A stretch of 40,856 nucleotides of DNA from a virus, in IMG/VR virus record IMGVR_UViG_3300009034_000103, positions 1-40,856 of that record; one strand, given 5' to 3'. Within the stretch, counting starts at the first letter, position 1. Each line of letters begins with the position of its first letter. Under the pieces are notes generated by a model. It was not told the DNA's origin. It was given only the letters and a program-made list of their open reading frames with translations, and did not search any database. The position numbers and the translations under genes are program-made. Positions 1-40,856 of the stretch are shown here, piece by piece.

Positions 1-1
1 A

Positions 2-253
2 AAAGCACATGCGGTTTCTATAATCACTTTGGGTCTAGCCGCAATAGCGGGGACGGCCGCCATATTAGCCGCACGAGGAGCCACTGGTGGAGGAGGAACT
101 ACACCAATGGCAACACCAACCGCGACGGGTGGAGAAACAAAAGTGTTTCATGTTGTTCAAGATTTCTCAATGAAAAAAGGCGAAAATTTTGATCAAATGT
201 GGGAACGTACTGGACGTAGAGTAAAAACCGAATGGGCAGGGGCTGGAGGATAA
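2..253 (+). CDS. Tape measure protein, C-terminal part (continues from window end)
   Basis: This frame is open from the left edge and ends at TAA 251-253. It matches, through a codon split 2+1 across the ends, the frame that starts at ATG 40354 and runs off the right edge. Together they encode 251 residues. The part here has a hydrophobic Ala/Ile/Leu-rich helix, a Gly/Thr linker and a charged tail. A tape measure sets tail length and sits inside the tail tube. The position between tail chaperone and tail-tip genes fits. The size is small for the family. The family call rests on context and helical, Ala-rich composition, not on a recognised motif. Confidence 0.6.
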   Translation, partial: KAHAVSIITLGLAAIAGTAAILAARGATGGGGTTPMATPTATGGETKVFHVVQDFSMKKGENFDQMWERTGRRVKTEWAGAGG

Positions 254-513
254 TGCCAAAACCCTCAAAAAAAGGAGAGGAACGAGTAAAGCCTAAAAAA
301 TGGAAAAAAGGACCAAAAGTTTTCTTTGTAACCGACGGCAAAGAAGGACCGCCTTGTCCACAATGTGAAACGACAATGCTCCTTCAAGATTACATGAGGA
401 TGGATTTTGGAAAAGAGGACGAACCCGTTAATCCATATCGATGTCCTACATGTGGGTATCTTAAGATAGATCGTCTCAAAAAGTTTTCGGAGGAAATTAA
501 AAGTGAGCTTTAA
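253..513 (+). CDS. Small zinc-ribbon protein in the tail operon
   Basis: It has 86 residues. A Lys-rich N-terminus is followed by a CPQC pair and a CPTC pair about 30 residues apart, which should bind one zinc ion. The ATG at 253 overlaps the tape-measure stop (TAATG) and is preceded by GGAGGA; an upstream in-frame ATG at 232 is possible but gives a longer overlap. It overlaps the next gene by 11 bp, so it is translated as part of the tail operon. Its role is unknown; a tail-tip or assembly factor is an inference from position. Confidence 0.7.
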   Translation: MPKPSKKGEERVKPKKWKKGPKVFFVTDGKEGPPCPQCETTMLLQDYMRMDFGKEDEPVNPYRCPTCGYLKIDRLKKFSEEIKSEL

Positions 514-1693
514 ACGCATACTAGCTATAGAAGGTTATTGCGCGGCTACTCCAGTGCCTAAAGCGTTATATGTTCCAAGTCAAAGAAAAACGTTCTTCGC
601 TTGGCATACTATTAATAAAAAAATTCTTGTTGGTATGTATAATCACGCCACAGAGACTTTTGCCAATTTAGTTGAAGTAGATGATCTCGATTTCTTAGGT
701 GCTTTAGATGCACACTATGCGCCAGCGATAAACATTTTACCTAATGGTAAACTGTTATGCATGTATGGTTGTCACAATACTTCCCCATACTATAAAATCT
801 CCGATAGCGCGTACGACATAACTTCGTGGGGGAGTCGTCTAACCATTTCGAGGACACATACCTACCCTCAACTTATAGCGTATCCGACGGTTGACAATCC
901 AACAAAACTTATCCTTTTCATCCGACACTATATTTCAAGCACACAAAACACTTGGGAAAGATACGAAACAATTAACGGTACTTCGTGGGGTTCACCGCTA
1001 GAAATAGTGAACTTCGGGGGTGGCATAAGCCCATACATGCTGTTCTATCAGAGAGATGATAAACTGTTTCTTAGTGGTTTCAAATACACTCACGCCACTT
1101 CACAGTACGAAGACTATTACTTCGGTTATTCACTTGGCGAAGGCGACGGAACCAGCGGAGATGAATGGCGAGATGATGCGGGAGGCATTAAAGCGCTTCC
1201 ATTAGATGCAACAGAAATTTTTGCAGTAACGTCTTCGCACAGAATAGCCGAACCTTACGCACTTATAGATGAAAACAATAAACTGATAATGTTAGGCATG
1301 TGGTGGGATGCGAAACCACCGACAACTGGGAAATTCAGGATAGCCCGATATTCGGCTAATTTGGGACAAGCTGGATCGTGGACTTTAGAGTATATTGAAG
1401 ACAATGGTGGCACGGATTATCTTACTAAGGGACATTGCAACAATCTATTTATCGATCAAACTTTAGGCAGACCAGCTTTTTGGAGCTACGATGGAGAAAG
1501 CGTATTTGATAGTGGCTATACTGGAAAATTCGTAAGACAGGTGGGTGGGACCAAAAAATTCGATAAAGTCTATGAAGATAATGGAAGATTGAGAGGCGGA
1601 AGATTTAAGGTACTTCTTGTGGAACAAAACGAAAATTATGAGCAACCTATTGAAGTTTTCTTTCCAGAGGAAGGACATCCTGCATCGGAGTGA
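503..1693 (+). CDS. BNR-type beta-propeller, probable receptor-binding tail protein
   Basis: It has 396 residues. Repeated Trp/Gly-rich beta segments run along the length, with asparagine/histidine motifs of the type PAINILPNGKL and YGCHNTSP near residues 75-95 and HCNN near 315. These resemble BNR_4-type sialidase-fold propellers. No signal peptide is seen. GTG 503 is preceded by GGAGG at about 9 bp. Its place between tape measure and tail hub suggests a virion adhesin that binds, or perhaps cleaves, host surface glycans. Catalytic activity cannot be judged by eye. A second, different propeller lies at 35680. Confidence 0.7.
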   Translation: MSFKRILAIEGYCAATPVPKALYVPSQRKTFFAWHTINKKILVGMYNHATETFANLVEVDDLDFLGALDAHYAPAINILPNGKLLCMYGCHNTSPYYKISDSAYDITSWGSRLTISRTHTYPQLIAYPTVDNPTKLILFIRHYISSTQNTWERYETINGTSWGSPLEIVNFGGGISPYMLFYQRDDKLFLSGFKYTHATSQYEDYYFGYSLGEGDGTSGDEWRDDAGGIKALPLDATEIFAVTSSHRIAEPYALIDENNKLIMLGMWWDAKPPTTGKFRIARYSANLGQAGSWTLEYIEDNGGTDYLTKGHCNNLFIDQTLGRPAFWSYDGESVFDSGYTGKFVRQVGGTKKFDKVYEDNGRLRGGRFKVLLVEQNENYEQPIEVFFPEEGHPASE

Positions 1694-1698
1694 GACTG

Positions 1699-3441
1699 AT
1701 GAGTTTAATCTCCAATCTTGTCAGAACTTCTGGTGAAGACACAACTTTCGTGACAGCGAGGGGGAAAGATATCTTTGGACTTCGAAAACATGAAGTTGGC
1801 TGTCTGGCCAAATATTCGACATGGACAGATATTACTAATAAACTTGTCAATTTTAATGTAAAACGTGCGGGCTTTCTTTTTATTCCTTATGCTGAAATTA
1901 CACTGGAGAATGAAGATGGATACTTTACCAAAGGAACTTACGATATTGGCTACAATAGACAAATGATAATAAAGGCAAAATACAACGACACATGGTTTCA
2001 ATTAATTCATGGACGTGTCCATAAATTTTATGAAACTCCGATTTTAGGAACATATCCCAAAGAAACCGAAATTACTTACTTAGCAAGAAGTCATTGCGGG
2101 CAGAAATTGCTCGATGAAAGAATTACAGAGGCTTATTTTGATAAAGGAAAAACATGTTTAACAGCGATAGAAGACTTACTTGAAAATCCAGATAGTGGCG
2201 TTGATACTGGACTTAGATTGGTAACTGATGAAGGAATTATTCATACGGCAGTTGCCCCCGAAAACTTCGAAAGAGAAAATCTTGTTAGTGCCATAAAAAT
2301 AATAGCTGATGAAATTGGCTACGATGGATACATAGTTGATGAGGCGAACTTAATTATTTTGAGGGCACTGGCAACAGAACCAGCAGAACCACCCGTTTCC
2401 TATCATAGCGAACTTTTAAGATTGGCTCCAGAATTTAATCAAGATGAAGTTCATAATCATATTCTGCCATGGGGGTCAACCGACCAAGGCTATCCAGTTA
2501 CCGATATTTGGTGTGAATGGGGTCTTGCAAGATATTCTCCACCCGCGTGGGACAAAGGAAATCCGCTCAGTGTCGTTTCAGATGATACGGAATTTTTTGA
2601 TATTGGAGAAACTTCTATTCGAGCCACAAGAACAACTTCGGTTGGTTATGTTAAAATGCTTTTAGATCTTGCGAAAGCGGGCTATGTACGTCCTCAAGAC
2701 GGGGCACCTCGTCTAGATTTGGACGATAACCGATTTACACAAATTTGGTATAAATTCAGATTTCTGCCTAGTCCAGGTGATCGGCTTCAAGAGGTTCTTA
2801 TCGATAACGCAGACAAAGAAGCTTGGCGGATGAGTGATAAATTTTCGGACGGAACATGGGAGGCAACTAGCACCAGCGTTTTGGTAGACGATCATGGAAT
2901 CTGGACTGAAGATTCGGGTTTTAACTGGGCTGAAATCGCTAAAATTAAGCTTTCAAGTTGGAACACATGGGGACCAGATGTTTATTTTAGTGTTGACGGA
3001 CTCAGGTTTACTGGTGCTGGATGGGACATAAACCCAATAACTAAATCTGCATATTGCCCCGCCCATACAGACTCAACAAGCATAACCAAATACAGCAGAA
3101 AGGTCCACCATTTAATAAAATATCGGGACGACATCCATAACTTCGAACAAGCTTATCTTATAGCAGAACTTTATCTTAATGTACACAAAAACCCACTTCA
3201 GAGAATTAAAATAGCCAGTGGATTCAAACCTTGGCTTAAACCTCATAACGTTGTTAAACTCGGAATGCCAGAATGGGCAATTTTTAACGAGGACTGGCGT
3301 CTCATGTCATTGGAACACGATTGGAATAGTGATAAAAAAATCGTTTACACCAGCGTTGAAATTTTGCCAGCCGCATGGAGTCTTCAAACCGTTGCCGCTT
3401 TAAGAACAAGACTGGGAGGCTTTTTAAAAACGGTGACTTAA
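1699..3441 (+). CDS. Tail hub / baseplate-like protein with inserted beta domain
   Basis: It has about 580 residues and begins at ATG 1699 (GGAGTGAG just upstream; GTG 1690 is an alternative). The N-terminal third looks like a tail-hub barrel fold. The middle (about residues 300-460) is Trp- and Ser/Thr-rich like a carbohydrate-binding beta-sandwich. The C-terminal 110 residues resemble the end of gp27/VgrG-like hub proteins, with an AELYLN helix followed by strands. In siphoviruses this protein caps the tail tube and anchors adhesins. Placement right after the propeller supports this. The family call is from fold-like patterns and order only. Confidence 0.6.
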   Translation: MSLISNLVRTSGEDTTFVTARGKDIFGLRKHEVGCLAKYSTWTDITNKLVNFNVKRAGFLFIPYAEITLENEDGYFTKGTYDIGYNRQMIIKAKYNDTWFQLIHGRVHKFYETPILGTYPKETEITYLARSHCGQKLLDERITEAYFDKGKTCLTAIEDLLENPDSGVDTGLRLVTDEGIIHTAVAPENFERENLVSAIKIIADEIGYDGYIVDEANLIILRALATEPAEPPVSYHSELLRLAPEFNQDEVHNHILPWGSTDQGYPVTDIWCEWGLARYSPPAWDKGNPLSVVSDDTEFFDIGETSIRATRTTSVGYVKMLLDLAKAGYVRPQDGAPRLDLDDNRFTQIWYKFRFLPSPGDRLQEVLIDNADKEAWRMSDKFSDGTWEATSTSVLVDDHGIWTEDSGFNWAEIAKIKLSSWNTWGPDVYFSVDGLRFTGAGWDINPITKSAYCPAHTDSTSITKYSRKVHHLIKYRDDIHNFEQAYLIAELYLNVHKNPLQRIKIASGFKPWLKPHNVVKLGMPEWAIFNEDWRLMSLEHDWNSDKKIVYTSVEILPAAWSLQTVAALRTRLGGFLKTVT

Positions 3442-3442
3442 C

Positions 3443-3697
3443 ATGGACAAAAGAAAAGAAAAATCACGGATTCATATTCGCGCGCCATCAAATGTCAAAG
3501 TGGAACTTAATGCCCAGTTTGCTAGATTAACAACTGAACTTACCGAACTTCAACGTAAAGGGATAAAACCAAAAAAGTATCGTTTCACTTTTACAATGGT
3601 TAAGTTGTTAGCACTAAAAATGGGCATGGAGAAACTGAAAGGACTTTCGTTTAGCGAATTTGAAGATTTTTATAACAAGATTCAAAAAAAGGGATAG
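3443..3697 (+). CDS. Small basic protein of unknown function, end of tail operon
   Basis: It has 84 residues and is strongly basic. An N-terminal RIHIRAP segment is followed by two predicted helices, then a Leu/Lys-rich helix and an acidic/aromatic tail. ATG 3443 begins 1 bp after the hub gene stop. It ends at TAG 3695-3697, 3 bp from the convergent integrase stop. The beta-helix-helix outline could be a ribbon-helix-helix DNA-binding fold, but I do not recognise it. TAG used as a plain stop argues against pyrrolysine read-through in this genome. Confidence 0.65.
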   Translation: MDKRKEKSRIHIRAPSNVKVELNAQFARLTTELTELQRKGIKPKKYRFTFTMVKLLALKMGMEKLKGLSFSEFEDFYNKIQKKG

Positions 3698-3700
3698 GCG

Positions 3701-4861
3701 TTATGCCTCTTCTGAGGCTTCCGCCTTTGGACGCATGTCTTCGACGACTTCTAATATTTCGCTGAGATCGCCTGGCTTTCCAAGTGTTAATCCCTTTGAC
3801 GCTGTGTTCTTTAGAAAGTCCGCCAACATATTTGCTGCTAAATCTCTGATTCTGTCTTCACTGACAATTCCTGGCACAGCACTTTCGTAAATTGCTAGTT
3901 CCGCCATTCCACGTTTATATTCTTCCCTCATCGCCTCGGTGTCAGGTAACGAATACGTTCCCCCTTGCGCACCTCTTGGAACGTGCCCTAAGATCCTATC
4001 GACCCAGTTTAGTGGGACGTGCGCTTTCTCCAGTACGGTTTGTCCACGTTTTCTGTAAGTGTGAAGCCTAAATGGTTGTCCTCCTTCACCAGGATGGTAT
4101 ATGCCAATTTCTCCAGCAGCGTCCATCACTTTCTTCCGTAATCCGCTATATCCCGTTGGGAACACTTTGGCAGTTGGACCAAATTCCTTTCCTTGTGTTT
4201 CTATCAATAGTTTAAGCGCATCTCTGGCATCTTTGCAAATGAAGCTGAAGTAGTATGGTTTCGCAACTTTAACTTTGTGTTTGAGCCAAATTTTCATTGG
4301 CACTTTATCCGTGTTTAATTCTTCTCTGATATCCTTCCAACGAAGTCCCGCAACGGCCCCTGGACGTCCACACGACTCCGCCAAAATAAGTAGGAATGCC
4401 TTGCCTTCCAAGTCCAATAATTCGCACATTTTTCTGGTCTCTTCTTTGCTTGCCATGTAATCTTGTTCTCGTTGAACAGTATAGCCTGGATCTTTGCACT
4501 GAAGGGCAACATAGTTGGCACGATAGAAACTTTTGATTCGTCGGTACATACAAATTGCCGAGCCAGGTGCACGTTTATGTATGACTTTGTGCCATTCCAA
4601 AATTCTGTCTTCCGCTTTAGCTCTAACTGTTGGAACGTCGGTTTGTTGTTCTTTAATCCTTCCACTCACCAGTTTATCTGGGTCTGTTTTGTATTGGCAA
4701 CAGAACCGAGCCAATTCCTTTAGGCATTGTTCCTCATATTTTCCACCTTTAAGCGTGTTCCGCCATCTATTCACTGAATTGTATGTTGAACTGGGCAATC
4801 CTTCCTCAGATGTTTTGCTGAAATCTGTGAAAAATTTCAACTCACAATCTTCCATTGTCAT
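3701..4861 (-). CDS. int: Tyrosine recombinase / integrase
   Basis: It has 386 residues. The catalytic set is visible: Arg166 in a GRPGAVAGLRW box, a Lys near 195-199, His267 and Arg270 in HTYR, His293 in LGH and Tyr303 in GGTYSLP. An N-terminal core-binding domain fills residues 1-135. It would insert the viral genome site-specifically into the host chromosome, indicating a temperate life style. The start has a strong signal (GGAGGTGAGTAA before ATG). It closes a leftward operon and is convergent with the tail operon. No attP core could be identified. Confidence 0.92.
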   Translation of the reverse strand: MTMEDCELKFFTDFSKTSEEGLPSSTYNSVNRWRNTLKGGKYEEQCLKELARFCCQYKTDPDKLVSGRIKEQQTDVPTVRAKAEDRILEWHKVIHKRAPGSAICMYRRIKSFYRANYVALQCKDPGYTVQREQDYMASKEETRKMCELLDLEGKAFLLILAESCGRPGAVAGLRWKDIREELNTDKVPMKIWLKHKVKVAKPYYFSFICKDARDALKLLIETQGKEFGPTAKVFPTGYSGLRKKVMDAAGEIGIYHPGEGGQPFRLHTYRKRGQTVLEKAHVPLNWVDRILGHVPRGAQGGTYSLPDTEAMREEYKRGMAELAIYESAVPGIVSEDRIRDLAANMLADFLKNTASKGLTLGKPGDLSEILEVVEDMRPKAEASEEA

Positions 4862-4965
4862 TTACTCACCTCCCTATTGACTTCCTGGCAAAGTGCCCTC
4901 AATGTACACTTTGCTGGATCGAAATCGCGTATTGCGCTTAGAAGTACACACGGTTTTATATTCAT
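4858..4965 (-). CDS. Very small protein upstream of integrase
   Basis: The frame ends with TGA overlapping the integrase ATG by 4 bp (ATGA), the coupling style seen throughout this operon. The start is uncertain. ATG 4963-4965 gives 35 residues and avoids overlap; a start at 5046 gives 62 residues but overlaps the previous gene by 47 bp. The sequence has two cysteines and no recognisable domain. It could act on integrase as an excisionase-like partner, but nothing in the sequence proves this. Confidence 0.4.
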   Translation of the reverse strand: MNIKPCVLLSAIRDFDPAKCTLRALCQEVNREVSK

Positions 4966-4999
4966 GTGATACTTCTTTCGCCATATCCCCCGTTCTTTC

Positions 5000-5209
5000 C
5001 TATCTATATCGCATTCCAATTTGTTTTTTCTCCAATAATGGTACAAACGTTATTATGGGACCAATGTCATTAACGACATACAATAACCCACAAGGCGTCA
5101 TTATTATGTCACCGATTTCTAAATATTCCACCGAAACTGCCATGTGTATTGGTACTCCGCTGACAACTTTGATCAACGACATTTTGTTTCGTATAACTGA
5201 CTTACGCAT
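5000..5209 (-). CDS. Hypothetical small beta-rich protein
   Basis: It has 69 residues, with alternating hydrophobic strands in the middle and a basic C-terminus. ATG 5209 follows GAGGG at about 5 bp and overlaps the previous stop by 8 bp. The short beta-rich pattern (GDIIMTP..GLLYVV) looks like a small barrel of the SH3/KOW type. I do not recognise the family. It belongs to the integrase-side early operon. Confidence 0.6.
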   Translation of the reverse strand: MRKSVIRNKMSLIKVVSGVPIHMAVSVEYLEIGDIIMTPCGLLYVVNDIGPIITFVPLLEKKQIGMRYR

Positions 5210-5522
5210 TTGGTTCCCTCACAATAGTCATTTCGTCTATCTCAATATATAACGTTTTTGCCTCTCTAATGTACACGCCTTGAACTTTAAGAACGTAACC
5301 TTCCGCCATTAAATTGTTAAAGTTCTGTATTGCCGTTCCGTATGTTGTTCTGTTGGTTATTTTCGAAGCGTAAGTAATTCTTTCGCGACGTACACTATAC
5401 CATCTTCCGCTTTTAGAATCTACTGGTTGCCATTCAAATCTATTTGACGACGGATCAACGTATGGCTTTTGAAACGCTGGACTAATTCGTGGTCGCCGAA
5501 TTAGGATTGTTTGTGCTTGCAT
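5202..5522 (-). CDS. Hypothetical protein
   Basis: It has 106 residues, mixed alpha/beta, with a Trp-containing middle section and a C-terminal strand-rich part. There are no cysteines and no membrane segment. The ATG is 1 bp from the upstream gene's stop and its own stop overlaps the next start, so translation is coupled. It is not recognised; a DNA- or protein-binding early function is only a guess from neighbours. Confidence 0.65.
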   Translation of the reverse strand: MQAQTILIRRPRISPAFQKPYVDPSSNRFEWQPVDSKSGRWYSVRRERITYASKITNRTTYGTAIQNFNNLMAEGYVLKVQGVYIREAKTLYIEIDEMTIVREPNA

Positions 5523-5523
5523 G

Positions 5524-5712
5524 TTATGAATCCCTCAATTGCCGAATCTCGTATCCGTTAAGGTAGTGGCCTTTACATTCGTCTTTTGGAACTTCTAAGA
5601 TGTTTAGATGTTCTGCGATGTTTGTGTTCTTTAACAGCCAAATCAATTGTTTTTTTGCCACTTGTATTTTGTCGATGTATGTCGCGGTTACAAGAAAATA
5701 TCTTTTCCTCAT
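5524..5712 (-). CDS. Hypothetical protein
   Basis: It has 62 residues from ATG 5712, chosen because AGGAG lies 6 bp upstream; an in-frame TTG at 5718 falls inside that spacing. The N-terminal YFLVTATYID strand is followed by a Lys/Leu helix. The length and beta-alpha start resemble ferredoxin-like small viral proteins, but no family is recognised. Confidence 0.6.
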   Translation of the reverse strand: MRKRYFLVTATYIDKIQVAKKQLIWLLKNTNIAEHLNILEVPKDECKGHYLNGYEIRQLRDS

Positions 5713-5737
5713 TTTCAACTCCTGGGTTTTTCGCCCG

Positions 5738-5775
5738 ATCCCTAAAAATTGGGATTTCGTCCGAATTTCACGGAC
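5738..5775. other. Two adjacent short hairpins in a 75-bp gap
   Basis: ATCCC 5738-5742 pairs with GGGAT 5751-5755 (8-nt loop), and GTCCG 5759-5763 pairs with CGGAC 5771-5775 (7-nt loop). They fill the gap between the small genes at 5712 and 5788. No T tract follows on either strand, so a processing or stability element is more likely than a terminator. Stems of 5 bp can arise by chance. Confidence 0.35.
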
Positions 5776-5787
5776 TTTTCAAGAGCG

Positions 5788-5946
5788 TTATCTTATTATG
5801 TCTACTTCCGAGGAATCTGGTCTAAGCAAAAAGCCTTCGTCATCAACAACGTCTATACAAACATGACTCAATACTATCGCGATTTGCGCTGGTGTTAAGC
5901 CTGTTTCTTCCGCAATTTCTCGGACTCGTTTTTCGCTAACTTGCAT
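5788..5946 (-). CDS. 52-residue helix-turn-helix-like protein
   Basis: The frame reads MQVSEKRVREIAEETG and continues to ...VDIIR, ending at TAA 5788-5790. ATG 5946 sits behind a textbook GGAGGTGGCATA signal and overlaps the upstream stop (TAATG). The segment RVREIAEETGLTPAQIAIVL has the spacing of a helix-turn-helix or UBA-like bundle, followed by an acidic tail. A small transcription factor or adaptor is plausible. The start signal makes the gene itself convincing. Confidence 0.72.
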   Translation of the reverse strand: MQVSEKRVREIAEETGLTPAQIAIVLSHVCIDVVDDEGFLLRPDSSEVDIIR

Positions 5947-6128
5947 TATGCCACCTCCGTTTTCCTATACTTTATGAATCTTCCTATTTTTTTCCTAAGT
6001 GTTCTTCTGTCAGTAACACATTTGAATATGGCATCGCAATCCATGCATGTAAACGCTCCATTTCTGCCAAGTCGTCCATAGTGATGCCACCATCTTATTC
6101 TGGTGCTTCCACATTTTTTACATTCCAT
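5946..6128 (-). CDS. Small zinc-ribbon protein
   Basis: It has 60 residues. A CKKCGS knuckle at the N-terminus and a CMDC knuckle about 25 residues later form a classic zinc ribbon of the type seen in IS1/InsA-like and TFIIS-like DNA- or RNA-binding proteins. The C-terminus is very basic. ATG 6128 is preceded by AAGGAG. Its function is unknown; nucleic-acid binding is inferred. Confidence 0.72.
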   Translation of the reverse strand: MECKKCGSTRIRWWHHYGRLGRNGAFTCMDCDAIFKCVTDRRTLRKKIGRFIKYRKTEVA

Positions 6129-6153
6129 TTATTTCTACTCCTTTTGTGGACGG

Positions 6154-6238
6154 TCGCAAGTTCTTTTACGCCCTACATCACTCGACCTAGGACTTGAGTT
6201 TTCGGTTAAGAGTTTTTGACGCTCACACGGACTTGCGA
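6154..6238. other. Structured 85-bp element closed by an 8-bp inverted repeat
   Basis: TCGCAAGT 6154-6161 pairs perfectly with ACTTGCGA 6231-6238. Inside, ACTCGA 6180-6185 pairs with TTGAGT 6194-6199 (one G-T pair, 8-nt loop). The size is tRNA-like but there is no T-arm sequence or anticodon arm. It lies in the non-coding gap between the small genes at 6128 and 6320. Candidates are a small RNA, an attachment-site remnant or a protein-binding site. Strand is unknown. Confidence 0.4.
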
Positions 6239-6319
6239 TTAAGGCTTCAACATGTCCAGAATTCGAGATTTTACTCCCTTATCCGTAAGTGTGTAGACCT
6301 TCCGTCTTTCACAAGAGTG
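6239..6319 (-). pseudogene. In-frame winged-helix-like tail beyond a TAA stop
   Basis: Directly after the TAA (6320-6322) of the next-listed gene, the same frame stays open for 26 more codons to TAA 6239-6241. It encodes a basic start, then VYTLTDKGVKSRI and a short helix, which looks like the last wing and helix of a winged-helix domain. It has no convincing start of its own. It may be a decayed C-terminus, the result of an early stop or sequencing error, or chance. Confidence 0.35.
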
Positions 6320-6505
6320 TTATATTCTAAGTTCGTGAGGCAATATTCTTGGGCAAGTTTTATGAAAATAATAAGTTTCCCAATAACTGCCTTGTCCCGA
6401 AGTACGTCTCCACAAACGTTTTTCAACTTGTGCTTCTGTGCCTTTTGGGATATCTTTTCTACAATAGTCACATGTATGTACTTTTCGGGTTTTAACAATT
6501 TTCAT
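6320..6505 (-). CDS. Small zinc-binding protein
   Basis: It has 61 residues. TCDYCRKDIPKG near residues 11-22 and a FHKTC near the end form the Cys2-His/Cys pattern common in short viral proteins of the form CxYC..I..G..YFHxxC. The overlapping frame at 6271-6498 lacks this pattern and is rejected. No Shine-Dalgarno signal is obvious before ATG 6505, so it may be read from a near-leaderless transcript. It is the first gene left of the structured non-coding region. Confidence 0.6.
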   Translation of the reverse strand: MKIVKTRKVHTCDYCRKDIPKGTEAQVEKRLWRRTSGQGSYWETYYFHKTCPRILPHELRI

Positions 6506-6539
6506 TTTTTTTCGACTTCCACATTAAAAAAGGATGTCG

Positions 6540-6726
6540 GGGGTTTATTTCAACCCCGTCTTACACAACCCGCTACGGCATCTGGATCGCGGTCCTCCGC
6601 GCTACAACCCGTCAACGCCCAGGCATTGTTCCCCGCCTCTTTGGACTCGCCTTACGGGCTAGGCTTCCTTTCCCACAATTCGTGAGAGGTTTAGGCTTAG
6701 CCGCTGGGGCTTTGTCCCAGTTTTTT
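6540..6726 (+). ncRNA. GC-rich structured island, probable RNA ending in a terminator
   Basis: About 190 bp that is more GC-rich than its surroundings and lacks a credible gene. Stems on the + strand: GGGGTT/AACCCC (6540-6545 with 6552-6557), CGCGG/CCGCG (6588-6592 with 6597-6601), GGCTAGGC/GCTTAGCC (6657-6664 with 6695-6702, one G-T) and CTGGG/CCCAG (6704-6720) followed by six Ts. A weak TATA-like ATTAAAAA lies near 6527, so the 5-prime end may fall nearer 6552. It resembles no RNA I can name; RNase P, SRP RNA and tRNA were considered and not supported. Confidence 0.5.
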
Positions 6727-6733
6727 AGTTTTT
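6704..6733 (+). terminator. Hairpin plus T tract
   Basis: CTGGG and CCCAG enclose a 7-nt loop and are followed directly by TTTTTT, then AGTTTTT. This is the clearest terminator-like site on the + strand in the region and sets the direction of the preceding structured segment. Archaeal termination depends mainly on the T tract. Confidence 0.6.
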
Positions 6734-6773
6734 CCCTTTGTTTGTTTCCCCAATTTAGACATGGAGGAGCAGA

Positions 6774-6780
6774 TATATAA
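6774..6780 (+). promoter_or_regulatory. TATA box
   Basis: TATATAA preceded by purines. A start about 25 bp downstream would fall near 6803, inside the first dyad of the repeated element at 6795-6840, so a protein bound there could block initiation. No protein gene lies downstream on this strand, so the product would be a short RNA ending near 7018. Confidence 0.4.
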
Positions 6781-6794
6781 AGATTCTTAGATTA

Positions 6795-6840
6795 TGGCCT
6801 ATTTAGCCATCATATAGATATATTAGGTCCATCTAGGCCA
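6795..6840. repeat. Paired-dyad element, copy A
   Basis: TGGCCTATTTAGCCA (6795-6809) is a dyad. A second, weaker dyad half ends in TAGGCCA at 6840, centred 31 bp away. The same arrangement with the same 31-bp spacing occurs at 26103-26148 and 37469-37514, and flanking AT-rich bases are conserved too. It probably binds a virus or host regulator as two dimers on one helix face. Confidence 0.7.
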
Positions 6841-7018
6841 GTATTTATGTCCTAATAAATTAAAAAACGGGGTTATATTCAACATCAAAAAATGTAAATC
6901 CGCGGGCAACGTTGGCATCGATTGTGGGGACGGCGTGTTGGAAACCTCAAAAGAATCGAAGGTGGTTAAAAGATTCCATTGAAACAACACTACCGCCCTT
7001 TCCACCTTTTATTTTCTT
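6841..7018 (+). other. Non-coding stretch ending in hairpin and T-rich tract
   Basis: No convincing gene is seen on either strand; the one minus-strand frame (6823-7005) overlaps the repeat element and has unlikely composition. AAGGTGG 6959-6965 pairs with CCACCTT 7002-7008, followed by the T-rich run to 7018. If transcribed from the TATA box at 6774, this would be a roughly 210-nt RNA. It may also serve as an origin or control region. Confidence 0.35.
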
Positions 7019-7020
7019 GT

Positions 7021-7248
7021 TCAACCTATTTCATCTTTCAACTTTTTCGCTAGTTCTTCTGGAATTTCTGTCCAAAACAAAAGATAATACTCTTCACCGC
7101 CTCTTTGTGTGCCAGGAATGTATTCTCCGCCATATTTTTTTCTGACTTCAGTTAACCATTCTATTGGATGTTTGTCAGTTATTTCTTCGCTAAGGCCCCA
7201 TTCTCCACGACGACTTTTCCACGCATAAGAGACAAAGTATTTGGTCAT
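7021..7248 (-). CDS. Hypothetical small alpha/beta protein
   Basis: It has 75 residues. It opens with MTKYFVSYAW and has a central WLTEVRKKY helix and a YYLLFWTEIP strand. This beta-alpha-beta layout with aromatic strands is common in short early proteins of archaeal and bacterial viruses, but its function is not known. The stop is followed by a T-poor region. The start lies 4 bp inside the end of the upstream gene. Confidence 0.65.
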   Translation of the reverse strand: MTKYFVSYAWKSRRGEWGLSEEITDKHPIEWLTEVRKKYGGEYIPGTQRGGEEYYLLFWTEIPEELAKKLKDEIG

Positions 7249-7550
7249 TTTTTTCCCTTTCCTTCCAAGTTAATGATTTTTGGTTGTTTTAATATCTCAG
7301 CGAAATCTGTGTGTTTTTCTTCCCAATGTTCATCGAATTTTTCCATAGTTTCGAAGTATTGCCCACAGATGTTACAAATAATCCAGACGCCAACTCCATC
7401 ACGGCATTTCGACGAACACCATTGCGCTGGGATGGGAATTGGACGCCCACAGTTTTCACAAGGATGATCAGGCGCGAACTTGAACTCCTTCTGCCGTTTT
7501 CGGAATTTCCTTTTCTTCTTTTGTTTCTTTTCCATCGTCAAAATCTTCAC
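7245..7550 (-). CDS. Double zinc-finger protein
   Basis: It has 101 residues. A very basic N-terminus precedes CENC..WCSSKC (first zinc site, about residues 31-50), then CNICG..FDEHWEEKH, a C2H2 finger (about residues 59-81). C2H2 fingers usually bind DNA or proteins. It starts at GTG 7550, or at ATG 7535, inside the upstream gene, so 67-83 bp are used in two frames. Conserved-looking cysteines lie outside the overlap in both genes, which supports both. Confidence 0.7.
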   Translation of the reverse strand: MKILTMEKKQKKKRKFRKRQKEFKFAPDHPCENCGRPIPIPAQWCSSKCRDGVGVWIICNICGQYFETMEKFDEHWEEKHTDFAEILKQPKIINLEGKGKK

Positions 7551-7821
7551 AATCCCATGGCTGATTTATTAATACTGGTTCTATGAAGCTTTCTTTGGTT
7601 AAACAGTAGTAACGCAGATATCCTTTGTATTTTCGATTGATCAAAAGGTTGATGCAGTTTTTGCATTTTTTGTCTCCTCGTTTTTTAATATCTGGCGGAC
7701 ACGCTGGACATCGGCGACAAGTACGACAAGGAAGGGCGTTTTGACATACAAGTTTCTCTCTTCTGATCTGCCGTTTTCCGCCAAGTGTTTTGTAGTGCGG
7801 GCACTTTTTAAAAGTCGGCAT
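7468..7821 (-). CDS. Cysteine-rich protein, probable zinc or Fe-S binding
   Basis: It has 117 residues and at least ten cysteines before residue 95, in pairs such as CRTCRRCPAC and CKNC, with later single C residues in YYCLT and WDCEDF. The C-terminal 28 residues overlap the next gene and are charged. The pattern could hold two zinc ions or an Fe-S cluster. Its function is unknown. ATG 7821 follows the upstream TGA with no gap. Confidence 0.65.
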   Translation of the reverse strand: MPTFKKCPHYKTLGGKRQIRREKLVCQNALPCRTCRRCPACPPDIKKRGDKKCKNCINLLINRKYKGYLRYYCLTKESFIEPVLINQPWDCEDFDDGKETKEEKEIPKTAEGVQVRA

Positions 7822-8088
7822 TCAAGTCTTCCCCGATGGTCTGATTCCCGCAAATTCGTATTCATTGTAAGTGACTCGATTACATGGATCTACATGTATT
7901 GTTCGTTTAAATTCGAAAACCATTTTGTAAAGGGCCATTTTTCGTGCATCTGTTGGTTTAATTTTTGAAACTAATGCTGGCATAAAACCGTATTCTTGTA
8001 CATACAGTTCCACAACATTCCACGATTCAGGAATTGCTAGTTTTTCAATTACCACTCCTTTGAATGTTAGTAATGCTACATATTCCAT
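7822..8088 (-). CDS. Hypothetical beta-rich protein
   Basis: It has 88 residues from ATG 8088, chosen because GGAGGAGG lies just upstream and the ATG overlaps the previous stop (TAATG). The strands VALLTFKGVVIEKL and MVFEFKRTIHV and a basic C-terminus are seen, but no domain is recognised. It is part of the early leftward operon. Confidence 0.65.
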   Translation of the reverse strand: MEYVALLTFKGVVIEKLAIPESWNVVELYVQEYGFMPALVSKIKPTDARKMALYKMVFEFKRTIHVDPCNRVTYNEYEFAGIRPSGKT

Positions 8089-8510
8089 TATTTTTCCTCC
8101 TCCGCCGTTTTGGCACTTTTCTTCCACTGACGTTTTTCAAACGCTGTTTTGGGTGGTCCTCTAAAAGCCTTACGTGATATCTTGATTTCTCTACGACCAC
8201 TTTGGTGTTTTCGTCTTGTTATTCGACGGCCTGGCTTTGGCGGTGGTGGAAGCCATTTCTGCCTTTCTTGTTCCGCTCGTTTCTCCAGTTCGGTTTTTAA
8301 TGGGAACCCAATAGGAACTAAATCGCCTTTTTTGTAGTTTTTACCCGCTATCCCGATGACTATTGGTTTTTTAACTAACAATGGTTTATCGACGTCTTTA
8401 ATCACAATGGGAATCCCTAAAACTTCTTCGGGATCTTTAACAACGGCGGAAGGCAGATCCTTCCCAGCCAGTTGTCGAAGCCAACGTTTGAAGGTTTCCC
8501 ACTTACTCAT
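8088..8510 (-). CDS. Hypothetical basic protein with disordered C-terminus
   Basis: It has 140 residues. An N-terminal amphipathic helix and a Val/Ile-rich middle containing the repeated motif PIVIxxV/G are followed, from about residue 88, by PPPPKP and a strongly Arg/Lys-rich tail. The tail suggests nucleic-acid binding. The PIVI motif is often seen in nucleoprotein-like or tail-anchored beta domains, but no family is assigned. Confidence 0.65.
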   Translation of the reverse strand: MSKWETFKRWLRQLAGKDLPSAVVKDPEEVLGIPIVIKDVDKPLLVKKPIVIGIAGKNYKKGDLVPIGFPLKTELEKRAEQERQKWLPPPPKPGRRITRRKHQSGRREIKISRKAFRGPPKTAFEKRQWKKSAKTAEEEK

Positions 8511-8521
8511 TTTATCACGGC

Positions 8522-8719
8522 TTAAAGTACACCTTTTTCTTTTGCGGTAACAAGAATATCAATTGCTGCCAAGATACTAACTTTTTCTTTTTGAAGTTTA
8601 AGAAGGCGGTTTTGTGCCTTTACTTTGCCTTCTGAACATCGTTTAATGTCTTCGTTCGTAATTTGAATCCCTTCATCGATGTATTTGAGTTGATCTTTCA
8701 GACGTGTTATGGCTGTTAT
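8522..8719 (-). CDS. Coiled-coil protein with a probable ATA start
   Basis: An open frame of 65 codons ends at TAA 8522-8524. It encodes a heptad-rich helix (TRLKDQLKYIDEG, then ...KAQNRLLKLQKEKVSIL). It has no ATG, GTG or TTG near the 5-prime end. A perfect GGAGG signal sits 7 bp before ATA 8719, which overlaps the previous gene's TAA. Gene-like composition and the filled gap between neighbours support it. The start codon is an inference; a second ATA occurs three codons in. Confidence 0.55.
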   Translation of the reverse strand: MTAITRLKDQLKYIDEGIQITNEDIKRCSEGKVKAQNRLLKLQKEKVSILAAIDILVTAKEKGVL

Positions 8720-9027
8720 TTTAATCCCTCCTTGTGAACCCTAAAATGGCTTTGCCGTAGGTTCTCGTCGTCTCTTATCCAAACACCGCCAAATTCTCTG
8801 AACACATTAACAACACGAGTCCAGCCTTTCCCCCCGCCAACCCACGCAATACGAATCCTTATTGTATCCGTGTCTTCCTCAACAGACAAGATGAGTTTTC
8901 GGATGTCAGGCGGAAGTTTCGCCATAAGCCGTTTTCGCCATGCGGCATTCAATCCGCATTCAACTTTGACAACGTTGAATTTTAACTGGAGCGGGGCTCC
9001 ACATTCTGGGCAGTTTACTTCTGGCAT
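8716..9027 (-). CDS. Zinc-ribbon protein
   Basis: It has 103 residues from ATG 9027, preceded by GTGAG; earlier in-frame starts would overlap the upstream gene deeply. A CPECG knuckle lies at residues 6-10 and a lone Cys near 24 follows. The remainder is alpha/beta with IRIRIAWVGGG and a Trp-rich end. A nucleic-acid-binding role is inferred only from the zinc knuckle. Confidence 0.65.
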   Translation of the reverse strand: MPEVNCPECGAPLQLKFNVVKVECGLNAAWRKRLMAKLPPDIRKLILSVEEDTDTIRIRIAWVGGGKGWTRVVNVFREFGGVWIRDDENLRQSHFRVHKEGLK

Positions 9028-9032
9028 GTTTC

Positions 9033-9326
9033 TCACACATTTATCAAAGCATCGTAATCCAAGTTTAACATGCTCGCCATTTTTTGGAATGTTCCCAGCC
9101 ACTTTCTGCCATCATCGGTTATTATGTGATTTTTCCCGTCGATTGTTATCAGTCCACCCACTTGTAATTGTCGAACTATTTCTTTGGCTTTGGCACAATT
9201 CAAGTTCGCTTTATACATGATTCTTGTGATTTTTGCGTGTCGTGTAAACCTAGGATTTGTTGCGGGTTTGACTTTAATTAGTACGTCCAAAACAGCAGCA
9301 TACATTTCGACGTTTCCTCTCCTCAT
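9033..9326 (-). CDS. Winged-helix transcription regulator (HTH_45-like)
   Basis: It has 97 residues from ATG 9326, behind GGAAGTGA. The order is helix (VEMYAAVLDVLI), helix (TRIMYKANLN), recognition helix (AKAKEIVRQLQVGGLI) and wing (HIITDDGRKWL). This is the form of the small winged-helix regulators abundant in Thermoproteota and other archaea (PF14947-like). It probably controls viral or host promoters as a dimer. Confidence 0.75.
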   Translation of the reverse strand: MRRGNVEMYAAVLDVLIKVKPATNPRFTRHAKITRIMYKANLNCAKAKEIVRQLQVGGLITIDGKNHIITDDGRKWLGTFQKMASMLNLDYDALINV

Positions 9327-9340
9327 CATATTCACTTCCA

Positions 9341-9451
9341 TCAATAATAGGTTTTTAGATATTCCTTTACCTCCGCACGAAGTCGTGGAAAATTATCCAA
9401 CACGATTTTAACGACTCTAAGCCTTACTGCCGAATCTACGTTTGGTTCTAT
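9341..9451 (-). CDS. Tiny helical protein with a probable ATA start
   Basis: An open frame begins behind a perfect GGAGGTG. With a 6-bp spacing the start is ATA 9451; the only alternative, GTG 9460, lies inside the signal itself. The 36-residue product reads EPNVDSAVRLRVVKIVLDN and on to KTYY, an amphipathic helix pair. It ends in TGA 9341-9343, overlapping the TTG upstream of the winged-helix gene, so it seems to lead that operon. Confidence 0.5.
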   Translation of the reverse strand: MEPNVDSAVRLRVVKIVLDNFPRLRAEVKEYLKTYY

Positions 9452-9478
9452 CTGTTCCACCTCCAAAGATTATTGAAT

Positions 9479-9487
9479 AAAAAAAAA
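9479..9487 (-). terminator. T9 terminator
   Basis: Nine A residues on the + strand give TTTTTTTTT on the transcribed strand just after the stop at 9492, preceded by CCCC. Archaeal RNA polymerase stops at such tracts. It separates the PolB-side operon from the integrase-side operon. Confidence 0.6.
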
Positions 9488-9491
9488 GGGG

Positions 9492-10175
9492 TTAAGAAGT
9501 TGTCTTAGTAGTTGCTTTCTTTGTTTTCTTAGTTTTCTTCGGCTTTGGTGTTGCCTTTGGTTTCTTCATTCCTGGCAGTCCATAAACATAAGCTCTCTTG
9601 CGATTGGGATTGTCGGCGATGACGACTTGGTTCTTTTCTGCCAGTACACGCATTAAACGTCTGGCTGTACCTCTGAGAGGCCAATCAAAATGATCTCGCA
9701 TTTCAACGGATGTTACATATCGTCCTTGTTTTTTCATGTAAGCCAAGACTTTATCGATTTGAATGTCAACTTTGGTTATTCGTATAATGTTTGGATCTGG
9801 GACTCTGCTATCAATTGTTGGTGTTTCTGCCGTTTCTGATGTTTCGGCAACAGGAAGGACTTCTGATACTGGTGCAACTTCTTCTGAACTAATTTCTTGC
9901 GTTTCTTTTTCTGCTGACATTTCTATCAACAAATTAGACTCGGATGTCGCCGAATTTAAACCTTTCTCTTTAAGCATATTCTGGGCACATATTATTCTGT
10001 TTCCATGTTTCTTGGTGAAGTACGTCCTAATTTTTTTGTTGATTCTCACGATTTTCTTTTCGTTTTTAACTGCGGGTCCTTCTCCCTTCCGTATTGGTTC
10101 GTGGCAGACACTACAAACATGACGTCCGCCCGCTTGTGTACTTTCAAGGTGGGCTAATTCTTTTGGATGTGGCAA
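9492..10175 (-). CDS. Zinc knuckle plus winged-helix DNA-binding protein
   Basis: It has 227 residues with a TTG start. The N-terminal CSVCHEPIRKGEG..HGNRIIC forms a zinc site (about residues 21-63). Residues 75-130 are acidic and Ser/Thr-rich linker. Residues 135-200 form a winged helix (DKVLAYMKKQ, VEMRDHFDW, ARRLMRVLAEK). The last 25 residues are Lys/Thr/Pro repeats. Such a layout suits a transcription or replication accessory factor that coats or bridges DNA. The gene ends at a T9 terminator. Confidence 0.72.
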   Translation of the reverse strand: MPHPKELAHLESTQAGGRHVCSVCHEPIRKGEGPAVKNEKKIVRINKKIRTYFTKKHGNRIICAQNMLKEKGLNSATSESNLLIEMSAEKETQEISSEEVAPVSEVLPVAETSETAETPTIDSRVPDPNIIRITKVDIQIDKVLAYMKKQGRYVTSVEMRDHFDWPLRGTARRLMRVLAEKNQVVIADNPNRKRAYVYGLPGMKKPKATPKPKKTKKTKKATTKTTS

Positions 10176-10362
10176 TTCTTTTTAATCTCTCCTTAAATTT
10201 CTTTTGTCTTGGACGTGATCTTAAATTTCGTCCCATGTGGGGCAAAGGGCACAACGGCCTTCCTCCAGGACCAATCACGGCATCTTCCTTACGAATGTAA
10301 CGTGCACACGATACACAGAAAAAATGATCTTCATACATTGAATGGCCTTTACTTCGAGGCAT
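10144..10362 (-). CDS. Small zinc-binding basic protein
   Basis: It has 72 residues. CVSCARYI at residues 16-23 and a CPLPHMG around 38-44 make a likely zinc site, followed by an Arg/Lys-rich tail. The last 32 bp overlap the next gene. It belongs to the same compact set of zinc proteins and is not assigned to a family. Confidence 0.65.
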   Translation of the reverse strand: MPRSKGHSMYEDHFFCVSCARYIRKEDAVIGPGGRPLCPLPHMGRNLRSRPRQKKFKERLKRIATSKRISPP

Positions 10363-10363
10363 G

Positions 10364-10720
10364 TTATTCCCTTCGAAGTTTTTTTGGAGAAGGTATCGTA
10401 TTTTTGGTTTCCCAGTAATCCCGATTAATAACTAAATAAAGCCACATTTCGAGAGGAATAGTTTTATTTAAGTTCGCGATTTCTTCGTTCCATCGAGTTG
10501 GCGTAGGAAAACCGCTCATTTCTAAATATAAGGACGTAGCCAGTTCCATACGATACAAGCCAAGTTCAAAAATCGTAATTCCGCAAATACGTTTTCCTCC
10601 TCTTTTATCCGTAGCCCAGTCATGACCAATTCGTTTTCTACGATTTTTTCGTGCCGTTACGACAAAGCCACTATTTAACAAACTATTCCGAGCCCATTCG
10701 CTACTAAAAATCATTACCAT
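10364..10720 (-). CDS. Hypothetical protein, possibly ASCH-like
   Basis: It has 118 residues. The sequence opens with SSEWARNSLLNSGFVVTARKN, then a basic GHDW..GGKR stretch, an ICGITIFELG strand and SGFPTPTRWNEEI. The order (helix, strand with VVTxR, basic loop, strand, SGF) recalls ASCH/PUA-like domains that bind RNA or modified bases. This is suggestive only. It lies just downstream of PolB. Confidence 0.6.
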   Translation of the reverse strand: MVMIFSSEWARNSLLNSGFVVTARKNRRKRIGHDWATDKRGGKRICGITIFELGLYRMELATSLYLEMSGFPTPTRWNEEIANLNKTIPLEMWLYLVINRDYWETKNTIPSPKKLRRE

Positions 10721-10755
10721 TGTAAGTCACGAGAAAGAATTAGACGTTTAAGAAT

Positions 10756-13260
10756 TTAAAGGTTTCCCAAAAGAAAGAGTTTTACTTGTGTGAACTTTCT
10801 GTTATCACTTTTCTCAGCCCTATCCAAGACCAAATCCAGCCGATCCAAAATCGGGATAACTTGTTTCAGCCAATAGTAATCGTAGCCCGTCTGTTCGATT
10901 GTTGGAATGTCCCCCTCAATAACGGGCTCCACTTCCATCTGTCGTGATTTAAGACGTTTCCCTCTCTTTGAAAGTTTACGTTTGTACGTCGCAACGACAT
11001 AACTAATTTCTCGAGGGTTTACTGCCTTACCGTATTCAACTGCCTTTATTGCGGCAGATACGTGTGGTGGTGGACGGTGTCCTTTCTTCACGGCTTCATA
11101 TTCGTTTAATGGACGAGTGATGCCTTTGGTGAAAAGAAGTTCGGTTAAAACGTTCAGTTCGCCAGCATAAAGTTTCTGTTTAAGTTCCGCAAGAAACGGC
11201 TTTAATTCCTCCATTATTTGCGAACGTTCTTTCCCTTCCAATATTAAGTCAAAGCATTTTTTCTGAACAGTTTTTGCCAAGCCCGTCCAGTCTCGACGTT
11301 TAAGTTCGAATCCGACGATCATAATGTAGTCACACCAGCGTTTCTCCCAGATGCAGTGATTAACGTATTTCTTCTTAACGCCCTTCCCAGTTCGGCGAGT
11401 TTTAGCATCACCAGGACTCAAATAAAACAAATCGCAAATGAAGTCTGTTTCAATGTCGATATCAATTGAAACGCCGTAACGTTCCAGTCCAAATCGTCGA
11501 ATGTTGATGTTAAGTTTTTTCGCCAGTTCTTGAGCATAAGCCAGGACTTTCTCCAAATCCTCTTTGTCATAATCTTCCATGTTTTCTTGGAATGGAATGT
11601 CAACAGGCAAATCTATGAACACGCTGTCCGTGTCTCCATAAATGACTTTTAGCCCCAGTTCATTTTCTGCATATCGTTTAGTTTCGCGGATACATTCCCG
11701 TCCAGAAGTTGTAACTGCTTCCGCAACATCCTTATTGAAAAAGCGACAGATGAGGCTGCCCATAACACCGATAACAGCGCAATACAGAGTTTTGGCTACT
11801 CTCCGCCTAGTGTATGCTCGATATTTTTCGAATGTACCTGGCTTGGCTTTGTTGTACAAAACGTCGAGATCTTCTTTCCATTTCCCAATAACATCGAGAA
11901 CTTTTACAAGGATGGAACGTTGTTTACTGGTGAATCGTGATGTTGCTGTTTCTATGTCGCCTTCTGGGTCAACTGTGTCTATCCCAATGTTAAGTGCTCG
12001 CATGGTGCTTGGATACAAACTTTTGAAGTCGAAACATGCCGTCCATTTATGTGTTCCTGGACTAGGTTTTAACACAGCTCCTCCACTATGTCCTCCGCCC
12101 GTTCCCCCTCGCTCCTTAATTTCTTTTCTTGTCATAAATGAAATAGGTTTCGACGGCAATACTATTCTAGGCTTATTTTGTAACGCCATTCGCAATCCGA
12201 GTATGTCGATGGCGTAATTATTGCTTACGGTGTCTGAGGCAGGGACGTTCAAGTAAACGCTCATATCGAGATGCCCACTGGACAAGTAAAGTTTTTGATC
12301 AATTTGGAGAATTTTAACGCTGTCTTCCACATTATACTTTTTTAATGTTGGGTCTCCATTATCTAAGTATTTTTCGAACCAATCCCAGATGAGTTTAATA
12401 TCTTCCTTCGCACCGTAACTTGCCATAGGAATTTCTAATTTGCGACATGCCTCTTTCAAGCTTACATATCTCGTGCTTCCTCGGGTACTGGCTAGCCGAC
12501 TATAATAACTGAAAGAAGACATTAAGTCTATCGATGGAATGCGGAACTTATTGTAGTTTGGAAAGCCTATTCGTTTTGCCCGTCCATATGGATATTTAAC
12601 GTCATAATTTGTCCATGAGCACACAATGGAATATTTATCGATTTGTTTGCCGTACCATCTGAACAGTTCCATTTCATCTTTAAAACATGCCCACTCAATT
12701 TCGCCTTTTTCGTTGACAAGTGCGACACTTAACATTCGGAATGGTGGGTTAGTAACGTCCAATATACCCGATCTTTCTCGAGGGTCTGTTTCTATATCCA
12801 CATAGGCAATTTTCTGTTTCTTGTAAACTTGCAAGTTCATGTCAATAATAACTCGTTTGCCTGGCTTAACGTCTGCTTCGAGAAGTTTAATGCCCGCCCG
12901 ATTGGAAGTATAATATCCCCCACGTTCTGTGCCGAACCAAAGATAGTTGCGAAGATTGTTAATGGCATAAGGCATATATGTCGCGATTTTTGTAACAGGA
13001 CGTTTATCGCAACTGATACATTCGTCTGGATTCATTTCGGTTATTTTGTGTTCTAAACGAAGTTCTTCACATGCCTCCCGAACTTTCTCAGTATCTTCTG
13101 CGTAACAAAAACAATAATTCCAGAATGGCATGGGCTTAAACAAAACAACTTTATTTCGATTTTGATCAAATTTTGTTACGACAAGTTTTGGCTCGTTGTT
13201 AATTGTCGTAACGGTTACGTCAAGAACTTTCTCGTTGTATTGAAGTTTTAACTCCGCTGA
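10756..13260 (-). CDS. polB: Family B DNA polymerase with exonuclease domain
   Basis: It has about 834 residues from TTG 13260 (a GGAGGG lies upstream; longer starts run deep into the glycosylase gene). Exonuclease: YVDIETD near 150, a degenerate Exo II around TNYDVKYPYG, and YNVED as Exo III. Polymerase: a GGHSGGAV box, motif A DFKSLYPS near 410, motif B KTLYCAVIGVMG near 485 and motif C YGDTDSVF near 540. Motif B lacks the usual Asn-Ser-x-Tyr-Gly; the tyrosine is Ile. No terminal-protein insertions were recognised, so priming by the PrimPol at 16727 is likely. It replicates the viral genome. Confidence 0.93.
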   Translation of the reverse strand, partial: SAELKLQYNEKVLDVTVTTINNEPKLVVTKFDQNRNKVVLFKPMPFWNYCFCYAEDTEKVREACEELRLEHKITEMNPDECISCDKRPVTKIATYMPYAINNLRNYLWFGTERGGYYTSNRAGIKLLEADVKPGKRVIIDMNLQVYKKQKIAYVDIETDPRERSGILDVTNPPFRMLSVALVNEKGEIEWACFKDEMELFRWYGKQIDKYSIVCSWTNYDVKYPYGRAKRIGFPNYNKFRIPSIDLMSSFSYYSRLASTRGSTRYVSLKEACRKLEIPMASYGAKEDIKLIWDWFEKYLDNGDPTLKKYNVEDSVKILQIDQKLYLSSGHLDMSVYLNVPASDTVSNNYAIDILGLRMALQNKPRIVLPSKPISFMTRKEIKERGGTGGGHSGGAVLKPSPGTHKWTACFDFKSLYPSTMRALNIGIDTVDPEGDIETATSRFTSKQRSILVKVLDVIGKWKEDLDVLYNKAKPGTFEKYRAYTRRRVAKTLYCAVIGVMGSLICRFFNKDVAEAVTTSGRECIRETKRYAENELGLKVIYGDTDSVFIDLPVDIPFQENMEDYDKEDLEKVLAYAQELAKKLNINIRRFGLERYGVSIDIDIETDFICDLFYLSPGDAKTRRTGKGVKKKYVNHCIWEKRWCDYIMIVGFELKRRDWTGLAKTVQKKCFDLILEGKERSQIMEELKPFLAELKQKLYAGELNVLTELLFTKGITRPLNEYEAVKKGHRPPPHVSAAIKAVEYGKAVNPREISYVVATYKRKLSKRGKRLKSRQMEVEPVIEGDIPTIEQTGYDYYWLKQVIPILDRLDLVLDRAEKSDNRKFTQVKLFLLGNL

Positions 13261-13807
13261 CAAGTTTGAGATAACCCTCCAATGGCATGTTTCCATAAAC
13301 AACAACCATAGGATGTGGAAGACCATAAACAGATTCAATAGCGAACCAATTTGTTCTTGTTATAGTTATTGTTGCCTTCCATTTTTCTCCAGTTAATGGA
13401 CGTCGGTTTGTTGTTAATGAATCAACTGCCGTACGTCCAAGACAAATAACGATTTCTGGTTTTATTATATCAAGTTCGCGAAGTAAGAATTGCTGGCATT
13501 TATTTCTTGAACCAACGGCAACATCTGGAATAGCGCATTTCACAACATTGGTTACCCAAATCTCATCTTCCATTACTCCCAGCTCTTTGAGTAACGCTTC
13601 GAACACTGGGCGGGATTTACCTTTTTCACCGAATGGTGTCCCTTCACCTTTACAACGTACTGAAGGCGCTTCTCCAATAATGGCCATTTCCGCGTTCATG
13701 TTGCCTGAGCCAAACACTACTCGTTTTGGCTTTTTCTTAAAACATAGTCGACAGCCTTCGATGGTGTTTTCTAGAAGTGTTAATTTCATCTGTTTTATCG
13801 CTGTCAT
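13220..13807 (-). CDS. udg: Uracil-DNA glycosylase, type 4/5-like with Fe-S cluster
   Basis: It has 195 residues from ATG 13807, which overlaps the previous TGA (ATGA). Cys19, Cys22, Cys91 and Cys104 fit the 4Fe-4S ligands of type 4/5 enzymes. GEAP at 45-48 is motif 1 and LPHP (His165) is the second active-site loop. It excises uracil from deaminated DNA. Its place next to PolB and the cytosine-modifying enzymes suggests protection against deaminated or misincorporated bases. Its last 41 bp overlap the polymerase start. Confidence 0.85.
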   Translation of the reverse strand: MTAIKQMKLTLLENTIEGCRLCFKKKPKRVVFGSGNMNAEMAIIGEAPSVRCKGEGTPFGEKGKSRPVFEALLKELGVMEDEIWVTNVVKCAIPDVAVGSRNKCQQFLLRELDIIKPEIVICLGRTAVDSLTTNRRPLTGEKWKATITITRTNWFAIESVYGLPHPMVVVYGNMPLEGYLKLVSGVKTSIQRESS

Positions 13808-14067
13808 ACGTCCACTTCCCTTTTTATTTCGAAACAGTAATCCCAGTCTCCTCGTGTCCAGAAGAAAAAGACGTAACAATGTGATTTTATTCCGAACAAT
13901 AACCCTCTTTCGCATAACTTGGTATAAGTTATAAATTCGGTTATATCATCAAATTTGATCCAGCTTTTATGGGAAATATGTCGTTGAACCCAGATAACTG
14001 TAAACTCCTTGCAGATGTACGCTATATCTGGATTCAGTTTTTTTGGCTTTGACCAAGGCAATTTCAT
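13804..14067 (-). CDS. Hypothetical protein
   Basis: It has 87 residues from ATG 14067, which overlaps the preceding TGA (ATGA); an ATG at 14085 is also in frame. It has a basic Pro/Lys N-terminus, then aromatic-rich strands (YVFFFWTRGDWDYCFEI). No family is recognised. It is locked into the modification/replication operon by 4-bp overlaps on both sides. Confidence 0.65.
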   Translation of the reverse strand: MKLPWSKPKKLNPDIAYICKEFTVIWVQRHISHKSWIKFDDITEFITYTKLCERGLLFGIKSHCYVFFFWTRGDWDYCFEIKREVDV

Positions 14068-14213
14068 TTTTGGAACGACTTCCATGTAAATTTTTTGCAG
14101 TCACATAACCGACAAGCACCATGCCCACTAATGGCTATGTCTCTTTTATCGATTCTGTGTTTTTCTAGTCCATGTTCGTTTTTACTGTGTCCACATCTAC
14201 AAATTTCTTTCAT
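14064..14213 (-). CDS. 49-residue zinc protein (CxCG..H / CxxCxC)
   Basis: It reads MKEICRCGHSKNEHG, then GACRLCDCKKF near the end. The pattern CxCGHxxxxH with a later CxxCxC is a recurrent mini zinc fold in archaea and their viruses. ATG 14213 overlaps the upstream TGA and its own TGA overlaps the next ATG, so coupling is complete. Its function is unknown; DNA binding within the modification operon is conceivable. Confidence 0.7.
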   Translation of the reverse strand: MKEICRCGHSKNEHGLEKHRIDKRDIAISGHGACRLCDCKKFTWKSFQK

Positions 14214-15430
14214 TTGAGAAACACTTCCCACCAGAGGCATAAGAGGCTTAACAAATATTTGATGGATGGACTTAACTTAAAAAAGTTTACGTCGTTAAAC
14301 AAGCCCATTTCGCGGAGAATACTTGGCTTTAAAAACTTGTCAACGACAAAACCCATATCTCTAAAACACATTGGCTTTTTGGGTGCTAGGCATCGATGCA
14401 TTCCAGCGTACTCTCCACATAAATATCGAAGATAACGTTTAGGATTCTGTCCACTTAAATCGTGCAAGCCAAGTTGCATAATTGATTCTTGTAACAAGTT
14501 GATATCAGCGAACGGCAGAAGGACTTCCTGATCCTTTCTATGAAACGCGCAATATCGATGACGATTGCCATAGGTGTTTATGCTTCGAATGTCCCAGAAA
14601 ATCATGTTGTACGGTGGCTCTCCAGTACGGACCCAGAACGGAAAATCGTTTACAGAAATCTTTAAATTCTTAAAAAGTTTTGTCATCTCTTTAAGATCTT
14701 GTTTTATGAGAGTCATCCAATACAAATGTCCCGCTTTTAATGCCCGAAGTTCGCTTCCCATACTTGGTCCGAAAATTGTATCCGCATAATCGCCAACAAC
14801 TAGTACATCTTCCGCATTTTTACATAAAAAGTAAGTTGGTATCGTTCCACCTCGATCATGTGGGGTCCCCAATTTTTCAATTATTATTGGTAGTTCGTGG
14901 AGGATTATTTCTCGGGATAATCGAACTTGTCTGAACGGCACGTCTAACTGCTCGGCAATTAACTTAGCTCCTACACTTTCATCATATTTCTCAAACGATA
15001 CGTTTACCGCTTCAACATTCAGTTCAAGACTTTTACATTTAGCCAGGAGGTAAGTGCTATCTACTCCACCGCTGAAGCCAACAGATACTTTCTTAGATCC
15101 GACTTTTTTTAAAATTTCGCCGATGTTAATATCGAAGACTCTTGTGTCCACCGAATTTGGATCGGCTATTGCTGATCGTTGAAGCATGTCCCATTCCCAC
15201 GCTTCCATTGGAAACTCCATGATAACACCACCGACGGGTGTTTCTCCAAAAGGATTGTATTTTGTTGCGATAAACCATTGAATGGCTTTGTCATCTAGTT
15301 CTATTAGTTCTTGAGGGGAGGCATTAAGTAAGTCGCCGAAATAAGTGTAATATTTTTTCAAACGTTCATATCGCTGGATTGTTGAAGTAAACCGTTGAGG
15401 GCGGGCAGTTACGCTGTACATTTTTCTCAT
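14210..15430 (-). CDS. Asparagine-synthetase-like ATP pyrophosphatase
   Basis: It has 406 residues. SGGVDST at 120-126 is the PP-loop that binds ATP pyrophosphate. GDYADTIFGP around 213-221 matches the second AsnB signature (GxGADELFGG-like). There is no N-terminal glutaminase (Ntn) domain: residues 1-110 are a different region and the PP-loop domain follows. Such domains adenylate a carboxyl or carbonyl group before amide or thio transfer. Next to a dCMP-hydroxymethylase-like enzyme, a role in decorating a modified base is the favoured inference; cell-wall or amino-acid metabolism is the alternative. Confidence 0.8.
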   Translation of the reverse strand: MRKMYSVTARPQRFTSTIQRYERLKKYYTYFGDLLNASPQELIELDDKAIQWFIATKYNPFGETPVGGVIMEFPMEAWEWDMLQRSAIADPNSVDTRVFDINIGEILKKVGSKKVSVGFSGGVDSTYLLAKCKSLELNVEAVNVSFEKYDESVGAKLIAEQLDVPFRQVRLSREIILHELPIIIEKLGTPHDRGGTIPTYFLCKNAEDVLVVGDYADTIFGPSMGSELRALKAGHLYWMTLIKQDLKEMTKLFKNLKISVNDFPFWVRTGEPPYNMIFWDIRSINTYGNRHRYCAFHRKDQEVLLPFADINLLQESIMQLGLHDLSGQNPKRYLRYLCGEYAGMHRCLAPKKPMCFRDMGFVVDKFLKPSILREMGLFNDVNFFKLSPSIKYLLSLLCLWWEVFLK

Positions 15431-15984
15431 CCAATGTAGTGCGTTTCTGTTTTTCCTGTTTTTCTCTTTTTCGCGGTGACTGTGAACAAGTCGTCCATGT
15501 AAATATGGGCAGATCCGATCATATGGACAAGAAATCCTAGTTTAGCCTTTACCGCCTTTGCAACTTTTTTCTGGAACCCAGCAAATACTGCCATATCTGA
15601 AGGCAAAAGATTAATTACGTCTGAACTTCGGCTAAACACGCACATCTCCAGTTTTTTGTCTCTTAATAAGAACTGCATAGAAACGGTGCACGGAACATGT
15701 CCTTTCTTTCGACAATCCTCGTGGTCCCATACAGATGCGACTGCCTGCCTTGTATTCGGATCTTTTGTAAGGCGTTTGATAATGGCTGGAAATTGATGTC
15801 TTAGAAATTCGCCATAAGTTTTAGCCTCATTTTGCATCGGCGGTAATACTGTGGTATCTACCACTGAATATGTAAGACCGCAAACTTCCAGTACCTTTCG
15901 TCCACTAATTATGCGAACGTTGCCGTTTTGAAGTACCATTAGAAGAACTTGCGCATATGCGTCGGCTAATGTAAGAACGGGCAT
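15427..15984 (-). CDS. dCMP hydroxymethylase-like (thymidylate synthase superfamily)
   Basis: It has 185 residues from ATG 15984 (overlaps the upstream TAA). Catalytic Cys99 lies in VPCTVSMQF, Arg119/Ser120 in SRSSD bind phosphate, and HIY at 160-162 is the last superfamily motif. The position that is Asn177 in E. coli thymidylate synthase is Asp130 here (LPSDMA), as in T4 dCMP hydroxymethylase, so dCMP rather than dUMP is the predicted substrate. The product would be 5-hydroxymethyl-dCMP (or 5-methyl-dCMP). It is shorter than the usual 250-290 residues, mainly at the ends. Confidence 0.82.
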   Translation of the reverse strand: MPVLTLADAYAQVLLMVLQNGNVRIISGRKVLEVCGLTYSVVDTTVLPPMQNEAKTYGEFLRHQFPAIIKRLTKDPNTRQAVASVWDHEDCRKKGHVPCTVSMQFLLRDKKLEMCVFSRSSDVINLLPSDMAVFAGFQKKVAKAVKAKLGFLVHMIGSAHIYMDDLFTVTAKKRKTGKTETHYIG

Positions 15985-16580
15985 TAATACGTCACCTCTG
16001 TGCCGTCGTGTTGCCATTCCCAGAATATGAGGTTCTTTTTCTTCCAGCCCACTTTGGTCATATAGTAACTCCATTCATAAATTCGTTTCAACGGGAAATC
16101 CTCAAGCGTTTTTATAATTTCTTGGATAATGGGGTTATCTGCTTGTCTAGTGTTACTGAAAACCGACATCTCAACTTTTCCTTCAACCATAACTCGCCGA
16201 AGCGTTCCAGGGCCGAAAGCTAAATCAAATGCGTAAGAAGTTGGGGACTTCTTCCAACATGAGCCACATACTAAAGTTTCGCCAGGATCGATGCCAACAG
16301 CAACACTTACATGATATCCTTTTGCTAATAATTCTGGTACCCGAAGTAAAGCCTCTTCTCTTGTGATATTCGGAAGATGTGGAGATATGTCCCATTTTCG
16401 GTGAGTAAGCCAAGTCCGCACAGATATCCGTGAATTAGCCGCTAAAAGCACTTTCGCTTTATCTGTTATGATGGGTGGCTTTGGTTTGAGAACAACAAAG
16501 TCCGAGGTGTTTAGTCCAGCTCTTCGCAAATCGTCCATCCGCTCTAATTTCGTCCTTCCTTTAAGTTTAACGATTGGCAT
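15984..16580 (-). CDS. Unknown protein heading the modification operon
   Basis: It has 198 residues. ATG 16580 lies about 34 bp from the TATTTAAA box, so the transcript leader is only a few bases. It has an SVRTW motif, a GYHVSVAVGIDPGE strand-turn, a CGSCW pair and a C-terminal IYEWSYYMTKVGW..IFWEW. The order of these motifs recalls part of an ATP-grasp fold, but the nucleotide-binding residues are not clear, so I leave it unnamed. First position before the dCMP-hydroxymethylase-like and AsnB-like genes links it to the same pathway. Confidence 0.65.
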   Translation of the reverse strand: MPIVKLKGRTKLERMDDLRRAGLNTSDFVVLKPKPPIITDKAKVLLAANSRISVRTWLTHRKWDISPHLPNITREEALLRVPELLAKGYHVSVAVGIDPGETLVCGSCWKKSPTSYAFDLAFGPGTLRRVMVEGKVEMSVFSNTRQADNPIIQEIIKTLEDFPLKRIYEWSYYMTKVGWKKKNLIFWEWQHDGTEVTY

Positions 16581-16610
16581 TTTAAACAAGATTCTAGGGG
16601 AAGTCGTGTG

Positions 16611-16697
16611 TATTTAAACGTTAATGGATATAGTCCCAATGTAACATTGATCCGTTGGGACTATGTTACTTTTTCCATTAATGTTTAAATATAGTCC
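16611..16697. promoter_or_regulatory. Divergent promoter and operator region I
   Basis: Nested inverted repeats: TATTTAAACGTTAATGG (16611-16627) pairs with 16675-16691 at 16 of 17 positions, and ATAGTCCCAA (16630-16639) pairs exactly with TTGGGACTAT (16655-16664). The outer arms contain the outward-facing TATA boxes (TTTAAA) for the PolB/modification operon on the left and the PrimPol operon on the right. The inner sites are a likely operator. The layout recurs at 30201-30286. Confidence 0.8.
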
Positions 16698-16726
16698 ATT
16701 GCCTTCTGATTCTTAGTGAAAAGTTA

Positions 16727-18802
16727 ATGCCGTTATCCGTGGAAGACTTTAAAAAATATTTAAATCGATATTGGAACTTAGGTTATAATTTGATACCAAT
16801 AAACTACGGTACAAAGAAACCGATAGTTTCTTGGACTGAATATCAGAAGAAACGGACAACCGAAGCACAATGGGACAAATGGATTGCTGAACATACTAAT
16901 AACGGTCTTGTTGAATTGAATGTCGCGGTTGTTTGTGGAGAAATTAGCGGAAAACTGGCTATTATAGATTTTGATAAGAAGAAATGGTGTGGACAAGTTT
17001 TGGGTGCCCCTCAAACAATTATTATCGGAACAAGCAAAGGAAAACACGCCCATTATATAACCGAATTTCCAACACCAACTCGTAAAGGATTTCGTGGATT
17101 AAACATTGATATTCGGGGTGAAGGCGGATATGCTTGTATTCCGCCATCACATATTAGAAAGTCTCCAGAAAACAAGAAAGAGTTCGATTATATTTGGGAA
17201 GGTGATTCTGACGTGACTCCACAATTCTGGGGGGGAGACTTTGAAACTGGACTAGATGCTAAACTCAGAAAACGTTTTAATAAGGAAATGCGTAAGTCAG
17301 AACGAATTAACATAACCAAGCTTTTAGAAGGGAACTTAAAAGACGGTGATGGACGGGCTGTTTCAGCGTTTCACTTGGCAACGTATTGGAGAACCAGTGG
17401 CTTATCATTGGAGGATTCATGGAAGAAACTTGTTAAATGGAACAAGCTTAATATCGATAAATTGGGGGAAGACGAGTTGGAACATGCTATTGATTCAGCA
17501 TTTAAAAAGTCAACTCCATACAAAATTGATTTCGAGGTTGAAAAAATAGAACTTTTCACAGAACAAGAATTAGCCAATGCGGAGAAACTATTAAACGATC
17601 CAGAGTTTCTATGGAAGTTACATGAAGCGAATAGGGATATTGTGAGAGAAGACAAGAATCGGGTACTTATTCCCATTTTAGAATTTGGAAAGTTTAGTTT
17701 CGAAGTCAGTGGGAAAACTGCCTCAGGCAAAAATACACTTGTTGATTGGTGTCTTAAAACAATTCCTACTCATTGGTGCGAAAAAGTAACTGGACTCTCA
17801 GATAAAGCCGTCCGTTACTTGCCCGATAATATCCGAACGTTATACATCGCCGAACGTCGGGGTCTAAAAACTGGTGAAGAGTCAACTGCGGAATATGACG
17901 TTAAAGTAAATATTTCGGAGGGCAAACTTAGGATCTGGGTCGTGATGATTGAAGAAGGAAAAAAGCCAGAGGCTGTTCTCATTGAAACTGGTGTGGAAAA
18001 TGTTATCATGACTTCTACAGATATAACCATGCCACTTGAACTGGAGAACAGAATGTTAGACGTTCCAACTGATGAATCGTTAAAACAAAATCAGTTCGTG
18101 CAAGATAGACAATTAAGCGAAAAGGCAAAACTTCCAAGTCAAAGAATAAACACAAAGGCCGAAAAAAAACTGTTCCGTGCGGCATTTACAATTCTTGATG
18201 ATGAGGCTCCTAATGATGTTGTCATTCCTTTCGCAAATGAGTTAAAACCCGTTCTTCCAAATTTAGCTCCACATATTCGACGGAATACTCCAAAATTACT
18301 CGCATTAATTGAAACAGTTGCCAGAATTTATTACAAACAGCTTCCAATAGTAATGGACGGTGATATTCCCGTTATTGTCGCAACACCAGAAATCTTTTGG
18401 TTAACTTGGCGCATTGCAGATCGGGCTATTACGTCCGCAGTGATTGGTTTAACAGACAAACAGAAAAAGGGATGGATGTTTTGCAAAGAGATGTTACTTT
18501 CAGATGGTCAAGTAACAAACGCTGGACTATGTAAGAAAATGGGTTTTGGATCTGGTTCTGGAAGGAAGATGTTAAATAAATTCCAAGATCTTGGGGCGAT
18601 TGTTAAGCAGAAACGTGAAGGACATTGGATTTGGATTACTGGCGAAAAAGAATTTAGAGAAAGCATAGAAAGTGTTGATTACAAACAACTTCAAGAAGCA
18701 ACAGAAACGTTTCTTAAAGATCAAGTGGGAAACTGGGAAGACAAGATACACTTGAAAAAATTATGCGATCCACTGACAGGTAAATCTGAGGTGTTTAAAT
18801 GA
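16727..18802 (+). CDS. Primase-polymerase fused to helicase-like domain
   Basis: It has 691 residues. The AEP primase-polymerase motifs are clear: DFD at 81-83, GKHAHY at 105-110 and DIRGEGGY at 128-135, followed by PPS. A linker leads to an ATPase-like region with a variant P-loop (VSGKTASGKNTL, about 327-338) and a later DITMPLELENR box. Residues 580-650 resemble a winged helix. It would make primers for PolB and may unwind DNA at the fork; the unusual GKN P-loop leaves ATPase activity open. ATG 16727 follows GTGAAAAG. It heads the rightward operon. Confidence 0.87.
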   Translation: MPLSVEDFKKYLNRYWNLGYNLIPINYGTKKPIVSWTEYQKKRTTEAQWDKWIAEHTNNGLVELNVAVVCGEISGKLAIIDFDKKKWCGQVLGAPQTIIIGTSKGKHAHYITEFPTPTRKGFRGLNIDIRGEGGYACIPPSHIRKSPENKKEFDYIWEGDSDVTPQFWGGDFETGLDAKLRKRFNKEMRKSERINITKLLEGNLKDGDGRAVSAFHLATYWRTSGLSLEDSWKKLVKWNKLNIDKLGEDELEHAIDSAFKKSTPYKIDFEVEKIELFTEQELANAEKLLNDPEFLWKLHEANRDIVREDKNRVLIPILEFGKFSFEVSGKTASGKNTLVDWCLKTIPTHWCEKVTGLSDKAVRYLPDNIRTLYIAERRGLKTGEESTAEYDVKVNISEGKLRIWVVMIEEGKKPEAVLIETGVENVIMTSTDITMPLELENRMLDVPTDESLKQNQFVQDRQLSEKAKLPSQRINTKAEKKLFRAAFTILDDEAPNDVVIPFANELKPVLPNLAPHIRRNTPKLLALIETVARIYYKQLPIVMDGDIPVIVATPEIFWLTWRIADRAITSAVIGLTDKQKKGWMFCKEMLLSDGQVTNAGLCKKMGFGSGSGRKMLNKFQDLGAIVKQKREGHWIWITGEKEFRESIESVDYKQLQEATETFLKDQVGNWEDKIHLKKLCDPLTGKSEVFK

Positions 18803-19275
18803 TTGAAAAAAATATTTATCCCTCTCGGGGACTCACATATTCCCAGTTGAAAAGACGTAAGAAACTCCTCAGAAAAATCGATTTAGAATTTAAACTCTTT
18901 CGGGATAGTTATGCACATCAACTTATCGAAGAACTTAAATTGATGATGGATAAAAAAGTTGGCGGATTTAGTTTAGTTCGTGTTAAAGACGCCATGCCAG
19001 ATGGAGAGTTGTTCATCGATAGAATGTGCCGAAGCATGTGGATCAGCGTTATGCTTAAAATTATAAAATCGACAGGCTACAATTATGCCGTTAATGTTTT
19101 TTCTCGAGAAATTATCGATATGATTAATGTATTATCCATTCACGAAATTCTCCACATGGAAATGGGGGAAGATAAAACCGTTGTTTTAAATGAAGAAATT
19201 GTCTGTCATAATATCGAACGATCATTATTTAACTGGAGAAAAACAAAATGCCCGAACATTATATGCCTAGCATAA
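18799..19275 (+). CDS. Zincin-like protein with HExxH motif
   Basis: It has 158 residues. IHEILHMEMGED near 115-126 contains HExxH, and LNEEIV follows about 10 residues later, giving a possible third zinc ligand. The N-terminal half is basic and helical. ATG overlaps the PrimPol stop (ATGA). Small zincins in viruses may act as metalloproteases or be inactive scaffolds. The function in a replication operon is unclear. Confidence 0.62.
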   Translation: MIEKNIYPSRGLTYSQLKRRKKLLRKIDLEFKLFRDSYAHQLIEELKLMMDKKVGGFSLVRVKDAMPDGELFIDRMCRSMWISVMLKIIKSTGYNYAVNVFSREIIDMINVLSIHEILHMEMGEDKTVVLNEEIVCHNIERSLFNWRKTKCPNIICLA

Positions 19276-20072
19276 GACCAATATGGCTCTACATTCCGTG
19301 CCCGAAGAAAAAAATGCAGAATGTAACATGGGATGAATGTCTTAGTTGTAACGATGCGGAGAAACATCCTGAATGCCCGCTACTGTCCATTCGCATGACT
19401 TTCACGCCACGTGGATACACGCCTAAGCTTTATCACTGCACCGAAACAAAAAGTCCTCGGCGAGCGTTCTTTAATCGTACAAATGATTACTCACAGGGCT
19501 GGATTACCAGTTTCAACGCAATGGATTTCTTTATCGGAAGCGCAATTCACGATAGAGTTCAACGGCCGTATCCAAAAGAACTAAAAGAAGTTAAAGTTTG
19601 GAAAGATTACAAAGACAACATTTACGGAGACTTCAAAGGCACTGGAAGCATAGACATGATTGATGCCAGGAACGCCATGATGCTGGAGATTAAAAGCATA
19701 ATGTCCCTGAAATGGGTCCTTCTACGAAACGCCCCTCTTGACGATCACGTTTATCAAATAAACACTTATTACGAATGGGGGATGTACTGCAAGCCAGAGA
19801 TATTTTCGAAACTAAAACTGGCGAAAATTGTGTACTTATGTAAAACCAAATATAGTCCAGGCGGGAAACGCTATAAAGAATTTGACATGCCATTAACATA
19901 CAATGCCGATTTAACCGCGAATATTCATGCTCTTCACAAAGCGGTTATGACAAACATCCCTCCGCCAAAATTATGCAAAGGACTTAAACGTCCAACTGCC
20001 CGTAAGTTCCCATGCGGATGGTGCGCAAGTTTCGATAGATGTTTAAAGGATTGGAAGAGTCGTGGGAAGTAA
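19248..20072 (+). CDS. Cas4-like PD-(D/E)XK nuclease with Fe-S cluster
   Basis: It has 274 residues. Nuclease motifs in order: GSAIHDRV (His101), TGSIDMID (Asp136), LEIKS (Glu147, Lys149) and QINTYY (Gln170, Tyr174). Cys31, Cys34, Cys43 and the C-terminal Cys256, Cys259 and Cys265 include the likely 4Fe-4S ligands. This matches Cas4/AddB-type exonucleases used by viruses for end processing and recombination rather than CRISPR adaptation; no cas1 or array is present. It overlaps the neighbours by 28 and 11 bp. Confidence 0.82.
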   Translation: MPEHYMPSIRPIWLYIPCPKKKMQNVTWDECLSCNDAEKHPECPLLSIRMTFTPRGYTPKLYHCTETKSPRRAFFNRTNDYSQGWITSFNAMDFFIGSAIHDRVQRPYPKELKEVKVWKDYKDNIYGDFKGTGSIDMIDARNAMMLEIKSIMSLKWVLLRNAPLDDHVYQINTYYEWGMYCKPEIFSKLKLAKIVYLCKTKYSPGGKRYKEFDMPLTYNADLTANIHALHKAVMTNIPPPKLCKGLKRPTARKFPCGWCASFDRCLKDWKSRGK

Positions 20073-20340
20073 TTACAACAAAGGCCGTAGATTCGAATAT
20101 AAAGTGAAAAAACACTTAATAGAGAACTGGAGGCACCAAGTGTTTCGTTGTGCGGGATCTAAACCCCTAGACTTAATTAGTGTCGATCCAAATGGTAGAC
20201 CTTATTTTCACGAATGTAAAATAATCGCACTTACTCCAATCGAACGGAAACGATTAGAAAAATGGGCTAAGTTATTGAAACATCCTATTTTCTTTTGGAC
20301 GCAGAATAAAGGTCGACTTATTGTGAGGATAATACCATGA
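20062..20340 (+). CDS. hjc: Hjc-like Holliday junction resolvase
   Basis: It has 92 residues with a GTG start. GRRFEYKVKKHLIE (Glu12), PLDLIS (Asp37) and HECKI (Glu51, Lys53) are the resolvase active-site residues, followed by helix and strand as in archaeal Hjc. It is slightly shorter than cellular Hjc. It should cleave four-way junctions formed in replication and clear branched DNA before packaging. It follows the Cas4-like gene, a common pairing for recombination. Confidence 0.86.
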   Translation: MGSNYNKGRRFEYKVKKHLIENWRHQVFRCAGSKPLDLISVDPNGRPYFHECKIIALTPIERKRLEKWAKLLKHPIFFWTQNKGRLIVRIIP

Positions 20341-20636
20341 TTAACTGGCTTCTCAATATTGCCAGCGTATGTTTCTTTATTGCGGAAGTCATTAAAATGC
20401 ACCGTAAATGGAGAGCCAAGAAAAAAATGGATTCAACAAGTTTAGAAGGAACGATTATTCATACGATAGGCAATTTCACTTTTGCTGTCCTTTGTATATT
20501 TTCTGGGGCTTGGATTGCCGTTTTCGCTGAATTAACTTTGGCAATCAGTAATTGTGTTGCAATTTACTGGAAGACAAAATGGTTGGTGAAAAAACTTGCG
20601 GAAAAGAGTCGAGTTAAACGAATTAAGAATCGGTGA
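20337..20636 (+). CDS. Three-helix membrane protein, PQ-loop/SemiSWEET-like layout
   Basis: It has 99 residues. Three hydrophobic segments (about 3-20, 42-60, 62-80) are separated by a basic loop containing KKKMDSTSLEG, then a basic C-terminus. The spacing, and Ser-Leu after the first helix, resemble a single SemiSWEET/PQ-loop unit, which dimerises to form a small-solute channel. The classic Pro-Gln of the first helix is absent. A membrane-active viral protein is certain; the transport role is not. Confidence 0.6.
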   Translation: MINWLLNIASVCFFIAEVIKMHRKWRAKKKMDSTSLEGTIIHTIGNFTFAVLCIFSGAWIAVFAELTLAISNCVAIYWKTKWLVKKLAEKSRVKRIKNR

Positions 20637-20934
20637 TCTAATAAAAGTCGTATGGTTAGATGCCAGCGAATTTCGGACACATAGAATGGATATTGATGAA
20701 GATGATTTCGACACAACAATCCATACCTACGGAATTTACGGTGGACTACGAGGTGGGAAGAAAAAACATGTTGTGGTGATCAAAGAAGTGTTTCCGAATA
20801 ATCAGTTTCATAGTAACATCATTCCAATGGCTTTGGTTGTTACCATTTATCGGTTTGTAGCCAAGGCTGCCAGAAGACGAGTACGAACTTACATAAAAAA
20901 ATGTATTCGGGAGGGAACAGAAAGAAATGAATGA
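20596..20934 (+). CDS. Hypothetical protein, beta-barrel-like
   Basis: It has 112 residues from TTG 20596, overlapping the previous gene by 41 bp. LRIGDLIKVVWLDAS near the start looks like the first strands of an SH3-like barrel. The middle is acidic, with a GGLRGGKKKHVVVI strand and a basic C-terminal helix. It is not assigned. The start could be slightly later, but no better start signal is visible. Confidence 0.55.
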   Translation: MRKRVELNELRIGDLIKVVWLDASEFRTHRMDIDEDDFDTTIHTYGIYGGLRGGKKKHVVVIKEVFPNNQFHSNIIPMALVVTIYRFVAKAARRRVRTYIKKCIREGTERNE

Positions 20935-21202
20935 TCCATTTAAAAAGTGGATTCGGAAGAAACTCAGCAAAGAAGAACTTTGGCAGTGGGGGACGTTTAG
21001 CAAACGGGCAGTTAGGACATTCAAAGAACCTTCAAAAAGATTGGTTCTTATTGTGTACGTCACAACCATTGTACTCTTGGCCTTAATTATACTGGAAGCC
21101 ATTCATATCATTGTTACTGGAGAATTTTGCCCAGAAATTTTTTGTGCTATAACCACTTTAATTGCGATGTTGTTCGGAACAATTCTGGGGGTGAAAGGAT
21201 GA
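20927..21202 (+). CDS. Two-helix membrane protein
   Basis: It has 91 residues. A basic, amphipathic N-terminal 38 residues is followed by a long hydrophobic helix (about 40-62) and a second one (about 70-88) with a short extracellular-type loop. This is a holin-like or membrane-anchor topology. No lysis gene is recognisable nearby. The next gene starts within its stop (ATGA). Confidence 0.65.
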   Translation: MNDPFKKWIRKKLSKEELWQWGTFSKRAVRTFKEPSKRLVLIVYVTTIVLLALIILEAIHIIVTGEFCPEIFCAITTLIAMLFGTILGVKG

Positions 21203-21339
21203 GAGATAGGCCAATAAAAGACAGATGTCCAGGAAGGACATGGATGTTCATAGATGGACATTGGACGCCTATGTACTTCGATGGAAAAATATGGCATATA
21301 CTTCGAGACTGGGATGGTGAACTTCCAAATGCCAAATAG
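21199..21339 (+). CDS. Small Trp-rich protein
   Basis: It has 46 residues. ATG 21199 overlaps the previous TGA, which decides the start. The product has five tryptophans (as in GRTWMFIDGHW and KIWHILRDWDG), a beta-hairpin-like pattern. It is not recognised. Confidence 0.6.
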   Translation: MRDRPIKDRCPGRTWMFIDGHWTPMYFDGKIWHILRDWDGELPNAK

Positions 21340-21556
21340 CGGATGGGCGTTTGTTCATTTCGCAACCTTTGCCACAAAAAAGGCTCATTACATTGGTACA
21401 GACGGAATGTCGCTGTGTGGACGTTACTTATGGCTGGGACCAGTCGAACAAGGAAAGGACGGTAGTCCAGATAACTGCGCAATCTGTAAGAGGAAACTTG
21501 TGAAACTCCGCCAGAGTCACAGTGGGACAAAATCACATAAACACGAGGGGAAGTAG
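21329..21556 (+). CDS. Small zinc-binding protein
   Basis: It has 75 residues from ATG 21329, behind GGTGA at 8 bp. The pattern AFVHFATF..AHYIG..LCGR, then CAICKRK and a His-rich end is the HxxxxxC..CxxC layout frequent in short phage proteins that bind zinc. Its function is unknown. Confidence 0.6.
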   Translation: MPNSGWAFVHFATFATKKAHYIGTDGMSLCGRYLWLGPVEQGKDGSPDNCAICKRKLVKLRQSHSGTKSHKHEGK

Positions 21557-21570
21557 TAGGGGGATTTAAT

Positions 21571-22095
21571 ATGTCTCCACCAATACGAATTGGAATAGTT
21601 GGGAAAATGGGTAGTGGTAAGTCTACCGCCGCAAAGTATCTCGAAGCAAAATATGGCTTCCATCGTCTTAGCTTCGCGATGGGTGTTAAAGAGATTGCCA
21701 AAAAATACTTTGGGATGGGAAAGAAAAATAGATGCTTACTTCAGTCCATCGGAATGAAGATGCGAGAAATTATGCCGCATGTTTGGATCGCGTACACATT
21801 CAACAACATTCACCCCCTTATTTGGAACTGTTGTGATCTCGTTATTGAAGATGTTCGTTTTGAAAATGAAGCGGCATATCTTAGACAAGAAAAATTCATA
21901 CTTCTTCGTGTTGTTCGTTCCAAAGGACGAAAGGCAGTTGGCATGGAATTTGCCGACGACAAAAGTGAAACCGAACTGGAAGGGATTTGCACGGACTACA
22001 TATTCAACAGTTTCGAGGAAGATAATGAAAAATGGAAGCGAGAACTTTACGACTACATAGATAAAATATTATTCGGACAAAGGAAGAAAAAATGA
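21571..22095 (+). CDS. Deoxynucleoside monophosphate kinase
   Basis: It has 174 residues. A P-loop GKMGSGKST lies at 11-19. GVKEIAKKYFGM, LLQSIGMKMRE and VIEDVRFENEA (a T4 gp1-like DVRFxNEA box around residues 90-100) match the phage dNMP kinase family. It converts dNMPs, including modified ones in T4-like systems, to diphosphates. Together with the dCMP-hydroxymethylase-like protein it could supply hydroxymethyl-dCTP. It follows a GGGGG-rich start region. Confidence 0.83.
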   Translation: MSPPIRIGIVGKMGSGKSTAAKYLEAKYGFHRLSFAMGVKEIAKKYFGMGKKNRCLLQSIGMKMREIMPHVWIAYTFNNIHPLIWNCCDLVIEDVRFENEAAYLRQEKFILLRVVRSKGRKAVGMEFADDKSETELEGICTDYIFNSFEEDNEKWKRELYDYIDKILFGQRKKK

Positions 22096-22427
22096 AACTG
22101 GCATACATGACTTATCCTCTTACTGGAGCACCCGAAAAATACACAAAAGAAGCCAAAGCCTTGGCTCTTAAAATTTTAAAAGCCCGTCCAGATATAGTTA
22201 TTGTTTTTGCGCATGTTACTGTTGATTCGTGGATACCACCCAAACTTATGAGACGACGGATATTGGCAGATATCGAATTAATTCATCGTAGTGACTTTAT
22301 TATTGAAGGTAAAGAACTAGACTACGAAGAAAGTGCTGGTGCCGTTTGGGAACATTGTATCGCAATGTTTAACAATAAACCAATTTATACTCCAGCCGAA
22401 ATTATAGAAGGAAAAGACCGTGCCTGA
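22092..22427 (+). CDS. Nucleoside 2-deoxyribosyltransferase-like (DUF4406 type)
   Basis: It has 111 residues. It starts AYMTYPLTG, with AHVTVDSW, RRRILADIELIHRSDFII and DYEESAGAVWEH following in order. The Asp of SDFII and the Glu of AVWEH fit the catalytic and binding pattern of the family, which breaks or exchanges the base-sugar bond of deoxynucleosides and modified nucleotides. The kinase stop overlaps its ATG. A role in nucleotide salvage or in removing unwanted host or modified nucleotides is inferred. Confidence 0.72.
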   Translation: MKLAYMTYPLTGAPEKYTKEAKALALKILKARPDIVIVFAHVTVDSWIPPKLMRRRILADIELIHRSDFIIEGKELDYEESAGAVWEHCIAMFNNKPIYTPAEIIEGKDRA

Positions 22428-22716
22428 TTACACTGAAACACCAAAGGAAATTCTCCAAAAACTTTTGAAAGTCGAAAAAGACATTATTGAGGACTTACGA
22501 GCCAAATTAAAAGATTGTCATGAGCCATACGAAATAACCAAAGTCTCTAATTCCATCGCATATCACAGTCAATGTATAATCAAACTTTTGGAAGCTCTTA
22601 AAGAGGAGCCTCAAAGCGAAGATGACTTGCTTACTTTACTTGAAAAGAAAATGCCGAAAAAATACATGAGAGAGTTTAATCTTGGAAACAGACGTAATCG
22701 AAAACTTCGTAGATAA
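22420..22716 (+). CDS. Helical protein upstream of terminase, possible small subunit
   Basis: It has 98 residues, nearly all helical, with a central long coiled helix and a very basic C-terminal RNRKLRR. It has a GTG start and overlaps the terminase gene by 35 bp. Its position and size fit a small terminase subunit, but no helix-turn-helix is clear. Confidence 0.5.
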   Translation: MPDYTETPKEILQKLLKVEKDIIEDLRAKLKDCHEPYEITKVSNSIAYHSQCIIKLLEALKEEPQSEDDLLTLLEKKMPKKYMREFNLGNRRNRKLRR

Positions 22717-24214
22717 ACTAACAAATCCAGCGACAAGTTTAAAAACCGCTGGAGAGTCTGCCAAGTGGTTTTGGGGGCAACCAAAGGCTTTGGCGGAACT
22801 TTGGCGTCAACAAAAAATAATGGCTTTGCTTAAAGAAGATTGTGCCTTTTTTTGTACTTTAAATCTTCGGCTGCCTACGGGCGTTTTTACAACACAGCCC
22901 TTCCAAGTTGGTTATTTACGAGACACGCATAAAAGAATTTGTGTATGTTGCGGACGTCAAGTTGGAAAAACAACTATGTCCGCTGGAAAGAACGTTCATT
23001 TCGCGTGTACTCATCCATACACAACTTCTCTCATTATTAGTCGTTCCCAACGACAGTCAATTCATATGTTTGATATCGTTAGGAACATGTTCTTTTGGAA
23101 CCCTATTTTAAAGGGCTTTTTGTCATATCCAGGCACAACACGGACAAGAATACGTCTTAAAAATCATGCCCAAATTATAGCCCTTCCCACTGGATCAGAC
23201 GGTGAAACAATATTGGGACAAACTGCCCACAAAATTACGATTGACGAAGCCAACTTCATTAAGCCATCGATAATCACCGAAGTTGTGTTCCCCATGATTT
23301 CTTCGACTGACGGTGCGTTAGACATGTTAAGCACGCCTGAATATGCCGAGCATCCGTTCATGAAAGCGTTTTATAATTATGAAGAACTGGGATATCACCA
23401 ATATCATTTTCCCAGTAGTATCGCACCATTCCCAACTAAAGAAGCCAAGTTAAGATTCTTAAAAGAACAAAAAAGAACTATCCCCGAAGATGAATATATG
23501 CGACAGTACGAAGCCATTCTTCCAGATGAAAGCAATCAGTTAATCGCTACCAGATATATCCGTAAATGTATTGACCCAACTTATACATTATACACCGAGG
23601 AAGAACTATTCGCAGAACAAGTTAGAGCAGACTTTGGCGGATATGATCCAGGCGGAAGAGTTAATCCTGCCGCTTTTGTGGCTTTAAAAAATGATAAAGC
23701 CAACGTTGAGAAAATTGATGGACGAGGGAAGCCATACAGAACAAGTCAAAAGGCTTGGCGTCTTGTATTCGTTCGAGAAAAGAAGGGAGAAGGTTATACA
23801 GAATTTACTTTATTTGTTCAAGGAGCCCAAAGTGTCCTTCACATGCGAAAACTTGGCGTGGACAGTAAAGGCCTTGGTGGACCATTATGTGAAGATTTAG
23901 AACACGCACTAGGGAAAAACCGTGTGGAAGGTTTTCCAATCGGCGATAAACTCAAAGTCGATTTGTTCAAATGGCTTCGTACATGTTTTGAACAAGGCTA
24001 CATCATTATTCCAGATGATGACAATATCATCCGCCAACTAAAAGCCCTCAAATGGAGATGGGTTGAAGTATCTACAGCGAAAGAACGTGCGGTACCAAAA
24101 CTACGTTACGACATTTATCATGGAAGTACACCCGATGACGTAGCCTTCGCAACTGCGATTGCCTTGTATGTTGCGGCTCAGAAGAGAGGCGGAAAAATGC
24201 TAAGGGCGTATTAA
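22682..24214 (+). CDS. terL: Terminase large subunit
   Basis: It has 510 residues with a TTG start. Walker A is CCGRQVGKTT (about 89-98), Walker B ITIDEAN (about 187-193) and the coupling motif LSTPE (about 218). The RNase H-like nuclease has GGYDPGG (Asp near 322), a second Asp in GVDSKGLGG and a third near PDDVAFA at the end. It packages DNA into proheads and cuts it. Packaging by headful is compatible with a circularly permuted genome, but not shown. Confidence 0.93.
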   Translation: METDVIENFVDKLTNPATSLKTAGESAKWFWGQPKALAELWRQQKIMALLKEDCAFFCTLNLRLPTGVFTTQPFQVGYLRDTHKRICVCCGRQVGKTTMSAGKNVHFACTHPYTTSLIISRSQRQSIHMFDIVRNMFFWNPILKGFLSYPGTTRTRIRLKNHAQIIALPTGSDGETILGQTAHKITIDEANFIKPSIITEVVFPMISSTDGALDMLSTPEYAEHPFMKAFYNYEELGYHQYHFPSSIAPFPTKEAKLRFLKEQKRTIPEDEYMRQYEAILPDESNQLIATRYIRKCIDPTYTLYTEEELFAEQVRADFGGYDPGGRVNPAAFVALKNDKANVEKIDGRGKPYRTSQKAWRLVFVREKKGEGYTEFTLFVQGAQSVLHMRKLGVDSKGLGGPLCEDLEHALGKNRVEGFPIGDKLKVDLFKWLRTCFEQGYIIIPDDDNIIRQLKALKWRWVEVSTAKERAVPKLRYDIYHGSTPDDVAFATAIALYVAAQKRGGKMLRAY

Positions 24215-24215
24215 C

Positions 24216-24332
24216 ATGGAAGAAGACGAAATTTGGGAAAACTGCGAAAAATGTGGGGCGTCGATAGGAAATCCTAATTTGGCAACAAAAACGAAAACTG
24301 GACTAAAATGTTTTAGGTGTGAGCAAAAATGA
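24216..24332 (+). CDS. 38-residue zinc ribbon
   Basis: It reads MEEDEIWENCEKCGA with a second CFRC knuckle near the end, giving a CxxC..CxxC zinc site. ATG 24216 begins 2 bp after the terminase stop and the TGA overlaps the next ATG. It could assist packaging or simply bind nucleic acid. Confidence 0.62.
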   Translation: MEEDEIWENCEKCGASIGNPNLATKTKTGLKCFRCEQK

Positions 24333-24928
24333 AATTCGGAATAATAGGAAGCCATTGTTCGGCGAAAACAACCACCGTGAATTACGTTCTCCAGTATTTG
24401 AAACGTAACGGCATCAAGGACGTTATGACCCGAGCCGAGGTTGCTCGACGAAGTCCATATCCACTTGATAAGGATGCCAAGAAAACGTTTAAACTTCAGT
24501 TCTGGATAACCAGTGAAACAATACGAAAGGAACTTGAACTAGAGCCACGATGTGAACATTTAATCTGCGATAGAACAGTTGTAGATCAGGTTGTATATGG
24601 ACACGATGCTCGACGCCGTAAACAAATAACTCCCGAGGAATTTAAACTGATTTATGTACTCGCAAAGAATTGGCTGGAAGCCCATCCCTACGATGTAACA
24701 TATTTGCTTTATCCAGCGGAACTTTATGCTGATAGTGTCCGTCCACTAGACCATACTTGGCAAGAAACTATCTGGCGATATTTCAAATGGTGGACTCCTA
24801 GGTTACTAGGCGAGTGGGGGTTCATAACAATCAAACATCCGCACTTAGACAAACGAATGAAAATGGTAGCAATGGATATTAAAGCCAAAATTCGTAATCC
24901 ACCATGTTCAGTTATGGGACGGGGGTGA
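24329..24928 (+). CDS. P-loop kinase-like protein
   Basis: It has 199 residues. GSHCSAKTT (residues 7-15) is a P-loop variant with an unusual CSAK core, ending in KTT. LICDRTVVDQVVYG resembles the DR box of AAA_28/NadR-like and thymidylate-kinase-like nucleoside kinases. SVRPLDHTWQETI may be the lid. It probably phosphorylates a nucleoside or nucleotide; with the dNMP kinase at 21571 it makes a second kinase in this genome. The substrate is unknown. Confidence 0.68.
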   Translation: MKFGIIGSHCSAKTTTVNYVLQYLKRNGIKDVMTRAEVARRSPYPLDKDAKKTFKLQFWITSETIRKELELEPRCEHLICDRTVVDQVVYGHDARRRKQITPEEFKLIYVLAKNWLEAHPYDVTYLLYPAELYADSVRPLDHTWQETIWRYFKWWTPRLLGEWGFITIKHPHLDKRMKMVAMDIKAKIRNPPCSVMGRG

Positions 24929-24941
24929 TGTTACGAAAAAA

Positions 24942-25370
24942 TTGATTCTTATTATCGCTATCATCTGCCTTGTCTCCATATTTGTTGGTGCCGCAATAAA
25001 CCAATTATTACAACACAAAGAAGTGCCTAGTTCGGGCGTCATAGCAACTGGAGATCTGGGCATTTATTGGAACATGGATTGTTCTGTTGAAGTTGTTGAT
25101 ATTTACTGGGGCACCTTGGAACCTGGAAGTAGTATTCCAAAAACACTTTACTTCCGCCATGAAGGAACAGTGGATTTCACGATGAGTTTCAATACAACAA
25201 ACTGGGAGCCAGTAAACGCTGATCAATTCATTTATATCACTTGGAACTATGATGGGACTTTCTTAATTCCAGATGAAGTCCGCGAAGTTATTTTCACCAT
25301 AACCGCCAACACAACTATTTCGGGTATAACGAACTTCAGCAATCTCATTAACATCTACACATTCATATAG
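24942..25370 (+). CDS. Secreted or membrane-anchored beta-sandwich protein
   Basis: It has 142 residues. An N-terminal hydrophobic segment (about residues 1-19) serves as signal or anchor, followed by an Ig-like beta domain. The motifs SGVIATGDLGIYW and WGTLEPGSS recall secreted proteins common in Bathyarchaeia and related archaeal genomes, from memory. It may decorate the host envelope or act in superinfection or exit. The TTG start is tentative; GGGGGTGA lies 15 bp upstream. Confidence 0.65.
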   Translation: MILIIAIICLVSIFVGAAINQLLQHKEVPSSGVIATGDLGIYWNMDCSVEVVDIYWGTLEPGSSIPKTLYFRHEGTVDFTMSFNTTNWEPVNADQFIYITWNYDGTFLIPDEVREVIFTITANTTISGITNFSNLINIYTFI

Positions 25371-25381
25371 GAGGTGAGAAA

Positions 25382-25723
25382 GTGCCATACATAAAAGAAG
25401 AACGGAGACCCGATTTAGACCCAACTCTGCAAGAACTTTGGAACATTTTAATAAGAAGAAAAATTGAAGAAAAAGTTTCACACTTTGAGCCTACAGAGTG
25501 GAGCGAAGAAAAAACACTTGATGAAATAAAAGGTGATGTCAACTACTGCATGACAAAACTTCTTGTGACTATGCTAAAAAAGTTTGGAAAAGGCTATGCT
25601 AATTTATCAAACATACGCGCCATTCCACAAGATGTTCACGACGAATTTGAAGAACAATTTATGAAGCCATACGAAAAGAAAAAAAGAGAGGAGAATGGAG
25701 AAGTTCTTCCGTTGGCGGTTTAG
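25382..25723 (+). CDS. Conserved phage protein (DUF6899-like)
   Basis: It has 113 residues. It starts MPYIKEERRPDLDPTLQEL, has a DVNYCMTKLL near the middle (the GDLNYxIT pattern) and ends PYEKKKREENGEVLPL. This set of short motifs is seen in a small family widespread in tailed viruses, of unknown function. GTG 25382 follows a perfect GGAGGTGAGAAA. Confidence 0.7.
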   Translation: MPYIKEERRPDLDPTLQELWNILIRRKIEEKVSHFEPTEWSEEKTLDEIKGDVNYCMTKLLVTMLKKFGKGYANLSNIRAIPQDVHDEFEEQFMKPYEKKKREENGEVLPLAV

Positions 25724-25908
25724 CCGTTCGTTAATCTCTTGATGCCGTAAAGACAGCAAAGTGTCGCACAGATAACTATGACAATTTGCGTTCCCACATC
25801 AAGAGCGAACAACACTCTAAATCCGCCTTCCCATATATCTTCGAGTCCCATGGTTTTTTCCTCAAAAGTATCGGGAAAAGATAATTTAAGTTCTTTTGTA
25901 CGTCCCAT
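25720..25908 (-). CDS. Single-pass membrane protein, leaderless
   Basis: It has 62 residues. A charged N-terminus is followed by a hydrophobic helix (about 35-55). It is convergent with the gene at 25382, overlapping by 4 bp. No ribosome-binding site precedes ATG 25908, which lies 27 bp from the centre of the TTTAAA at 25933-25938, so the transcript should start at the ATG. It shares that TATA box with the RNA on the other strand. Confidence 0.6.
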   Translation of the reverse strand: MGRTKELKLSFPDTFEEKTMGLEDIWEGGFRVLFALDVGTQIVIVICATLCCLYGIKRLTNG

Positions 25909-25930
25909 TTACGACAGACATAATAAGAAA

Positions 25931-25938
25931 AATTTAAA
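25931..25938. promoter_or_regulatory. Shared bidirectional TATA box
   Basis: AATTTAAA has a palindromic TTTAAA centred at 25935.5. The ATG of the leftward gene (25908) and the first paired base of the rightward structured RNA (25962) are both about 27 bp away. That is the normal archaeal TATA-to-start distance in both directions. Confidence 0.6.
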
Positions 25939-25961
25939 AGGCATAATAATCTTAATGTAAA

Positions 25962-26067
25962 TAGGTAGGAGCTTGTTGGCAAGTCACCGCGGCAAGCATG
26001 TGATGTTGGCGCCCATGCGCTAACAACTTTAAACGAGGCGTCGGTGCACGCCTACCTACCTACTTTT
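25962..26067 (+). ncRNA. Cloverleaf-like small RNA (about 101-106 nt)
   Basis: TAGGTAGG (25962-25969) pairs with CCTACCTA (26055-26062) as a closing stem. Inside are three arms: GCTTG/CAAGC (25971-25975 with 25993-25997), GTTGGCGC/GCGCTAAC (26005-26012 with 26017-26024, one G-T, 4-nt loop) and AGGCGT/ACGCCT (26036-26041 with 26048-26053). TTTT follows at 26064-26067. A TATA box lies 27 bp upstream. It is not a tRNA: no T-loop sequence, wrong loop sizes. No protein frame is credible here. Its function is unknown. Confidence 0.72.
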
Positions 26068-26102
26068 ATTGTGACGTAACCTTGTTATAATGTAATAAAT
26101 AC

Positions 26103-26148
26103 TGGCCTATTAAGCCCACTTATGTTTAAAAGATGGCTAGTTAGGCCA
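26103..26148. repeat. Paired-dyad element, copy B
   Basis: TGGCCTATTAAGCCC (26103-26117) and TGGCTAGTTAGGCCA (26134-26148) are centred 31 bp apart. The outer ATACTGGCCTA and TAGGCCAGTAT are exact inverted repeats. Preceding AATGTAATAAATA also occurs next to copy C in inverted orientation. It lies 36 bp beyond the T tract of the cloverleaf RNA and just past the stop of the leftward gene at 26172. Confidence 0.75.
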
Positions 26149-26171
26149 GTATATACCGTATGTTTAAAGGG

Positions 26172-26480
26172 CTAGGCCAATAACCATTCGCCAAATATTT
26201 TCCAACCAAACATGTTATAACCAGTTACATGTTTCAGATGGTCACCTTTTTTTGGAATCTGCGGAAAATCAACAAGTTCGCATGTTTGATGTGTTTGATC
26301 CTCGAATACAAAAGTAATCCGATGATAATAATGTGTCGAAATAAACACTTGGTTTATTTTGCGGTATTCCACTTTGGTTTCGATAATATTAAAAAGTGCA
26401 AACACAAGTGATGCTCCAGAACCAATAATAATGATAAAAGTAAAGCCCACTATGAGACCCTCCTTTAATCCTTGATTCAT
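26172..26480 (-). CDS. Membrane-anchored small protein
   Basis: It has 102 residues. A hydrophobic helix spans about 8-32. The cytosolic or external part has strands (QVFISTHYYHRITFVF) and a Trp-rich end. It is the last gene of a leftward membrane-protein operon and overlaps the upstream gene by 4 bp. Its function is unknown. Confidence 0.62.
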   Translation of the reverse strand: MNQGLKEGLIVGFTFIIIIGSGASLVFALFNIIETKVEYRKINQVFISTHYYHRITFVFEDQTHQTCELVDFPQIPKKGDHLKHVTGYNMFGWKIFGEWLLA

Positions 26481-26734
26481 TCTTTAAAACCACCGTAAAA
26501 AAATATCGAGCCTTTGGTTGGTTGAACCATACAATTTAATGCCATTTCAAGATCCACGGAGACGTGACCATTCACAACGATTATATCCGCGACTCGTCCG
26601 CGTAACGCTGTTTCTTGTGGATCAAAAAATACGTCAAGTCTATCTTTGTGAAATATGTAAATGATTGGTTTACTATAATCATTCGCACGTCTAATTGTTA
26701 ATCTGTCGTTTCGGGAAATTACGTCGACTTTCAT
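26477..26734 (-). CDS. Hypothetical beta-rich protein
   Basis: It has 85 residues, with strands MKVDVISRND, RLTIRR and PIIYIFHKD and a C-terminal GSIFFYGG. There is no cysteine cluster and no membrane helix. ATG 26734 overlaps the upstream TGA (ATGA). It is not recognised. Confidence 0.6.
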   Translation of the reverse strand: MKVDVISRNDRLTIRRANDYSKPIIYIFHKDRLDVFFDPQETALRGRVADIIVVNGHVSVDLEMALNCMVQPTKGSIFFYGGFKE

Positions 26735-26847
26735 TCCTTCACTTCCTTCCGTTCCTTTCTTTGTTTAACAATATCCCGAATTATACCAAAACTGCATAGT
26801 GCCATACCGATAACAGAGAGAACAACAACGACAATTTTAGCGTTCAT
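26731..26847 (-). CDS. 38-residue membrane peptide
   Basis: The frame reads MNAKIVVVVLSVIGMALC, then a basic tail (KQRKERKEVKE). It is a single transmembrane helix with a positive C-terminus. ATG 26847 is preceded by GTGAAGAA and the TGA overlaps the next ATG. Small membrane peptides of this sort may modulate the envelope. Confidence 0.6.
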   Translation of the reverse strand: MNAKIVVVVLSVIGMALCSFGIIRDIVKQRKERKEVKE

Positions 26848-26851
26848 TTCT

Positions 26852-27061
26852 TCACTTCACTTCTGTGTTATCTTTATAAATTTGATAAAACAGACCACTA
26901 AAGAAAAGAATACAGCCAATAAGTAATAATAGCATTACCCAATTTCTATCTGTTATCAAAAAAAGAAACGAAACAATTAGAACAAAACTAAGAAATCCTA
27001 TTCCAAGTATCGCAAGAATTATTATACCAATGAACAATATCCAATTTATACCATAAGGCAT
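26852..27061 (-). CDS. Two-helix membrane protein
   Basis: It has 69 residues from ATG 27061, chosen for the GTGA signal 7 bp upstream. Two or three hydrophobic segments fill residues 5-60, almost without polar residues except a central TDRNW. The holin-like shape cannot be confirmed. It follows a terminator, so it may start a separate transcript. Confidence 0.62.
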   Translation of the reverse strand: MPYGINWILFIGIIILAILGIGFLSFVLIVSFLFLITDRNWVMLLLLIGCILFFSGLFYQIYKDNTEVK

Positions 27062-27080
27062 TTTAAATTCACTCGACTCC

Positions 27081-27117
27081 AAAAAAAATGGGAGTTTCGG
27101 CTAGAGTTTCACTAGCC
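27081..27117 (-). terminator. Hairpin plus T8 terminator
   Basis: On the transcribed strand GGCTAG (27117-27112) pairs with CTAGCC (27104-27099) around a 7-nt loop, and eight Ts follow at 27088-27081. It lies between the membrane genes at 27137 and 27061. Confidence 0.6.
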
Positions 27118-27136
27118 ATCTTCAGGAGTGTTTACG

Positions 27137-27562
27137 TTACGTGGGTTTTTGTGCTTCCTCTACCGTTACCCAGCCCAGTTTCACCGCGATGGCTTTAATT
27201 GTCCAGTAGACCCACACGGTTATTCCAACATTCGCAAGCCACACTTGGATAGTAGCGTAATCCCATCCAACCTCAACGGTGATAACTCCAACGATGATTG
27301 ACAGCACTAAGGTGGTAAGGAACTTAACAAGTTCAAAGTCTTCGGGTGGTGTATTGCGGAGGTAGCCAAGCATACATGTGGCAAAGGCTATGACAAAGGA
27401 TGACGGAATAATCAAACCGATCTGCCCTAGGAAATCGCTGAGTGGCGATGAACCTTCGACAGCTGTTTGATTTTGGGCTAGAACTATAGGCGCGGCTGTC
27501 AATATGACAAGTACCGCGAACCAAACGATCAAAGGTATTGCCTTTTTCTTCAGCCTTATCAC
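27137..27562 (-). CDS. Multi-pass membrane protein with signal-like N-terminus
   Basis: It has about 141 residues. A basic LKKK start and hydrophobic helix ending in VLAQ look like a signal anchor. Three more hydrophobic segments follow (about 58-74, 84-102, 110-130). The start is unclear: GTG 27562 overlaps a perfect GGGAGGTG; CTG 27553 has normal spacing. A longer frame to 27658 exists but overlaps the previous gene. A holin-like or envelope role is possible. Confidence 0.6.
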   Translation of the reverse strand: MIRLKKKAIPLIVWFAVLVILTAAPIVLAQNQTAVEGSSPLSDFLGQIGLIIPSSFVIAFATCMLGYLRNTPPEDFELVKFLTTLVLSIIVGVITVEVGWDYATIQVWLANVGITVWVYWTIKAIAVKLGWVTVEEAQKPT

Positions 27563-27588
27563 CTCCCGTCGGATTTGATATGGCGTAA

Positions 27589-27960
27589 CTACCAAGGTAG
27601 ATTTGCCAATGTGATGGGTTTGGTTTGATCTACGTTTTCGAAGGCGTACTGCCACCAATTTTTGACTTTACGAACGCATACAACGTCTGCAATGGTATTA
27701 ATGGTCATTTCCCTTAGTTTATCTTTAAGCATTGTGTGCCTAGTGGAGATCATATATTTCTTTCCAGTTTCGTACTCCTTATCTGTTGTCTCCAATAACT
27801 CAACAGGGCAAAAAGTTGATATCCCTGGAAACTTCCCTTTTTCAATAGCCACTTCTCTTGTTTCACCGATTTTTTTGATTCTATAGCCAATTACGGTTCC
27901 ATCTTCAAGAGGGCGTTTGATATTTAAGAACGGTAGACGTTCCTGTGTGGCTTTTGCCAT
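27589..27960 (-). CDS. Hypothetical protein in the portal operon
   Basis: It has 123 residues, alpha/beta. It contains GYRIKKIGETREVAI, two cysteines and a YETGKKYMISTRH strand near residue 70. It lies downstream of the MuF-like gene and ends with TAG. A minor virion or neck role is possible from position only; no family is recognised. Confidence 0.6.
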   Translation of the reverse strand: MAKATQERLPFLNIKRPLEDGTVIGYRIKKIGETREVAIEKGKFPGISTFCPVELLETTDKEYETGKKYMISTRHTMLKDKLREMTINTIADVVCVRKVKNWWQYAFENVDQTKPITLANLPW

Positions 27961-27990
27961 TTTTTTGACTTTCTTTTCAAATGTCGTTTT

Positions 27991-28044
27991 TTATGCCTCC
28001 TCATCAACTATTTCTTCTTCGTCTTCTTGTTCAACTGATTCCAT
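27991..28044 (-). CDS. Possible 17-residue acidic peptide
   Basis: ATG 28044 to TAA 27993-27991 encodes a peptide with ten Glu/Asp among 17 residues, behind GTGAGG. It fills part of the gap between the MuF-like gene and the next gene. Very short frames are easily chance; coding is uncertain. Confidence 0.25.
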   Translation of the reverse strand: MESVEQEDEEEIVDEEA

Positions 28045-28054
28045 GTTTGTGTCC

Positions 28055-28549
28055 TCACATGATTTGGATTTCGGGCATAATTTCTATGCCAACAACTATC
28101 GATATGACAACAAGACGACATCTACAATTAGGATGGACGTTGGGATACCAAATTGTTTCGCTGGATCTATCTAAGTATTCAAACTCCGCTTCGGCTTCTT
28201 CGGGAGTAAATGTATCTCCATGATATGCTATACAATCATCGCAAGTTACATCATCTAGTTCTGCTTCAAAACCCAGAATGGTTTCCTCTTCCCTAGGCAG
28301 TTCCGTAGGATACCATGTTTCGTTAAGTTCATAAATCTGCCCACGGTTCACGAGATCCTGCAAAAACACGACTAAGGGCGGAACAGTCATTCCTATCCCG
28401 TCAGCGATTTCCCACAAGTCTTTTCCTGGATTTGCCTTTATGTAATTGTAAACATCCCTTAACGTCAACTTCTGTTCGACTAAATCCGCAACATCGGTGA
28501 CGTTAAGTACGCCGAGCAATTCATTAAGTTCTTTTTGTTCGTTTGTCAA
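28055..28549 (-). CDS. MuF-like minor head protein
   Basis: It has 164 residues from TTG 28549 (AGGTG 7 bp upstream). The C-terminal part has VTCDDCIAYHG and, after an acidic helix, HPNCRCRLVV. These are the C..C..hG and HpnCRC motifs of Phage Mu gpF/SPP1 gp7-type head morphogenesis proteins. The N-terminal part has a helix-rich, possibly winged-helix section. It binds the portal and may be injected with the DNA. It follows the portal gene, the usual order. Confidence 0.8.
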   Translation of the reverse strand: MTNEQKELNELLGVLNVTDVADLVEQKLTLRDVYNYIKANPGKDLWEIADGIGMTVPPLVVFLQDLVNRGQIYELNETWYPTELPREEETILGFEAELDDVTCDDCIAYHGDTFTPEEAEAEFEYLDRSSETIWYPNVHPNCRCRLVVISIVVGIEIMPEIQIM

Positions 28550-30026
28550 GTATAAACACCTTATCTTTTCCAGAGACACGTTTCATGGCTTCACGGAGTT
28601 TTGTCTCTTGCATCCAAGCTTTAGTGAAAGACTTTTTATCTTTTGTTTTTGCCAGTTTAGCAACAAACTCTGGTTTTGTAGTTTCTTCCAATGGCAGACG
28701 GCAAATTGTCCTAAGAATTTCTCTTAATTCCCAAGTGAATATGGCGCCTCCTTGCCACGAAGCAAACACAATAGGCAAGATTCTTTCTAAAGCCTCGAAG
28801 TCGAGTGGCTCTGGCATCCCCCAATTAAGACGAACATCTGCTTCGGCGGGATTAAGTTTGGCATCGTCTATTAACGGCCACCAAACGTTTTTCTCCACAA
28901 TACGTTTGATAAATCGTTGAGTGGACATAACTTTTCGTTCTGCTATTTCAATTGCGGCATTGGCGGAAGCTTCGGTGAATCCTGGAGTGGTGAACAATTT
29001 TGGAAGGGGGGTTTGCATAGCCAATATATAGCCGTTTTCTAAGTTTGCGATATAGGCATCTGCCCCTCGTGCCCGCTCGGGAACAACTTGTTTAACGTCT
29101 GCTTTTTCTATATCCGTTACAAATCTGGCACCTGAATCGGGCATCCCTTTTATAAGTTTTTGATAAGCTGACAACTTGGCGCCTGCTTCGGGAATAATCC
29201 AAAGTTCGTTGCCTTTAGCAAATTTCTCTAACCAAAGCATTTCCGCCCGTTGAGCCTTCCCGTAAACTTTATAAAATTCTTCTCTAGTTTTTCCTCCGCC
29301 TAGTGCGAGTTTCATACATACTCTGGTAAGAATGCCAAAGCCAAATGCGGAGTCACCCAGTGGATTAAAACGGAAGTGAATAATATCTTCTGGCTTTAAC
29401 GTCCTAGCATTTTCCCACTTGTAAAACAACTTATATCCTAACTTTGATAAAGGGACTCCTCGGCTGGGTTTCCAATTACGCTTAGCGCCTCTAAAAATTC
29501 TGTCTACAGCATCCAAAGGAACGTGCATTAATTTTGTTAAGTCTCCACCTGGAGCATGCCAAAAACTATTTCCATATCCAACGATTTCTTTCGTAGTTGC
29601 TTTAAGAAGACCATCCATGTTAATAAGTTCGCAGTAATCTTCAACAATTTCTTGAGGGGTTTTTTTTCCCCCTCCTTCAAGTTCAGCGACTCCTTCATAA
29701 GCTTCGTTGGCGGTTGTATGAAATCCAGCGCCCATTATTTGATCGGTGATGAAGTCGACACATGAGCCTGCCATAGGATCTGCCGCATAAAGAGCCATCT
29801 GCGTTCCAAATGGAACCAACGGCGTTTCTCCAGATGTCGCTTCGAATATTGGAAGCGATATTTCTGCGTCTCCGCCTTTAATATAGGCTTCTAAAATTCT
29901 TTTTCCAAAACGGGAACGTGCTCTTATGCCTTCCCATCCATTACCAATAAAATCGAGGACTCGTTGTGATGCGGTTTTTGGATTTGCGTCGTCGTATTTA
30001 TCCTCTGGCTGATCTAATTTTACCAC
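28524..30026 (-). CDS. Portal protein
   Basis: It has 500 residues with GTG 30026 behind GGGGAGAG. Features typical of SPP1/HK97-like portals: PMAGSCVDFITDQIMGAG near 90, YGNSFWH near 150, PEDIIHFRFNPLGDSAFG near 215 and the long helical clip-crown region after 330, ending in a basic tail. It forms the dodecameric ring for DNA entry at the head vertex. It is transcribed leftward, away from the capsid genes at 30342, which is unusual. Confidence 0.88.
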   Translation of the reverse strand: MVKLDQPEDKYDDANPKTASQRVLDFIGNGWEGIRARSRFGKRILEAYIKGGDAEISLPIFEATSGETPLVPFGTQMALYAADPMAGSCVDFITDQIMGAGFHTTANEAYEGVAELEGGGKKTPQEIVEDYCELINMDGLLKATTKEIVGYGNSFWHAPGGDLTKLMHVPLDAVDRIFRGAKRNWKPSRGVPLSKLGYKLFYKWENARTLKPEDIIHFRFNPLGDSAFGFGILTRVCMKLALGGGKTREEFYKVYGKAQRAEMLWLEKFAKGNELWIIPEAGAKLSAYQKLIKGMPDSGARFVTDIEKADVKQVVPERARGADAYIANLENGYILAMQTPLPKLFTTPGFTEASANAAIEIAERKVMSTQRFIKRIVEKNVWWPLIDDAKLNPAEADVRLNWGMPEPLDFEALERILPIVFASWQGGAIFTWELREILRTICRLPLEETTKPEFVAKLAKTKDKKSFTKAWMQETKLREAMKRVSGKDKVFILDKRTKRT

Positions 30027-30165
30027 GTAATCTCTCCCCTTTTTTCCATGATCGTAAACCCAATTTTACAAGTGTTCTGCAAAAAGTTGCCCGTTTAAAG
30101 TCCCCTCGAACATCATCTATTTCATTTAATGTCTGATCATCCAAATAAACTGGGACACGACCCAT
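29998..30165 (-). CDS. Ribbon-helix-helix regulator
   Basis: It has 55 residues from ATG 30165 behind AGGAGG. VPVYLDDQTLNEIDDVRG..RATFCRTLVKLGL is a CopG/Arc-type strand plus two helices, followed by an Arg/Lys-rich tail. Such proteins bind short repeats spaced one helical turn apart. Three TTGGxACT repeats at exact 10-bp spacing lie directly upstream, so autoregulation is likely. It is the first gene of the portal operon. Confidence 0.8.
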   Translation of the reverse strand: MGRVPVYLDDQTLNEIDDVRGDFKRATFCRTLVKLGLRSWKKGERLRGKIRSARG

Positions 30166-30200
30166 TATAAGCCTCCTAAAAACAAAATACAACTTTAACA

Positions 30201-30328
30201 TATTTAAACGTTATTATTTTACGATTCTTTTTGGGACTCTTTGGCACTGATTGGCACTATTTGTGATTAATGTTTATATATGGTCCTAACGTTAAGATTT
30301 ATCGTTTAAACTAAACTTAAAGTTTAGT
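30201..30328. promoter_or_regulatory. Divergent promoter and operator region II
   Basis: TATTTAAACGTTA (30201-30213) faces the portal operon and TTAATGTTTATATATGGTCC (30267-30286) faces the capsid operon. Between them are three repeats, TTGGGACTCT, TTGGCACTGA and TTGGCACTAT (30231-30260), with exact 10-bp period. A perfect 9-bp-arm palindrome (ACTAAACTT centred on 30319) follows. TATA boxes, spacing and TTGGGACT sites match region I at 16611-16697. Confidence 0.8.
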
Positions 30329-30341
30329 GGAGTTTTAGAAT

Positions 30342-32834
30342 TTGCCTGTTGATTTCGATCAATGTATGTCCGATATGACGGGAAAAGTCGATAATCCAGA
30401 AGCTTTTTGTGCGGCTAAATGTAAAGAAGAAACTGGAGAATGGCCAGCTGAAGAAAGTATCAGACAACGGATAAGTAAGGCATATCAGAAACAACTAAGA
30501 GAAGGGTTTAGTTGGGTTGGCAAAATAGACATAGAAAGTTTGGGATTTGCCAAAAGCAATTTGGTTAAAGTTGTGGCACTTCATCCCATAACAACTTATC
30601 ATCCTGGACAGTGGCCAGAGATCCGCCATTATGTAGAGCCCGAACTTGAAAAAGTCGCAAGATCATTTAAAGGTGGATACATAAATCTAGACCATTATTG
30701 GCTTTACAACCCTCCATATGAAATTGTTAGTTCCGAATGGGAAGATGGCAGAATTGAGATGTTATGCTATGTTCCCGATGAAATTATTACAAAAATAAAG
30801 AACGGACAAATATCGAAAGTCAGTGTTGACATGGACTGGAAAATTCTCCGTAATATGAATGGAGTTATTCCAGAAGGATTAACGGGACTTGGTGTTGCCT
30901 TTCTCGAAAAACTTACGCCTGGAGACCCACATACTTCTGTAGAACTTTGGAACGCTTGGGGGGAGGTAGTGAGAAAAACGTGGAAAGGACGTCCAGAGAC
31001 AGTAAAGCTTAACGAAGCTATTTTGCCTCGCGGAATTACCGTTCCAAAAGTTTTACAAGAGTTTTATGGTGAAGCCGAATACGTTCTTGGTTTTTGGCGC
31101 GATCCCGCACTTTTCATGGAAGAACACTTCCAATCATTTTACATCGATAAAGGAAGAGGCATTCAAGCCATTATTGGGCGTTTAAGATCAACTCCAGAAA
31201 AAAAACTGTTCCAATCAATTTTCTTCAGTAGAGATCAGCATTGGACCGATCAGTCCATAAAGGAATGGTTCGCAGATCATCCACGTTACATATCTAAAGC
31301 TTATTCTCCAAAACTACTGCAAGAAGGAGGCTCGCCGAAAGTGGCAACGGAAATACCAGCCGCTTCGACAGCGAGGAAAAAAATAATGTCAACAAAAATA
31401 AAACACGAGGGAAATTCAGGAGCGCAAAGAGCGAAAGATCATTTCGATATCACCGATGAAAAATGGGACGCTATGACGGACGAAGAAAAACAAGCCAAAA
31501 TTGATGCCCTTCCAGAACTAGAAGAAACAGGTATTCGTTTCCAAGATGGGAAAGATCACGGTTGTGGAGATGACGAAGTCTGGGATGCCGAAGCCGACGC
31601 TTGTGTCGCAAAGAAAACGGCCTCGGAAGCAATTCTTAACGAATACTATACAAAGCCAGCGAGAACCATTGTTCGGAAATTGATTAAGGAAGGCAAAATA
31701 ACATTCCAAGACGTACTACCCGAGCCATCGAAGCCACCAACAGAAACTCCAGGAGCTCCACCAGAAGTTGAGCATCCCGCATGTGTCGTCGGAACCACTT
31801 ATGATAAGGAACAGAAAAAATGTGTTCCATCGCAAGGTGCCGTTGAACCGATAACTGATGAACCGCCAGTTTCACCTTCCGTCGGAGTGCCCGAAGTTTC
31901 TCCAGTAACGGCGCCCGAAACATCACCTTCAATCGGCGAACTTATTGAGGCTGGAAAGAAACTGAAGGAAATGCGATCTGCGGAAGAAGTGAAAACGGAA
32001 CTTACAACGATAGTTCAAAAACGCGAGGAACTTTATTCGCAAGTGGACGCATTATGGCCTCAAGAGGAAGCACTTCAGGCAGAATTGGAAGCGATAATCC
32101 AGGCAGAAGTGGGAGCGGCTATTGCGGAGCCTATGGCAGTTGAGGAAGGAATGAAATGGCTTGTTACTGACGCCATGCCAACTATTATAGGTGAACAAGA
32201 AGAAGAAGGACCGTTTCAGTGTCCGTATTGCGAGGCCGAACCATTTGATACAAAGGAAGCCCTAGAAACACATATATCAACGGATCATTCAGAGGCACTT
32301 CAAGAATTTTGGGGAAGATCATACAGACTACCAACAATCGCGAAGTTCATTAAAGAGGAAGGCGCACGACGTCTAGAAAAACTCCTAACTGGCAAAATGA
32401 CTCCAACACAAAAAATGGCTTCACAAATAAAAGACATGGAACGACGCATGACAATACTTGTTCAGCAAGCCACGGAAAACGAACAACGTTGGATACGATC
32501 ACCTCATTATAAAACCGTAAGCCTGAAAATGGCTAAGGAAATCGAAGATGCTAAAAGAGCCGTTCGTTCAAAGGAAATCCAACTCAAGGCTGTAACCGAC
32601 AGACTTGAAGAACTGGGGAAAATCATAAAAGAAGGCGATGCAGTTTCCAGACAACAAGTTTTGGAACTACTTGCCCCAACATTTCCCACAATGATGGGCG
32701 GAAGAGGAAGGATGAAAACGACGGTCGGAAAAGGTCACTATCAAACGTTACCTGGACTCCCAGCCCATACTATAATCAGAAACAGACTGGAGCGAATCAG
32801 GTCGCAAGTCAAAGGACTTCCAACTGTTTTGTAA
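30342..32834 (+). CDS. Prohead protease fused to scaffold-like region
   Basis: It has 830 residues with a TTG start. Residues 1-40 hold a short Cys-containing domain. Residues 70-215 form a protease-like domain: INLDHYW (His118), SKVSVDMDW (Ser161) and LTPGDPHTSVELWN, as in HK97/S78-type maturation proteases. Two EGF-like CGDDEVWDAEADAC / CVVGTTYDKEQKKC boxes (about 405-500), a Pro-rich linker, coiled coils and a C2H2 finger (about 627-650) follow. An in-frame ATG at 31386 with GAGG upstream could give a separate scaffold. It shapes and processes the prohead. Confidence 0.78.
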   Translation: MPVDFDQCMSDMTGKVDNPEAFCAAKCKEETGEWPAEESIRQRISKAYQKQLREGFSWVGKIDIESLGFAKSNLVKVVALHPITTYHPGQWPEIRHYVEPELEKVARSFKGGYINLDHYWLYNPPYEIVSSEWEDGRIEMLCYVPDEIITKIKNGQISKVSVDMDWKILRNMNGVIPEGLTGLGVAFLEKLTPGDPHTSVELWNAWGEVVRKTWKGRPETVKLNEAILPRGITVPKVLQEFYGEAEYVLGFWRDPALFMEEHFQSFYIDKGRGIQAIIGRLRSTPEKKLFQSIFFSRDQHWTDQSIKEWFADHPRYISKAYSPKLLQEGGSPKVATEIPAASTARKKIMSTKIKHEGNSGAQRAKDHFDITDEKWDAMTDEEKQAKIDALPELEETGIRFQDGKDHGCGDDEVWDAEADACVAKKTASEAILNEYYTKPARTIVRKLIKEGKITFQDVLPEPSKPPTETPGAPPEVEHPACVVGTTYDKEQKKCVPSQGAVEPITDEPPVSPSVGVPEVSPVTAPETSPSIGELIEAGKKLKEMRSAEEVKTELTTIVQKREELYSQVDALWPQEEALQAELEAIIQAEVGAAIAEPMAVEEGMKWLVTDAMPTIIGEQEEEGPFQCPYCEAEPFDTKEALETHISTDHSEALQEFWGRSYRLPTIAKFIKEEGARRLEKLLTGKMTPTQKMASQIKDMERRMTILVQQATENEQRWIRSPHYKTVSLKMAKEIEDAKRAVRSKEIQLKAVTDRLEELGKIIKEGDAVSRQQVLELLAPTFPTMMGGRGRMKTTVGKGHYQTLPGLPAHTIIRNRLERIRSQVKGLPTVL

Positions 32835-32863
32835 ACCAGTCGAAGGTGTTAGGTGCAACATGA

Positions 32864-32875
32864 GTTGGCGCCAAC
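32864..32875. repeat. Perfect 12-bp palindrome
   Basis: GTTGGCGCCAAC lies in the 70-bp gap between the protease/scaffold and decoration genes. Its left part (GTTGGCGCC) also occurs in the central arm of the cloverleaf RNA at 26005-26013. It may be a protein-binding site or a processing hairpin; the match may be chance. Confidence 0.4.
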
Positions 32876-32904
32876 ACAATCGAAAAAAATAGGAGAAAAA
32901 CATT

Positions 32905-33327
32905 ATGACAGATCGATATGCCGATGCGGAAGTAGGAGAAATGGTGTGGGAACTTTTTTCCCAACAAATGACAAACGATGAGTCAGTGACAATTGACAAA
33001 GGTGATGCCGTAACTCTCACAGACGGCTATACTGTTCAACCCTACGTTGGACACGAGGCCGATGCTGGAGATGTGGTTTTCGGTATCGCAACGGAAGATA
33101 TTGCCCAAAACGAAAGTGGACTTATTCTGGTCATAGGAGTTATCAAAGTAACATTCGGTGCGGCTGTTACCGCCTTTGCGGCGCTTAAGGCCGCGAACGA
33201 TGCGCTGTTAGATCCAGCTACGGCTGGAGATAATGCGCTTGTTTGTGGTAGAGCACTTCAAAAAGGCGCTGACGGCGACACTGGCCTAGTGCTGATAATG
33301 CCAAATAATAGTATAGCCCCGAGCTGA
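32905..33327 (+). CDS. Capsid decoration-like protein
   Basis: It has 140 residues, Ala/Gly/Val-rich and beta-barrel-like. The segments VTIDKGDAVTLTDGYTVQPY and DVVFGIATEDI and the Ala-rich middle recall DUF2190-type decoration or head-fibre proteins that sit between protease and major capsid protein. AGGAG precedes ATG. Its position supports the call. Confidence 0.7.
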   Translation: MTDRYADAEVGEMVWELFSQQMTNDESVTIDKGDAVTLTDGYTVQPYVGHEADAGDVVFGIATEDIAQNESGLILVIGVIKVTFGAAVTAFAALKAANDALLDPATAGDNALVCGRALQKGADGDTGLVLIMPNNSIAPS

Positions 33328-33332
33328 TAACC

Positions 33333-34346
33333 ATGTCTGAAGGAATACCAAAAGGCGTTATGGAACGGATAATGGCTGCCACTCGGGTACAGAACTTTAT
33401 GCCAAAACAATATAGTCCAATTTTACGAGAAGCCATCCTTTCTGATCCCGAGAAGGGAGACAACGAATGGCAGACAATGTTAGCAAACGCCAAAAGGAAT
33501 CCTTTCTTTAATTACGCACTGAAGGAAGGAAACTTCAAGGACGTTTCACAGGCTCTCGGCGTAATTCATGATCAAGTTGTTGAAGGGGCAGTTGCCGAAC
33601 AGATCGGACGTGAGATGTGCTGGGTCGTTCCAACCACACAGCCCATTGTAAGATTTATCCTAGCAAAACGAGGAACAGCTTACAAGGCTGGTCAAGGAAC
33701 CATCTTGTCATCTGCGGAACGATATACTAAGGCAGATTGCACCATCAACATAGAGCCTAAATCCAAGCAGTTCTGGTCTCAGTCTTTCTTCGAGGACGCC
33801 ACGTTTAACGTTCTTGAAAGGCAGACAGTGGAGATTGGATACGAACTTGGAGAAATTGAAACCACAGACGTTGTAACAAAGTTCGAAGGACTAACCGCCT
33901 CAAACTTGGCTGGAGGCGCAGCAGTAAGCATTAACACTGGTGTGAACTTCGGATGGTCTGATTGTGTAAAACTTTGGAAGGCAATTCGCAAAGCAAACTA
34001 TAGACCTGGCGCCATGATGATTAATCCTGATGAGGCAGAGGGATTATGGAATGACGACAAGTTCATAAGTGGCTTTTACTTCGGTAGTTTGATAGACGTT
34101 GCCAGAGGTGTACTGGGCACCAGTTATCTTGGTTTCAAGATACTGATGAGCTCCCTCGTTACCTCGGGAACGGTTACCATGACTGATGTTAGGCCACAAT
34201 ATGCGGGAGTTGCTTTGTGTATCCGCAGAGACGTTACCATCAAACCTTACGAAAATCCAGAGAAAGATCAATACGGCGTACAAGGAAGCACAAGATACGG
34301 CTTAAAGGAACTTCGGCAGACAGCCATCGCCAGAGGACCCAGCTAA
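33333..34346 (+). CDS. Major capsid protein, HK97 fold
   Basis: It has 337 residues. The N-terminal 60 residues are helical and probably form the scaffold arm removed or moved at maturation. The segments VPTTQPIVRFILAKRG and FEDATFNVLERQTVEIG, an Ala/Gly-rich P-domain-like part with MMINPDEAEGLW and the end RRDVTIKPYENP..YGLKEL match HK97-fold archaeal viral capsid proteins. It follows protease and decoration genes, the standard order. Confidence 0.82.
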   Translation: MSEGIPKGVMERIMAATRVQNFMPKQYSPILREAILSDPEKGDNEWQTMLANAKRNPFFNYALKEGNFKDVSQALGVIHDQVVEGAVAEQIGREMCWVVPTTQPIVRFILAKRGTAYKAGQGTILSSAERYTKADCTINIEPKSKQFWSQSFFEDATFNVLERQTVEIGYELGEIETTDVVTKFEGLTASNLAGGAAVSINTGVNFGWSDCVKLWKAIRKANYRPGAMMINPDEAEGLWNDDKFISGFYFGSLIDVARGVLGTSYLGFKILMSSLVTSGTVTMTDVRPQYAGVALCIRRDVTIKPYENPEKDQYGVQGSTRYGLKELRQTAIARGPS

Positions 34347-34358
34347 CAAACAGAGGAT

Positions 34359-34553
34359 ATGATCCTTATGGGAAAAGAAAAAATTCCCCATAACTGTGAA
34401 TCCGTTTGTGCTAACTCTGGGAACTTTGGAACAAACATAATTCGAGCCCCAAAGACTGTCGAAGGTGCCTTTGAAAAAGGCGAACGTATATCCGTATGCC
34501 AACTATGCCGAAACCAAAATCACTTCGTTGAAGTGAAGAAGGGATCTAAATGA
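34359..34553 (+). CDS. Small zinc-binding protein in head operon
   Basis: It has 64 residues (ATG 34359 or 34368). HNCESVC and CQLCRNQNH form a CxxxC..CxxC..H zinc site. It overlaps the next ATG by 4 bp (ATGA). A virion or assembly factor is likely from position; the function is unknown. Confidence 0.6.
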   Translation: MILMGKEKIPHNCESVCANSGNFGTNIIRAPKTVEGAFEKGERISVCQLCRNQNHFVEVKKGSK

Positions 34554-34996
34554 CTAATCAACCAGAAAAAAGTGCGATAAAATCGCGAATCAAAGACGCC
34601 GCTTATGCAATGGTAGCCGCTGTTAAAACTGTGTTAAGTCCAGCGATAGATTTGTCAGCGGCCAGTTCAACAACTACCATCATATTCATTGCGGATAGGA
34701 ATTACATTGTCAAGAGAATTATTGCCCATTATGTCGACGAAGCGTCCTCCGCGGATGCGGGCGTAAACTCTTCCGTTGGGCACAAGGTTGGTGCCACAGC
34801 AGACATAGACGAATTTTGTCTTTATACCTCCGAAGTGTCCCAAGCAGAAGGGACAGAAAAAGAACAAACCTTACTGGCAAGCGCCTTGGATAAAGGCGAC
34901 TTATTGACCGTCAGTGGACCAGCGACTCAGAAAACTGGTACAGGCGTCCTCCGTTACGTCATCGAACTACTTCCGAAATGCGATGTAGTTGACTAA
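34550..34996 (+). CDS. Structural beta-rich protein
   Basis: It has 148 residues. After an Ala-rich helix, strands such as TTTIIFIADRNYIVKRIIAHY and LRYVIELLP suggest a jelly-roll-like decoration or fibre fold. It is translated right after the small zinc protein and ends a head sub-operon, followed by a T7 tract. Confidence 0.6.
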   Translation: MTNQPEKSAIKSRIKDAAYAMVAAVKTVLSPAIDLSAASSTTTIIFIADRNYIVKRIIAHYVDEASSADAGVNSSVGHKVGATADIDEFCLYTSEVSQAEGTEKEQTLLASALDKGDLLTVSGPATQKTGTGVLRYVIELLPKCDVVD

Positions 34997-35125
34997 CAAA
35001 ACATAAATGCTTTCGAAACCAAACAGTTAATCCCCATTTTTTTAAAACTGATCAATCGGGTTCCGCCACCCCGCCCGAATCGTCATAGGATACCCCTATG
35101 GCGGTCGGGAAGCGAGGAATGGAAA
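34997..35125 (+). terminator. T7 tract and hairpins between head sub-operons
   Basis: TTTTTTT at 35037-35043 could end the capsid transcript. TTTTTTTAAAAC could also serve as a TATA-like element for the next genes. CATAGG (35084-35089) pairs with CCTATG (35095-35100), and TCGGG (35056-35060) can pair with CCCGA downstream. No gene is seen in this 129-bp spacer. Confidence 0.4.
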
Positions 35126-35440
35126 GTGATAATAAAAACTGGAACATCAAAAGCCACTTACGAAACCGCCAAAGTTTACCCTGGCGGGAAAGACGTAAAC
35201 ATTGTGCTTTCGAATACTGATGCCAACATAATGACAGTGAAAGTCTGGGGATATGTAACAAAGGGCGATACTACCAGCGGTGTGGAGATAAGGGCTGAAG
35301 GAGATTTAGCCGCTTCCACCGATGAAGAAGTTTCAGTGACCAAAGTTTACGAAGAGATAATTGTATCATTCAAAACCAAAACAGATCCAAATCATTCCGT
35401 CTATAAAATTCATGCGGCAATATCCAAAGTGGGCGTTTAA
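35126..35440 (+). CDS. Structural beta-sandwich protein
   Basis: It has 104 residues with a GTG start. Alternating strands (VNIVLSNTDANIMTVKVWGYV, EEVSVTKVYEEIIVSF) fit a small Ig-like or jelly-roll virion protein. GAGG lies upstream. It is not assigned; it may attach the neighbouring propeller to the capsid. Confidence 0.6.
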   Translation: MIIKTGTSKATYETAKVYPGGKDVNIVLSNTDANIMTVKVWGYVTKGDTTSGVEIRAEGDLAASTDEEVSVTKVYEEIIVSFKTKTDPNHSVYKIHAAISKVGV

Positions 35441-35442
35441 GT

Positions 35443-35676
35443 GTGGCCATTAAGTGGGGCAACTTCTCAGAGGCATTTAAAGCCATATATTACGCACTTA
35501 AAGGAATAACCGCACCCCCTAGTGGAAAAGATATAACAAAGATTGGTTTCTGGGAAGATGCGAATGGAGACATTAAATACATAAAGTTTTATGATGGCGC
35601 AGAGTTACTTTTTACATTAACCTTCAGTGATGCTGGAGCATCAAGCGCTGAAACTTGGAACGTAACGAGGACGTAA
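35443..35676 (+). CDS. Small structural protein
   Basis: It has 77 residues with a GTG start. The N-terminal helix has WGNFSEAFKAIYYAL, followed by strands KYIKFYDGAELLFTLTF and a Ser/Thr end. It begins 2 bp after the previous stop and lies 3 bp before the propeller gene. Its role is unknown; an adaptor for the propeller is an inference. Confidence 0.6.
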   Translation: MAIKWGNFSEAFKAIYYALKGITAPPSGKDITKIGFWEDANGDIKYIKFYDGAELLFTLTFSDAGASSAETWNVTRT

Positions 35677-35679
35677 TAA

Positions 35680-36726
35680 ATGTCGTCCACTCCAAAAGCC
35701 AAAAAAGAACATGCCTCTATGTTAATGACAGGACTCCCAATAAAACACTTAAACGAACATCGTCCATTTAACTTGACAGATGAACAAGGTTGGGACAGAT
35801 ATATCAGTTTGCCGCTAACTGGAAAGGAAGCTGTGGACGCTGTTGACCATGGACAAGGGGGTTGGGAAAAATACGGTCTTGTTTTAGACAAGGCTAGTTC
35901 TGGAAAATGGGATGAAAAACACGTTAATAGACCTTGTGTTATAAGGGTTGGAGATGAATGTTTCATGTATTACTGCGGTAGAAATAACGCCAATGTTTGG
36001 CAAATTGGTTTGGCGATACGAAGCGGTTTAAACCCGATAGGCGTGTTTACTAGATATGGCACAGACGGTCTGATTATTCCACGTAATACTGAAGGCACAT
36101 ACGACGCTGAAAGCGCGAGAGGGTTTTCCGTTATTTACGACCGTGAAGAAGGAAAATTCATAGGATGGTATGAAGGCAGAACTTATACACCGACACGCCA
36201 CATAATTAGATGCGAAAGTGCAGACGGAAAAACATGGAGCAATTTTACAAAAGTTTACGATTTAGATATTGACGACCAACAGCCGTGGGTTCTAAGAGTT
36301 GGGAGTTTATATTATTGTATTTATATGGATGGCACATTAAAAAACATTCACTTATTAACAAGTAATAACGGCATAAATTGGACAGATTACGGACAAATTA
36401 TTGACGTGGGCGGTGCTGGAGCGTGGGATGAAAATCAAGTTAATTACTGTAGCGTCTTTTGGAACATGGGTGTTTGGTATGCAATTTATCAAGGACAAGA
36501 TGCGGGTGGCGATAGGAGGGTTGGGATAGCTACTTCACCTAACGGTTTTAATTACACGAAACATCCGTTTAATCCGATTTTAGCTCTAGGCGAGGTAGGT
36601 GACCATGACCAAACAAGAGTTACTGCCCCGACGGGCTTTTTAGTCGTGGAAGATAAATATTATCTCTGGTACAATGGATTCGATGGATTAAATTATCGTA
36701 TTCTGTTAGCCTATATGCCAGTTTAA
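35680..36726 (+). CDS. GH43/GH32-like five-bladed beta-propeller
   Basis: It has 348 residues. Repeating blades show GKWDEKHVNRPCVIRVGDE, DAESARGFSVIYD, DDQQPWVLRVG, GAWDENQVNYCSVFW and HDQTRVTAPTGFLV, each with an acidic residue before a hydrophobic strand, as in GH43/GH32/GH62-type propellers. The Asp/Glu catalytic set cannot be verified by eye. Located in the head-to-neck gene group, it may be a capsid-side or neck-fibre glycan-binding protein or a glycosidase. It is distinct from the BNR propeller at 503. Confidence 0.72.
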   Translation: MSSTPKAKKEHASMLMTGLPIKHLNEHRPFNLTDEQGWDRYISLPLTGKEAVDAVDHGQGGWEKYGLVLDKASSGKWDEKHVNRPCVIRVGDECFMYYCGRNNANVWQIGLAIRSGLNPIGVFTRYGTDGLIIPRNTEGTYDAESARGFSVIYDREEGKFIGWYEGRTYTPTRHIIRCESADGKTWSNFTKVYDLDIDDQQPWVLRVGSLYYCIYMDGTLKNIHLLTSNNGINWTDYGQIIDVGGAGAWDENQVNYCSVFWNMGVWYAIYQGQDAGGDRRVGIATSPNGFNYTKHPFNPILALGEVGDHDQTRVTAPTGFLVVEDKYYLWYNGFDGLNYRILLAYMPV

Positions 36727-36727
36727 G

Positions 36728-37006
36728 GTGAAAGACTTGACCTTTCCAAAAGTCGGCAAAGCGTGTGGGACTTGTTCAATATGTGGGAAAACGATATGTA
36801 AGGACAGACCAACAGATGTTGCCTATTGCGACTGTCATTTATATTGTCCGCTTTGTGGAGAACGCATGACGGCATACACGCCTGATTTAGGAAAGGCGTA
36901 TAACCCAGAAAAAGGTTTATCGGTTCTTTACTGGTGCAACAATCCCGATGAACATGAAGAGCCATATTATAGTTCGCAAATGCCAGTGGAGGTTGAACTG
37001 GAATGA
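36728..37006 (+). CDS. Cysteine-rich zinc protein
   Basis: It has 92 residues with a GTG start. ACGTCSICGKTIC, CDCHLYCPLCG and WCNNPDEH give about ten Cys and two His, enough for two zinc sites. It overlaps the next gene by 4 bp. It may be a regulator or assembly helper; the function is unknown. Confidence 0.62.
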   Translation: MKDLTFPKVGKACGTCSICGKTICKDRPTDVAYCDCHLYCPLCGERMTAYTPDLGKAYNPEKGLSVLYWCNNPDEHEEPYYSSQMPVEVELE

Positions 37007-37257
37007 ATCCTCTTTATCCAGGCTTGGCTCGTGATATTTTGTACAAGTTGAGCCAAAGAAACTATAGATACACCGCATTAATGAAAGCAACGAAAGGCGC
37101 CAAGTGGTCACCACATTATTTCAGAAGAAGTTTAAAATGGCTATGTAAGGAAGGTTATGTGTCCCGTCCTGAAAAAAAGCGTGGAGAATATAAAATTACA
37201 GAGAAGGGACATGGATTGTTGAAAGCTCTCCCCACTCCAGAAAAGCCAAGTCTTTAG
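37003..37257 (+). CDS. Winged-helix protein
   Basis: It has 84 residues. Helices ARDILYKLSQRN, TALMKATKG and FRRSLKWLCKEGYV are followed by the wing EYKITEKGHGLL, the standard winged-helix order. Its ATG overlaps the upstream TGA. It lies just before the third paired-dyad element and could regulate the tail operon. Confidence 0.7.
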   Translation: MNPLYPGLARDILYKLSQRNYRYTALMKATKGAKWSPHYFRRSLKWLCKEGYVSRPEKKRGEYKITEKGHGLLKALPTPEKPSL

Positions 37258-37385
37258 GAGATTTTTCTGAGGGGTAGTATGCTATGTTGCCCCAATGTAC
37301 TCCTTTCTCTCTAGGGACAAAGCTCTGGTCAAGTGGGTTTCAACTGTGATAGTGGGAGGCTAGAAGAGGGGTATGATTTTTTTTT
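37258..37385 (+). ncRNA. Structured non-coding segment, 3-prime UTR or small RNA
   Basis: No gene is present in 37258-37608. GGGG 37271-37274 can pair with CCCC 37290-37293. TCAAGTGGG (37330-37338) and ACTGTGA (37344-37350) pair with TCACAGT (37401-37407) and CCCACTTGA (37410-37418): 16 bp with a small internal loop, spanning a T8 tract at 37378-37385. An alternative local fold up to the T8 is possible. No clear TATA box is upstream, so it may be a processed 3-prime end of the preceding transcript. Confidence 0.4.
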
Positions 37386-37468
37386 GATAGTGTATTTTAT
37401 TCACAGTTTCCCACTTGAAACTGCCCTCTGATGGTTTTTAATATTGATGTTGAAAATAATTTATAATA

Positions 37469-37514
37469 TGGCCTATTTAGCCATCATATATGTAAAACAT
37501 GGCTTAATAGGCCT
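37469..37514. repeat. Paired-dyad element, copy C
   Basis: TGGCCTATTTAGCCA (37469-37483) is identical to the first dyad of copy A. TGGCTTAATAGGCCT (37500-37514) is the second, centred 31 bp away. The right flank TATTTATTACATT is the reverse complement of the left flank of copy B, so this copy is inverted relative to B. It lies upstream of the tail operon, which begins at 37609. Confidence 0.75.
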
Positions 37515-37608
37515 ATATTTATTACATTGTTAGATGGTTACGTTTGGTTTTATAGTTTAGTCTTTACTGGTGGAGTAACGTATATTAAACATAAAAACAT
37601 CAGTAATC

Positions 37609-38172
37609 ATGTTATTAGGCGGCCTTATTGTGGTAGACTATTGTGAGTTAACCGATATTAAGCAACGGCTTGTCAGTGTTATGGAAGGTTCGGGAATTGC
37701 TGATTCGGGAACGGATACTACGCTAGTTGATGCCATGAGAGACGAAGTTGATGATCATTGGAACAATTACATTCTTGCCATAATTCGCGGAACTAATATT
37801 GGAGAGTCACGGAAAGTGACGGACTTTGTTAATGGTAACAACACGATAACAGTTAGTCCAGCCTTTACTGTCGCAATTGATTCCACTTCCGAATACGTCC
37901 TTTCTAAAGAAACAGAAGATTCAGAACTAAAAAGCATAAGAGACGACATGGAAGCTTATATCGACATGGAACTTAAAAACGTTGGTATCGCTGTACCACT
38001 ATCCGCAACAAACGACAACATAAAAGCCATATGTGCAGATCTTTGTGCTGGAACTTACATGCGACGCCGTGCACCATTGGCAGAAAAAAACACAGTATGG
38101 GACCTCGGAAACTCGCAACTTGAAAAATACATAAAGGCTAATTATGGGAAAGGACGGTTTCTGCGAGCATGA
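37609..38172 (+). CDS. Head-tail connector (adaptor) protein
   Basis: It has 187 residues. It starts at ATG 37609, about 24 bp from TATTAAAC, which suits a near-leaderless transcript; GTG 37630 is an alternative. The CELTDIKQRL helix, a beta-hairpin insertion (TVSPAFTVAIDSTSEYVL) and the helical IKAICADLCAGTYMRRRA end with QLEKYIKANYG resemble gp6/gp15-like neck adaptors. It precedes the gp10-like gene, the usual neck order. Confidence 0.72.
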   Translation: MLLGGLIVVDYCELTDIKQRLVSVMEGSGIADSGTDTTLVDAMRDEVDDHWNNYILAIIRGTNIGESRKVTDFVNGNNTITVSPAFTVAIDSTSEYVLSKETEDSELKSIRDDMEAYIDMELKNVGIAVPLSATNDNIKAICADLCAGTYMRRRAPLAEKNTVWDLGNSQLEKYIKANYGKGRFLRA

Positions 38173-38624
38173 GTTTAACAATAACATCGAATGTTGATGG
38201 ATTACTCAGTTGGCTACGAAGTCGAGGCAAGGCTGTTGAAGTTTATCGTGAAGAACTATTATACAGATCTGAACTTATTTTAACTGGAGAACTAAAGAAA
38301 ACAGCACCTGGCGGAATTAAAGAAACAGTAACTTCGCTTATTATGGGGAACGTTGTTAGAGTATGGCCAACACATCCCGCCGCTGGTTACGTTGAGCGAG
38401 GCACACGAGCCCACATAATTCGTCCAAGAGAAAAACAAGCATTACGTTTCGCAGTTATAGCCCCTGGAGGCATTATGGCTGGAGGAATGTACATTTTTGC
38501 CAAAGTGGTTCATCATCCAGGTTTTCCAGGGCGTTTCTTCATACGAGAGGCCGCAGAAAAAGCCAAGCCTAGAATAGTGGCATTGGTTCGTGAACTTTGG
38601 GAACGGGCGATGAGAAGTGCGTAA
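38169..38624 (+). CDS. HK97 gp10-like neck/tail completion protein
   Basis: It has 151 residues. LTGELKKTAPGG, GYVERGTRAHIIRPREKQALRF, VVHHPGFPGRFFIREA and a C-terminal helix are the hallmark order of HK97 gp10/gpFII-gpZ-type proteins (YVExGT..I.P..KALxF..V.HPG). It joins the connector to the tail. It overlaps both neighbours by 4-8 bp. Confidence 0.82.
   Translation: MSLTITSNVDGLLSWLRSRGKAVEVYREELLYRSELILTGELKKTAPGGIKETVTSLIMGNVVRVWPTHPAAGYVERGTRAHIIRPREKQALRFAVIAPGGIMAGGMYIFAKVVHHPGFPGRFFIREAAEKAKPRIVALVRELWERAMRSA

Positions 38625-40856: not shown

Follow-up and report, generated by a model that had tools for sequence, protein, structure and literature searches.

Synechococcus phage S-B43 encodes CmoY, a homologue of AsnB that has no glutaminase domain; CmoY joins glycine to 5-carboxymethylcytosine, and adenylation of the carboxyl has been proposed as its mechanism (PMC12783734). 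Phage phiW-14 extends a hydroxymethyl pyrimidine after replication by way of an activated intermediate (PMC5977210), and operons in which linked ligases form successive peptide-like bonds have been described (PMC4431377). In the MetaGPA study, the residues at E. coli positions 177 and 147 distinguish synthases encoded on contigs with experimentally determined cytosine modification from other synthases, and PRA-PH and dCMP deaminase co-occur with synthases on modified contigs (PMC8670742). For archaeal tailed viruses, a review gives 7-deazaguanine as their hypermodification (PMC8651126). Within our partial coverage of the open literature, we found neither a dCMP hydroxymethylase in an archaeal virus nor an AsnB-like enzyme paired with a synthase of the dCMP type.

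Here we analyse a 40.9-kb IMG/VR virus contig (IMGVR_UViG_3300009034_000103; all 40,856 nucleotides, hereafter the window) that carries an operon with genes for an AsnB-like protein and a dCMP-type synthase-like protein. The sequence suggests that the operon is probably a variant of viral cytosine hypermodification that follows an undescribed recipe. We put the chances at about even that it is a module for modifying cytosine in step with replication of the viral DNA.

Results

Three minus-strand genes form the head of the operon: gene A (15984-16580(-), 198 aa), a thymidylate synthase superfamily gene (15427-15984(-)) and a gene for an AsnB-like PP-loop protein (14210-15430(-), 406 aa). All three open reading frames were confirmed. 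Gene A meets the synthase-like gene at a TAATG junction, and the synthase-like gene overlaps the PP-loop gene through ATGA, so the coupling described in the initial annotation is real. Further ATGA overlaps continue the chain on the same strand, from the PP-loop gene to a 49-aa ORF (14064-14213), an 87-aa ORF with no assigned function (13804-14067) and a family-4 uracil-DNA glycosylase (UDG; 13220-13807; NF040953, 5e-23; PF03167). The UDG gene in turn overlaps the frame of a minus-strand DNA polymerase B (PolB; 10756-13338; PF00136, 5e-34), the true start of which probably lies downstream of 13338. The genes share an operon with UDG next to PolB, as had been claimed, and the chain is longer than was first described. 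The T4 gp1-like deoxynucleoside monophosphate kinase reported at 21571 is also present (21571-22095, plus strand; phrog_139, 4e-32).

Several other features of this region are worth recording. The 49-aa predicted ORF, translationally coupled to the PP-loop gene, is Cys/His-rich, with CRCGH...CRLCDC motifs, and would perhaps encode a zinc-binding accessory protein. Overlapping the kinase gene by four bases is a gene for a nucleoside 2-deoxyribosyltransferase-like protein (22092-22427; phrog_355, 7e-5). Some members of this fold, such as DNPH1 and MilB, cleave modified nucleotides, and by analogy the protein may belong to a nucleotide-modification set. The gap that separates the gene A operon from the divergently transcribed PrimPol gene (16590-16705) contains a large imperfect palindrome, in which ATAGTCCCAA / TTGGGACTAT is nested within TTAATGGA / TCCATTAA and TTTAAAC / GTTTAAA arms. 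TATA-like TTTAAA flanks it on both sides and the cumulative GC skew reaches its minimum nearby; the palindrome may act as a promoter/operator in both directions or as an origin. UDG and an Asp-type synthase are neighbours a second time on a phage contig (L030, 9108-10552), where a UDG-like gene directly precedes the synthase and sugar-nucleotide and glycosyltransferase-like genes lie upstream.

The virus itself is real, since a 99.9% identical contig is present in a second metagenome; that contig spans 26729-40811 of the window and stops short of the gene cluster. The best match of the terminase large subunit (TerL) is HGTV-1 (25% identity over 84%), PolB matches mostly haloarchaeal viruses, many of Halorubrum and Haloarcula, and the UDG matches an archaeal UDG profile. 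Judged from these sequences the host is likely archaeal, which supports the earlier description of an archaeal virus and falls short of proving it. The protein encoded at 9492-10175 weakly resembles TFIIE-beta (PF02186, E=0.0014, below the cut-off), which is consistent with an archaeal host.

The synthase-like protein carries the signature of enzymes that act on cytosine. It matches PF00303 at 4e-18 and scores 150 bits, far above PF00303, against a profile of 157 relatives drawn from viral contigs, phage records and bacterial genomes; the profile was built without the query protein, and the comparison nonetheless favours it because the relatives were gathered using it as query. Its base-reading residue had been predicted to be Asp130, and alignments bear this out. 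The best PDB match is 1njc, which we take to be the N229D mutant of the L. casei enzyme, and an Asp lies opposite Asp130 there; Asp130 also falls in the Asp column of T4 gp42 (the T4 Asp179 position). In an alignment of 158 sequences, this column holds Asp in 151 and Asn in 7. Cys99, the nucleophile and the equivalent of T4 Cys148, is invariant across the 158. It is followed by Thr100 rather than His (E. coli position 147), and the Thr and Asp occur as a pair in 148 of the 157 relatives, while none of the seven Asn-type sequences has the Thr. The argument for a cytosine type is strengthened because Asp130 and Thr100 are the same two positions singled out by MetaGPA (PMC8670742). Tyr57, Arg79, Arg119, Ser120, Asp122, His160 and Tyr162 are kept as well. 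Descent of this protein from cytosine-type synthases is secure.

Catalysis is a different matter. The protein is only 185 aa long, and about 50 profile positions (48-97) are absent while the frame stays open. The missing segment takes in the catalytic Glu, numbered Glu60 in T4 by a count along L004, which 146 aligned relatives keep and whose E. coli equivalent is Glu58; the alignment leaves out relatives shorter than 200 aa, of which we saw only two ORFs, one of them where a contig ends. No separate copy of the segment, such as a split synthase would have, turned up when all six frames of the window were searched with the profile. Because this normally essential segment is missing, dCMP hydroxymethylase activity is unproven and we do not assign the name. 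The term 'dCMP-hydroxymethylase-like' from the initial annotation holds for the cytosine type and is undercut by the lost Glu segment, leaving an unproven candidate dCMP hydroxymethylase. The locus raises the question of how a synthase of the dCMP type might function once its catalytic glutamate is gone.

The PP-loop protein agrees with its earlier description as an AsnB-like ATP pyrophosphatase without glutaminase. An Asn_synthase-type domain (PF00733, 7e-14) covers residues 112-313, with the motifs SGGVDS and GDYAD; the curated domain sets gave no further match. The protein starts MRKMY, without Cys2, and has no glutaminase domain match, which sets it apart from glutamine-hydrolysing AsnB. 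Relatives were found neither in phage records (tblastn, E up to 10) nor in plasmid records (E up to 1). Single-protein scans likewise recovered no relatives of the three proteins in viral contigs and none of the PP-loop protein in genome contigs. A search for the same cluster elsewhere, which had been suggested as a check, came back empty: PF00733 is absent from all 99 other records with synthases of the same branch, including two with gene A, so that the pair of synthase and PP-loop protein recurs in none of them, an absence that is not proof because many of these records are partial.

None of Pfam, NCBIfam and PHROG gives a convincing match for gene A. The earlier label 'unknown' is accurate as far as domain databases go, and the protein is no orphan. 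Among the genes lying within 10 kb of the collected synthases, one (L170, 10599-11204; phmmer 3e-13) is a relative of gene A and overlaps the end of an Asp-type synthase. Scanning viral contigs with a two-sequence gene A alignment alone yielded a second relative (L191, 9845-10438), which was thus found without using the synthase; here too gene A overlaps an Asp-type synthase, in the same gene order as in the window. Gene A touches an Asp-type synthase in three of three known loci, in both gene orders and in viruses that are otherwise dissimilar. We consider this association the most solid new element of the analysis. Residues invariant across the three sequences include S-x-R-T, G-P-G-T-x-R-x-V, E-x-S-Y-Y and W-E.

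In L170, a C5-cytosine methylase, PRA-PH and dCMP deaminase lie around the synthase/gene A pair; PRA-PH and dCMP deaminase are the domains that MetaGPA reports alongside synthases (PMC8670742). The methylase gene (8356-9687; PF00145, 4e-14) overlaps the Asp-type synthase gene, with gene A and the dCMP deaminase gene following, so the cluster brings two different cytosine C5 enzymes together. Marginal similarity to gene A (E=5e-6; 1 of 380 genomes) was also seen in a 240-aa chromosomal protein of Patescibacteria with no Pfam match (L223, 1144-1866); no synthase was noted in this 3.4-kb locus.

Structural modelling at low confidence hints at an ATP-grasp fold for gene A. Folding from the single sequence was unusable (pLDDT 34.5), and an AlphaFold2 model from the three-row alignment is weak (pLDDT 57, pTM 0.50). 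In the PDB, ATP-grasp enzymes (D-Ala ligase, RimK, PurK, rifampin phosphotransferase) make up the overwhelming majority of Foldseek matches to this model, with probability mostly >0.9 at a TM of about 0.35, and many of the named viral matches are ATP-grasp as well. A profile comparison by hhalign against PPDK_N and D-Ala ligase sets gave a signal no higher than the synthase control. We lean slightly towards gene A being an ATP-grasp enzyme.

Discussion

We propose that dCMP receives a one-carbon unit at C5, most likely as hydroxymethyl, through the action of the synthase-like protein. The gp1-like kinase and a host kinase would raise the modified dCMP to the triphosphate, and PolB would incorporate it. 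Gene A, perhaps as an ATP-grasp enzyme, and the AsnB-like enzyme would then carry out ATP-dependent activation and extension of the 5-substituent, the added group being most plausibly an amino acid or amine. Enzymes of the AsnB type work by activating a carboxylate. The AsnB-like protein therefore most likely acts after a step that has provided a carboxyl, such as the prior joining of an amino acid, or else it adenylates an amino acid to form an ester with the hydroxymethyl. The initial annotation suggested that this enzyme could activate and amidate or otherwise extend the hydroxymethyl base. Extension by an AsnB-like protein has a precedent in CmoY, whose acceptor carries a carboxyl (PMC12783734); the hydroxymethyl has none, so direct amidation is doubtful and, by this analogy, unlikely. 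Prior attachment of an amino acid, or an aminoacyl ester, would be more plausible. In favour of such a module are Asp130 with Thr100, the TAATG and ATGA coupling, the recurrence of gene A, the PRA-PH and dCMP deaminase genes of L170, the CmoY precedent and the gp1-like kinase; against it are the missing Glu segment, the restriction of the AsnB-like family to this record among those compared (0 of 99 others), the want of a carboxyl on the hydroxymethyl group and the weak ATP-grasp model, which profile comparison did not back.

The main rival holds that the synthase-like protein has lost one-carbon transfer and persists in reduced form to bind dCMP or modified dCMP, for example as a subunit that presents the substrate, with gene A and the AsnB-like enzyme using a nucleotide from the host or another route. 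We regard this as doubtful and still a serious contender. Loss of about 50 profile positions, with a Glu that 146 aligned relatives keep, speaks for it, as does the failure to find the missing part elsewhere in the window, whereas retention of Cys99, Tyr57, Arg79, Arg119, Ser120, Asp122, Asp130, His160 and Tyr162 would be odd for a dead enzyme.

A simpler end product strikes us as unlikely. The synthase-like protein would then make 5-methyl-dC or 5-hydroxymethyl-dC, and the AsnB-like protein would serve an unrelated purpose, such as modifying tRNA or metabolising small molecules. A thymidylate synthase with the N229D change becomes a dCMP methylase (Liu and Santi 1992, as cited in PMC8670742), and many PP-loop enzymes do act on tRNA or metabolites, LarE, MnmA, TilS and QueC being among the weaker matches of the PP-loop protein; its failure to recur in other synthase records points the same way. 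However, the genes overlap, and the best domain match of the PP-loop protein is Asn_synthase, the CmoY type. Very improbable, in our judgement, is an ordinary or methanogen-type thymidylate synthase that supplies dTMP. Such proteins are short, and TIGR03283, the model for the methanogen enzyme (201 positions), matches at 2e-18, about equal to the other synthase models. Yet this match reaches 66 bits against a cut-off of 175 bits, the protein does much better against PHROG 160 and against the Asp-type profile, and Asp130 with Thr100 stand in place of Asn with His.

The preferred reading, a cytosine-modification module, can be carried further to an aminoacyl or peptide-like side chain on 5-hydroxymethylcytosine. 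This would be built by an ATP-grasp gene A and an AsnB-like ligase on the product of a pared-down dCMP hydroxymethylase, which may have adapted to a one-carbon donor of archaea, in an archaeal virus; taken whole, this scheme is speculative and we would not expect every part to hold. If the module is real, the operon would probably disguise viral DNA through cytosine marking, and archaeal viruses would have modified cytosine among their DNA modifications. Gene A would then represent a new family of proteins associated with cytosine-type synthases, from which enzymes that write new groups onto DNA could be drawn.

Compared with ATP-grasp ligases (D-Ala ligase, RimK, PurK and the R2K clade), gene A is alike in the Foldseek matches of its model and differs in having no Pfam ATP-grasp match, no profile support and only about 200 aa. 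The synthase-like protein shares with T4 gp42 and phage Asp-type synthases its superfamily, catalytic Cys, base-reading Asp and the Thr after the Cys, and as in T4 a gp1-like kinase is encoded by the same virus; gp42 has 246 aa against 185 aa here, where the Glu60 segment is absent. Unlike in T4, no glucosyltransferase was identified among the window proteins scanned. The 5-hydroxymethylcytosine carbamoyltransferase clusters likewise pair an Asp-type synthase with an ATP-using enzyme, which in those clusters extends hydroxymethylcytosine (MetaGPA, PMC8670742). The window differs in its second enzymes, and no carbamoyltransferase, CmoA or C5-MTase was found in this record, which may be a fragment. 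The nearest characterised analogue of the PP-loop protein is CmoY. CmoY has 271 aa against 406 aa, the two align over the PP-loop region only, and its virus has CmoA and the C5-MTase CmoX, whereas the neighbour of the PP-loop protein here is a dCMP-type synthase. What they share is an AsnB-type PP-loop domain without glutaminase, encoded beside a gene for cytosine C5 modification.
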